From positions 186,001-250,000 of the forward strand of contig MCGO01000056.1 in assembly GCA_002104985.1 (NCBI GenBank): a stretch of DNA of 64,000 nucleotides, read 5' to 3'. The position numbers and the translations under genes are program-made. The stretch's first letter is position 1; every line of letters starts with the position of its first letter. The stretch comes from Rhizoclosmatium globosum (lineage: Eukaryota; Chytridiomycota; Chytridiomycetes; Chytridiales; Chytriomycetaceae). The notes beneath the pieces were generated by a model. It had not been told where the DNA came from and searched no databases. It worked only from the letters and a program-made list of their open reading frames with translations. Shown here one piece after another: positions 1 through 64,000 of the stretch.

Positions 1-14
1 ATTCGATTTCATAC

Positions 15-212
15 TTCTCTTTGACTTAGAGTGTTGAGCTGTCTCGTGAGACCGCCCATTTTATGCAGCTCCATCTTCCTTTTCTGCAATGCCTGGGTAT
101 AGAGGAACCAAATAGCTTCAGACGACTTTGCATACAAAGACCCACGATCTCTTGATTCCAATTCTTTCAAAAACGCGTCAACAGTGAGGTCTGCAATGAA
201 TTGGTCGTTCAT
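15..212 (-). CDS. 5' coding exon of an unidentified gene, cut by the window edge
   Basis: A 66-codon first coding exon starts at ATG 212-210 and ends in frame at a GTATGA splice donor (positions 14-9), so the rest of the gene lies left of the window. The peptide (MNDQFIADLTVDAFLKEL at the start) is hydrophilic, probably helical and rich in charged residues, with no signal peptide or membrane segment. I do not recognise the family. Just upstream of the ATG (216-258) is a CAAAA/CAAA-rich simple repeat, which would lie in the 5' UTR. The start is the first in-frame ATG below that low-complexity stretch. Confidence 0.45.
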
Positions 213-338
213 TTTGGCAAAACAAACAAAACAAACAAAACAAACAAACAAACAAAACTGTCAAACTTCCAAACATTCACGGGCCGTGTTGGCTTTCTTC
301 GACGGGCCATGAATACAAGATAAGTGACACACAAATTC

Positions 339-860
339 GCGGTGGATATCCATTTGAGCGAGCGAGAGAAGTATACCTGGAGAGCCTCAAAAAGGCTGCT
401 GGTTTTGCGGTACGACACCAGGTCACGCCGGCCAATCAGTGGGCTAGTTGCTGTTTGCTTCAAGCAGTCCAACAGTCTGGCTTTGCGATCGTCTCAAGCC
501 GGGAGATTAGCTCAGCTTCCTTGTATATTTAACGCGGTGGATATCATTTTGAGCGAGCGAGAGAAGTATACCTGGAGAGCCTCAAAAAGGCTGCTGGTTT
601 TGCGGTACGACACCAGGTCACGCCGGCCAATCAGTGGGCTAGTTGCTGTTTGCTTCAAGCAGTCCAACAGTCTGGCTTTGCGATCGTCTCGAGTAGGGAG
701 ATTAGCTCAGCTTCCTTTATATTTAACGCGGTTATGAGTCGAGGTCTCGTATGGGACCTGCTAGTTTTGCGGTACGGCACCAGGTCACGCCGGCCAACTA
801 GTAGGCTGGTTGCTGTTTGGTTCAAGCAGTCCAACTGGTCTGGCTGTGAGGTCCTTTGGT
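339..860. repeat. Three tandem copies of a ~195-bp repeat
   Basis: Copy 1 is 339-533, copy 2 is 534-727, and a divergent, shorter copy 3 runs from 728 to about 860. Copies 1 and 2 differ at only a handful of positions (near 351, 500 and 523) and keep the phase of a shared open frame because the unit is 195 bp. Copy 3 keeps the core around the GGTCACGCCGGCCAA block but differs at its start and end. No gene, terminal inverted repeat or poly-A tail is evident. It may be a short interspersed or satellite-like element; the class is unknown. Confidence 0.8.
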
Positions 861-1473
861 TCAAGGGACTGAATCAGCTGGCGACTGTTGTCTCCATCAC
901 ATTCTGCCCTTTCCTCTAATTTGCTTTAAAGCATGTCTCTCTCGCTAATACTACTTCATATTATATTGCTAGATCCATGCGACTGACGATGCCGCTTGAT
1001 AGGAAGTACGCGTTTTGGTTTGTCAACAGTTAGACACTGTCACACCATCCAAATATGTACGCTTCTTTTCAAACCCTTCGCACATCCGAATATTAACTCT
1101 TTGTGACAGATAATTGTGGTGCTTGATCGTCCTTGATTAATCCTCAGAGTATTCAGTCTTGTTGGGAGTTGTTGGGATTTATGTTGGGATTTATGTTATG
1201 TGAATTCATCTTCGTCAATAAACAGTCAATAAATAAATAACTATTATTTTACACGGTGTTTGATTCCCTCGGCTGTTTGCCAAACTCATTTGGATCAGGA
1301 AGGTGCACCCTTTACATCTCATTGAAATCTCTCAGTCAGTTCTCAAGCTAGTCCCAACTTTCCTGATGTACGTGGTCGTTCACCCTCGTACTTCATTCAA
1401 AAAGCTGATGATGTTTTGGTGCCTCACTCCTTTCACACTATCACTAACCAAGAGAGAAGCATTTTATTTATGC
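861..1473. other. Intergenic stretch with no recognisable gene
   Basis: AT-rich sequence between the tandem repeat and the 3' end of the methyltransferase gene. It contains a short ATAAATAAATAA-type stretch near 1218-1238. Open frames here (for example 1303-1551, plus strand) show no family resemblance, so I see nothing else. Confidence 0.5.
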
Positions 1474-2716
1474 TTAATTCCAAACCCCAGGAATAAACAC
1501 CCAACTTCGTTTACGGTACTCTTCGTATTGAGGACCAAAAAAGTGCACTAAAGTATCCTCCTCAATACGGATTCTGTTGACGAAAAACTTGCAGAGAGCG
1601 ACACAGTAACCAAGACACGCGACAGGATTTTTCATGACGCCGCCTTGCAGAATGACTGCCCAGTAGAAAAAGGCGGTATAAGAAGGGTGTCGAAGGATAG
1701 AGTAGATTCCGTCTGTGACGAGGACATGGTTGTGTTCTTTTCTGAATGATATGAGGTGTGTAAAGTTTGCGCCTGCGGTCATCATAGCAAGGGAGCGGAG
1801 AGATTGAAAGAGGAGGACAGTAATGCATCCTGTTGATTAAATATTAATATTTTCAACGCGGAGAGTGAGTGGAATAAGGAATCTTTATCAGAGGTTTCTG
1901 CAAGAGGAGGGTTGGGCACCTTACCAACAATTGTCCATGCGTCCAACTGTTTTGATGAAGGCCAAAAGTACCATTCAACCAAGTACTCAATGAAACCGAA
2001 AGAGAGGGCAATATGATAAGCTCTTGAATGATTCAGGACGAATGCTGCGGGGGAGGGATGTTTGAGTAAATTCTATGAATTAAAGAGCATACGCAAATGG
2101 TATGGAATGAAACGTACAATTCATGCCAACATCATATCGATGCATTGCAGTCGTGAGGTATTCCATGTAATGAAAGAGAGATAGAAAGCCCAGGTACAGG
2201 CCCAGCAGTTGATGTGTCTGAAGAAAAGAGGGACAAGTTGTCATGAGTTAACAAACAAGTGATAGAAGGTGGGTATATAGAAAATTCACTAACAGAGCCA
2301 ATGAATGCATGAGTAAAGCCAGCACACAAAGTAACCCCGAGGACAAAAGAGAGCAGAGACACCTGAGCATGCGAGTGATTTGTGTCGTAGAGGCGTCCGA
2401 GAAGCCGGCGCATTGACAGTGGCGGTAGGCCAGTCTCTTGTTCATTGTCATTGCTGCAGTTGTCGTTGCTGTTCAAACGCAGATCCACGGGCAACTGAGC
2501 ACGTTGAATGCCCGAGCGTCGATTCGAGTTTGAGTTTGAGTTTGAGTTTGAAACTGAGTTTGAGACAGAGATTGGATTGACAAGGTTTTGGTGTTGTGTG
2601 GCATGACCGTTGTTCAAGTTAATGTCCGAATCAAGGTGGTCATCGTCATCGCTTTCTGGAGAACCAAATGGATTCGATGATTCGCGAAGCTTCCGAGTGA
2701 GTTTGATGCGATCCAT
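1474..2716 (-). CDS. STE14: Protein-S-isoprenylcysteine O-methyltransferase (ICMT/Ste14)
   Basis: Methylates the carboxyl group of prenylated C-terminal cysteines (Ras-like proteins, a-factor-type peptides) in the ER membrane using SAM. Exons 2716-2294, 2217-2118, 2044-1925 and 1829-1474 give 332 aa. Visible family signatures are the FHYMEYLTTA helix, the SFVLNHSRAYHIA segment, the RHPSYTAFFYW motif of the SAM/substrate pocket, and the C-terminal EEDTLVHFFGPQYEEYRKR block. The first ~135 residues are an unusual low-complexity extension (acidic patch, then a Ser-Asn repeat) before the first hydrophobic helix. The start lies 37 bp from the divergent RING-finger gene, so the two probably share a promoter. 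Family assignment is strong; the role of the extension is unknown. Confidence 0.93.
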
Positions 2717-2753
2717 TCTTTCTTGTTGAATTGGTTGAATTGCAAAGAAAAAG

Positions 2754-5395
2754 ATGGCACCAAAGAGAAATCGCCTTCTTGATGAAGACGATGAAGACGA
2801 TGATTACCACCGACAAGACAGCAGCAGCAGCAGCAACAACAGAGAAACAGAAGCACAGAATAGGCGCGTGCGAATGCGGTCGATGCGTTCGTCTTCGTCG
2901 TTGGCATCATCGACTGTCGCTTCCACATCAACCTTGTCTTCCACGTCTACGTCTACATCCACATCCACTTCAGCAGCAGACGCAGAAGCAACCGCCACTT
3001 CGGATGCACGCAGCAATCGCCATCAACAGCGCTCTTCGATCCTCGCGTCGCTGCAATCGATGCTGCAGTCTGATGGTGTTGGTGCTGTGGATCCGGCGCA
3101 GCCACTCGACCAATCAACGGCTGATAATAACAATGCCCAGACACAGTTGGACCAGCAGCAGCAACAAGAGCAGCAGCCACGAGTCTTTCGCGGAATCACC
3201 CTGACCTTGGTCCTTGGTCTGGGTCCTCCTCCGCCAAACAACAACAACCGTCAACCAACAAACTCGGCAAATGCGCAGCAACAGCAGAATCAGAATCAGA
3301 ATCAATCTTTTATTCCCTCGTTTCCCTTTTTGAATAATTTGGACGGCCTTCCAATCCCGCCAAACGGTCACAACTTCACCTTTGCCAGACCAATGCCTCA
3401 GTCTCAACAACAACAACAACAACAACAATCATCCAATTCTTCGTCATCATCGTCATCGATCTTTAGTTCGATGGTAAATAACGATGGCAGAGACGACTTT
3501 CTTTCACGGTTACGCCAGAATAACTCCTCTGGAAGCGGAAGCAATGGCCCTCACCCTGTTGTACAGCAACCTAATGCACAACAGTCTCAAAGTTCACAAT
3601 CAACAAATCAGCAACAAAATCAATCTTCACTCTTGAACCCTATCCCTTGGCCTTTCCCGTCCTTCTCATCCACCCCTGCCCCTCCCCCACCTGTCTCATC
3701 TACTCCCTCTCCAAATCCAAATCGGAGATCTACATCGTCCCTCTCTTCCCTCTTCCATCTTGGTGCTCCATCATCAACAACAGATACATCTACAACTTCC
3801 ACATCTTCTATTATACCCACTTTTGGTCTCTCGTCTCTTTTTAATCGGTTCAGTGGCGGAAGTTCTAGTTCAAACTCACAACCTCAATCCGCTGCATCGT
3901 CTTCCAGTGATTCTTCTCATCCACATAACAACGCCGCATCAAACCCATCCGGGCCCCATTCAGCCAGTAACGGTGCTGATAATTCATCTACCAACAATAA
4001 TTCCATCAACAACGACATTAATAACACCATCCAAGGTCATCCCGAAAGACCACAACAACCATTCCCAAACTCATTTGCGTCTTTACTCCGAACCTTACGG
4101 TCTCAATCACAATCGAACGCCCAATCTACAAATACAGGATATGCGTCGGGAAGTCGTCAAGACACAAGCGGTACAACCCAAAACAGGCCTCGAATCTTGT
4201 CTCTTCCTGGAGGTGACTACATTTAATTACTCTCGCATTTCTTTTCTTACATTATACAACTCCAAAACAATAGGACTCCAAGACCTTCCTCCTGAGCACC
4301 GAGAACGAATCTCACAGATTCTGCAAGCACAGTTTGGAGCTAGAGAAGCAAGAGAAGGTGGCAGTGAAGCAAGTGGTGCAGAAGGAAGAAGAAGAGGGGA
4401 CGCCGCACGGATTTTAAATGGGCCTGTTATTACTTTCAGGATTCGGTTGGGAGACCCTCAGCCTGTGGTACCTGAGAGTGATGCTGCAGCATCGGCGCAA
4501 CAAGGTACTGGCGAACAACAGCAGCAGCAGCAACAACAACAACAACAAGAAGGACCGAGAAGGAGTTTGCGACTAAATCCAGGAGCTGGTGCATCTGCAA
4601 ATAGTGGAGAAACAACGACGGGTGAGCAAGCTCAACCCAGTGACGGTCCATCCATTGGTGGTAGACGATTGTTCCGTGGATTACCAGGGGTTACAGTCTA
4701 TGAAGTTGGTAGTGGTGGTGGTGGTGGTGGAAGTCAAGGTGGAGAAGGTCCAAACACGCTTCCCGAACCGTTGCTGGCCCTAATTGAAGGAATGATGTGG
4801 GGTCTTTTGAATGGTGCTGGCGGGATTGGTGGCTTGCATATGCAGGGACAGCCACCTGCTAGTGATGCGGCGATTGCTGAACTTGAAGTTGTAGATGTCA
4901 GTGTGCTGGCTGAAGTGCGGAAACGGAAAAGAGGGGAGGAAGATTGCGGGGATGAAAAGTGTGTTGTCTGCCAAGATGAGTTTGTGCAGAAGCAGGATGG
5001 GGATGCGGCGGAGACTGAGAGAGGTGGTGATGATGGTGATGGTGAAGAGTATGTCGTGTTGCGGATGCCTTGCCAGCACTTGTTCCATGGAAGTTGCTTG
5101 AAACCGTGGTTAAAGACTAGTAACACTTGTCCAACTTGTCGGTATGAGGTATGTCATTAACTGTGTATTTGTCGTAGATTATCACACTGATCCCTCCTTC
5201 CAGATTATGACTGATAACGCTGATTATAATGTTGGTGTGACCGAAAGAATGGCTGCACGTGCAGCTGGAGACAAGTCAAAGGGATGTGCGTCCGGTGATG
5301 CTGCTGATACAAGCAGTGGCTCAGGGAGCACTGATGATTCTGGGGAATGTGTGGATGATGATAATGGCAGAAGAAAGAGACGACGTTTGGACTAA
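2754..5395 (+). CDS. RING-H2 E3 ubiquitin ligase, largely disordered
   Basis: Exons 2754-4212, 4274-5148 and 5204-5395 give 841 aa. Residues 1 to about 480 are low-complexity (Ser, Gln, Asn, Pro-rich, with glutamine runs). The RING-H2 lies near residues 738-780, with an opening CVVC pair, an acidic 33-residue loop, then CQHLFHGSC and a closing CPTC pair. The C-terminal tail ends in a basic RRKRRR cluster that may be a nuclear signal. RING-H2 proteins hand ubiquitin from an E2 to substrate. Long flanking disorder around a RING resembles the San1 nuclear quality-control ligase, but RNF126-like ligases are an equally possible relative. The RING is split by the last intron just after the final zinc ligands. 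A polyadenylation hexamer follows at 5404. Confidence 0.85.
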
Positions 5396-5403
5396 TATGA
5401 ACA

Positions 5404-5409
5404 AATAAA
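5404..5409 (+). terminator. AATAAA polyadenylation hexamer of the RING gene
   Basis: A perfect AATAAA lies 9 nt after the TAA stop, close to the 3' end of the convergent IDH2 gene. It is the usual place for a cleavage signal in this compact genome. Confidence 0.45.
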
Positions 5410-5487
5410 GAATCAAATCATCATTATGTGTTTTTATTTTCGTCAACCGCAATGAACAGGGTAAGAGATTCCAGAAGATGATTTGAC

Positions 5488-7089
5488 TTAGTGAAGGTTC
5501 TTGATGACAGCCTGGGTGAACTGGGTGTTGGTAGCCTTACCACCGAGGTCTCCAGTACGGAACTGACCCTCAGCAATGGTCTTCAAGACAGCCTTTTGAA
5601 TGCGCTCAGCGTGGGCATCCAACTTCATGTGACGCAACATCATAACAGAGGAGAGGAGGAGGGCAGTTGGGTTAGCCAAGTCCTTTCCAGCGATATCTGG
5701 GGCAGTACCGTGGACCTATAAGTAAAAATAGAATTCAATGAATAAGTATAGGGAATGAATGCAATAAACAAAAAGAAACATACACTCTCGAAGATGGAGG
5801 CCTTTCTACCAATGTTTCCAGATGGAGTCAAACCAAGACCACCAATCAAACCAGCTCCCAAGTCAGACAAGATGTCTCCGTACAAGTTTGGCATGACCAT
5901 GACAGTGTCGCTGAAGTCGGTTGGGTCTTGCACAATCTGCAAGCAAACACGGTCAAGAAGGGCGTCTTGGACCTTGATGTCTGGGTAGTTCTTGGCAACG
6001 TCCAAAGCAGTGGCCAAGAAGAGACCGTCGGCCTGCTTCTGAATGTTGGCCTTGTGGACGATGGTAACGTTCTTACGGCCGATGGAACGGGCGTATTCGA
6101 AAGCGTACTCAGAGACACGACGGGAGGCCTCTTCGGTAATGAGCTTGATGGATTGAACGACTCCGTCAACGACCTGATTGATTTCGTAAGATAAAGTTTC
6201 TTCGGAGGAAGGTGAGGTATTCGTTGTTATCGAATTCCTATATCAGATCACTGATACTCCAGGTTTTGAGATTCAAGAATGCATTCGGAATTCGTCCAGT
6301 ATTTTCCATACACTGAGGTGATTTCGTGAGAGTATACTTACAGTGTGCTCAATTCCGGAGTATTCACCCTCAGTGTTTTCACGGATGAGGACAGTGTCGA
6401 CGTTGTCGAATGGAGTCTTGTAACCGACAATAGATTTGCAAGGACGAACGTTGGCGAAGAGGTCGAAAGTTCTGTAAGGAAGGGAAAGCCATCGATAAGT
6501 CAAATTTTTCTTTTTTTTGGAGTTCCCTTATCTCTGACGTACCTGCGGAGGGTCAAGTTAAGAGAAACGTGTCCCTTTCCGATTGGGGTCTCAAGAGGGC
6601 CTAAGGGAAGGGTGGAGTGGGTTAATACAGTGTGTTGTTGAGAAATCGCGATATGAATTCAAGGGCTGATAAGAAATCGCCCATCGCGAAATGCAAGATA
6701 GAAAGGGGAACTAGCTTGGAACGCACCCTTCAAGGCAATCTTGTTACGGTTGATGGAGTGCAAAGCCTCGTCTGGGATGGCAGTCTTTCCGTTCTTCAAG
6801 ACTGGAGTGACGTTGACATCCTCCCACACGATTGGAACCTTATCGGCCTCGAAGATCTGCTTGACGGATCTAGAGATTTCTGGGCCGATACCGTCTCCTG
6901 GAATCATGGAAACAACTCGGTATCCATTCTGTCGATGCAAGGATATCGCATTGGACGCTTAGCACGGTGATCATGGCACCTAGGCAAAAGCAGACTTACG
7001 GGGGCAAAGGTTCCCTGGTCGTTGGTGGTGTTGGCGAAGGTTCGTCTGGCAGACACGACTCGGGAGACGTTGTTTCTCAAGCGGAACAT
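5488..7089 (-). CDS. IDH2: Isocitrate dehydrogenase [NAD+], catalytic subunit, mitochondrial
   Basis: Oxidatively decarboxylates isocitrate to 2-oxoglutarate in the TCA cycle, as a hetero-oligomer with a regulatory IDH1 subunit. Exons 7089-7000, 6928-6727, 6600-6543, 6471-6342, 6173-5784 and 5715-5488 give 365 aa. Residues 1 to ~25 are Arg/Ser-rich, as in a matrix-targeting peptide. Diagnostic motifs are [11 protein letters not shown], the substrate loop [32 protein letters not shown], the VHKAN lysine and [17 protein letters not shown] with metal-binding aspartates. The substrate-loop sequence and the intact catalytic residues match the catalytic (IDH2/alpha) rather than the regulatory subunit. 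It is convergent with the RING gene. Confidence 0.95.
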
Positions 7090-7433
7090 GGTTGGTTTGT
7101 TGGAGGCAAGAAAAAGGCGGTTGGAAAAAAGAAGTCACAGGAAAAAGAAACACTGTTGCGATTGGTTCTTTTCCTCCCTTCCGTTCTGTAACAGTGCAAG
7201 TTGATTAATCAACGCGTCTTTCTTTCTCAAGACCTACACATTGTTAATAATAACAAGCTAGATCATCGGCAATGGTGTAAAAGTAAAAGCGAAACAGAGA
7301 TATAGGGTGAAGAGAAAGGAATGTGGAAGCTTTTCTACCAACTCGTGGCAAAGTAACTGTAGTTTCATTTTCTCATCATTCTGTCTGTGACAGACTGGGT
7401 GGCTCAAAAACGTGTTGTCACAAACATCCCAGA

Positions 7434-8723
7434 ATGGTTGCACAAACCCCAACCCCTTCTGCCGCAGCTCAAACACCGCTCCTGCACGTCTTCCTATCTT
7501 CGCTTTCCACTGCAGAGCCAGTGCCAGAAGAGCACCAGATTGTGTCCAATGTGGACGCTAGCAGATCCCGGGTCTACCAAGAGTACAAGCGTCAGAAGGA
7601 ACTGCAGAGATTAGTCAATCTTGCAGCTGGTGCTACTTCTGGCAGAGACTCTCAAGCTCGCCGAAATAAGCTTGGTCTGGAGGGGTCTCGAAGAAGACGA
7701 CGACAGGAGAATGGTAACACACTTTCGATCTAATCTGATGTGGATCTGAAACAGTTCAACTTACACTGCCCTTTCCCTCCCCCACTGTCATACTGTAATA
7801 GACACTTTTGCCCATCACCCTTTGATTCGAGCTTTGGATCCTACTAGCTCCAATTTGTTTGATCAACGTGATATGTATCCTGGTCCTCAGATGCCTCAAC
7901 CTGCGGCAATCTTTTCAAGACTGCCACAATCCATTCGTAGTACCATTGCGAGTGCAATGGTTTTGGACACAGCTGTCATGCCATCCATGAATCCCCACTA
8001 CAATGAAAGAACTCTTTGCCGCTGTACCCGCAGTGTCGGAAGTCATGCCCTCTCTAAAGCAGACAGGCTACAAATCTCAAAAGGCCTCAAGAAGTGGGGT
8101 GAACACCGTGATACTGACTTGGCGCTGCTTGAACTTGCTGTTCAAAGTTTCTTTGACAGTGTCTACAATCCTGTAGTGGTTGAGAAGGATGAGAATATGG
8201 TTCCTGATGCTTCGAGTGTAGAAGAGGAATGGGTTGTCATCAACGAAAAGTCCGAACTTCCAGACTTCTCTGACTTGACTTTTGGAAAGACTTGGACAAC
8301 GAAATACGCCACTCCTGACTTTGAAAAGTCTAAAAGCGGAGAAGACGGATGGTGTCAAGTTGTTAACAAGGATGGGAATGGAAAAGGAATGAGTTTGATC
8401 ATCCGCGACCAGTTCTTGAAAGTTGCAATTCACCTGCTAGCGAAGTTCTATGGACTTAAATCGAACAGTATGTTTTCTAGTCACTCACTTAACTAAGAAT
8501 TCATTTGGCTCTGTTTCCAGGTGTCGATGATGCGGATTCTGGGGAAAGAATCACTCACTTGAACTTTTATCCAAACGGAAAGAATTGCTACTCAGATAGT
8601 CCTGAGGAAGTCAAGACAGAGAAATTAAGTTCCGCAATTGATTGCTTGAAAGATCGATCCAAGGCAGGGGCAGTGTTTCTCGTTCCAGAAGGAGCATTCA
8701 CAACCTTCTTCTTCCAGCGTTGA
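7434..8723 (+). CDS. R3H-domain protein with R3H-associated N-terminal region (R3HDM4-like)
   Basis: Exons 7434-7713, 7802-8467 and 8521-8723 give 382 aa. The N-terminal part (YQEYKRQKELQRLVN, then a basic RRRRRQEN stretch leading into a DTFAHHPLIRALDP segment) resembles the domain found ahead of R3H domains in R3HDM4-type proteins. Near residues 300-345 the pattern FLKVAIHLLAKFYGLKSNS followed by DSGERITHLNF fits an R3H single-strand nucleic-acid-binding fold. The signature RxxxH appears as KVAIH, so the arginine is replaced by lysine. Intron 2 interrupts the R3H domain. The cellular role is not known; RNA binding is inferred from the fold only. Confidence 0.7.
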
Positions 8724-8836
8724 AACTGTCCAATAAACTTTGCGAAATATGTTTTACAAACAGCTACGCTTCGTATATTCTCCACTGAAACAAGCCGATG
8801 AAAGGTACAAGATGATTCCAAGATGAAAACGATTCC

Positions 8837-9912
8837 TCAATCCATTCTTCCCTTCAAGGTTCTGGTAATAACTCCTTCTGGAGTAATAACGTGGACGATT
8901 CCACCCCAACCAGAAATGGCATCACGATCCACTCCGTTCATCAAAGCTTGACTAATAGTTTCGAATAAGTCCTCTGGCTCCTGTTGACCAATTCTATCAT
9001 GTTAAGAATACAAGCAGACGAAGGGGAAAGTTACATACAAGATCTGGTTCCCAAAGTGCCTCACACATTCCGTACAGTTGGTTCTCAGCAGTTCCACTCA
9101 CAACGAAATCATTGGGTGTAGTAATGCATCCAATACCGTCCATATTACAGATGTAAGGCTCATTTTTGGCGTCGAGACCAGCAATCGTTGGGAAACAGAA
9201 GTATCCACCGAATCTGAAGAGTGAATCAAGGAATAAGAATTCTGAATTGTAAATAACGACAGAGGAATGTATCGAATACGCGACTTCCATTCAAATGTTC
9301 AATGAACGCGCAACACCATTCCTCCTCCAAAACAAAAAATGTATGGACCTACCTCTTCTCATACAGTGTTGATGAAACCATGTGCGCAAATGTCTTTGGA
9401 GTAATTTCACGCTCTTCGCGCAAGTGGTACATGTCCACCTTCATGCGGAACTTTTCCGAGCTGAGCGATGCGGGGAAGGACAAAGTCGCGATTCGAGTTG
9501 AAGCAGAGACACGATACGAGATATTGAAGCAACAAACGGATGCATGCATGCAGGCGACAGGATGGGAGGCGAGAGGGAGGGTAGGGATAGGGAGAAGGTA
9601 AAGGTGGTGAGCATACAGCAAGGACACCAAAGCACTAACTAAAGCACTACTACTACTCACAGGGTCTGGACGTCCGTGGCAAGACCCGCAAGTCCAAAGT
9701 AGATCTTGTCTGTTGCGGGAAACACCTTCTGGAAGTCTGTGCCCAACGTCAACGCCTGAACTCCGAAGCGACGATCCGCGGCGATGGCGACACATCCCTT
9801 GCCCTTCATGGCAATGATGGCCCCTCCGTTGTATTCCATAATACTCTGTGCATGCCAGACTTAGGGTTAGCGAACAGGTAAACGGGTCGCGTGTCAGAGC
9901 TGTCCTCACCAT
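8837..9912 (-). CDS. PUP3: 20S proteasome subunit beta-3
   Basis: Structural, non-catalytic beta subunit of the 20S core. Exons 9912-9910 (the ATG alone), 9845-9661, 9460-9353, 9213-9039 and 8980-8837 give 204 aa, the normal family length. The sequence begins [17 protein letters not shown] and continues [11 protein letters not shown], with no propeptide and no catalytic Thr1, as expected for beta-3. Later landmarks are [17 protein letters not shown] and [20 protein letters not shown]. The initiator codon is followed directly by a GTGAGG donor. Splicing to the acceptor at 9846 restores the conserved MSIM start, which supports the ATG-only coding exon. 3' end is convergent with the R3H gene (113 bp). 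Confidence 0.95.
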
Positions 9913-10160
9913 CTTGTTGGTTGGTTGGTTTTTGTTGCTTGCTTTTTGGGACGCGTTGCTTCAAACCAAAAACTCAACCAAACAAAAAGAGAACAAAATC
10001 GAACAGAACAAGAGATCCCTTTTTTTGGCTAAATTCTACACATCCAACAGAATAAAAAAGGAAATGCGAAACCTTGATAAATATAACACACGTGGAAACA
10101 AAAAGTAAAGTACAAGCAGATGAAAACTGAAGAGGAGCGGCATTTTTGTGGCGAATGCAA

Positions 10161-11428
10161 TCACGATGATCCACAGATGGAAAGCTCCCGCATTTGCTGC
10201 AAAACTCCTTCCACTTGTCCATCAAGACCTTCCCCTCCATTAGATGCCCCCGCTTTCTCAAATGCGCGTTCAATATCTTTGAGTTTATGGAACGCCCCTT
10301 CGTTGAAAGCCAATTGTGATTTGACCAATGCTTCGAAACTAGGATCCAAGTACGGTACACGAAGATCAATCAATTTCGGAATTTCGGCCACAAGCTGATT
10401 ATTGATTGAATCATATACTTCTTTCGCTTGGTTGGTTGCAGCGAGTGCCTTATGAACAAAAAAAGTCAGGAATAAGAGAGTTTGTGAAACGAAAAAGTAC
10501 CTGAGGGTATGCTTGAGGATCATTTGACGGTTTATCAGCCAGTTTTCTCGATTTACTTAGTAGCTGGTCATAATCTAGCAATTTCTTCTGTCTCTTTTTG
10601 ATGGCTTCATTAAAGTCAGGGAACGCCTGAATCAGTTTTCCTAATGGCTCTAATACAGTGACACGACAATTTGTATCCTGAAAGAATCTGCATTAGGTCA
10701 TCCAAAGCCTGTCCTTTCTCAGCTACAAACCAGCTCGTTTCTGCACTCCTCATCCAATTTCTCAACAGCTTGCTTATACTGCAATCCAGCGTATCCAAGA
10801 GGTCCCCCTTCATCGTAAAAGTGATCCACAGTTTCTGCCATACGTTGCTGGGCCACCGTCATCGCTATGAACAAATAAGTACTGGCATCAACAAGACTTC
10901 ACAACTTACCTCTCACAGAATCCAAGTATCCTTTTGCATCCCGATGCAATTTCTCGATCTTTTGTTCAAATCTAGTTGTACGTTACATACGTAAGTATCC
11001 TCGCCAATTTGTTTCTGAAAGAGGAAGTTTCCCAGAATACCACGACCAGGCCTTTTCATCCTCGATAATATGCATGGTAATAGTTCTACTCCAGCTCAAC
11101 AAGCTATCCATCCACCTGTCAAAACACCTCCTCCTCATACAGCCACCAGTCTCCTCCGCCAACGTCCAAATAATGACTCTCAAACATCATGTAAAGTACT
11201 ATATCCGTTATTTGATTTCTACTAGACTGTGCTATAGCTCTAGATTTCCCCTCAAGTTGTTCACACCAAGCAACAACAGCCCCCCAACTCAACTACCACC
11301 GATCTCTAAGAAGAGGCATCTTCACTTCAGAGTGCATACATACGTTTTGAATCGCTTCTCCTCTTCATCGAAATCTTTGTCCACCTAATCGTACCATATT
11401 TTAACACATGTGCAAATAAACCTGTGAT

Positions 11429-11465
<37 letters not shown>

Positions 11466-11710
11466 GGTTTTACCGTCTTCTCCATGGTCCCTATCGACTG
11501 CATGACTCCCGTCGCAGCCCTGTTGACTGCTTTTGTGAATCCTTTCCTGTTTAGGGTGGTTTTAGTGTGATGGTTGGGTTGAAGATCAGGAGGCAGCAAT
11601 TCGCCATTGAGAATGAAGGCGGGATATGCCTTCGAGATTCCTATGATCCCATTACTAGAGACTTGTAGTAGCGGGGGGGAAAGGGCGAGGTGAAGAACGC
11701 ACCATGACAT
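10161..11710 (-). CDS. RVS161: BAR-domain protein Rvs161 (amphiphysin-like)
   Basis: N-BAR protein that heterodimerises with Rvs167-type partners, bends membrane and assists endocytic vesicle scission and actin patch function. Exons 11710-11703 (8 n co­ding bases), 11546-11474, 11384-11344, 10971-10910, 10864-10731, 10677-10501 and 10448-10161 give 260 aa, against about 265 in yeast. The BAR domain fills the protein: start MSWKGFTKAVNRAATGVMQ, then AKGYLDSVRAMTVAQQRMA, FPDFNEAIKKRQKKLLDYD and LRVPYLDPSFEALVKSQLAF. Intron 3 is unusually long (372 nt) and intron 2 contains a 35-base G/C homopolymer. The last acceptor is AAG rather than CAG or TAG. Alignment across the joins is gap-free relative to the family pattern. 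Confidence 0.93.
11429..11463 (+). repeat. 35-base poly(G) homopolymer inside RVS161 intron 2
   Basis: Uninterrupted run of 35 G on the plus strand, poly(C) in the RVS161 transcript. It lies between the donor at 11473 and the acceptor at 11385. Such long G runs are rare, form G-quadruplexes readily, and are also a known site of assembly or sequencing length error. Confidence 0.9.
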
Positions 11711-11941
11711 GTTTGCTGGATGAAATGCGGAGATGAAATCGGAAGTAACAAAAACAAAGTGCTAAAGCAAAAAGCAAGTTACAAGTTTCTTGTTTCCATA
11801 CATATATACTATCCAAACGTCATGCAAAGCAAAAATAAACAATTCAGAGACATAAAACCCGGATACAAACAAGTTGCACATCACATCATCCAACCCAATT
11901 CATACTCAAAAGTTCTTTGTTTCTGTTAAGACTTTCATAAC

Positions 11942-14129
11942 TTACCCCTTCCAACTCCACCCCTCACACTCTCCACACGCCTCCATGACTTTACATTCAG
12001 GTACAGGCCCTTCAGAAACAAGATATTCTTGAATCACACGGTCGATACTGTGCCACCGCATGTCCAGGTCCGAGCCTTTATTATCGTATACGCATTTCTT
12101 GCCTGAATGGCATTTTGACTCGAGGGCGTAAGCTGCGATCCAGCAGAGTGACCCGGATGAAAGACATTCGCCCATGTAGATTGGGTCCTTGACGTTTCCA
12201 AAGTGGTAGATTTGAAGAGTTGAGAGGTATGAAGAATAGTCGGGGATTTCGTGTGGATTTTCGTCCAAGATGTTTTGTGTGCTGCTGTCCTGGGTATCTG
12301 GTTGAAGTGGTTTCTGGTTGCTATTGTTGTTCTTTTTCTGCTTGTCGCTCGAGTTCTTGGATGATTTGTTGTTCTTGGACGTCTTGGTAGTCTTTGGGCG
12401 TTGTTGTGGATAGGTGGATTTGGATGTAGTGGATGAATTATCGCCAGGTATAGTGGGCAATAGTTCTGGTATCAATCCGATGCGATTCGCATACATAAAG
12501 TCGCCGGGAGCTTCGTAGGCAAAAACAGGCAGGTCGTGAGTAAGGCCAACTAATGAGGCCAATGCGCCACCGAGGGAATGTCCAGTCAGCCAAATGGTTT
12601 TAGAAGAAGGGTACCAGAGGCTAACCGCCATATAGATTGTGTTGGCGAGATTGTAATAACTGTGAGACTAGTGTAAGTATGACAATTCAAACTCAAGAGC
12701 GTACTCACGAATTAGAGAAAGAGGTTGCAGAATATAAACAGTTCATATCGCAAGTGCTTGTTGCTGAATCGGCGCACTCGCATACAGGGGACCAATTGGA
12801 TTTGACCTTTTGGATTTGAGTCGAGGGAAATAGTATTAAAGAAAGAGGGTTCAAAGTGATAAATCGGATAGTTAGAAGATAGGACAACGAAGAATAGATG
12901 TGATATGGTGTTGGTGTGGCCTTTGAAAGGTTGAACCAAGGGAAAAAAAGGAGAAAAAAATTTCGGCACGACTCGTTCCCATTCCTTATCCAACTCATAT
13001 CATCGCAAGTTTATAATCCTTAAGTATCCATCACAAGACAGTGACTGTCTCTCTTAGTTAGAAGTGCAGTCCTCTGCACATAGTTCCATCCAAACCAACA
13101 TCGAAACTATCCAGAGTGACAACATATCCAACGCGTTTCTGAATGGCGCCTTACAAGCTACACACTAATCTCTGTCTCATTTGAACTATTCATTCGTTCA
13201 TTTACCTTTCCGCAACAGCAGGAAAACATCATATTATCGTTAAACTTGTCTCTAGGAGCAGTGGGACCACCACCAACAATAGGAACGGACAGTGAGGTTC
13301 CTTTTAGCGCAATAACAAGAAGGTCGTTTGCGTCGTCTGCAAAGACATAGCCGCGGATACCATCACTTGTCCAACCAAAGCGATCCGATAGATTGTATGG
13401 AGGGATGTCGACCCATCCCGCCCCGCCTGGTTCTATAAGAGGAGAAAAGTCAGGATACGTGGATGGAATTAGGTTTCGACTCTCGAGTTTACGCACCGGC
13501 ATACGAATTTGAAGTCATACGGGCAAGAGCAAGGACCGTCTGCGGGTCCGAGGCATTAGGCAGCAGCATATCTTTGTGGAAGATGTTTCTATCGTTTGGC
13601 TTTGTTGAGAAGTAACGGTGAGCAGAGCAAAGTGGCACGGTTCTCCACACACACCACACACACACACGACACACACCTTCACTCGGGCCGCACTCCACTT
13701 TGGCACTTTTCCTGAGACGGCACTCAGCGTGAATCCAGTGCTGAATTCGGGGTTGTCAAAGAGCGGATCAGACGTGGTTGTTGCCGTTGATGACTCATTC
13801 TTCCCAGGTGTTGCCACTCGCAGCCACGCACTTCCTGGCGACGCAACAAAGTCGGTGCGCGGTGACAGTGTTTGGCCAAAGAACGAGAAGGTTGATGACT
13901 CATCGCTTTTGAAGAAGGTGTGGTCGTTGCGGTGGTGGTCAACTGGTTGCGCTCCAAACACTGACGTCAGCCGCAGTGTCACTTTCCTTCCACTTCCACT
14001 TCCACTTGCTGAATATCCATTTGTATTGCTGTCACTGCCGCCGTGTAGCTGGTATCCCTTGCTGGAGCTGGAGCTGGAGCTGGAGAATGCCACACTGCCA
14101 AGCCCCAAGAGAATCACTAAATAAAACAT
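11942..14129 (-). CDS. ATG15: Autophagic-body lipase Atg15 (class 3 lipase)
   Basis: Vacuolar phospholipase that degrades membranes of autophagic bodies and reaches the vacuole through the MVB route. Exons 14129-13677, 13599-13497, 13432-13206, 12806-12709 and 12659-11942 give 532 aa. An N-terminal hydrophobic signal-anchor (FYLVILLGLGSVAF) is followed by a Ser-rich stretch, the NDNMMFSCCCGK motif, and the nucleophile motif WLTGHSLGGALASL (Ser near residue 322). A Ser/Lys/Asn-rich insert precedes IYHFGNVKDPIYMGECLS, ESKCHSGKKCVYD and a terminal Cys-rich CEGW segment, all typical of Atg15. Intron 3 (399 nt) is long. The first donor could be GTGTGT (used) or GTGAAG two codons earlier. A GGGTAAGT at the stop codon leaves open an extra 3' exon. 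The start codon lies inside a tandem repeat (14120-14193). Confidence 0.88.
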
Positions 14130-14193
14130 TAAAAAATGTACAATGTTTTATTTGGGAATAAAACATTAAAAAATGTACAATGTTTTATTTGGG
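14120..14193. repeat. 37-bp perfect tandem duplication with internal inverted repeat
   Basis: Copies are 14120-14156 and 14157-14193, identical by eye. Each contains AATAAAACATT and its reverse complement AATGTTTTATT around a ~12-bp AT-rich loop, so each copy can form a hairpin. The ATG15 start codon (14129-14127) sits in copy 1. Copy 2 lies just below the 3' end of the homeobox gene. The AATAAA-like content may also serve as a 3'-end signal for the homeobox transcript. Confidence 0.85.
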
Positions 14194-14215
14194 TTTTTCT
14201 GTACAAATACTTAGG

Positions 14216-16794
14216 CTAAATACCCCAGATGGCATCACGTTCTTTCCTCCTCATAGCTGCTTCGGCTTCCTCTCCATCCCCCCCGCTTCCATCTGCTGTT
14301 GTCCCTCCTCCACCCATCACAATTCCCTCCATTTCATCTTTACCTCTTCCCACACCATCTCTACCATGGCCATCATGTTGTTGTTGTTGTGGGTGGTGGT
14401 GATGGTGTTCTTCATCTACTAATGCACTTAACCCCATCCTTCCTCCTGCACTATTCGCATCACCAGTCCCTGGCACCGTGCTCAACTTTTGGAACATATT
14501 TTCTAATCGAACAGCTCCACCACTGTTACCACTCACCGCACCTCCAGGACTTGGGCCTGGTACTGATCCAGTTCCAGTTCCACGTCCCAAAGAATACACT
14601 GTACCCCCTGCAATTCCCCCATCCGCCGTCATTTTTAACGGTCCTGAATGAATGTATTCTACCGATCTTCCTTTTGAAGGTGGTGTCAAACAGGGTGTGT
14701 TGTTATTATTGCTGTTGTTATAACAAGGGGGCGATGGCTTAACCGTCACTGTCACAGCAGTTGACGTATTTGTTGCTATAGACGATGTCTGGTGGTGTAA
14801 TTGATGGGGACGTGCTTGTTGGTGTTGTTGTTGCGGTTGCGGTTGAGGGGACGTGTGCATAGGCTGGACTAAAACTGTTCGGTATGGTACTGTTGGAACT
14901 GCTACAGATGGTACTGAACTACCAGAAGATACTTGTTGAGCAGCAGAGAAGTTGTATGGAGTGAGATGGTATGATTGTTGTTGTTGTTGTTGTTGTGGTG
15001 GTGGTGGTGGTGGTGGTGGTGGTAGTTGCTGGTGCTGCTGTTGTGCTTGATGCTGATTTTGTTGTAGATGTTGTTGTTGTATATGTTGTTGTGATGGAGG
15101 CAGTTGTGAGTGAGGCTGTAGTTGAGAATAAGGTGATTGCTGGGGTTGGCGAATATACAAATCTTGAGATGAATGTTGGAGTGGCTGATGTTGTTGCTGT
15201 TGTTGCTGCTGTTGTTGCTGTTGTTGCAAATGCTGTTGGTGCAATTGTTGCAACGATGGGCCTTTTACTAAAACGGATGGTCCTTCCAATTGATACGATT
15301 GCTGTAACGGCGAATTCTGTGCCAACCGCGGGTACACACCATTCCCGACAAACACTCTTTGTCCGCCTGCCAACATGGACGAAGATTCCATCCCTTCATT
15401 CACATTATACAAAGCCGACTTTCCCGTTACATACCCACCATTGATGCGCAACTGGTGCTGTTGTTGTTGCTGGATCAACTGTTGTTGCTGCTGTGCTAGA
15501 GATTCCGCAGCCGTCTTCCAATAAGGAGAATGACTTGGAGGTGTACCCATCAATGTACTTGCAGCATTCCCAGAAAACGCACGCCGTCGACCGGGCCCAA
15601 CTCCTACTAACACATCACGCAACGGACTTCCCGAACCGCCACTACTACTACTACCTCCCGCTGAAAACGTAGCTCGTACATTAACAGGTGTTGATGGCAT
15701 ACTGCTAAAACTACTGCTACTGCTACTTGCGTGAAGAGGGCCCTTGACATCTTCAAGCATATATTGATATTTCCGCCGACGCGCATTAATGAACCAGTTG
15801 TTGACTTGTTGCAGAGTAAGGCCAGTCTTGATGGCAAGGTCGTGCTTGTCAGCGTCAGTGGGGTATGGGTATTCACGGTTCAGGCCGAGCCAAGAAAGTA
15901 AGATAGCACGAATTTCGGGGGAATAGTTGAGTCGCTTTGCTTCCGCTTGAGATTGGGGAAATTGATGATTGCTTGATTGAATGTATTGCGAATTCATTGA
16001 ATCGGGATGTGGAATATTGTTGTAGTCGCTTGCCGATGAAGAGTCGCGGGTGTGTGGTGACGTTGGCGAAGCTTGCTGTTTATTATGTTAAAAATTAGCA
16101 AAATGATTCATGAAAACGGCAACAGGGGAGAAGAGAGAAGTGTAGTGAGGTGATGTATGAAAGTTAAGAGTAAGAGTAGTCAAGGGGACAAGGAAAAGAA
16201 GTGACATGGCAAGCACTGACACTTTGACAGTGATGACAGGAGAGACAAGGAAAATGTGTAAAATTTTCGGCAGGGCTCTCCATCTCCATCAAATTGGGGT
16301 TTAGTGCGTGGGAGGGGCTGACATAAGAGGGCAAGTTTTCGCAAGCACACCTTGGATTCGTCTGCATCGTCGCCAGCCTGAATCGAGCTTCCTGACGAGG
16401 CAGTCATAGACATTGTCCGCCTCCGACCATCGACGGCCGCTGAAGCCGTAGGTCCCCCACGTGACAAGCCGTCGACAGGAGACAGATACGGATGGAATCC
16501 CGGCTGTGAAGTTTGCGAGTGGGACCGGATCCGTCCTGGCTGGCTCTGCTGCGATCCGGATCCAGATCCGGAGAAGGATGGCGGGCTCGAGCCCAAGGAC
16601 GAGGACACAGATGGGAGAAGGTGGTGGTGGTGGTGTTGTTGGTGGTGCTGACTAGCGACACTGGCATCGCTGGTTGCCTGCCTCGCTGCCTCGCTTCCTA
16701 GTATCCGTCCCTCACTTCCATCGGAGGTTATCGGTGCGGCGGCAATCGCTTCGGGCCCGTGGTGTACTCCACCAGGGGACGTTTCGTTGGTCAT
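14216..16794 (-). CDS. TALE-class homeodomain transcription factor, glutamine-rich
   Basis: Exons 16794-16351 and 16075-14216 give 767 aa. A TALE homeodomain spans roughly residues 195-255: the LNREYPYPTD segment carries the three-residue loop extension and QQVNNWFINARRRK is recognition helix 3. It lies near the N-terminal third rather than at the C-terminus. The rest is low complexity: His and Gln runs, a Pro run, and Ser- and Gly-rich tails, typical of activation or phase-separating regions. Fungal TALE proteins include mating-type and developmental regulators, but no second mating-type gene is next to it, so the target process is unknown. It is divergent from the P4-ATPase gene across a 484-bp gap. 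Confidence 0.88.
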
Positions 16795-17278
16795 CCGCTT
16801 CGAGAAGGGTTGGACACAAAAATTCGATTTGGACGCCTTTCCTCTTTCCTCCCAATATAATAATTTTTAATATACTGGAAAAGGGGAAAGGGGAAAATAT
16901 GAGATAAATTCTGCTTACGATATAGTGAGCTACATCTGATCAATACCAGTGATTTTCGACGAAACTGGCTGATTATCCACCATTCAGCAAATGGCACGGT
17001 TAGTTGTTTCTAATTTAATTTCTTTCATAATTTCTTTCTTTCTTTCTTTCTTTCTTCTTCAATAATAAGAAATGAGATTTTCTTCGCCTTTGTTGGATTG
17101 TCAAAAGAATCTTCCATACTCCTCCTCGTTGTTTCATCCATAACTCTTGCTTGTTATCTCAAGAATCATAGAAGGTGTGCAATTGGTTGAGATTTGTTCT
17201 GTCACAGTTAGCTGATCCCCAACATAACCTCACTTTTGTTTTTAGAAAGAACTAGATTCTTTACTCAAAATCAGCAAG
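16795..17278. promoter_or_regulatory. Divergent intergenic region between homeobox gene and P4-ATPase
   Basis: The 484-bp region separates two start codons pointing away from each other, so it should hold both promoters. It contains a TTTC-type pyrimidine microsatellite near 17020-17060 and AT-rich tracts near 16855-16875. No specific operator could be recognised. Confidence 0.5.
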
Positions 17279-20200
17279 ATGATGGCATTTCAAGAGGAAG
17301 AGGCCTCGTCCGATCGAGTGATTTATCTTAACGAGCCAGCCAAGAACGAGGCTCAAAAGTTTCTGCACAATCGCATTAGTACCGCAAAGTACAACGCTTT
17401 CACGTTCATTTTCAAGTTTCTGTTTGAACAGTTTTCCAAGTATGCAAACTTGTTCTTCTTGTTCATTGGTTGTATTCAGGTATGTTCATGTTCACTTATC
17501 GCGTTGAGGGATTGCCATTCACATTCAGTGTTACTAGCAAATCGGAGATCTCTCTCCCACCAACAAAGCCGGTACCCTTTTGCCCTTGGGTATTGTACTC
17601 TTCGCATCGGGAGTAAAAGAAACTCTGGAAGACTTGAAGAGAACCAAACAGGACACGGAAGTGAATAACCGTGATATTAAGGTTCTTGTTGGATCAGAAT
17701 TCATTGTCAAGAAATGGAAAGATGTGGTCGTTGGAGATATTGTTCGAGTAGAAAACGGGCAGTTCTTTCCTGCAGATTTGGTTCTTTTATCCAGTTCTGA
17801 ACCAGATGCGTTGTGCTACATTGAAACAAGTAACCTTGATGGGTAAGTCTTCATTTTACTGTAACGATCCTCGCTCATCGCCTTTGATATCAGTGAAACC
17901 AATCTTAAAATTCGTCAAGGTCTCCAAGAAACTACAGATTTATTGAGTCCAGAAGCAGTGGCCGGGTTGGAAGGAGTAATTAAGTCAGAGTTACCCAATA
18001 ACTCTCTCTACACATTCGAAGGTACACTTCGATTGAGCCACAAGGAAGTTCCACTTGACCCTGCTCAGTTGCTTCTTCGTGGAGCCATGTTGAGAAACAC
18101 TCGATGGATTTATGGAGTAGTTGTCTTCACTGGTCATGAAACAAAGTTGATGAAGAACTCGACGTGAGTCCACAATAAGATTTAGTTTCAGTCTTTGACA
18201 CTATCAATTATAGCGCAACACCAAGCAAATCTACCAAAGTTGAGCGAATGGTAAACACTCAAATCGTTTTCTTGTTCCTCATTCTAGTTGGTATGGCCAC
18301 CATCTGCGCTCTTGGAACCCTTAACAGATCTGTATGTCATTCTTTTCTGTTTGTTGAAAGATTTACCAAAACTTGGATCAGTTGAACTCTCCATTCGAGC
18401 AAGACGTCATTATGGTCAACGTTGCGCAAGCACCATATATGGTTCTTTCAAACTTCTTGACGTTTATGATTTTGTACAACAACTTGATTCCACTTAGGTA
18501 ACGTTGGTATATTCATAGAATTTGGTGCTAAAGATGTAATAGTTTGATTGTCACTATGGAATTCGTGAAGTTCTTCCTTGGAACTCTCATCAACTCCGAT
18601 ATTGATATGTACCACGAAGCATCCGATACACCTGCAACGGCCCGTACTTCGTCATTAGTCGAGGAGTTGGGACAAATTGATTACATTTTCTCAGACAAGA
18701 CTGGAACATTAACTTGCAACGTCATGGAATACAAAATGTGCTCAATTGCTGGAATTGGTTACGCGGAAGTTGTATCAGATGAGAAGAAAGCTAGAATTGA
18801 TGAAAACGGAAAGGAGGTTGGACACTACGATTTCCGCCGCCTGACTTCCAACCTTGATAATCACCCAACCGGACCCGTTATCAATGAATTCTTGACCCTT
18901 TTGTCAGTTTGCCACACTGTCATTCCGGAAACTTCGGAAGACGAACCAGGCAAGATCGTTTACCAAGCTTCATCTCCAGACGAAGGAGCTCTTGTTAAAG
19001 GTGCCATGTCTCTTGGTTACACTTTTACTACTCGTCGACCCAAATCCGTGACAATCAAGCATCACGATCGTGATGAGGAGTATGAAGTACTCAACATTTG
19101 TGAATTCAACTCGACCAGAAAGCGCATGTCGTCACTTATCAGGACACCCTCTGGACAGATTAAGATTTACGTAAAAGGTGCTGATACTGTCATCTTCGAA
19201 AGACTTGCAAAAGAAGGCAACAAGTACATCGACGCTACAAATGTCCATCTTGAGGTTTGAGTTTAAACATACAGAAATATAATTTTGCTAAATTTTTATG
19301 ATAGGAATATGCATCAGAAGGTCTCAGAACGCTATGTATTGCCTACAGAGATGTTCCAGAAGAGGAATATGCCGAATGGTCCAAACTTTACGACAAAGCC
19401 GCCACCACAATCAACAACAGAGGAGATGCTCTCGACAAAGTTGCTGAAATGATTGAGAAGGACTTGATTTTGCTTGGTGCAACTGCAATTGAAGACAAAC
19501 TGCAAGACGGAGTTCCAGACACGATTCACACTTTGGCCACTGCAGGCATTAAGCTTTGGGTATTGACCGGCGACAGACAAGAAACTGGTACGTTCTAACT
19601 CTTTATACGTATTGTTATTGACAGTCATTCAGCCATCAACATTGGATACTCTTGCAAGCTGCTAACCGAAGACATGTCCCTCATTATCTGTAACGAAGAC
19701 ACTCATTTTGGAACAAAAGAATACCTTGAACAAAAGTTGGCTGCAGTTAAGTCTGGAATTGAACCAACAGAACCCCAAAGATCAAACTACCAAGGTTTCA
19801 CCAGCCTTTTGCCGTTCATGAAAAAGAAGTTTGATAAAGTTAATAAGGATGCTGATCACGACGCTGAAGTAAGTGTGCTTTCAACATGAATTACATCACT
19901 AACGTAACACAGCCACTTGCTTTGATTATCGACGGAAAAAGTCTTAGTTTCGCTCTTGAAGATGACATCAAATTCACGTTCTTGGAGCTTGCTTGCCTAT
20001 GTAAAGCTGTCATTTGCTGCCGTGTGTCACCTTTGCAGAAGGCACTTGTTGTAAAGCTGGTGAAGAAGAACGTCAATGGTGCAGTTACTCTTGCAATTGG
20101 AGATGGTGCCAACGACGTCGGAATGATTCAAGCCGCTCACGTCGGTGTCGGAATTTCTGGTATGGAAGGACTTCAGGCAGCTCGTTCGGCAGATTTCGCT

Positions 20201-21236
20201 ATTGGTCAATTCAGATTCTTGCGAAAGCTTCTTCTTGTACATGGAGGATGGGCCTACTCCCGTCTAAGTAAGCTCATCTTGTACAGTTTTTACAAGAATA
20301 TCACTCTCTACTTGATTCAATTGTGGTTTGCATTCGACAATGGATTCTCTGGACAGGTAACAAAGAACCGTATGATGACACTCCAACTTAAACATTTTAT
20401 TAGACTCTCTTTGAGTCTTGGACTCAATCAGCTTACAACGTTGGATTTGCGGTTCTTCAGCCCATGGCTATTGGAATTTTCGATCAATATGTGTCTGCTA
20501 GAATGCTGGACAAATATCCACAAATGTATCGCCTTGGTCAACGCTCAGAATTCTACAACCACACTGCATTCTGGGCTTGGATTGCAAATTCATTTTTCCA
20601 TTCCCTCATCATGTACAAAGCCATGGCGTGGATGTACGGCGAAGCAACAATGCTTCCAGATGGCCGAATTGCAAACAACTGGTTGCTTGGACAAATGGTG
20701 TACACTACTGATTTGTTGACGATTACATGGAAAGCTGCTCTGATTGTCGATACATGGGTCAGATTCACCTTCATGGCAATCTTTGGATCTATTGGTTTAT
20801 GGTTGATTGCTTTCCCCTTCTGGTGCACTGTTGGACCTTTGATGGGCATTTCCACCGAGTTATATGGCCTTGTTCAGCCAACGTTCACAGCTCCTGCTTT
20901 CTGGTTTGGAATCATTTTGATTCCTATTGTTTCAAACTTGAGAGACTACGCCTGGAAATTGTAAGCTTCGCTTTCTAACTTACTTATACTCACTGTTCCC
21001 TTTCTAGTGCCAAGAGAAATTACTTTACCCGATCTTACCACATTATCCAAGAAATTCAAAAGTACAACATTCCAGACTACCGTCCTCGTATGGAATGGTT
21101 CAAGAAGGCTGTTTACAAAGTCCGTCAAAACCAACGCACCAAGAGAACGCGTGGTTTCGCCTTCTCTCAAAACGAAAGTGGACAAGCAAACCTCATCCGT
21201 GTCTACGACACTACCAGACGCAAGCCAAGAGGATAA
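17279..21236 (+). CDS. P4-type ATPase (aminophospholipid flippase, Drs2/ATP8A group)
   Basis: Moves phospholipid from the exoplasmic to the cytosolic leaflet in Golgi and plasma membranes, usually with a Cdc50-type partner. Exons 17279-17479, 17538-17842, 17894-18163, 18214-18331, 18382-18497, 18543-19254, 19305-19587, 19633-19868, 19913-20356, 20404-20960 and 21008-21236 give 1156 aa, close to ATP8A. Motifs in order: the [20 protein letters not shown] start, the actuator segment [14 protein letters not shown], the [10 protein letters not shown] phosphorylation site (Asp near residue 388), the nucleotide-binding [44 protein letters not shown], and C-terminal helices. The ETNLK motif with its glutamate in place of the ion-pump pattern marks a P4 ATPase. 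The short basic C-tail lacks the long regulatory extension of yeast Drs2. Confidence 0.94.
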
Positions 21237-21286
21237 CTCTTTTATATCAATCACAGTATCTTATTCTGTTTCAATTATCTTATAGT

Positions 21287-21292
21287 AATAAA
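21287..21292 (+). terminator. AATAAA polyadenylation hexamer of the P4-ATPase
   Basis: AATAAA 51 nt after the stop codon, in the 127-bp gap before the convergent DHCR24 stop. Consistent with a short 3' UTR. Confidence 0.45.
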
Positions 21293-21363
21293 CATTTTAT
21301 TTGAGTTTGCGCAACACGCAACATGGCCAAACGAAACGAAATCTGCAGCAAAGGAAAAGTGGA

Positions 21364-23391
21364 TCAGAGCAAGGTGGCAAAGTCCTTGGAGTTGTCCTTC
21401 TTGACCAAAACCTTCTGAGTAACGTCCATGAAGACTCCCTCAGACTTGTACTTCTTACGGGCGTTCTTGTACAAAGTCATGTCGAACATCTCGTAGAACT
21501 CGTCGGCAGTCATCTCAGAGATGGCGTACATGGCCTGGTAACCTCTGTTTTCACGCAACCAAGTCTCGTATTCACGGTTAGCTTCGTGAGCATCGTACTT
21601 CTCGCGACGTCCAACAGCACCTGGAACACCCCAGATACCAACGTCAACGTACTGCTCAATGTCAGCACCGTTGACTGGAGCACGGAGGGCACCTTGTGGG
21701 GTGGTCTTGAGAACGGCGTGTGGGCAGAGCCAGAGTGGGTAGACTTCGTAAACCTGGTGGGACAAATCGAGGGACTCCTTGAGCTTGTTCAATGGAAGCA
21801 AGTAGTCTTGGGCAATGTGCTTGTGGAAGTAGTGGTCTCTTTGAGCCTTGGTCTGAGTCAACTTCAAGAAAGAAACGGAAGGTGGCATCAACCATCCCAA
21901 AGTGTAACGGAACAACCAGTGGTTTCCAATGGGGATGATCAAGTCTCCCTCCCAGTACAAAGAACGAGTGTGTCTGTGGAGGTAGTCACGGAGCGGAATG
22001 TATTCGACAGTTGGGTGGTCCTTCTTCATGAGAATCTCAGCGTGTCTGTGGAACCATGGCTTCCACCAGCGTCCCATAGCGTTGTACTTTCCGTCCTTTC
22101 CAACTTCGTCAGCGAAGTCACCGTGGGTCAAGATACCGTTGTGGTAGTCGTATTGAATACCCTCAAGGTCTTTTGTTGGAATATCAGTAATCATGGAATC
22201 ACATTGTAGAAAAGGGTCAAACTTACATTCAGGTGGGTTGGCAGCCTCAGCAAGCTCAGTGAAACGGTTAACCATGTCATCAACAGTTCTCATTGGCTCG
22301 TAGACAAGACGACAGTACTTCTTGACAGGGATAATCTCGAGTTCAATCATGACAGCGAAACCAATACCTCCGTAACTCCATGGCAAAGCGTAGAACAAAT
22401 CAGCATTCTCAGTTGGAGAACAGTGGACAACCTCTCCGGTACCAACAATGATATCAATAGACTTGATGATATCGTTGAAGAGACCGTACTTGTGAGACGA
22501 TCCCTCGATACCGTAACCATTAAGCATACCTCCCATGGTCAAGTCATCGTACTAATAATCAAGTAACGTCATTAGTAAAGTGTTTGGAGCCGATTCACTT
22601 TTTTCGATGATCAAGAGAAGGTATGGGCCCATATCCGAAAATGGTTCAGTCCCCGCTCCAGCACCCGCCAATGAAAATAGTAATAGCGTAGGGTATTAGC
22701 TCACCTCTGGAATGACTGGAATACACCAACCCTTTGGAATCAAGAAACGAGTCAACTGACCAATGTTGACGGATGGCTCAACCTTGACAGTTCTCTTCTC
22801 AGTGTCCAACTCAAGGATATCGTACAATGGCAAGTCAATGGCGTTGTCCTTGTGCTTGTACACACCGTCACGGAGGGTAACCTGAATTCACAGGGTAAGG
22901 TGGGGGTAGAGCTTAATTAAGTTGACAAATTCGGAAGAGTAGGGTTGACAAGCATTGATTGTCAGGGGAGGGTGATTAATCACCTGCAAGAAACCAGGGC
23001 GACGGGAACAGAGGTAGTTCTTTGAACCAGATTCACGCCACTTTTGCATCTGCTTCTGGATGTAGGCAACGGTTCTGTCGTGGGAACGGAATGGACTCAA
23101 CACAGTGCGGACCACTAGATTAAACACCGGTGCATTAGCACATGGGACCCCACGATCTACACACAGGAGAAGGTACTTGTACTCACAGTAGTCTCTGAAT
23201 GCCCAGTAGGAGGTGAAGAGGAAGTTGAGGGGCAATACAAGCAAGATAACAGCGAGCCATCTCTGGTCCATCAAGAAGTCTTCAAGCTGCTCTTGCTGAG
23301 TAGCTGGTGGAAGCTTCTCACGCTTGCGGGACTCTGGCACGGGCAAGAGCACCGGCTTGGTGAACTTGCTCTTTGGCTCGGGGACAGTCAT
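21364..23391 (-). CDS. DHCR24: Delta(24)-sterol reductase-like FAD enzyme (DHCR24 / DWARF1 family)
   Basis: FAD-dependent ER membrane enzyme that reduces the C24-C25 double bond of sterols (desmosterol to cholesterol in animals). Exons 23391-23187, 23114-22984, 22881-22705, 22551-22227 and 22169-21364 give 547 aa. An N-terminal membrane helix (LAVILLVLPLNFLFTSYWAF) precedes the FAD-binding domain with VKVEPSVNIGQLTRFLIPKG and the DDLTMGGMLNGYGIEGSSHK motif. The C-terminal half contains WWKPWFHRHAE, EYIPLRDYLHRHTRSLYWE and VYPLWLCP, all hallmarks of the family. It is rare in ergosterol-making Dikarya but expected in some early-diverging fungi. The neighbouring flippase is a membrane-lipid gene but not obviously linked. 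Confidence 0.93.
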
Positions 23392-23491
23392 TTTCGAGAC
23401 TTTTTGAATATGGTTCGATGAAGGAAAAGGGAAATCGAACTGCTCTCTTTTTCCAATACTCGTTTATTTCAAAATTATCCCAAAGTAACAA

Positions 23492-26400
23492 TCACTGACA
23501 CCTTCTTGCCTTTAAATGCCTATGCGTTTGAACACTTAGTAAGCAAGATTCATCGAAAATCACACAAACACATACCTTTGTAAAGCATCGGACCGAGAAA
23601 AGTTTGTACCGCATCCAAGTGGACATGTGTAAGCCTTAATTCCTAAATGTGTTTGTTCATGTCTCCGCAAGTCCTGTCGTCTCATGAACGGTTTGGCACA
23701 AACACTACACAAGAATTCTCGGCTTTTCCCAGCTGCCGCAACCGCAGCAGCAGCCGCAGCTTGTTGTTGTTGTTGCTGTTGTTGCTGCTGCTGTACATTC
23801 TGCATCATCATCATCCCACCCATCGGAGGTATAGGACTTGTTCCCAACGATGGCAGCGAGGAATTAGACGATCCCGCGCTACTCATCACCGACAACAGCG
23901 ATTTCCCCTTCAACGGCATTCCACCTCCAGGAAGTCCCACACCCAACGACGAACTCAACCCGGAAGGTCCAGCACTCGGCAGCCCCAACCCACCACCCAA
24001 CAGTCCCGTTGGATCCCGTGCGAAAAAGTCATCTGCAACAGCGCCGTTTCCTCCATCTTCTTCTTCCCCGTCGTCGCCCGCTTCTGAAAGCTGCTCCAAA
24101 TCGTGCATGCTAGAAGCGTTCTTGAGGGAACTGGAGAGTAACCCTACGTTTCCAGATCGTGACCCGAACGATGAACTTAGTTCAGGTGAGATCCCCACAA
24201 CGTCAAATGTGCTCATTGTTGCACTGTTTCGGCGTTTTCGTTGATGTGGTGAAAGTTGGTAGGCTGATAACGTGCCCCGACCACTCATTCCGTTGCTTCC
24301 TACAGACCCAACAGTCAACTTTGGTTGATGTAAAAGTCGGGATTCAGCAGTGAACGAATTTCGAGGTTGTTGTTGTAACTGTTGCTGCTGCTGTTGTTGG
24401 AGTAACATTTGCTGTTGCGAGAGCATAGATGAGTTGACAGACTGGGAAAGCATAGATCGTCCTTGCTTTCGAAGTCCTGAGGTTGGTGCCGATGATGAAC
24501 CACCAGCACCTGCAAGTGGAATGTCTGATCCATCACTGTCATTCCCGTCTTCGCCTTGAAGACGAGGTGTTCCTTCCTCATCTTCATCCAAAAAGGCATT
24601 TGATCGGCGGTTAGATTGTTTAGGGAAAATCATGTGAGGCGGAAGTCCACCATAGGAAGCACTAAGTTGGGGCTGTGGCTGTTGTTGCTGTTGTTGCTGT
24701 TGTTGCTGCTGCTGTTGTTGACGCATAATGTTGAAACCATTTTCCGACCCATATGATCCAGGCAAGAACTGATTCAAACTATGAGCAGAGTCCGTATGGT
24801 TCATCCCAGCTGTAGCAATCCCTCCGAAAAATACATTATTAGGTACAGAAGAAGAGTAGAATTGTTCACGAGGGAAGGATGCTGACAACAACATTTCTTG
24901 GAATCGCTGGTTGACGCTATTTGTAGAGGAAGCAGCAGCGGCGGCAGCTTGGGCAGCCATTACAGCGGCTTGAGCAGAACCAGCTTGCGCATTATAAGGA
25001 AACCCGCCAAAGTCATGAAAACTGCTGCTGAATTGGTAAGAGTTGGGCTGAAGATGACTTTGTTGTGGGAGACTAATTCCAAAATTGGATGAGCCAGTAA
25101 GGTCCGAGTTATGCCGATTTGGCAGACTTGCAGGTGTGGCACCCTGATTTGCAGGAATGTTCAAAAAACCCAAGACAGAATCTTGACCCAATCCTTCTTG
25201 TTTGAATCCACCGCCCATTCTGAAGAAAAGAAAAGTTATGTAAGCAAATAACAAATGTGATTAGTAAAGAGAATATCACCTGTTTTCAGTATGTGCAAAC
25301 AAGTCATCTTCGCCAGCAGCATTTGGAGACAGTATATCCGAGTCTCCAAACAAACTTTCCGTCACACGAGTTGTATTGTTTGAGTTTCCAGCCAAGGCCC
25401 TACCCCCAAATGTGGATGCCACAGAAGTGGCAGATGAAGCTGCCGACGCAACGGACCTTCTTCGATCTATTTGAATACTTTGTTGTTGTTGTTGAATTTG
25501 CTGTTGGTGATGTAGGTATTGTTGCTGTTGGTGTTGGGAAGTGAATCCAATATCCATATCGTCCTGACCAAACATATCGTCAGTCGAAGTAGTGATGGCG
25601 CCGTTTGTTTGAGTGAGCATTATTCCAGGGTTGGTAGATTGTTTGAGAAACTGTTGTTGCTGTTGCGGTTGAATTTGTTGCGATAGAGCGGATGTGGGTC
25701 TGGAAGATTCGGTTGCCGACTTTCCTTTCAATTGGGCCGAGAGAGAAGAAGTGAATGTTTGTGGCGCAGGAGAAGGCATAGCCGTTGAAAAGGGCGATAT
25801 TTGGCGCTGGCTCTGTTGCTGCTGCTGCTGTTGTTGTTGTTGTTGGGCTTGCTGTTGCTGTTGCTGTTGTTGTTGTTGCTGGATCTGTTGCTGCTGCAGC
25901 AAGAGCAGATCGTAGTTGCTTCCTGACATCAGACCACCCATTCCACCCAGATTCATCGCAAGTTGATTGTTTATGCTGTTCAAGTTGTTCAAGTTTCCGA
26001 ATTCAAGGCCCGTGAACAGATCGGAACCCTGGGCAAACGACGACGAGGCGCCGGGGAAGAGCGACTGTTGGTTCTGCGCATCGTCAAAGAACTGCATCGT
26101 CGACATCATTGGCGTCATTGACGTGGACTGGGTCGGGTCGTCAAAGCCGGACGAGGGCGAGTTGACGGCGATTGCGAGGTGGTCTGTGGACAGCCAGCCA
26201 GGGCAGAGGATGAACAGGTTAGTTGTTTGGACAGGGGGGCGGTGCGGGGTGCGGGTGCGGGTGGAAGCGGGAGGGGGACTCGGGGGGAAGGGACATAGTG
26301 AGGGTATGATAGTGTGATGAAGTTAGCGTGAGTCAGGGACCGCATTTACCGTAGGCCTTTGCGTTCCGCTGCTGCTGCTGATTAAGTTGCTGTTGATTCA

Positions 26401-26678
26401 GTTGCTGTTGCTGTTGCTGAAGGAGCTGCTGCTGCAGAGTACTTGGCCGTGCTGCTGCTGACGGTGCTCCCGGTGATGGATGCGATGACGGGGACCGACT
26501 GTCCCGTGATTGCTGCATTCGTTTGGATCTTTTGCCTGGGTTACTTGCAGAGGGTACTGGGGTCGATTCTAAGACGAAACTTGGGTGCGCTTTCAACTGA
26601 TGAAACCGGAAACAGGGGAAGTGTCGGAAAAAAAACAACCTTCACAAAATTCCAAAATCTCGTTTCTTTCGTTTCCAT
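23492..26678 (-). CDS. Glutamine-rich C2H2 zinc-finger transcription factor
   Basis: Exons 26678-26640, 26596-26350, 26183-25280, 25219-23576 and 23519-23492 give up to 953 aa. Two zinc fingers sit at the extreme C-terminus: CSVCAKPFMRRQDLRRHEQTH, then a CPLGCGTNFSRSDALQ finger closed by HLKARRC from a 28-nt final exon. The pair resembles fungal two-finger regulators ending FSRSDAL..H..K.RC. The rest is disordered, with many Gln runs, Ser/Asn-rich spacers and short acidic patches. The start is uncertain: the ATG at 26678 abuts the cullin stop codon, and the ATG at 26518 (peptide MQQSRDSRS) is a credible alternative that would place intron 1 in the 5' UTR. DNA target unknown. Confidence 0.8.
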
Positions 26679-30135
<3,457 letters not shown>

Positions 30136-30241
30136 TGGTTTGGTTTTCTTGGATGATGCTTTTCTCGAGAGGAGTCCAGTCCAACAAAAAACCTTGCTTT
30201 CTCTCTCTCTCTCACTCTCTCTCACTTCACTCCACTTCACA
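30136..30241. promoter_or_regulatory. 106-bp divergent promoter between CUL1 and RPB7
   Basis: The start codons of CUL1 (minus) and RPB7 (plus) are 106 bp apart. The gap contains a CT-dinucleotide tract at about 30197-30230, a type of pyrimidine element common just upstream of fungal start sites. No TATA box is evident. Confidence 0.55.
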
Positions 30242-31687
30242 ATGCTCTTCCTGGTACAGCACCCATCCCTCTCTCCTGCTTCCTTCAACTTTCAACTGCC
30301 AATCCCTCCACATCCATCAAAGTCTTACTTAACACGCAACACTCACTCACTCCCGAAAACAGAAAGAATTAACACACACAATCCAACTACATCCCTCCTT
30401 CTTCGGCCCCCACCTCCGCGAATCCCTGCGAAAGCGGCTCTTTGATGAAGTCGAAGGCACCTGCTCAGGTCTCTACGGCTACATCATCTCCGTCATTGAA
30501 ATTGTCGAGCTTGGGAAGGGCGTGCTGCAGACCTCGTCTGGCTATGCCGAGTTTGAAATCAAGTATAAGGCTATTGTATTTAAGCCTTTCAAGGGGCAGG
30601 TTGTGGAGGGCGTGGTGACAACCGTGAATAGGGTGGGTTTTTCTCCCTCTCTTTCTCGCTCTCCCTTCTCGTTGCAGGATCGAGACTATGGACGAGAGAG
30701 AGAGCAAACCGATACGGGAGGACGTTTGATGTGACTGGATGCCGCTGTCTCAAAGTGTTTGATGTTGGAGTATTTGCTTCTGGTCTTGAATGGAGACATG
30801 ATGATAGTGGTGAAGTTCGGACCTTTGGAACGAAGAGAGAGCAACGGACAGATAAAACAGACGGAACATACAATACCCACTCAAAGCCGTGCAAAAATCA
30901 TGTACTAAGTTTGGCTGGACGGATATCTGAATCGGACACAACTTTTGGAAGAACGTGTTGTTGGAGGGATGGAGAGAACTGACTATTTATTGGCACAATG
31001 AGGATGGCTAGGATGCAAAATGTGGATGTCTCTTTACATTTTGGACGAATTCAGTGAGGATGTAGAGTGGACAAAGTAGAGTATGGAAGGGATGCCGTAG
31101 CGAAGCATATGAATGTATGCTGCGCGATACCATGCGTCAGAATATCAAATTCCATATATGCTACAATACCGTATTCCGTCCCCCAAATTCCATCGAGCAG
31201 CGTTCATCTATGCCTCACCTTCAAAAGTACCCAACGAACAATTCAAACTAACCAAAAAAAACCCCCCCAAAAATGTAGATGGGATTCTTTGCAGATGTAG
31301 GACCGTTACAAGTATTCGTATCAGCACACTTGATTCCACCCTTCCTTCGATTCGATCCAAACTCAAATCCACCAAATTATTCAGGAGAGACACAGGTACA
31401 CTTGTATTTATTTTTACCTTTGTTACAAAAAAAAAAAGAGCTAACGCCCCCACGTTTTTACTTTTTGCGTAGGACATGCAATTAATCAAGATTGAGAAGG
31501 GGGAAGCATTGAGGATTCGTATTCTGGGAACACGTGTAGATGCAACTGAAATTGTGAGTTATTTTTCTTCCTTTGTAATTTATTATCTGCGCTTCCGCAA
31601 ATCTCCTTCTTACACGAAAACGTACCATTGTAGTTTGCAATTGGAACCATCAAAGAAGATTATCTTGGGCCGCAGCCAGACGCCTAA
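30242..31687 (+). CDS. RPB7: RNA polymerase II subunit Rpb7
   Basis: Forms the Rpb4/7 stalk that binds nascent RNA and couples transcription to mRNA fate. Exons 30242-30253 (four codons), 30363-30632, 31279-31395, 31473-31553 and 31634-31687 give 177 aa (human 172). The first join recreates the family start (MLFLKELTHTIQLHPSFFGP). It is followed by FDEVEGTCSGLYGYII, FKPFKGQVVEGVVTTVN, the S1 domain core MGFFADVGPLQVFVSAHLIP and GTRVDATEIFAIGTI. Intron 2, between the tip and S1 domains, is 646 nt, ten times the local norm, and holds no recognised exon. The extra C-terminal residues are few. Confidence 0.93.
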
Positions 31688-31741
31688 TTCCGTATACCGT
31701 ACACAATTTACTGTTGCTTTTTTTTTATTTTGTTTATATTT

Positions 31742-31772
31742 GGGGGGGAGAAAGGGGGGAACTGAAGGGGGG
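31742..31772 (+). other. G-rich tract able to form a G-quadruplex, 3' of RPB7
   Basis: Runs of seven, six and six G are separated by short loops (31742-31748, 31754-31759, 31767-31772). It begins 55 nt after the RPB7 stop and before the 3' end of the convergent small gene. It may pause polymerase at the 3' end; this is inferred from base composition only. Confidence 0.4.
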
Positions 31773-31852
31773 AAACAAAGATGATCATGGCCCAAAATAC
31801 AATTTCGATGCCAAATGTACGTTTTGATTTATTTGTATGTACGTTTTGATTA

Positions 31853-32318
31853 TTACAGATTCGCGTTGAGTTTCGAGATGATGTCTGCAGGGGTTTTGCA
31901 TTCTGAAAGATCGATTGATTTTGTGGAGTTATCAGCTGGAAGTGAAGAGACGGGTAAGTCAACATTGAAGCTTGAATGCAGTGACAAAGTAAGGAAAACT
32001 ATACTCACTAAGGACGAGGTTGAGGGTTGAAGATTGAACAGCGGCATCTTTCGTGATTGGGCTGGCCGAGCATCGCAGCTGAGTGGATGATCTGTGTTGG
32101 TTGAAGAGACGCGGAAGTTCGTTTGCGGCGAAAAGGGCGGCGGCAGCGTGGCCTCGGCAGCGATCGGCAGCTCCGACAGCGACTTGGATTGCAGCGATGC
32201 GGGAGACAGGGATCTCATCAATGGTCTTGCTGGCATTGGCGACTAGTTGGCGGACTGTGTATGCATTCAGTCCACGGAGTGCTTTGAAGGCGGTTGCTTC
32301 CTTTGCTGCGGTTGCCAT
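31853..32318 (-). CDS. Small protein of unknown function
   Basis: Exons 32318-32009 and 31935-31853 give 130 aa. It has no signal peptide or membrane helix. The N-terminal third (MATAAKEATAFKALRGLN) is basic and Ala-rich, which could be a mitochondrial presequence. The C-terminal part alternates short predicted strands (STLNLVLTDNSTKSIDL) and ends in a helix with TPADIISKL. The strand-turn-strand-helix ending is reminiscent of mitochondrial ribosomal protein mL53 (yeast Mrpl44), but I see no decisive residue match, so this is only a lead. It is convergent with RPB7. Splice sites (GTGAGT, TTCCAG) are good and the frame is preserved. Confidence 0.6.
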
Positions 32319-32388
32319 TTTAGTTTGAGTTGAGTTTGTTTGGTTGAATTTGTTTGGAAAAAAGAAAACAGTTGTGTACTACTATCTT

Positions 32389-33334
32389 CTACTTTTTGGA
32401 ACTGCCAAATCCACCAAAGCCCATCATTGCTGCCATATCTGGATCCATGCCTCCAAATTCTGCTATTGCTGTCGATTCCTCCTTCTTGCTCTTTTCCTCC
32501 TTCTTCCGCTTCTTTTCTTCCTTCTTTGCCTTCTTGGCTTCCTCCTCAGCATCTTTAGCACTCTTGACTCGTGCAGCTAGATTGAATTCAGCTTCAGGTT
32601 CCTTTCGTTTTTTGGTGAGTGCTTCCAGACGCGCTTTTACTTGATCTGCTGTGCTTCGTTCCACCTTGGTTGATGATCCAACGTTCTTCAAGTCTATAGT
32701 GTTGAATGATTAGATGATGGCCATATTCTCTCCATGTAATTTGATGGCACACAAGTTACACAACCACCAAACACCCAAACAGCTCTTCCAGTATTGTCCA
32801 TAAAGACATAAACACACTAAATGCTACTCACGTTTGTATCCATTTAAATGGTCGAGATAGTTTACATTGTCCTTGCACACAATATTACAAGCTGCGCAGT
32901 AGAATCCCGGCTGTGGTTGTTCAGGGCCAGCTCCAGTCGCCTGCACCAAATGCGTCTTGTTGACAGCAGCAGCAAAGTCAATGACAGCATCTCTTTGGGT
33001 CAACAGTTTCTCGGGCTCCTTATTGGCTTCCTTATCCTTCTGTTGTTGATGGTTCTTGCCACCAGTCCTCGCATCTGTACGATTCAGACCATGAGTACCA
33101 GAGATACAACTGATCCCTCTAAGACAATTGCTTACTCTCTTCACGCTCCCTAGCCTTCTTTGCGTATTCGTCCTTGTCCCAGGTTCGTCGGAATCCCGTG
33201 TCTCCGCCTGGCGCTGCTCCGTCGTCTAATTCGATACACTGAATTAGTAGTTGCATCGGTGGTGGATGGTTAGAGGGCCCTGGAGGGGGGTTGGGGGTTG
33301 GGTACGCACAGAAGCCTTTCTTTCCAGTGCTCAT
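32389..33334 (-). CDS. SNU23: U4/U6.U5 tri-snRNP protein Snu23 (ZMAT2)
   Basis: Matrin-type zinc-finger protein of the spliceosomal B complex that helps 5' splice-site transfer and activation. Exons 33334-33310, 33225-33136, 33074-32832 and 32693-32389 give 220 aa (human ZMAT2 199). Motifs are FRRTWDKDEYAKKAREREE near the N-terminus and the zinc finger YCAACNIVCKDNVNYLDHLNGYKH, in which the codon of the last His is split by intron 3. The partner signature STKVERSTADQVKARLE follows. A Lys/Glu-rich coiled tail ends in MAAMMGFGGFGSSKK, matching the MGFSGFGSTKK end of the family. It is divergent from RRP1 with 58 bp between start codons. Confidence 0.92.
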
Positions 33335-33392
33335 ATTTTTTGGTTGGGTCTTGGTCTTTCTTTTGTTTTTTGTTTTTGACTCAAACCACCAA
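33335..33392. promoter_or_regulatory. 58-bp divergent promoter between SNU23 and RRP1
   Basis: Only 58 bp separate the two start codons. The sequence is T-rich on the plus strand (TTTTTTGG, then TTTTGTTTTTTGTTTTTG). Both 5' UTRs and any core promoter elements must fit here or overlap the opposite coding region. Confidence 0.5.
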
Positions 33393-35795
33393 ATGGCAGC
33401 AGCATCAACATCAACATCAACATCAGGAGCACCAGCTTCAGCAGCAGCGGCAAACGGAGGTGGCTTTGGAAAGAACCTTGCACACACTGGTTCGTACTGT
33501 GATTGAAGGTGGTATCGGACAGGGAACATGTGGACTGATTGATTGCTGCTTTTCGTACCTTCCTACCATCCATTTCAAACAGACAAGAGCGTGCGAGACA
33601 AGGCCGTCCATGCTCTCTCAGAGTGGTTGATTGCCGCTGAAGACTTGTCGGAAATCACTGTTCTCAAACTGTGGAAGGGTCTCTTCTACTGTAAGCTGTT
33701 CTTTGGAACACACCCAACAAGCCGACTCACTCTTTACTTCACAGGCTATTGGATGTCTGATAAGACTACAATTCAACATGAGCTTGCTGAGAGATTGGCT
33801 GGAATCGCGTTGGATCTGAGCCCAGAAAAGGCAATCTTGTATATTCGAGGCTTTTGGGGAATCATCATCAGGGAGTGGCCTGGACTGGATCGCTTGAGGT
33901 GTGTTGTCTTTGATACCATCTTATTTCGAAGATGCACTTAGTTCCTTGTCGGGACTACTTTGTCTGAATTCGGGCCAAGTTTCCATCAGCTTCTCTTCCC
34001 TTACCACCATCAAACTGCAATTACTGAACCCATTCCAAAACCGAATAATAGACTCGATAAATTCTACAACCTCTTGAGAAACTTTCACCGTGTCGCATTC
34101 CAGTTGATCGAAAAGAATGAATTCAACGAGGAACTTGTGGATGAATACATGTCGATTTTGGAGGAAGGTCCTGTCAGGTAACCGTTTGAAACGATATAAT
34201 ACAACAAGTGCTGAATGCAGTGTTGACAGTGCCAACAACGTTCGAGTTTCTGATGGACTCAGGTACCACACAGCCTCCGCATATCTTGACGAAATGAACA
34301 ATGGAATTTCAGATGAGGTTTGGGTCCATTTTTGTTTGCAAGATTCTTTGCCAACACATCAATCATTAGGCTGAAGTGCCAGCCGAAATCGGACTCAAGT
34401 TTTTTGGACCCTTCATCAAAGCCTTTGCCACAACAACAAACACAGTCTATGTTGAGAAGCTCGAGGAGATGTTCGGAAAGGTTGCTGATGTGCTTGAAAA
34501 CAACGGTAAAGTCCCATTCATCAATTGGCACAGTTTCCCTAGTATCCCAGCAAGTTCAATGTCATTATAACCCTTTCTATTTCACAGTCCGATACGAAGA
34601 TGAACCCGAAAAGAAGGAGTTTGCAGTCAAATTGCCCAATACACGCATCACACAGGAAATCTATGGCCTGATAAACAAAGATACTACACTGTTCCGAAAC
34701 CGTAAAGCCCTCAACGCCGTATGTGCGCGGTTCTTTAAAGACGGAGGTGTGAAGGTGGAAGATGTGAAGGGTGCACAGTCTGCACCACAGGTTGGATTGA
34801 GACCTTTGAAGCCATTGAAACCTTTGAGCAGCGTTGCTTCTGCGCCTGCTTCTGCGCCTGAAGACGAGGAGAAGGCTGTTGAAAAGAAGGAGAAAAAAGA
34901 CAAGAAGGAGAAGAAGGAGAAGAGTGAGGGAGTGAAGGAGGTGAAGGCAGTTGCTGGAAAAGAAGTTGAGAAACCGGTTGTAGCTGCGAAGGAAGCTGCT
35001 TCAAAATTGCCGATTCCAACTGCAAAGGCGGCTGCTGCTAAGGAAGCTGTTGCCAAATCATCTGGAGGAAAGGATGCGTCAACAAAGCCCGTTGCCGTTA
35101 AAGAGAAGGAAGCTGTTTCGAAGCAGGCTGCTACTAAGGACGCTCCATCTGTGAAGCCCAAGTCGGCTGACGCGGGATCCAAAAAGGAGAAGAAGGGATT
35201 GAAGAGACCTGTACGTTTACCCTTTACTTTGCAAGATTTCTTCACTTACTGACTTCTTTTCAATGATGGATTAGGCTGAAGAGGAGGCAACGCCAAATTT
35301 CAATGATATGGATGAGGGTTGGGAAGATGAGAAGCCATCTCCACCAAAGAAGGCGAAGCTGGATAGTATCGCAGTTATGAAGCCTGCTGCCGTTGCCATT
35401 GCCACACGAATCAATACTGAAAAGAACTCTAAGCCCATCAAAATCAAAGCGACTGCTGCTGAAATTGAGGTAGGTTCCTCTTTGTAAGTGCATTCATCAA
35501 CTTACTCATGTTTTGCTTGTATAGGAACTCAAGAAAAAGGCTATCGAGTTGAAAAAGGCAGGATTGCTCGACAAGGCAGCCCACCCAGGTACGTGTGATA
35601 TTATACTGCGTTTTCTGTAGCGTTGTCTAACCCTTGACATGTGAAATAGCAATCAAGAAAGTCAAGAGAAGTATTGTTCTCAAGATGGAAAACAACACAG
35701 TCAAAACATTTGATAAAACTGCACCCATCGGCATGATTCCTATTGAAATTCCTCCATTCTCGCCCTCAAAATCGGCATTGAAGGTCCGAAAGTAG
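33393..35795 (+). CDS. RRP1: Ribosomal RNA processing protein Rrp1 (Nop52 family)
   Basis: Nucleolar factor for 27S pre-rRNA processing and 60S assembly. Exons 33393-33489, 33583-33690, 33745-33898, 34052-34177, 34221-34317, 34370-34505, 34588-35210, 35275-35469, 35525-35588 and 35650-35795 give 581 aa. The Nop52 domain occupies the first ~270 residues: FGKNLAHTDKSVRDKAVHAL, LKLWKGLFYCYWMSDK, GLDRLRLDKFYNLLRNF and KALNAVCARFFKDGG. A long Lys/Ala/Glu-rich linker follows, then an acidic-aromatic stretch (FNDMDEGWEDEKPSP) and a C-terminal KKVKRSIVLKMENN segment resembling the conserved nucleolar tail of RRP1B-type proteins. Confidence 0.9.
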
Positions 35796-35891
35796 AGGAA
35801 GCTGTGGTTGCCGAAATTAATTGATATTAGTTTGTCAAAAAGTAAACCAAATCTTCTTTATTACATTGTTTGCTTTTGAAAACGAGACCTG

Positions 35892-38022
35892 ATGTCGTAT
35901 GCATACGCGAGCGAACCTCCCACCAAGGTAAGTCACAAGTCAAAAAGCCAAGGCTGTGAAGCTTTGGTGAATGCATCCGCTTTCACAGTGCTGGTTTTAG
36001 TTTATGTTCAAACACTTAACACTGTTTCACTAGGGCAAAGTCATTCTAAAGACGTCCATGGGAGATTTAGAAGTTGAAGTGAGTTGAATATGTGCTTTTT
36101 TGACAAGTATTCGTGTTGGTTAACCGGGTCTCTGTTTGGCATCCGCAGTTGTGGCCAAAGGAAGCTCCAAAGGCAACCCGAAACTTTGTCCAACTCTGGT
36201 AAGCTGTTTCGGCTGTGAATTCATTTCATCAAGCTTACTCATCTGGGCTGGTTCTAGTTTGGAAGGATACTACGATAACACTGTCTTCCATCGCATCGTA
36301 AAGAATTTCATTGTCCAAGGAGGCGATCCTACTGGTAACTAAATTAGTTCTAAACTGTGGAAAAGTGTTAACGTGGATCGTGTAGGTACGGGACTGGGTG
36401 GAGAATCAATCTACAACGAACCATTCGCGGATGAATTCCATTCTCGTCTTCGATTCTCACATCGTGGATTACTTGCAATGGCAAATACTGGTCGTAATAC
36501 AAACACGTCTCAGTTCTTTTTCACATTGGACAAGACGGAGGACTTGAACAGAAAGAACACTATCTTTGGAAAGGTACGTCAATGAATTCTATTTCACAAT
36601 TGCGATCTCATTTTCGCTGTTTTAGATTGTGGGAGACACTATTTACAACTTGCTTGAAATTGGAGAGGTGGAAGTGGAGGACGAGAAGCCCGTTTATCCT
36701 ATTGTAATCAAGTCTGTCGAAGTACTCTACAATCCTTTCGATGACATCGAAACTCGCACAACTGCTCAGGAACGCGCTGCAAAACTTGCTGAAGAGAAAT
36801 TGAAAGCTGAACGTGAGGCGAACAAGAAGACGAAAGGAAAAAAGTAAGGGAATTCAATTCAAAATTATATAGTTCTGACACAAAGTCTCCAGAAATTTGA
36901 GTTTATTATCGTTCGGAGACGAAGCTGCGACAGAGGAAACCATCATCAAGTCATCAAATGTCAAAAAGAAGATTGCTAGTAGTCATGATTTGCTTGATGA
37001 TGGTCGATTGAGCAAGGAAGTTATTGTATCGAAAGACGAATTGAAGGCTTCAACTGGTCGTGTTGATTCTGACGAGAAAAAACCTACATCTTCTGCGCCT
37101 GCCGTTCCAGCGAAGAGGGCGTGGGAGGACGAAAGTGAGGAAGAAGACAGCGATCCAGAAGCGGCTGAGGAAGAACGTGCTCAGCAACGGAGATTGGTCG
37201 AAGTTGCGAAACAACGTCTTGGAGGAAGTGCAGCAGCTGGCGGAACATCGAAAGTGTAAGCTGTCCCTGCTCAATGACTATATGATATTTACTGTTGTAT
37301 TAGCTCTTCGGTGCGTGCAGAAATCGAGAAAGTTCAGAATGAGTTGCGTCAAATGGAAGCATCACGAAAATCAACACAATCAGCAGCCAAGGAAGAAAAA
37401 CCCATGAATCCATTAGAAGCATTCCGAAACCAGTACAAGGGTAAGGCGATAATGGGGAAACGGCCTAAAGGCGGAATGGATGATTCAGACGTGTTGCGAA
37501 GTTTGGCTTCTTTCAAAGACAAGCTTCATCACGCTGCTCCAGCTAAAAAAGAAGAGAAGGAAGAAAAGACGTGTGAATTGCATGGCTTGGTGGATTGTAA
37601 GTCTTGTAAACGCGACGATGATGATGACGCAGATGAGGAAGACAGCAAGTAAGTGTGAATGCGTTGTTTGAATTTGCCGTCTCATCATTCTATATAGCTG
37701 GTTCAACCATGAGTTGCACTTCAAGAGAGATGCTGCAAATGTATACGAACCCGTTGTTGATGATTATTCCTATTTTGATCCACGAGACCCCAAGTCAATC
37801 GATGAACACAAGCGCAAGCGTGAAAGTGCTGGGAGGGTTGAAAGTGGCAGGAGGGATCCTGAACGGGATGGAATCCGTCGCGATAGGGATCGTGATGATG
37901 GTAACAGAGATAGAGACAGAGATAGGGACAGAGAAAGGGAGAAGGATAGAGATCGTATTGACCGTGATCGAGCATACAAAGATAGGGATTACGGTCGACA
38001 CGGGAAGAATAGGCGGTGGTAA
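35892..38022 (+). CDS. CWC27: Spliceosome-associated cyclophilin Cwc27
   Basis: PPIase-fold protein of the activated spliceosome (Bact), partner of Cwc22. Exons 35892-35927, 36034-36078, 36149-36198, 36258-36334, 36386-36573, 36626-36843, 36893-37255, 37304-37648 and 37698-38022 give 548 aa (human 472). The cyclophilin domain (residues 1 to ~170) shows KEAPKATRNFVQLC, YYDNTVFHRIVKNFIVQGGD (with the FHR arginine) and FSHRGLLAMANTGRNTNTSQ. Family-specific features beyond it are VLYNPFDDIETR, the NLSLLSFGDEA box and the C-terminal WFNHELHFKRD box. The extra length is a final RD/RE-rich tail (about 60 residues), like splicing-factor RS/RD domains. It lies 96 bp after RRP1 on the same strand. Confidence 0.93.
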
Positions 38023-38118
38023 TGAAGAAGGAATTGTCAGTGGTTTTTTGTTGAAAGAAATTCGAACTGCTTCCTCGAGACTTGTTTCTATCATTCTCGC
38101 TGTTCAAATCAAACAAAT

Positions 38119-41100
38119 ATGGAGCCTGAATCAAACGAAAGTGTTCCTGTGCCCGAACCACCAGCAGTTACAGTGGAAGGAGATGATGCAAACTCTTCAT
38201 CAGCTAACAACAGTTCTGGAAACGCTGGAAACCCTGAAGGAATCACAATAACTGGGGAAGATGGGGAAGTTCTTGTGGTGGAAGGAGATGAAGATGCAGG
38301 AAACGCGTCGGGTGTTGGATTCAGTATTCACTCCAACACTGATGCCAACAATATGGATGAACACGAAATCTTGTATCAAGAACAAAAAGAGAAACGAAAG
38401 AGATCTCTTCACCTTCAGCTATTAGACAAGACAAAAGTTCGATCATCATATTACACTTGTTCAAAAAAGGAAATATTGATTCTTCAGTATGTTGAGAACT
38501 TCAACCGTCAATACGTTCAGCTATATCCTGGTCGTAAGGATTTGCTCTTATGTCCATTCAATGAGTTTGATGTCAGGGTATGTATATCAGGAATTCTGAT
38601 AGAAATCTTAACTCGAACCAGAAATTCGTATGTACCTCAATTAGACCAACACAACCAGCATTCAAAGAACTATATGACTACCGAAGTTGTGCAAAATTTA
38701 TCGCTGATTATTTATCTTATGAGCCATTGGATCCACCACATGAATTGGTATGTGGAATTCAATATGTTTAGGATCGTTAATCTGCAGAATAGCCGCAAAA
38801 ACTTCCGTCGCCAACTTACACGTTGAAAGTCCAATCCGGAAATTGCTTTGATTATTCAGTACTTTTGGTATCACTCTTGCGAGGATTCGGGTATGATGCT
38901 TACGTCGTGTCTGGTTATGCAACCCGAGATATCACGATTTTGGATGAGACCAAAACAGATTCAGATACAATTGGAATTCCATCTCCAACAGGGCTTTCGT
39001 CAGAGAAAAAAGATGAGTCGTCATCAGCAAAAGATTTGGCAGAGGGTGATTCTGCGAGATACAAAATGAAACCTCCTAGAACGTTACGCAGTCATTTTAT
39101 CATCAGTCAAGAAGAGAAATCGAAAGCTGCGGCACTTAAGGAGCAAGAAAACAAACGAATCGCGTTGGAAAAGGAGAAGGCCGTACGTTCCTCCCTATTC
39201 AAAAAAAAAGGCACTAATTCTACAAATAGAAATTGATTGAAGATGATGATGAGTTGAAAGGTCTTCGTATTCATGCTTGGGTGATGGTGTTACCTGGAAA
39301 GCGTGAAATCGCCGAAGCATTCTTCATTGGTTTGTTATATCACATACTTACACGTTTTAAGTCTAATATTGTATAGAACCTTCAACTGGTCGTATCTACT
39401 CAACTGATAACGAAAATTATCTTGGTGTTGAAAGTGTTTTCAGTTCAACCAACTATTGGGTCAATATGCAAGTCTGTTATGACGGATTAAAGGTATAAAT
39501 TAATATTCAATTGCGTTCAATAACGGCTTCTCTAAGGGAATTCAATTTGATTTGGGAGATAATTCGAAATGGGAATTCGTACTCCTTGATAACACGCAAC
39601 CAGGAGCAACAGGAAATAAAGGAAACGGTGACAACGAAGATAATGTATCAGACGATGAAGATGAAAACGAGGACGAAAACTTGGAAATCTTGGATTTGCC
39701 TCCTTCTTGGGTTGACAGAATTTCCATCACAAAGGAGCAGTTTGAATCCAAATGCCCAGCGGGAAGCAAAACCATGCTATACAGAAACGCAAGGGTTGAA
39801 ACGTTTGCAGAGTATCATCGACAAGATGGAATGGTTTCAAGATACACATTCTTTGCTGAGGAGGCTCGAGAGTTTTACGGAGAGATCCGAGAGTTATTTG
39901 CGAATCGAAAGTAACAAGAATATTTAGTCATATCGGTTCTAATTGAATTTAGGGATAAACTGCGTGACCGAATTCGAATTCCTTACACTGGAAAAGTACA
40001 TGAATATTTTGATCCGGGAAGACAACATGGATTGAAGGAGCATATAATGTATGAAGGAAAGACGACTGAAATTCATTTCTTCCCGGCGTCTCGGTCTGAT
40101 GGATTGGTCAAGAGAGTCGAAGAGTACAACAAAGTCATTGAATACTTTACCGAAAGAGAGGACAAACTCATTTATCGCAGCGTCACTTATGAGCGAACTG
40201 ATAATATTGTGAGATATCCATAAGTTTCAAACTTGGCACTTATCTTAAGCACTCAGACTGAAGAATCCAAGGATGGCAAGATAATTACCAAGATGACAGA
40301 AAAGTTTGAAAGAAATAGAGGTATTGGCGTTGACAGAGTTTATGAGTGATCTAAATTTGAATACAGAAGTACCAGCCCATGAAGACCCCGCGAAAAAAAC
40401 ATATTACCTCAAGGATGAGAAGGTTTAAAAAAGAAAAATTGTTGGTTGAAATCTAATATCGCGTATTTAGATAAAAGTAATCTACCATTTGGATGACGGT
40501 CGTATTATTCCTTCATACCGTGAATTCAAAAAACCAAATGCCGACCAAAAAGCGAGCACACTTGAGACTCCAGTCAGCTTTGAGGTAATTGATTTATCGT
40601 TTGTCAAAGACTGATTGTTTTCAATATTAGGTGAATCCCTACATCAAACCACCAAAGCGACAACATCTTTACGGGCAGCTCTGTAATCTAATGCGATCAG
40701 AACAAGCATGCATACAAGCTATCAAAAACTCTGATAGAGAAGTGTCTGAAATTCTTCAAGCTAGAGCGGCAGAGGAAAAAGATATTTCTCTTGTCATTTC
40801 AGTCTACGACACAATTCGTAACAACACGGTGAGACTCTTTCAACAAATTGCATCAAGATACTTAACCTTTTTTTTATGTAAAACAGAAACTTGTCAGCGA
40901 AGAAGAAAAGGAAAACCACAAAGGAGAAGAGGAAGAATCAAAAACAGCAGACCTGGACTACCTTTCACCTTTCTTGGTCAATTATGTAAGTGCTAGAGAA
41001 ATAATGCCACTATTCCAACTAAACTTTCTTTAAGCCAAACCAGCATCAACTTGGCCGTTCCGAGGCTGTTGCGGTGAAAGACGCCTGCCTCAAGAGTTTG

Positions 41101-41424
41101 AAAGAACGTCTCATCGAGAAAGCCAATATCATCCAAGGCAGATTGGAGGAAGTTACGGCAGAATACCAACGTCGTCAGTTGGCCTATTCACGAAATGCAG
41201 ATTCTATGACAGTGGAAGAGACAGACGAATACGTCAAATTCTGTAACGACTCGTTGTTTAAGATTCAAATTCTAGAAAAGCGTCTCGCCAAGGTTGGTTT
41301 TCTTGAACTTGAGTTGTTTTGTTCTTAACCAGTTCTTTCTTAGCACAAGGAAGCAGCGCCAGAAAAGTACATTGAATTAGATGCAAAATTGAAAGCAGAT
41401 TCTAGACTGAAGAGTTCATCATAA
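38119..41424 (+). CDS. DRC7: Dynein regulatory complex subunit 7 (DRC7/CCDC135/FAP50), flagellar
   Basis: Axonemal protein of the nexin-dynein regulatory complex that links outer doublets and tunes dynein in motile cilia. Exons 38119-38577, 38622-38747, 38793-39182, 39230-39329, 39377-39492, 39537-39910, 39953-40208, 40257-40320, 40367-40422, 40471-40584, 40631-40828, 40887-40985, 41035-41292 and 41344-41424 give 896 aa (human 874). Recognition is end to end: KFVCTSIRPTQPAFKELYDY, a transglutaminase-like core SGNCFDYSVLLVSLLRGFGY, GLRIHAWVMVLPGKREIAEA, GIQFDLGDNSKWEFVLLD, LPPSWVDRISITKEQFESKC and LKSLKERLIEKANIIQGRLE. The N-terminal ~80 residues are acidic and disordered. The gene implies flagellated cells. 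Confidence 0.94.
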
Positions 41425-41447
41425 GTACATTAATTTATTTAAGTAAA

Positions 41448-44400
41448 TCAAAAGATCATATTTGCACAATGTCCGTATTCAACCATAAAGGCACTATTTA
41501 CATCTTCCTTGATTTGTACAAGCGCTTCTTTCCATAGCTTATCATTATTTCTCACAAGCTGAACACCTTCTGCGAAACACTTTACCAAATTCAAACACTT
41601 TTCACCTTCCCAATTATGAACGAGGGCTCTCAAATACTTTCGAAATCGCAATGTATCAGTCTCGATAGGTTCTGTGGTGGAATACAGCCAGTCATTCAAG
41701 AGTTGTTTTACGTCCGAAAATGAAGACCGTCCAAGAAGTGTAGGTACAGGCGCCGGCTTCGCGACGAATATACGATCAAGCGTAAGTGGTGCGCATTTTG
41801 GAATTGATCCCCTTCTAGGTTGGGGGACAACTGGCTGTGGCTGGGCCTTGTTCGCTGGTTTCTTCAGCGCCATTAGTTCCGCCCTGATTTCTTCAGGAAG
41901 GCCATCCACCATACTCCAATCAATTTGCGATGCTGATTGAAACAAGGATGCGCGATCTGGTTCTTCTACTCGTGCCCGTTTTGCAGGTTCAACCAGACCC
42001 AATTCGTCTGTTTCTTGATCCAACTCTGCATCAACACTCTTCCTCTTTGTTGTAAACTTCAGCAAGGTTTGGCCTTTCATATTTGCAGACTTGTTAACTA
42101 GTTTTGAAACATGGATTCCTACTCCTCGCAAGTCCAGTGCACCCACTCCCAATTCCTTAAATAGGGCCAGCGCTTCTCGGTAAAGCCGATCTTCATCTAT
42201 AACAGACGCTTCAAGCGTTTTTGACTTTGAAAAGTCCAAGCAATGCCCGCATCCCAAAAACTTTGTGGGCTCCCCGTCGTAAAGCTTCTTCTTCACTTTC
42301 ACTGTAATATGACGACCTTGGACGCCAGATTTCTCCATTCGTTGATGGACTTCTTGTGATAATTCACGTACAAAGGCGTAAGCTTCGTCCATCGTTTGAA
42401 AACGAACACCCCAGTTCACTTCCGCACCAACCGATTGTCGAGTCTTGTTTTCCAAAGGCCGTGTATCAATTCCTCTACAAAACTGGTACAATTTCTGTCC
42501 TGTTTTCAAGTTCGTAAGCAAACCCCCAACCAAACGTATAAAACCCAACTCACCATTCACATCCCCAAACAACTTTTTACATTCCCCAACAGAAATCGCT
42601 CGCAACTCTCCACAAGTCTTTACCCCAATCTCCTCCATCTGTTTCCCAAGCACATACCCAACCCCAGGCAAATCCCCAACATTCAACCCCTCAAAATACG
42701 CCTCAACCTCTCCCCGCTGCACCCAAAACACACCATCCGGTTTCGCCTTCTTGGTCGCAACCCTCGCAACAAGCATACAATCCCCAATCCCAATACTCGC
42801 ACAACACCCACCCGTCTCCCTCTCCACTCTCCCTCGAATCAATCCCGCGATATCAAGTGCACTCACGCCAGAAGTTGAAACGCGCTTCGAAACGTCAATG
42901 TACGCTTCGTCGCAGGACACGACCTGGATCTCGTCACACTCCTGCACGAGTATCGCGTACAGCGTTTTACTAATCGAATCGTACTTTTCGAATTCGTAAG
43001 GGAGGGCTATGATGGCTGTGTGGCCGGCTGAGATTGCGTCTGGGGATGAGGAGAGGAGTTGCTGTGCGCGGCCGAGGAGCATTCCGTTCTTTATGCCGTA
43101 TTTACGGGCTACGTAGTTGCAAGATGCGATTTCGGAGGTGGAGTATGAGTTTGTGCCTTTTGCGGGTGGGGAATCTGAAGTGGAAGATTCAAAGTTTCCT
43201 CCTGTTCCTTTTGAATGACATATTACGACTGGCTTTGATTTGTATTCAGGGCGCGAAAGGAGTGCGACAGAGGCAAAGAAACAGTCCATATCGATATGCA
43301 TTATAACTCTTTCGGTTGGTGCAGCAGGTGCGGGAACTACAGCTCCACCTCGTCTAGACCTTGGATTGCTAGGTCCGGCAGCAGCCTTCTCTGCACGTCT
43401 TTGATCTTCCTGAAGCCCAATCACGTAGTCCCGTAAATCGCTCTTCCAATTAGATATTTTAGAAAGTCGGGAGGACTGGTAGTACTTCGAAAGGAATCCA
43501 GACGTTGCCGTTGTATTCTTTATCGCAAATTCTGTTTGTTCTCGATTACCAATTCCAGTGGGAGGAACATTTGAACGAACAGGTTGAGCAACAGGCACCG
43601 GAATGGAGGGAGCTCGATTTGGAGGCAGAGACTGTGCGGAAATTGATGGTTGTAGATTCATAGGAGGAGGAGGGGGTGGAATTCGCGATTGAGTGGCTGG
43701 CCTTTGTGTTCGCGGCATTACTGGTGTCTTCTGGAGCGACGTGTTTCGAGTCGGGGCTTTTGTTGGAGTAGTCGGTTCTGAATTGTTATTGATATGAGGG
43801 GAATAGACTGGTCGTTTCGAAGCTGACAGCCTTATTGTAGGTGTTGTATTCCCAATCCCAACAGTTCGTTTGAGCTGTTCAATTTCCATGGCAATATCAA
43901 GAATACTACGAGATGGTGACGGAGATTCTTGAGAAGGTAGATCTATTTTGGATTGTGGTTTTTGTGGTGTTGATGGTGCAACAGTTGGAAATGATGGTTT
44001 TGGATTTGGAGGTGGCTTTTGAGCTGCAACAAACGTCGAAGACAATGTCGGTTTTTGAGCAAAGGAAGACGCAGAGGACGAAGAAACCAATGAGTTCATT
44101 GAAGATGCTGATGCTGAAGAGGCTTGAGGGATTGCAGGAGGATTTCGTAGAGCAACAGATTTCTCAGGAATATCAGAGACATTCTGAGGAATCAAAGATT
44201 TCGATGAAGTAGCAGCTGAAGAAGACGATGATGTGAATGCGAATGGCTTATTGGGGCTTGAATTCAATGGTGCAAAGAGCGACGCGCTTGACTTTTGAAT
44301 GATTCCATACTTTTGCCATGGCAGCAATTTCCCGGCTTTAATTGAATCATGAATCCATTGAGGGTCTACAATTCGACGGTTCTTCCACAGTTCAATCTGA

Positions 44401-44948
44401 ACAGAGGTTGTTTGCAGGAATAAGAATGATGATGACGGCTGCATTTGGCACGCACCTTTCTATCTGTCAACGACACTGCAATAATGTGTGTACAGCGAGT
44501 TGTGAGCATATCTTGAACGGTTCCACCATGCTACAAAGGACAGTGAGTGAATTGAACGTGTTGTTTGCAGATACGAGAGTAGGAAGTCGTTATGGCAATC
44601 AAACGCAAACATGAAGATATCCTTTGATAACTTCACTTGATTCGTTATAGTTCAACTTCTGTTCATGGAAACGGGCTTGTATCCGTTGATGTACTTTCGG
44701 ATCCATGCACCAGTTCCTCGCCCTTCCCATTTGGCAGTGATATTTTCTACGGATGTTTTAATGCTGCTAACCTTGATACAGAGTGTTTTCATGTCGAGGA
44801 GGGAAAAGTCCGGACCGAGCCATCCATCGAACCAGAAGACCGTGTCTTTCAAGATTGTGCTTGCTGTGCCAGAACCATAGCTTTCGTTCTGGCGCTGCTG
44901 CTTGTCCATCTTGGCGGCCATATACTCCCGCATTCCATCGTACGCCAT
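41448..44948 (-). CDS. REV1: DNA repair polymerase Rev1 (Y-family dCMP transferase)
   Basis: Translesion polymerase that inserts dCMP opposite damaged bases and scaffolds Pol zeta. Exons 44948-44772, 44530-44456 and 44396-41448 give 1066 aa. In order: YMAAKMDKQQRQ lead-in; a BRCT domain (to about residue 110) with HGGTVQDMLTTRCTHIIA and WIHDSIKAGKLLPW; a disordered Pro/Ser-rich linker; the catalytic core from about residue 445 with MHIDMDCFFASVAL and VVSCDEAYIDVSKR metal-binding carboxylates; the little finger; one ubiquitin-binding motif (IDWSMVDGLPEEIRAEL); and a C-terminal four-helix domain. DRC7 and REV1 are convergent with only 23 bp between stop codons, so their 3' UTRs must overlap. 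Confidence 0.94.
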
Positions 44949-45154
44949 TTTGGAGTGTTTTTTGTGGTTATTATCATAAGAACTAATAAAGTAACAACAT
45001 GAAATGATTATATTAAACTTGCTTTCATCAATCATCTTGGACTGTCTCGCGTGTCCTCCTTCTCACTACTCTCACCACCCTACTCCCTCCTCCATTCCAC
45101 CACTACTTCCACCATCAACACATAAAACTGATATCGTCCTAGTCCTCATTGACT

Positions 45155-45784
45155 TTACTTCTTCTTTCCAGCCGCAGGTTCAGCCTTTGTCTTCTTTGCA
45201 CCGTACTTTGAGCGACCCTTGGTTCTGTTGACAACACCCTGGCAATCGAGGGCACCACGAATAATCTTGTATCTGTATCACGAGAAATGGAATAAGACTA
45301 TAGACTGAAAGAAAGCAAGACAGGCCAGGGCTTACCGAACACCAGGACAATCAGCGACACGCCCACCACGCACAAGCACAACTGAGTGTTCCTGCAGATT
45401 GTGGCCCTCACCGGGAATGTACGCCTGAACAATCTTTCCCGTTGTCATGCGCACACGGGCCACCTTTCTCTGAGCCGAGTTTGGCTTCTTTGGCTTCACG
45501 TTGAATACTTTGAGACAGACGGCACGGCGCTGTGGACATCCGTTGAGCGCGGGAGTCGCTGGTTTGTACTTGCGCGGGACTCGGATGCCGCGGAGGACTT
45601 GGTTCAGCGAGGCAAAGGTTGGTGTTGAAGACGAGAAGGGACGAATCGTTGTACTCCATCTACTAGAACTAGACGCATTCACTGAAGCATTCACTGAAGA
45701 AAGAAGGCTTGGGCGCCCAAACAGACTGAATGCTGTGGTTGGTGTTCGTGGTGCGAGGGACAGCAGCGATCGTGTAAAGAACAT
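45155..45784 (-). CDS. MRPS12: Mitochondrial small-subunit ribosomal protein uS12m
   Basis: Decoding-centre protein of the mitoribosome. Exons 45784-45336 and 45272-45155 give 188 aa. An Arg/Ser-rich presequence ([19 protein letters not shown]) precedes the uS12 core: [18 protein letters not shown], the decoding loop [57 protein letters not shown]. The intron splits the CPGVRY motif. An in-frame ATG 11 codons upstream (45817) adds [11 protein letters not shown], which would spoil the targeting peptide, so the internal start is preferred. Bacterial and mitochondrial uS12 are near-identical in the loop, making the family call secure. Confidence 0.95.
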
Positions 45785-46661
45785 CTTCTTTTTGCTCTTC
45801 TCTTTTTCCTTTCTCAATCAAAACACAACAAACACATCGAAGAAAATCAGAGACTATTTGAGAATATTTATATTTTATTATGTAGAAAAAAAAGAGAGAA
45901 GAGAGAGCAGATGTCGACCTTGCAGCTAACCCTACTCTTATTGAAAGAAAAGTAGCGATAACCCAGATACAAGTGTCGAGAAGGATTATAATGAATGCTT
46001 CTTATGGAGTCTATCTGGCCGGTCCTAGTCCCCTTCACTATTCCACAGAGAATAAGGAGCAGCGAAGTCTAAAAGGTGGCGATCGTACATTTATGGAGAT
46101 CAAAGAAAGGCAGTGGAAGGAACGGAGACTCATCATGATTTGTGGAAGAATCGCAACGAACAACGCAGTATCCAACTTGATAGATGGAAAGAAGATTAAA
46201 GAGGATAGGGGCGAGTGAAATGATGTGTTTGGCCAGTCATGATCGTTAGAACCTCACACGCACGAGTTTGACGTAATCATCACACAATTCAATCACATGA
46301 GAGAAAACAAGTGTTTGCAGTACTTCAATTGCGTTGTTTGAACACAAGGCAAGTGAAGTTCCATAACCGCGTTGTTTTTGACAGAGTTTTTGGAGAAAAG
46401 GGCAAAAGAAAAAGGAAGAGAAGTTGGTTGCGCGGTGCTTTTGCCAAGTCAGGTCCTTAATTGTTTTTAATGCTATTTTTAGCGGCTGAAATGGAGGGTT
46501 GAATATTGATTGACATTGACAGGTTTCCAAATCTTGAGCTGTCAAAAGTTGACGTTCAAGAAGACCACTCAGTCAATCACACGTTGCAGCGTTTCTACGT
46601 ACCGACCCAGCTTCAACACTCAGAAACAAATCATTTGCACATTCATCGGGAATCGTCACAT
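45785..46661. other. 877-bp intergenic region with no supported gene
   Basis: Lies between the uS12m start and the first in-frame ATG of the membrane-protein gene. A plus-strand open frame at 45973-46218 has no family resemblance. A splice acceptor-like TTGACAG at 46515-46521, followed by an open frame that runs into the membrane protein, suggests that gene has an unrecognised upstream exon here (possibly a signal peptide). Confidence 0.45.
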
Positions 46662-47936
46662 ATGTCCTTGCTACTGAAACCAGCCATTCCTGTACCAGAC
46701 CCTACAGCGTATTCCTGGGACTCTAACATAGTTTCTCAAAGTCCAGAGTCACAAAGTGTTATTCAGTCACCACTGCCAGCCCAAATTCCTACTATTCCAA
46801 TCGTTTGGGAAACAGAGCCAATCGCGTCGTTTGCCCCTGAGATATCAAACAGCACTACAACTTCAAAATCCGATGTGAATGCAATCAACATAATTACAAC
46901 GGCTGCAGTGCCTCCTGCAACAGGAAATGCTGGAACTGGTTCTGGGATTTGGAATCAACCACCTTTCTCTTCCTTACCGTCACTGCAACTACAGCCAGCA
47001 ACATTTCAACCACCAGTACAGTGGGACGAGCAATCCAACGGAAACACGGCGCTTCTCACTCAACAACAAATACAGAAAGTACCAGCAACAGTATTGACAG
47101 CTGTCAAACTCATAACTCCGCCACCACCTGCATCCCCACAAACCAAACCAAACACTGCCGCACCTTCTAAACAATATTCTATCCTCCACCCGTCTATAAC
47201 GTCATCGAAAGCATCCTACCCTTCCTCGCAAACAACCAAAACCCTACCCCCACCCCTTCCGTCACCCCAACAACAGACTAGAACTGATGCTCCCACCCTT
47301 CCACCTCCATCACCAATAATACTCCCCTCTGTAGACCAATCATCCACCCAAGAAGCCCACTCAACCGCCCTTGACTCCTCCCCAAACACACCCCTCCTCT
47401 ACACAGCAATCGCATCCGTCCTCCTCGTCCTCCTCATCTGCATACTCGCAGCCACAGCCTGGTACATCTCCTACCGCCGGCGAAAACCAGTCCCCAATCC
47501 CACAACCACCGCCACACCCGCCCGGACCTTCTGGCGCCGCACACGAAGAAACAGCACCCGCAGAGACGCGACAAGACCCCCCGACCAAAGATGGAGTCTC
47601 AGAAGTTGCTCGGATTTGCAATGGCGCGAGCGCGTTTCAGGGGGTGGATGGAACGGGTGGGGAGAGCGCGGGGTTGTGAGCGGGGTGTATACGGAGTCTG
47701 AAGCTGGGAGTGGGGTTTGGGACACGCGTGGGAAGCCTGTTACACGGGAGATGAGTCGTAGTGTGTGGAGTGTTGGGGCGCGACATGTTGTTGTGGTTGA
47801 TGAAGGCGGGTTGAGTGATGTTGGGGAGGAGAGAGGGGTTTGGAGGGGGGAGGGTAGTAGGAGTAGTGGTAGTAGTAGTAGTAGTAGTCGTAGCGAGAAG
47901 ACTTCTTTGTCGACGTTGGGGGTGAGAAGAAGGTGA
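46662..47936 (+). CDS. Single-pass membrane protein with Pro/Thr/Gln-rich outer region
   Basis: From the first ATG the protein is 424 aa. Residues 1 to ~243 are Pro/Ser/Thr/Gln-rich, like an O-glycosylated cell-surface stalk. A hydrophobic helix (LYTAIASVLLVLLICILAA, about residues 245-270) is followed by a YRRRK stop-transfer cluster. The cytoplasmic tail is Arg-, Gly- and Ser-rich. The layout resembles fungal wall-stress sensors of the Mid2/WSC type, but no WSC or other domain is visible. The frame stays open upstream to 46506, so the true N-terminus (probably an earlier exon with a signal peptide) is unresolved. A further coding-like frame continues just after the stop, see the finding on 47918-48160. 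Confidence 0.6.
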   Translation: MSLLLKPAIPVPDPTAYSWDSNIVSQSPESQSVIQSPLPAQIPTIPIVWETEPIASFAPEISNSTTTSKSDVNAINIITTAAVPPATGNAGTGSGIWNQPPFSSLPSLQLQPATFQPPVQWDEQSNGNTALLTQQQIQKVPATVLTAVKLITPPPPASPQTKPNTAAPSKQYSILHPSITSSKASYPSSQTTKTLPPPLPSPQQQTRTDAPTLPPPSPIILPSVDQSSTQEAHSTALDSSPNTPLLYTAIASVLLVLLICILAATAWYISYRRRKPVPNPTTTATPARTFWRRTRRNSTRRDATRPPDQRWSLRSCSDLQWRERVSGGGWNGWGERGVVSGVYTESEAGSGVWDTRGKPVTREMSRSVWSVGARHVVVVDEGGLSDVGEERGVWRGEGSRSSGSSSSSSRSEKTSLSTLGVRRR

Positions 47937-48250
47937 AGGATGAAGGGAGGTTACGAAGGTTAGGCTCGTTCTTTGGAGGATGGAGGGCGTCGAGTAGTAA
48001 CCTTCGTGCACATGTACCTGATAGTATAAAAAGTCAGGAGTCTAATGCGTCTGGGTCTGGTGAAGGAAGCTGGGAAACACCAAGGGATGGAAAACGGTAT
48101 CAGGACTTTTCTCGAAACCAACCTCTGTACACCCCTTCCACAAGGAGCTTGGAAAAGTGAACAGATTATTGAAACGAGTCTTTATTTATTCTGTAGAAAT
48201 ACATTGATATGTGCAAATATCCCCGAAAACTGTTGAAATCAAACACCACC

Positions 48251-50511
48251 TTACTGGTTCATCACTGCAACAGCAACACCAATAACAATTACAGCCACAG
48301 CCAAGTAAATAACAGACCCTAACCCTGAAGCATCTTTGGCTCCCTTCTCACGGCTCAACACACCCTTCAAGAATTGTTTCCTAGCCTCAGCATCAACAAA
48401 CCTTGGCTTACCCACTTTCAAACCTTCCCATCCCTTCTCCTCAACCCACCCAGGAACCTTTGGCACAACCCGTTTCGTCGGGTACCCACCATTCAACAAA
48501 ACCTCAAACGGACATTCAGCACCCAACCGCCCAGCCGCAACCAACCCACTCGTAATCCCGTCCTCATGAAACCCATAATTCGTCCACGCGCCCGCGAAAC
48601 TCGTCATCCGCGTGTTCTGAATCGCGTTCAACGAGTCCTGCGCGGCAATCGTCTCAGGACTGTACAGCGGGTGTGTGTACGAAAACTCGGCAATCACTTT
48701 AGATGGGTTGGGCTCGTACAACGGGTTCATTGTGACAAAGACGTGGCCAAAGTCTTTTGGGTTGATGTGGGGTTGCAGGTTGTCCATCCAGTAGGTGAGA
48801 CACATTTTTTGGGAGGTTGTTGAGGTGTCGTTGGGGATGGAGGTGAGGTAGTTCCAACTGGCCCAGGCGAGTTTGCGCTTAGGCATGAGCTGTTGTTGGT
48901 GATGGTGGTTGTTAGTCAGGGTTTGAAGAAAAAGAGGAGAAAAAAATTTTGGAAGTGGGGTCACAAAAAATTTTGTATGATGTGTTTACCTCTTCATCAC
49001 GGTGCAACACGGCTCTGTTGTTCAAGAATTTGATAGAGCCCAAGATTTGACGTTCTTCGGCCGTGGCATCATCGCCAAGGATTTTCAGGGCTTGGTCAGA
49101 GTGAGTAGCGAAAATGACGTGATCAAACACTTCTTTCTTTCCAGTAGAATCGGTAACAGTTACAGTTCCTTCCGCAGTGTTTCGCACAACGCTTGTGACG
49201 ACCACGTTGAGCCTAGCGTCCGCAAGTTGTGAGATGACTTTCTGCACATACACACGGCTGGAAATGTCAAGAGATTAGAAGGATTGTGAGGGCAATAACT
49301 CAATTACCTTCCACCGTCGACAGTCATCCACTTTGGTCGGTCAGAGACTTGCAACAAAATGTGGTTTCGCATGAAACGGACGAGGGTGAGCAATGGGAAC
49401 TTTTCAAAAGTCATATTGGCAGGGGTGGACCAAATGGCGGCAGTCATGGGGACAATGTAGTTTTGGTAAAAGAACTTGTCGTATCCGAACTTTGCGAAAA
49501 AGTCGGCAAGAGTCATTTTGGAGAATGGGTGAGCCTGATTGAAACGATTTGTTAGAGTTGCATTCGGGTTGTGATATTACTGATTTGGTGTTGGTCGGTC
49601 GAGTTTGGGTTTTGTTTTGCTCCAAGTTTCCTCAGATTCTGCCGAACTTTTCTGAACTGCTTCCGCTCTATCGTTCTCTCTTCCTTTCATGTCTATCCAA
49701 CCTTGAATGAATTCTCCGGAATGCGTTGTTGCCATTTCAACTCCGCCATTCTAGCGACAATGTTGTACTCTTCTAACTCGTCCGCTGTCGTCTTGGACGA
49801 TATCTGCCTTTCTATCTGTTCCATCCATTCCACCTTTTTCCTATCTGAGCCTGTCAAAGTCGCTAGAAACAAACCTTTGAAGAATCCTTGCGAACATTTC
49901 CGTTCCTGTCAAACTCAAGGTCATCAGCCTCTTGAGCAATCTGATCCGCCTGAGTATTAAATCTGAGGACTTGAGAGACCATACTCCACATGTCCCTCGA
50001 GAGCAAGTTTTCGCGTTGAGCAAACAGAGTGTTCAAGTTGTTTCCATTCCATTCGAATTCACCCTTGTTTCTAGAGACAGAGAAGGACATGTCTGATTCC
50101 TGGAGGGGCACTTTGAGGGCATCGAGGAAGTTTAGGAAGTTTGGGTCTGTGTTTTCAGCAGTAAGTACATTTTTTTTTTGGACTTGAACAAGACAATAAT
50201 GTGTTGATGCTTGGCACTGGAGTGGGAAAGAAGGGGGAAAACGTACAGGTGATAGGGTTGCAGACAATAAAGCCGGTATCGACACCAATCTGCTTTGAAC
50301 CATCAAGAGAGTCGATAGTGACAGTGTTTGAGTGACCGCCAAAGTACTTTCCGGCTTCAAGGAGAGAGACAGAGTACTTGTCCCTTTGCTGGTTCAGAAG
50401 CCAGGCAGCAGAGAGACCCGAGATACCGCTGCCGATGATGGCAACACGCTTTGGCGCCGATGCAGAAGTAGATGAAGTAGTAGTAGTAGTATTGGCTTTG
50501 ATGTCAGGCAT
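48251..50511 (-). CDS. FAD-dependent oxidoreductase, COG2907 (amine-oxidase fold), tail-anchored
   Basis: Exons 50511-50247, 50146-49875, 49534-49308, 49257-48990 and 48889-48251 give 556 aa. The Rossmann motif KRVAIIGSGISGLSAAWLL (GxGxxG at residues 27-32) is followed by LEAGKYFGGHSNTV and GVDTGFIVCNPITYPNFLNF, diagnostic of COG2907. Further blocks are MTAAIWSTPANMTFEKFPL, VDGGSRVYVQKV, VIFATHSDQALKIL and WTNYGFHEDGITSGL. A C-terminal helix (SVIYLAVAVIVIGVAVAV) probably anchors it in a membrane. Homologues sit beside cyclopropane-synthase-like methyltransferases in bacteria and form the N-terminal half of plant cyclopropane synthases; the bacterial UfaD desaturase of furan fatty acid synthesis is in this flavoprotein class. 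It is divergent from the DUF1365 gene. Substrate unknown; lipid acyl chains are the best guess. Confidence 0.9.
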
Positions 50512-50762
50512 TTGTTGTCTTTGGGTGATCTCTGGTTTGAGGATACTTTGTGAATGATAATTATGCACGGGTTGGGGATGCTTTGGTTCGGTGGTTGTTG
50601 CTTTGAAATTCGGTGGTGATGGTTAGGGTTTCTCCGTTGCTTGCTTGGAAATTGGGTGCGCTGTGATTTCCAATTTTGTCCGAACCGAGTTCTTGCTTTG
50701 ACAGTTGATGAAGAATTGGATCGACCAACCAAAAACGAGCATTATCAATTGAGTCAGAGTGA
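50512..50762. promoter_or_regulatory. 251-bp divergent promoter of the FAD oxidoreductase and DUF1365 genes
   Basis: The start codons of two genes whose bacterial homologues are functionally linked lie 251 bp apart and point away from each other. This arrangement would allow co-regulation. No specific factor-binding site could be named. Confidence 0.55.
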
Positions 50763-52716
50763 ATGATGTCTGCCTTAGTACCCCTTCCCCTTTCAGTGCT
50801 AGTGCCCCTGGTAGGCCTAGTGGGAGTAGTAGCCACGATCCCACTATTTGCAAGTCACTTGTTCAAAGTACGGGTAGCGAGCCTGTTTGCTGCACCTTCT
50901 ACCACTGCCACTGCCACTACCTCTGCCACTGCCTCTGCTAGGGATTCATGCGACCGCCTCTTCTTTGCAATTACCCGCCACGTGCGCCTGGTTCCACGCA
51001 GACACGCATTCGTGTTTCCCGTTGTGTACGCGGGCGTGGTTCTCGATGCATCGACTGGATCGAACAAGAAGAACCGCATCGCTCGAAACAAGTGGGCCGT
51101 GCTGTCCGTGCACGATAAAGATTATTTGGATAAGGAGGACAAACCAATCAGGGAAAAGGTCCTGGCTGCGATCAAGGCTGCGGTATGCACTCCCTTTCCC
51201 CCACAGTCCCTCCCTCTCTCTCTTACAAATTACAAAAACTAATTAGGGAACTCACACACCTGTTCCTATTGGCCGCATTGAACTCGTTACTGGACCCCGC
51301 TTCTTTGGCCTCCCCACCTTCAACCCCCTCAATGTTTACTACTGCTTTGATGAACAACAAGACGGTGATTCTAAGGAACCAACCCTTCGCGTAACTATTC
51401 TCGAAGTAAACAACACGTTCGGTGAACGCCACGTTTATATTTGTGATGACCGCAATCGGTTGCCTACCACTAAACAAGGATATCACTCAAGCTATGTCAT
51501 TGACCGCAGCTTTTTCGTGTCTCCCTTTAACAATCGCTCGGGAGTATATGAAACTCATATTGCGCGTGTCACGGAAAACAAAATGGGGGTACTGCTGATT
51601 CTAAAGGACTATGCTGCAGACAAGAATGAGTTACAAGCTGTCACTGACGACACAGTAGTCCCATCTCTTTCAACACAATCAACAACTAAAGATTCGTCAG
51701 TACCACGTGATACCTCGAATCTGACAAAGCATCTGATTGCAAGTGTGGAAGGAACCTCTGTCCCCTTCTCCGCATTCACAACTGCAGTCCTCCTCTACTT
51801 CCATCCATTCACAGTCTTCCTCACTCTCCCCCGTATCATGTCTGAAGCCTGGAAGATTGCATACATCAAAAAACTCACAATCTACCAAAAACCAAATCCT
51901 CGGCGAACAACTACGCCTGTCGGTACTGGAAAAACGATCGTTCCCCTCCCCGAATCCGCTTTCGATACATATGCACGAACTTATGTGCTTGATCATTTCG
52001 TGAAGCAATGTGCCGCTCATGATTCTGCTCTTCACATTACTTTGGTGGACAAGACATCCATCACAGTCACATCCTCAGGCGTGATCCCCTTCACATCCAC
52101 AATCTCTGCTCCCCACATCCACCTCCTCAGTCCATACCTCTTCTCCCGCCTCCTCATTGACTTTACAAACCCATCTCGAGCTCTCTCCACAACGTTTGTC
52201 AGCGGCGAATGGAGTGCATACACACTCACTGACATTCGCGACTTTCTCCGTCTCCTAACTCCCACTCAAACCCAACTCCTCGCCGACAAAAAGAGCTCGA
52301 AACAAATCGGTGGCGGTGGCGGTGGTGTATACACGACCCTCGCATGTTGGTTCCACGGCTTTTACCATACAAGCACACTCACAACCTTCCCACCCTTCTC
52401 CTCCACCTCCACCACCGCAACCCCGGCCCTCATCCCCGTCACTTCCGAAGAAACATTCCGACGCGTGTTTTGGGGGTCCCTGGAAGTCTGGGCGAGTGAA
52501 TGGGCGTTTCGCGCTGTGACGCGGTTCGTTGTGGATCCGTATGACGTTTCTGGACGTATTTCGCGGGAGTATTCGAGTGTGAAAAGTAGTAGTAGTAGTG
52601 GTGATATAAACGTTTGGGAGGCAAGGGAAGGGGTTTTGGTTGGTGAGATGGATGATTGTGTCGCTGTAATGGAGAGGGAGGAGAAACGGTTTAGGATTTT
52701 GGAGGCGTGTCTTTGA
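50763..52716 (+). CDS. DUF1365 (COG3496) protein with extra C-terminal domain
   Basis: Exons 50763-51182 and 51247-52716 give 629 aa. An N-terminal hydrophobic segment (ALVPLPLSVLVPLVGLVGVV) is probably a signal-anchor. The DUF1365 core follows: RHVRLVPRRHAFVFPVVYAG, GRIELVTGPRFFGLPTFNPL, then NVYYCFDEQ, ILEVNNTFGERHVYI, SFFVSPFNNRSGVY and the family ending around HPFTVFLTLPRIMSEAWKIA. After about residue 385 come ~240 extra residues. One part (IHLLSPYLFSRLLIDF, FVSGEWSAYTLTDIRDFLRL) looks like the N-terminal subdomain of cyclopropane synthases. The function of DUF1365 is unknown; its neighbours in bacteria are COG2907 and COG2230 genes, as here. It lies 349 bp upstream of the first methyltransferase on the same strand. 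Confidence 0.9.
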
Positions 52717-52785
52717 GATTCCTGTTTTCTTTTTGGAGGGATTTGAGAGTAGATTGGGTTGTGATAGCAGATTTGTTCATTTGCA

Positions 52786-52791
52786 AATAAA
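52786..52791 (+). terminator. AATAAA polyadenylation hexamer of the DUF1365 gene
   Basis: AATAAA about 70 nt after the stop codon, before the first methyltransferase gene. Confidence 0.4.
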
Positions 52792-53065
52792 CAAAAGTAA
52801 TGGAGAGCTGGTTGTGGACATGTATTTTAATTATTTGGTTACGATAAAGGTGGTGGAAGACGATCCGATTTCGTTGGCTCAGGTGACTCTGTTTCAGGGT
52901 TTCTCGAGCAAGGAAAAATTTGTTTTGACCAGGATTTCCAATTCTGCTGCTTCGAAATCACGAATTATCAATCATCTCCCTGGCCTAATTTACATTAGAA
53001 GGAGGCCTTTCACCCACCTTCCATCCTAAAAAGTATCCTAAAACCACCACTGGAAACCAGAGCAA

Positions 53066-54781
53066 ATGGCACCAACAGCCCTCAACACCACCACGCGCAG
53101 ACCTGTCTCCCGTGCCCATTCGGACACTTCTGAGGACACAAACGAAACCCTCTCTCACCCTCCAAGTCCTCTTGCCAACGGAAAGACTGCCTTCAGAACC
53201 GAAAGCGGACCAAAGGAGCTTCTGCCAGTCTCCCTTCCCGCTGCCCCAGCTCTCTCCAGCCTCGTCTTGTCTCCAACAACTGCCATCATTGCCACTGTCA
53301 GACGTGCCTGTCTCGAGGTAAATACTACTACTACTACTACTACCACAAACCCAAAATATCATACGTTGTGAATTAACGCGATACTCGTCCCTCTTTCCCC
53401 CATCAAAAAAAAAAAGGTTCTTTCAAAACTTCAAACCGGAAGTATCACAATCATCGATGCCAGTGATCTGAAGCATAAAGAGGACGGACAGGTGTACGTG
53501 TTTGGGGAGAAGAATGCCAAGACCCGTGCCACTATCCGTGTTCTCAAGAAGCGGTTCTGGTTGCGTTTGGCGGTGTACAGTGCTCTTGGATTCGGTGAGA
53601 GTTTCATGTACAATGAAGTTGAGGTGGATGGACTTACTGATTTGATTATCGTAAGTGCTCTTGTTTCTGAATACTGAGGGAAGGCGATTCCTGACTCGTT
53701 TGTATACAGCTCTTTATTCGCAACCGTGAACACCTTGCGGCCATGGAATTGCTTCCATTCGGATTGAACGCTGTTCTCAACACGCTTGTGCACTCCAAGA
53801 TCCCAAACACTATTTACAACAGTCTCATCAACATCCAGGCGCACTACGATCTTGGAAATGAGATGTTCGAGAGCTTTTTGAGTCCTGATATGACCTACAG
53901 TTGTCCTATTTGGGAGCTTGGAAACGAAGACGAGAGTTTGGAGTCTGCGCAGATGCGAAAGATTCACCGTATGCTCGAGCTCGCCAAGATTAGAAAGGGC
54001 GACCACGTTTTGGAAGTCGGAACTGGGTATGTCTTTTATCGTTGGATGTTTGGCAGAAAAGGGTTTGGAGATTAATTGCAATTGGTATTTTAGATGGGGA
54101 GCACTGTCTATTGAAGCTGTTCGTCTCTACGACTGTACCGTGACAACCCTTACTCTCAGCAAGGAGCAAAAGGCTCTTGCCGAGGCGCGTATCGCCAAGG
54201 CCGGATACAGCGACCGTATCACTGTCCTCCTCCAAGATTACCGTCTCCTTGACCCCAAGGAGCACCAATTCGACAGAATTGTCACTGTAGAGATGCTTGA
54301 AGCCGTTGGACATGATTTCATGCCCGTGTTCTTTGAGCAAGCTGACCGTCTCCTCAAGAAGGACGGAATCCTGAGTTTGCAAGTCATCACGATGGTTGAG
54401 CAGCGATACGAGGCATACTGCAAGGAAATGGACTTTATTCAAAAGTACATTTTCCCAGGAGGGCACTGTCCAAGTGTCACGTCGTTGATTGAGGCTGTGA
54501 ACAAGGGAAGCAAGGGAAGACTGTTTGTTGACGAGCTGGACAACATTGGGCCACACTATACCAAGGCATTGAGGTTGTGGCGTGAGGCATTCCTTGCCAA
54601 CTTTGACCGTGTGAGGGAAGAGACCGGATTGCACCACGTTTACACACAGGAGTTCAAGCGGAAATGGGAGTATTACTTTGCATACTGTGAGGCAGGATTT
54701 GCCACACGTGCATTGGGAGACATCCAGGTCCGATTGGTTCGGGAATGTAACGAGGACTTGGTTGCTGGCATCCCTCTGTGA
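53066..54781 (+). CDS. Cyclopropane-fatty-acid-synthase-like methyltransferase, copy 1
   Basis: SAM-dependent enzyme of the COG2230 group, which transfers a methylene or methyl to double bonds of phospholipid acyl chains. Exons 53066-53317, 53417-53650, 53710-54026 and 54094-54781 give 496 aa. A Ser/Thr-rich N-terminus precedes the small subdomain (FWLRLAVYSALGFGESFMYN), then INIQAHYDLGNEMFESFLS, MTYSCPIWELGNEDESLESA (retaining the bicarbonate-site Cys), the SAM motif VLEVGTGWGALSIEAV, DRIVTVEMLEAVGHDF (retaining the Glu) and FIQKYIFPGGHCPS. As in plant and alphaproteobacterial relatives, the E. coli LHTIG histidine position is Gln (SLQVITM). The 3' exons are nearly identical to copy 2. It probably acts at the ER or plasma membrane with the neighbouring oxidoreductase. 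Confidence 0.9.
53842..54778 (+). repeat. Homogenised 3' segment of the methyltransferase pair, copy A
   Basis: Matches 55971-56907 at a constant offset of 2129 bp without indels. The 67-bp intron (54027-54093) is identical to 56156-56222, while sequence upstream of ~53842 is clearly more diverged. This pattern indicates recent gene conversion between the tandem paralogues. Confidence 0.85.
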
Positions 54782-55108
54782 TTGTGTTATGATCGAAAAC
54801 TATGATCCATCTTTCATTCCTTGTTCCTTCACTGTTTCTACACTTGACTTTCTTAATAAAAATACATACACTCGTACCGAAATTATTGTTTGGATAGCTA
54901 AATATCTTATAACCTGGATGAATGGGGAGAAACTAACGGAAAAATTCTGCGTGACTTGTCTCTTACAAAACGGCAGCACTATAACACGGTATGTGTGATT
55001 TCATGCAGCAGTTGGGGCATCCAGTACCCAGCCAAACTCTCTCTATTTAACCACGATTAATGCATCCACGTGGACTAACCTCGCTTATCCCACTCGAAAA
55101 CAGACAGA
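54782..55108. other. Intergenic region between the two methyltransferase genes
   Basis: The 327-bp region holds the copy 1 polyadenylation signal (AATAAA, 54855-54860) and presumably the copy 2 promoter, including a CTCTCTATTTAA stretch near 55038-55050. I see no gene in it. Confidence 0.5.
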
Positions 55109-56910
55109 ATGCTTCGCCGCCCAACATCATCATCCACTGCCAACGCCAGCAGCGACAGCCTAGACTCCCTCAACACCGCCTACGAAGACCAGGACATTGT
55201 GAAGAACGTGCGATCCTGTTCCGTTGACCTTGGTAGACCCAAGCTTGGCTATCAAAAATCCATGGGACCTGTGATTCCACCATTACAAAACCAAGACATG
55301 TATTCAATGCTTTCGAATGCATTTTGGAATCCGTTTGGAGCTGTTGCTTTATTGGGTAACGTGTTGTTTACTTTTTTTTGATTGAGATGTGTTACTTTGT
55401 GGCTGACTGTTCTCCTGATTCATAGCGAAACGAGAGTGTTTGAAGGTTATTTAGTTTTATCCCTTTTTGGTGGTAGTGGTGTCCCTTACATTTGCCACGT
55501 GTTTAGGTGTTTGAGAAACTCAGAACCGGGAATGTGACATTTATTGATGAGACGGGAGTCCCGTATGTTTTTGGAGAGAGGAATGATATTAGTGACCGTA
55601 GCGTCACTGTACGTGTGTTGAAGAGCGTGTTTTGGCTTCGCTTGGCAGTGTACAGCGCATTGGTGGGTTACAGTTACAATGACATAAAATGAATCATTGA
55701 GCGACTATTCAACAGGGCTTTGGTGAAAGCTTCATGTACAATGAAGTCGAAGTAGACGGGCTCACGGACCTTATTATTGTGAGCAACACAGCCACTATTA
55801 CCTTTGCACTCAAATTTCATTTTCACACTACACGCTAGCTATTTATCCGTAACCGTGAATATTTATCCGCTATGGAGCTGCTTCCGTTTGGGTTGAACGC
55901 CGTCCTCAACAGTCTCATTCACTCTAAGATCCCAAATACTATTTACAACAGCCTCGTCAACATCCAGGCTCACTACGATCTTGGAAATGAGATGTTCGAG
56001 AGCTTTTTGAGTCCTGATATGACCTACAGTTGTCCTATTTGGGAGCTTGGAAACGAAGACGAGAGTCTGGAGTCTGCGCAGATGCGAAAGATTCACCGCA
56101 TGCTCGAGCTCGCCAAGATTAGAAAGGGCGACCACGTTTTGGAAGTCGGAACTGGGTATGTCTTTTATCGTTGGATGTTTGGCAGAAAAGGGTTTGGAGA
56201 TTAATTGCAATTGGTATTTTAGATGGGGAGCACTGTCTATTGAAGCTGTCCGTCTCTACGACTGTACCGTGACAACACTCACTCTCAGCAAGGAGCAAAA
56301 GGCTCTTGCCGAGGCGCGTATCGCCAAGGCTGGATACAGCGATCGCATCACTGTCCTCCTCCAAGATTACCGTCTCCTTGACCCCAAGGAGCACCAATTC
56401 GACAGAATCGTGACTGTAGAAATGCTTGAAGCCGTTGGACACGATTTCATGCCCGTGTTCTTTGAGCAAGCTGACCGTCTCCTCAAGAAGGATGGAATCC
56501 TGAGTTTGCAAGTCATCACGATGGTGGAGCAGCGATACGAGGCATACTGCAAGGAAATGGACTTTATCCAAAAGTACATTTTCCCAGGAGGACACTGTCC
56601 AAGTGTCACATCGTTGATTGAGGCTGTGAACAAGGGAAGCAAGGGAAGACTGTTTGTTGACGAGCTGGACAACATTGGACCACACTATACCAAGGCATTG
56701 AGGTTGTGGCGTGAGGCATTCCTTGCCAACTTTGACCGTGTGAGGGAAGAGACCGGATTGCACCACGTTTACACACAGGAGTTCAAGCGGAAATGGGAGT
56801 ACTACTTTGCATACTGTGAGGCAGGATTTGCTACACGTGCATTGGGAGACATCCAGGTCCGATTGGTTCGGGAATGTAATGAAGACTTGGTTGCTGGAAT
56901 TCCTCTCTAA
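55109..56910 (+). CDS. Cyclopropane-fatty-acid-synthase-like methyltransferase, copy 2
   Basis: Tandem paralogue of the preceding gene and also 496 aa. Exons 55109-55355, 55426-55445 (20-nt microexon), 55507-55662, 55716-55778, 55839-56155 and 56223-56910. The microexon supplies AKRECLK, which matches VRRACLE of copy 1 before the conserved V..KL.TG start; without it the frame cannot be joined. Compared with copy 1 it has two extra introns, one within the N-terminal segment and one between SAL and GFGESF. Residues 1 to ~100 differ strongly (SSSTANASSDSLDSLNTAYE against copy 1), whereas residues from ~200 on are almost identical, with the same SAM and acyl-site motifs. A different N-terminus may mean different location or partner. 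Confidence 0.88.
55971..56907 (+). repeat. Homogenised 3' segment of the methyltransferase pair, copy B
   Basis: Counterpart of 53842-54778. Differences are scattered, mostly third-position changes in the last exon; the shared intron is identical by eye. Confidence 0.85.
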
Positions 56911-56943
56911 GACATGTCCACTATGAAATCTCGTTTTATTCCC

Positions 56944-56949
56944 AATAAA
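56944..56949 (+). terminator. AATAAA hexamer of methyltransferase copy 2
   Basis: AATAAA 33 nt after the stop and 18 nt before the stop codon of the convergent THOC5 gene, so the two transcripts probably overlap at their 3' ends. Confidence 0.45.
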
Positions 56950-56967
56950 AACAGAGGTTTTTTTTTG

Positions 56968-59289
56968 TCAATATACATTATCGAAAATTACTTTGCTTCC
57001 AATGGCTGCAGAAGCAGCACCAAGACAAGCAACCAACTTGGCCAATTGATAGACGGCCACCAAATTCTGCTTTCCATCAACGTAAGCATCCACAAGGTCA
57101 TGCGCCTTTCCATTCACAATCTGCAGAATATCCTATACCCGCCAAATGGGGTTTAAAAAACTACGAAAACCTAAACAAGAAAAAACTCACATTCACAGTC
57201 TCCGAAGGCTCCAAAACGATATCCCCAGCCCCACCAACCTCTTCTTCCTGCACAAAACTAAATTTCGCCGCAACATCCGGATACCTCCATCCCAATTCAC
57301 ACAAGAAGACAACCCGCCTCTTCTTTGCCCCCAACTGCGCTCCCCGAACCTCAACAGTAACCATCCCTTTAACACAACAATCCCCTTCATCATCCTTCAC
57401 ATCCTTCCACCCAACAACCCTCGCCCCACCCACACCCACACCCACACCCGCACCAGTACTCACAGCATTCACAGCAACAGGCAACCTCGCAGAAACAGCC
57501 CCACTCAACCCCCTTCCAACCTCCTCCAACGCCACAAACCGTCTCCGAACCCCCTGCACAACCCTCTCAACCAGCCCCCGCATCATCACACCCGCCACCG
57601 CCGCGCCGCCGTCATTCCCATCCCGATCCCCGCCGCCATCATCATCAGCCAACTCCGCCATCCCCGGGAAATAAAGCCCACAAATCCGTTGGACCCAGTG
57701 ATACGCGAGCCCGCCTGCTTCCTTTGCGTTGAACCGCGCGGCGCTGGCGGGGTTTGGCGAGTCGATGCCTGTTGTGTCTCCGTGGAACAGGGCGTGCAGC
57801 GTGAATGTCTGGGAGACGTGTGGTTGGTTCGTGGGGATGGTTGTTTGTTGTTGTTGTGTGGAGGTGGAGACTGGTTCGAGGATTACGATTTGTTGTTTGG
57901 GGAGGTGGTGGAAGTGGAGGGTTATGTGTTTTTGAGGAGGGGTTGTTGTTGTTGTTGTTGTTGATGGTTGCGTTGTTGGTTGTGGGAGGGGAAGGGTGAG
58001 TTTTAGGGAGTAGTCGTGGGGTTTGTTGTATGAGGATGTTGGGGATGGTGTTGCTGGCTTTTTGCTGTTGGGTGAGTTTGTGGTGGGGTTGTCAACGTCC
58101 ATCATGCTTGGTGTTGTGGCGATTCCATTTGGTTGTTGCTGAGATTTGTTGATGATTTCGAGTTTGATGGGATCGTCTGAGGAAATCATGTTGAGTTGTG
58201 TTTGTGGTTGATGGATGACGAAAACAACTGACCCTTTTTCAAGTCATTCCAATCTAGTACTTGCTGGTAAAGAACAAATAGTGGTCGAGGCAATGCTTGC
58301 GCATCTGCAGCTTCTACGCGAGATTTCGTGACGGTGACATGCAATCGCTCTTGCAAAGGAAGTGTCGCTTTCAACAACGACTCCAAATCACGATCCACAG
58401 ATTCAAGTTCAATGCGCTTTGTTTCATTTTGCTTTAGCAGCAGCAGTTTCTGTGCAGTGAGAGCATCCTGAGAAGTCTTGAGTCTGGGAAAGAATGTCAG
58501 TTTTCGGGCAATCAGAGTTCTGTTCTCTCTCTCTCACCTCTTTCGCTCTCTCAATTCAAACTGTAATCGATTCAGCATCAACTGATGTTCATTCGTGTAC
58601 ACTGTCAAGTCATCGTTATCTTGACCCTCTTCAATTTCATCCACAGTTGTGTCCATGTCATCGACGTGAATGACCCCGTCATCGTCCTCCATTATGCCAT
58701 TTACATCTGAAGAGTCGTCGATGCGTCTTTTCTTTGTAGTTGAAGAAGAAGAAGACGAGGCTGAGGGTTTTGCCTTTGCAAGAAAGTCATCAATGTCATG
58801 CAACTGAATGTCGTTGTAGATGTATCTTTTGGTTACATTAACAAACAAGAGACTGAACAGCAGACAAACAACAAGATAACATACTCATGTGCACGCATCT
58901 TCGCAATCAAACGCCTCAGGTGATCGCGCTCGTACTTCCACGACTTTTCTTTGAGCACGGCCTGGTCGAGGCGGTGTTTTGCATCGGTTGTTGCGGACTT
59001 TGCGGCGCGTGTTTGAGCCAGTTTCGAGCGTGTTTTTGAGAGAAGTTCGGCAAATGCGGCATCGGCTTCTGCGACTGCGGCGGCGAAGGGCGTCTTTGCG
59101 GCGTCGAGGGCGCGTTGGTTTGCGGGCGTCAAAGGCGTTTTTTGATTGTTGTTGTTGGTGTTGTTGTGAAGTTGTTGTTGGTGCGTGCTTTGCTGGTTGC
59201 TGTTGTTGTTGCTCGTTGTACTGCTGCTGCTGCTCGGCTGCGGTCTTGCGTACTTTGAAGCAATTGAAGTAGGTGGTTGGACTGGTGGC

Positions 59290-59331
<42 letters not shown>

Positions 59332-59528
59332 ACTGAAGAAGAAGAGGGAGGAAGAGGTGGTGGTGGTGGTGGTCTGGTACTGCTACCACTACTAGCACTA
59401 CTACTACTACTGCTAATACTACTACTAGATGCCTTAAGAGATGAATGCACTTGCTCAGCTGCGCGTCTCAAGGCAAGAATGAGCACATCATGTGCTCCTT
59501 CTTGTTCTTGTTCTCCTTCAAGTGTCAT
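56968..59528 (-). CDS. THOC5: THO complex subunit 5 (THOC5)
   Basis: Component of THO/TREX, which couples transcription to mRNA export. Exons 59528-58885, 58825-58538, 58483-58233, 58176-57191 and 57132-56968 give 777 aa. The first ~130 residues are low complexity (Ser, Pro, a Gln run, Asn runs). The conserved region begins around AKHRLDQAVLKEKSWKYERD, continues with YIYNDIQLHDIDDFL, EHQLMLNRLQFELRERKRL and a coiled coil, then AQALPRPLFVLYQQVLDW, the best THOC5 signature. The C-terminal half carries His/Thr/Gln-rich linkers and a GAKKRRVVFLCELGWRYPDV block. It is convergent with methyltransferase copy 2 (57 bp) and divergent from TUM1 (38 bp). Confidence 0.85.
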
Positions 59529-59566
59529 TTCTTTCTCTTTTCCGAAACAAGTAAAAAACACAACAA
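59529..59566. promoter_or_regulatory. 38-bp divergent gap between THOC5 and TUM1
   Basis: Only 38 bp lie between the two start codons; among the shortest spacings in the window. It contains a CTTTCTCTTTT pyrimidine tract. Core promoter elements must overlap coding sequence, or the true start codon of one gene may lie further in. Confidence 0.45.
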
Positions 59567-61550
59567 ATGCTCTCACACCTCACTTTAAAACAAGCAGTTC
59601 GGCATTTCACTTCCCCTTCATCGGCATCTCACTCTCTTCGGGAACTTCCACTTCTACTTTCTCCAGTGCAGTTGGCTGACATTCTTGCCCTGTCTTCTAC
59701 CTCAACCAACATCAAACTACTCGATGCCTCCTACCATGTCCCTCTCAGACTGCGCACCCCTTCAACCCCCGCTTCTCTCAAGGAAAAGATTCGAATGGCC
59801 TTTGGGGTCGGTGCCTCGGACCAGCTTGATGTCGAACCCCCTCACATCAAAAAGTACTTGGAAGAGAACGACGATGAAGTCCCAGGCTCGCTTTTACGTG
59901 ATGCTAAACGTGAATTCGAACTCGGTGATCGCATTCAGGTGTGTGTCTCTTGCGTGGCTTCTTCAGAAAAAGAGTTACTATGAAGGAATTGCTACTGTTC
60001 CATGAGCGAATTTGACTGTTCCGTGACGCGTCAACTGTCTTGAAATACTTTTCACAGATACTATCAATACTAGAGTATTGCGAGAGTGCGTTGGTAGACT
60101 GACTGACTGACTGATGGTCACAGTTGAAGTCAAAGAGTGATACTCAAACGACTTGGATACGACTGGCACTCACAAAGAAATATTTCAATGTATTATGTTA
60201 CTTGGAGTTGGGTTCTGGTCCATGGAACTTGTGAGTCGATGGAATTGAGAACAACTGTCGCAACATGAATGAGAGTCAACTTCAGCGCCATCAATTAAAT
60301 CTTTGAACCAACACTATCCTGCCCCCACATCTCTGACTGTCTCAGCGTCCAAAAGACCAAAGTTTCTTGGTTCACGTGATCATTAATTAGTATCTATCAG
60401 GGCTCCCAATTCTTTGACCTATCCACAATCAGGGATATTCTGAAATCTCAACCCTTAATCTCTCCTGCTCCCGAAGATTTTGCTGAATTCATGAGTAATT
60501 ATCGACCTCTCCGTCTCTTAAGGCCATAACCATCGTCAATCCACTCACACTCATATCCCTTCGTTATTTTCCAACTCCTATGAGATCCTGGCTCATCGTA
60601 GCTTCCCCAGTTTTTGTTCGAATCCTTCCTTCCTTTTTTTCTCCTCACCCCCTTCATTCAAACCAACAATCTGATAACACCACTCATTCTCTCCCAAAAA
60701 CCAGACGATCTATCCATCAAAAACACAGACCATATTATCGTCTATGATACGCTTGGCACCCAAACATCACCCCGCGCATGGTCCCTCCTCCGCTTAATGG
60801 GCCACCAAAACATTTCCATCCTCGATGGAGGTCTACCCGCCTGGCGCCGTGCCAATCTTCCTGTCGTCCCCACAACCGCTTCTTCTTCCTCTTCCACCGA
60901 ATCCCCCGCATCAACTGACCCGTCAGACTCCTATACCCCCGACTTCCAACCAACCCGGGTCCGTGACTACCAAGACATTCTCCGAGGTGTCGTAGACCTA
61001 ATGCAAACCAACTGCCCCGTCATCATTGACGTTCGTCCTCCAGAAAGGTACTTCCACCCTCTTTTTACCAAAAACCTTCAAACAACTAAACCAATCTCTT
61101 CCACTAAACATTAAAAAAACCCATAAAAAAACAAAAAAAAGACACATGGGAATGGGCATTGAACCGTTACACACGACGAAAAAGTACGGCACGATCCCGG
61201 GATCCATCAACATCCATTGGCGCGAGTTCCTGGATCCTTCTACAAACACGATTCTTGCGCCACTTGAGATTATCCGAGTGTTGAAGGCACCTGGACGGCG
61301 CATTGATCTTGATCGGGATATCGTTGTGTTTGGGAGTTGAGTTTGTTGTTTGTTTTTTTTTTTGTGAGGTTATGGAATGAACAGATACTGACTGGGTACT
61401 TGAAAAATAATAGATGATGCGATTAGTGCAAGTGTTGTGCAGCTTTGTTTGGAGGTGTTGGGGAAGACTGAGGGTGTTTCTGTGTATGAGGGTGGGTGGA
61501 GTGAGTGGGCAGGACAGGATGCGAGTCCTACGACGCGGAAAGGGTATTAA
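59567..61550 (+). CDS. TUM1: Double-rhodanese protein (Tum1/MPST family), catalytic Cys absent
   Basis: Tum1/MPST proteins move sulfur from 3-mercaptopyruvate to tRNA thiolation and moco pathways. Exons 59567-59938, 60401-60494, 60705-61047, 61142-61335 and 61414-61550 give 379 aa. The N-terminal rhodanese domain shows KLLDASYH, GSQFFDLS, HIIVYDTLGTQTSPRAW and ISILDGGLPAWRRANLP. The second shows VIIDVRPPER, YGTIPGSINIHWREFL and the active-site strand DIVVFGNDAISASVVQL. In that strand the position of the catalytic cysteine (CGSGVTA-type loop) is occupied by Gly, so sulfurtransferase activity is doubtful. Introns 1 (462 nt) and 2 (210 nt) are long for this genome. The last donor (GTTGAG) is weak but is the only frame-preserving option seen. 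Confidence 0.82.
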
Positions 61551-61894
61551 GATGGGGCTATTTTGAGTCGAGAGACAGAGAGAGAGAGAGGGGATATGAA
61601 ATGGGAGGATGGTTTAAAATGAAAGTAAAAGAAATGCTTGAAAATTGAGGAAGATAAGTAACTGGCATTTATAATTGTCGTTTATGATTGAAGTCGGTAT
61701 TCAACGACAATTAATCCAGTTGGTGACTTTATAGGAAATCACGCGTTAAATTTAAGGATATACTAACTTGAGAAGCTTTCGCATAAGTTTTCGTCTTTCG
61801 CTGTATCGAATAAAATTGGAGGAAGGAAGGATGGGGAAGCAGAGAGAAACACACGTCACTTTGTTGAAAGTGACCACTTTGTTCTTTCAAGAAA
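61551..61894. other. Intergenic region upstream of GET2
   Basis: The 344-bp region contains a GA-dinucleotide run near 61568-61590 and AT-rich sequence. No gene is recognised; it should include the GET2 promoter. Confidence 0.45.
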
Positions 61895-63550
61895 ATGAGT
61901 GAGGAACCCAAACTATCTGCAGCTGAGATCCGGCGGCAGAAGATTCTCGCACGCAGCGGTGACCGACTGAGCAAGATTACGAATGCGTACACGGGAGAGG
62001 GCGGGTCAGTTCCGTCTGGCCTTGTTCCAGCTCCAGAGGTACCAGCCTCTGTGACCACCACCACCACCACCACCTCAGCTTCAGCTTCAGCCTCGTCTCC
62101 AACCAAAGCAAAAGCAACAACAACAACAACAACATCACCATCAAAGGCTGCTGGACTAGGTCGTGCAAAGTCTCCCTCGAAAGCTGCTGCTGCTGTTGCT
62201 GCTTCCTCACCAAAGAAAACCCCCGTTCAAGCTCCACCTGCCTTGGACCCAGAGAACCTTCCTGCCTGGGCTACTGCGTTCAAAGCGGCACTTGAAAGCC
62301 AGGCCGGTCTCCCTCCTTCAACTTCAACTTCAACGTCTGCTTCAACCTCAACCTTGCGTGCCCGTGCTCAAACTCCAACTGCAGATCCTCCTTCACCGGC
62401 CGCCCTCCCCCAAACACTGGCGAATCCATTTGCTGCTGCTCCTGCTGCTGCCCCTGCGGCAAAGCAAGGCCTCGATGGTAAACCTGTTCACCTTTAACCC
62501 ACCCCCACTTTATTAACAAACAAATACTCACACAGTCACCTCAATCGTCTCGGGTCTCCTTCGCATCGCAGTTACAGCATTCATGGTCTATGCATCAATC
62601 CACATTCTGTCACAATACGGAAACATTGAAGAATCCCTCGCATCTTCCTCCTCCTCCTCATCGTCAGGCTTTGTCTCTCAAGATGACGATGACTTTGACA
62701 ACTACGACTCCTTGACCCCTGTTCTCTTCTTTGGTATCAACTTGCGTGCTATTGCTGCTCTAGCTTCAACACAAATGAACATTGATGTCTCTGTTCCGCT
62801 CTTTGGTCTCAACTTTGTGAGTTCTCTTGATTGGTTGTTTTTGTTTTATGAAACAGCATAATCTGAATATTCGTGGTTAGTCCGTCTGGGGCCTCTTTAT
62901 CATTTTCGAACTGGTTCGTCAAGTCCTCAGATATTCTATTGAAAAGGTGTGCATTCCCCTCCCCATCCGCCGTATTTGGGATAAAAAAAGACAGAATTAG
63001 TGTGGGAGTTTGGGAGAGGGATAGAAATTTTGTTGGAGGAATGGAGAGATCTGACAGATTGCTCACATGGGAAACCATTTGAAACTGGAAGCGAACAGAC
63101 ACAAGCTTGGGGAAATACGAGAGACTGTCAGATGATATGAATCAGCTTTCAACTTAAAACTGTGGGGGGATTTGATCAACCAGGAGGTAAAAGCATGATC
63201 CATCCAAACGCACCCACCCACAGATATTCTTCTACCAATTAAAACAATGCGTATTGATAAAAAATCCCAATCAAATATAGGTGTCTCCATCGCCTCCCGC
63301 AGCTCCAGCAGCCTCATCTGGTGGCTTTGGCATTCAACAAATGATTTCCCTCGCAACGTCGTTTGCAGGAAGCCACCCCGTCATTGGAGGGTATATGAAA
63401 ACGTTCACCACTCTGCGTGGAATCTGGCAATCGCTTGTTGACGACGTGTCTGCGTTTGTCGTGTTGCTTGGGTTGGCTGTTGGGTTGAGTTCTCTGTATG
63501 TGGCGAGGGTTCAGCAGCAGCAGTTGCAGGGTGGTCATAATGAGCTTTGA
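61895..63550 (+). CDS. GET2: Guided-entry-of-tail-anchored-proteins receptor Get2/CAMLG
   Basis: ER receptor subunit that, with Get1, captures the Get3-tail-anchored-protein complex. Exons 61895-62477, 62536-62816, 62881-62946 and 63281-63550 give 399 aa. The cytosolic N-terminus contains the Get3-binding segment SAAEIRRQKILARSGDRLSK, as in CAMLG. A Thr/Ala/Ser-rich linker (residues ~50-195) follows, then three hydrophobic segments: SIVSGLLRIAVTAFMVYASI, VPLFGLNFSVWGLFIIFELV and VSAFVVLLGLAVGLSSLYVA. The topology and basic N-terminal helix fit the family; the linker is longer than in yeast. Intron 3 is 334 nt. A polyadenylation signal follows at 63736. Confidence 0.8.
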
Positions 63551-63555
63551 TTGTT

Positions 63556-63571
63556 TTGTGTGTGAGTGAGT

Positions 63572-63608
<37 letters not shown>
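63556..63608 (+). repeat. GT microsatellite in the GET2 3' UTR
   Basis: Impure then pure (GT)n run starting within ten bases of the GET2 stop codon. Likely length-polymorphic. Confidence 0.8.
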
Positions 63609-63610
<2 letters not shown>

Positions 63611-63735
63611 TTTGGTTTCGTTCTTTCCTTTCCTTCTTTGTTTTTTTTGTGCTTTTGTTATTTGTTGGGTTTTGCGGGAGAAATGATGCTGGGGATTTTG
63701 AACTTGGGGGGGATGTATTCATTTTTAAGGGCTTG

Positions 63736-63741
63736 AATAAA
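63736..63741 (+). terminator. AATAAA polyadenylation hexamer of GET2
   Basis: AATAAA about 190 nt after the GET2 stop and about 75 nt before the end of the convergent partial gene. Confidence 0.4.
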
Positions 63742-63813
63742 GTTTTTGTGTGTAATGAATTGTTCTTTTATTGTTTTGGTCTAGAAATTGAAGGAGAAAA
63801 GTAAACTGACTAA

Positions 63814-64000
63814 TTATCCCAAAAAGACAAAGTCAGAATATGTTTTCATGCACCAGATTCTCTGTTGAGCATAGCGGCGAAACGCTTGGAAATCATATTC
63901 GCGAACTCCAAAATATGCATATCCCATCTGATCCACAGCCTTGTCAAATGCATTCATATCATTGTCAGCATTTGCAAGTGCATCCCACAGGGGCTTCCAT
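63814..64000 (-). CDS. 3' coding exon of an unidentified gene, cut by the window edge
   Basis: An open frame enters from the right edge on the minus strand and ends at TAA 63816-63814. The peptide includes WDALANADNDMNAFDKAVDQ and FGVREYDFQAFRRYAQQRIW, a plausible helical, charged soluble protein. I do not recognise the family. A second minus-strand frame ending at a TGA within the same stretch (containing FANMISKRFAAMLN) is a weaker alternative. Being convergent with GET2 after a 263-bp gap fits the gene layout here. Confidence 0.4.
   Translation of the reverse strand, partial: WKPLWDALANADNDMNAFDKAVDQMGYAYFGVREYDFQAFRRYAQQRIWCMKTYSDFVFLG

Follow-up and report, generated by a model that had tools for sequence, protein, structure and literature searches.

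The four genes described here probably form a chytrid gene cluster for the biosynthesis of furan fatty acids. Within the window, 64,000 nucleotides from the aquatic chytrid Rhizoclosmatium globosum, four intact genes with GT-AG introns occupy positions 48251-56910, where the first-pass annotation had placed them (Table 1). The gene models confirm the locus it described, a divergent pair across 251 bp and three genes on one strand (the FAD oxidoreductase A on the minus strand; the DUF1365 protein B and the CMAS methyltransferases C and D on the plus strand), and Pfam bears out the three families, namely, oxidoreductase, DUF1365, and cyclopropane-synthase-like methyltransferase. Homology supports the lipid-modification role proposed there, and the choice left between cyclopropane, methyl-branched, and furan products can be narrowed, with furan as the best reading, DUF1365 being the UfaO family (PMC7380195, available sections). 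The furan reading appears better than the cyclopropane one because the families match UfaD, UfaO, and UfaM, the makers of methylated furan fatty acids. It is from homology and linkage, on which the functional assignment rests, that we infer each reaction, substrate, product, and location, as well as a role in stress.

Table 1. Features of the R. globosum locus (positions within the window)
Feature	Position	Strand	Basis
Gene A, UfaD-type FAD oxidoreductase, 556 aa, 5 exons	48251..50511	-	gene model, Pfam
Gene A exons	50247-50511, 49875-50146, 49308-49534, 48990-49257, 48251-48889	-	gene model
Gene A hydrophobic stretch, aa 536-554, C-terminal, possible tail anchor	48260..48316	-	hydropathy only
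A/B intergenic stretch, 251 bp, possible shared promoter (putative role)	50512..50762	.	genes divergent
Gene B, UfaO-type DUF1365 protein, 629 aa	50763..52716	+	gene model, Pfam
Gene B exons, 2	50763-51182, 51247-52716	+	gene model
Gene B DUF1365 domain, aa 67-358, interrupted by intron 51183-51246	50961..51900	+	Pfam
Gene B apparent CFA N-terminal-like remnant domain, aa 365-487 (P0121 numbering)	51922..52290	+	hhalign
Gene C, UfaM-type CMAS methyltransferase, 496 aa, 4 exons	53066..54781	+	Pfam, tree
Gene C exons	53066-53317, 53417-53650, 53710-54026, 54094-54781	+	gene model
Gene D, UfaM-type CMAS methyltransferase, 496 aa, 6 exons	55109..56910	+	Pfam, tree
Gene D exons	55109-55355, 55426-55445, 55507-55662, 55716-55778, 55839-56155, 56223-56910	+	gene model
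Homogenised tract of C	53842..54781	+	26/940 bases differ from D
Homogenised tract of D	55971..56910	+	26/940 bases differ from C

The protein models of A and B are identical to the deposited R. globosum proteins P0241 and P0121, respectively, the latter starting one Met later (628 aa). Pfam places A (Amino_oxidase, 2.7e-18; NAD_binding_8, 7.6e-13), B (DUF1365, 7.8e-52), and C and D (CMAS, 5.9e-75 and 7.1e-75; 252 bits versus a curated cut-off of 27) in these families. They are scarce in the genome: across the 56.9 Mb assembly, DUF1365 occurs in a single place, this locus, as is the only match to the last exon of A, the part of that gene that was searched, and the further CMAS matches are two on contig C101 and one on C360, with another on C406 below the cut-off. 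The adjacency of A and B to the two CMAS genes is more than chance. Bacterial contamination was considered and rejected given the introns in all four genes, the chytrid provenance of the nearest relatives, and the REV1 and THOC5-like genes that this contig also carries; the eukaryotic origin asserted earlier is borne out by the introns and the chytrid relatives.

The neighborhood that the first-pass annotation described for bacteria is real, with all three families present at 57 of 61 DUF1365 loci (in 8 of these 57, the CMAS protein is of the FufM-like type). In a second draw, the three families lie side by side at every one of the 12 loci examined, with UfaO and UfaM as separate adjacent frames in each, and in Azospirillum B510, a sigma factor and a cupin gene are divergent from an array of FAD oxidoreductase, DUF1365, CFA, and DUF3833. 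The order UfaD-UfaO-UfaM is common to bacteria and three other chytrids with tight clusters, where locus tags put UfaO between UfaD and UfaM. Judged from locus tags and contig comparison only, the 8 other chytrids with all three genes listed comprise these three, one with the genes apparently on one contig, one with a pair, and three with the genes on different contigs; for seven fungi, UfaM and UfaD are both listed and UfaO is not. By this measure, clustering is seen in R. globosum and three chytrids, and in several others the genes are scattered, the very observation that the annotation had named as telling against it. The separation onto different contigs favors a scenario of a genuine furan pathway whose clustering is inherited from an ancient operon, with neither joint regulation nor any present function of the clustering; the 251-bp divergent gap and the tight order kept in R. 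globosum and three relatives speak against this, and we regard it as somewhat unlikely.

C and D are tandem copies homogenised over the catalytic part and, because their last 292 residues are identical, we rejected their assignment as UfaM plus FufM. In the tree, they group with CMAS proteins neighboring UfaO, apart from CFA. At the column of E. coli H266, Q is found in C, D, 29/29 further fungal rows, 15/15 fusion rows, and 50 of the 51 UfaO-linked bacterial rows (the remaining one has a gap), and H in both CFA rows; at the H240 column, C and D have A, not H, the count for the UfaO-linked group being by construction because that group was picked by its EAVG motif. These two histidines are taken here as markers of CFA. 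The C139 column holds C in C, D, and CFA, and S (44) or A (7) in the UfaO-linked bacterial rows, and C and D share with CFA the Glu and Tyr of the E239 and Y317 columns; none of these three residues is decisive for CFA because they are common to other CMAS types. C and D are also apart from the C101 gene, presumably a sphingolipid C9-methyltransferase judging by its motif, which is placed on a very long branch. The activity of C and D would be of the UfaM type, that is, methylation of an 18:1 chain without ring formation. That they are instead cyclopropane synthases, with A as a helper as in the cotton enzyme and B in some other role, is consistent with their CMAS membership, the cysteine of the C139 column, and the public protein names, which read cyclopropane synthase, but is improbable in view of the A and Q at the H240 and H266 columns (roles presumed), the linkage to a UfaO family gene in the order of the furan operon, and the clustering with UfaO-linked proteins away from CFA. 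Taken without B, the pairing of A with C or D would be compatible with cyclopropane since cyclopropane acids are the products of plant proteins that combine an FAD oxidase domain with a CMAS domain (PMC3132707, in part). The cotton and Sterculia synthases unite FAD oxidase-like and CMAS domains, which resemble chytrid A with C/D, but they are fused and yield cyclopropane, and the available part of that paper mentions no DUF1365 partner, whereas the chytrid genes are separate.

Gene B adds a new element: the fungal UfaO looks like a DUF1365 protein followed by an apparent remnant of a CFA N-terminal domain, with no methyltransferase. Residues 365-487 match bacterial DUF1365-CMAS fusions (hhalign, 97.7%), and in these bacterial and metagenomic proteins (P0136, P0159, P0175, and others), the match to B covers DUF1365 and continues into the N-terminal domain of CFA, and the methyltransferase part groups with fungal C and D; the fusions, however, are one protein, whereas the chytrid has two genes, with B lacking the methyltransferase. 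Fungal UfaO proteins are only 23-33% identical to Azospirillum DUF1365. The extra CFA-N-like domain and tail of B, together with the replacement by R in B of K158, invariant in 12 DUF1365 proteins without B, and the seven fungi for which UfaM and UfaD are listed and UfaO is not, could be taken to mean that UfaM and UfaD make methyl-branched or methyl-diene lipids, and that the altered UfaO is inactive in furan formation, with a binding or scaffold role. We find this quite unlikely: an alignment of 12 DUF1365 proteins that includes B retains 19 invariant columns, B is single-copy and linked, and DUF1365 proteins like it occur in many fungal sequences, which implies selection.

The furan assignment of A, an amine-oxidase-like FAD-binding protein whose bacterial homologue is the flavoprotein adjoining UfaO (45% identity over 81% to P0320 of bacterial locus L031, in a family whose tree left out the flavoproteins of true DUF1365-CMAS fusion bacteria), relies on the membership of UfaD in this family, which itself rests on gene order and a plant match in the available part of PMC10940516. 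Hydrophobic stretches are present at a terminus of both A and B and absent from nearly all of the bacterial relatives inspected; the steps that use oxygen may therefore be located at the ER or on lipid droplets.

The Rhodobacter furan pathway uses cis-vaccenate as its substrate. By analogy, C or D would use SAM to methylate a mono-unsaturated acyl chain in a membrane lipid, A, with FAD, would desaturate the methylated chain to a methylated conjugated diene, and B would insert an oxygen atom from O2 and close the furan ring, the steps of A and B perhaps taking place on those membranes or droplets. A second methyl group could be added by the product of the C360 gene, not linked to the cluster, which is FufM-like: it shows 40-43% identity to nine proteins from bacterial loci with a UfaD-type gene, and its relatives occur in 6 of 115 alphaproteobacterial genomes, in 5 of these 6 within 4.6 kb of DUF1365. 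Such a gene predicts dimethyl-furan acids. In the accessible text of PMC9883336, king oyster mushroom contains furan acids with 9D5 above 9M5, dimethyl-furan being the main type, and reference is made to a survey covering some 20 species.

In a UfaM tree in which the lineages of the fusions are represented by fused proteins and not by unfused relatives, SH-aLRT favors a nesting of fungal UfaM within the fusions (97 at two forks; 95.7 for fungi plus fusions), a placement weakened by AU tests that reject neither a single clade of fusions (p 0.341) nor a grouping of fungi with operon types (p 0.121). We tentatively envisage, well short of even odds, that a bacterial operon with a fused UfaO-UfaM entered fungi and was split over two gene copies, with fungal UfaO retaining DUF1365 plus a CFA-N domain now idle and fungal UfaM retaining CFA-N and the methyltransferase, that many fungal "cyclopropane synthases" are first-step furan enzymes, and that furan acids are a light/oxidative-stress lipid across fungi. 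Cfs1 of Coprinopsis cinerea, likened here by its annotation as a CMAS-family cyclopropane synthase, is perhaps among them; PMC8805025 describes it as light-induced and tied to fruiting. The partly available open-licence literature that was searched named no fungal genes for furan fatty acids. The present locus offers candidates for the furan acids measured in fungi and UfaO in a new domain setting, and together with C360, candidates for every step (UfaM, UfaD, UfaO, FufM-like) in a fungus for which RNA-seq across life stages exists (BioProject PRJNA789147, cited in PMC8887899); database entries for fungal "cyclopropane synthase" and "tuberculostearic acid methyltransferase" may be furan pathway enzymes.

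The likeness to the tested enzymes of R. sphaeroides and R. palustris is indirect, through families and bacterial loci. In the available sections of PMC7380195, UfaM is the methyltransferase, UfaD the desaturase, and UfaO the enzyme of oxygen insertion, with O2 as the oxygen source; they are RSP2144, RSP1091, and RSP1090 in R. sphaeroides, of the same families as the chytrid proteins, and RPA2569, RPA2571, and RPA2570 in R. palustris, where the numbers give the chytrid order UfaD-UfaO-UfaM. Unlike the bacterial set, the chytrid genes have introns, a divergent UfaD, and a doubled UfaM, and they differ further by the CFA-N-like domain, tail, and N-terminal helix of UfaO and the hydrophobic stretch at the C terminus of UfaD. 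In Arabidopsis, according to the accessible portion of PMC10940516, AtUFAMD1 (AT3G23510), AtUFAO1 (AT1G30130), and AtFUFM1/LIME1 (AT4G33110), all on lipid droplets and with roles assigned by match, correspond to the same bacterial enzymes; there, one protein matches both UfaM and UfaD, whereas the chytrid keeps them as separate, clustered genes.

The family that separates a furan from a cyclopropane reading of the cluster is DUF1365, because UfaO of the furan pathway is a DUF1365 protein, and this family is present as gene B. In R. sphaeroides, the pathway starts with methylation of cis-vaccenate by UfaM, after which UfaD introduces a further double bond to give an 11-methyl-10,12-diene; UfaO is reported to be necessary and sufficient for conversion of this diene to the furan, the furan oxygen coming from O2. 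In R. palustris, the second methyl is added by FufM (PMC7380195, whose authors also mention eukaryotic homologues). Omata and co-workers matched three Arabidopsis proteins to the four enzymes, and all three were observed on lipid droplets (PMC10940516). From gene order and this plant match, we infer that UfaD belongs to the same flavoprotein family as A.

The four-gene cluster claimed by the first-pass annotation holds: all four genes are intact and contain introns, with intergenic gaps of 251 bp (A-B), 349 bp (B-C), and 327 bp (C-D). Deposited proteins of Rhizoclosmatium globosum, a chytrid of the Chytriomycetaceae, are identical to A and to B; among the matches listed, no public protein identical to C was found, the best (P0001) being an orthologue of D, and the public annotation may omit or merge gene C. 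Across the 56.9 Mb assembly (420 contigs; the window is C373:186001-250000), no DUF1365 was found beyond the cluster, nor any further match to the last exon of A, which was the exon used as the query. Outside the cluster, CMAS matches comprised two genes on contig C101, a single gene on C360, and a sub-threshold match on C406. The adjacent CMAS pair at L012 carries motifs that we take to be those of sphingolipid C9-methyltransferases. Of 27 long frames, the cluster's own included, ten others were domain-scanned, which gave the REV1-like and THOC5-like genes and the weak lipase match tabulated below. Intron 2 of gene A spans 340 bases, its other introns 50-100, and contains a forward frame that stays open for about 45 codons and is coding-like in appearance.

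Cluster genes and other features (positions in the window unless a contig or locus is named)
Feature	Position	Strand	Description
Gene A		minus	556 aa; intact, spliced
Gene A intron 2	49535-49874		
Gene B		plus	629 aa; intact, spliced
Gene C	53066-54781	plus	496 aa; intact, spliced
Gene D		plus	496 aa; intact, spliced
REV1-like DNA polymerase	41451-44459	minus	IMS and REV1_C domains, single long open frame; flanks cluster
THOC5-like gene	57164-58243	minus	flanks cluster
Class-3 lipase, weak match	11945-12667		distant from cluster
L012	C101:35200-39847		two adjacent CMAS genes
C360 gene	C360:208967-210587	minus	5 exons, 386 aa; CMAS relative
L017 set (Rhizobium plasmid)	L017:3958-7344		UfaD-type flavoprotein, DUF1295, FufM-like CMAS

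Between 53842 (C) or 55971 (D) and the stop codon, the two methyltransferase genes show 26 differences in 940 bases, a tract in which a 67-bp intron and all 292 of 292 residues are identical, whereas their front parts share 67% identity over 144 aa. This near-identity of the catalytic part against diverged fronts fits an older duplication followed by recent gene conversion of that part. The Siphonaria protein is 71% identical to the front of C over 154 aa versus 60% to that of D over 144, and D is 99.2% identical to a Rhizoclosmatium JEL0117 protein. In the tree, fungal proteins form a single clade (support 100), with Siphonaria nearest C and D.

Alignment columns are named here by residues of E. 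coli CFA. At H240/H266, C and D have A/Q, and this pair recurs in 29 of 29 other fungal rows (including P0001) and in 15 of 15 rows of DUF1365-CMAS fusion proteins; the E. coli and L. acidophilus CFAs have H/H. UfaO-linked bacterial rows were chosen by their EAVG motif, so that their A at H240 is by construction, and show Q at H266 in 50 of 51, with one gap. At C139, C and D retain C, like CFA, the further fungal rows have C (24/29) or S (5/29), and in the UfaO-linked bacterial rows the residue is S (44) or A (7).

Bacterial adjacency of the three families, also claimed at first pass, is borne out at 57 of 61 DUF1365 loci, namely, Azospirillum B510 and 60 loci from a genome scan with its DUF1365 protein, a draw biased to Azospirillum relatives. 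In B510 itself, the order is FAD oxidoreductase-DUF1365-CFA-DUF3833, and genes for a sigma factor and a cupin run divergently to this set. Three of the four exceptions (L043, L064, L074) have their DUF1365 gene at the end of a contig; the fourth, L058, is without both other families. The CMAS gene is of the other, FufM-like type in 8 of the 57 complete loci. On the Rhizobium plasmid, where DUF1295 takes the place of DUF1365 and sigma factor and ChrR genes lie nearby, the variant set may make a different product. A fusion-protein query (E <= 1e-60) matched 197 of 398 Pseudomonadota genomes, and in all 12 of the best-matching loci, UfaD, UfaO, and UfaM adjoin, with UfaO and UfaM in separate frames. 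The protein matches listed for B include many bacterial and metagenomic single-chain DUF1365-CMAS proteins of about 650 aa (P0136-P0187).

Synteny in other chytrids, judged from locus tags and contig sizes among the matches listed (at least 120 per family), is mixed. At least eight chytrids besides R. globosum have all three genes: these are tightly clustered in Siphonaria JEL0065 (tags 5598-5600), Phlyctochytrium planicorne (1300, 1301, 1303), and P. bullatum (9689, 9691, 9692), each time with UfaO between the other two genes, the arrangement of bacteria and R. globosum; Hyaloraphidium has all three on contigs of equal size and Podochytrium has UfaO and UfaD paired; in three of the eight, Chytriomyces MP71, Spizellomyces 'palustris', and Powellomyces hirtus, they lie on different contigs. 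Among the same matches, UfaM and UfaD occur together, with UfaO not listed, in at least seven fungi (Synchytrium microbalum, Boothiomyces JEL0866, Nowakowskiella JEL0407, Chytridiales JEL0842, Terramyces, Basidiobolus, and Funneliformis), and on contigs of differing size, again with UfaO not listed, in at least 11 more, four of them known solely from contigs <30 kb.

Among the 65 top-ranking UfaD rows, most of them fungal, 43 carry a C-terminal hydrophobic stretch (mean hydropathy >= 1.6), versus 1 of 44 lower rows (bacterial where named); an N-terminal stretch of this kind is present in 13 of 17 fungal UfaO proteins examined versus 0 of 26 other DUF1365 proteins (bacterial where named); by hydropathy, these stretches are possible membrane anchors. 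The C. cinerea gene cfs1 is light-responsive (PMC8805025), which might serve as a lead, and only that, to a possible stress or zoospore role of the R. globosum cluster.

The C360 protein has coclaurine N-methyltransferase as its nearest PDB match and is 40-43% identical to nine bacterial FufM-like CMAS proteins versus 24-29% to UfaM types. Among 115 alphaproteobacterial genomes, DUF1365 occurs in 55 and a C360-type gene (E <= 1e-40) in 6; in five of these six, the two genes are separated by 1.6-4.5 kb, and the remaining genome is without DUF1365. By this linkage, the C360 gene is therefore FufM-like. Such a gene predicts dimethyl-furan acids; in the king oyster mushroom, the leading furan acid is 9D5 (PMC9883336).
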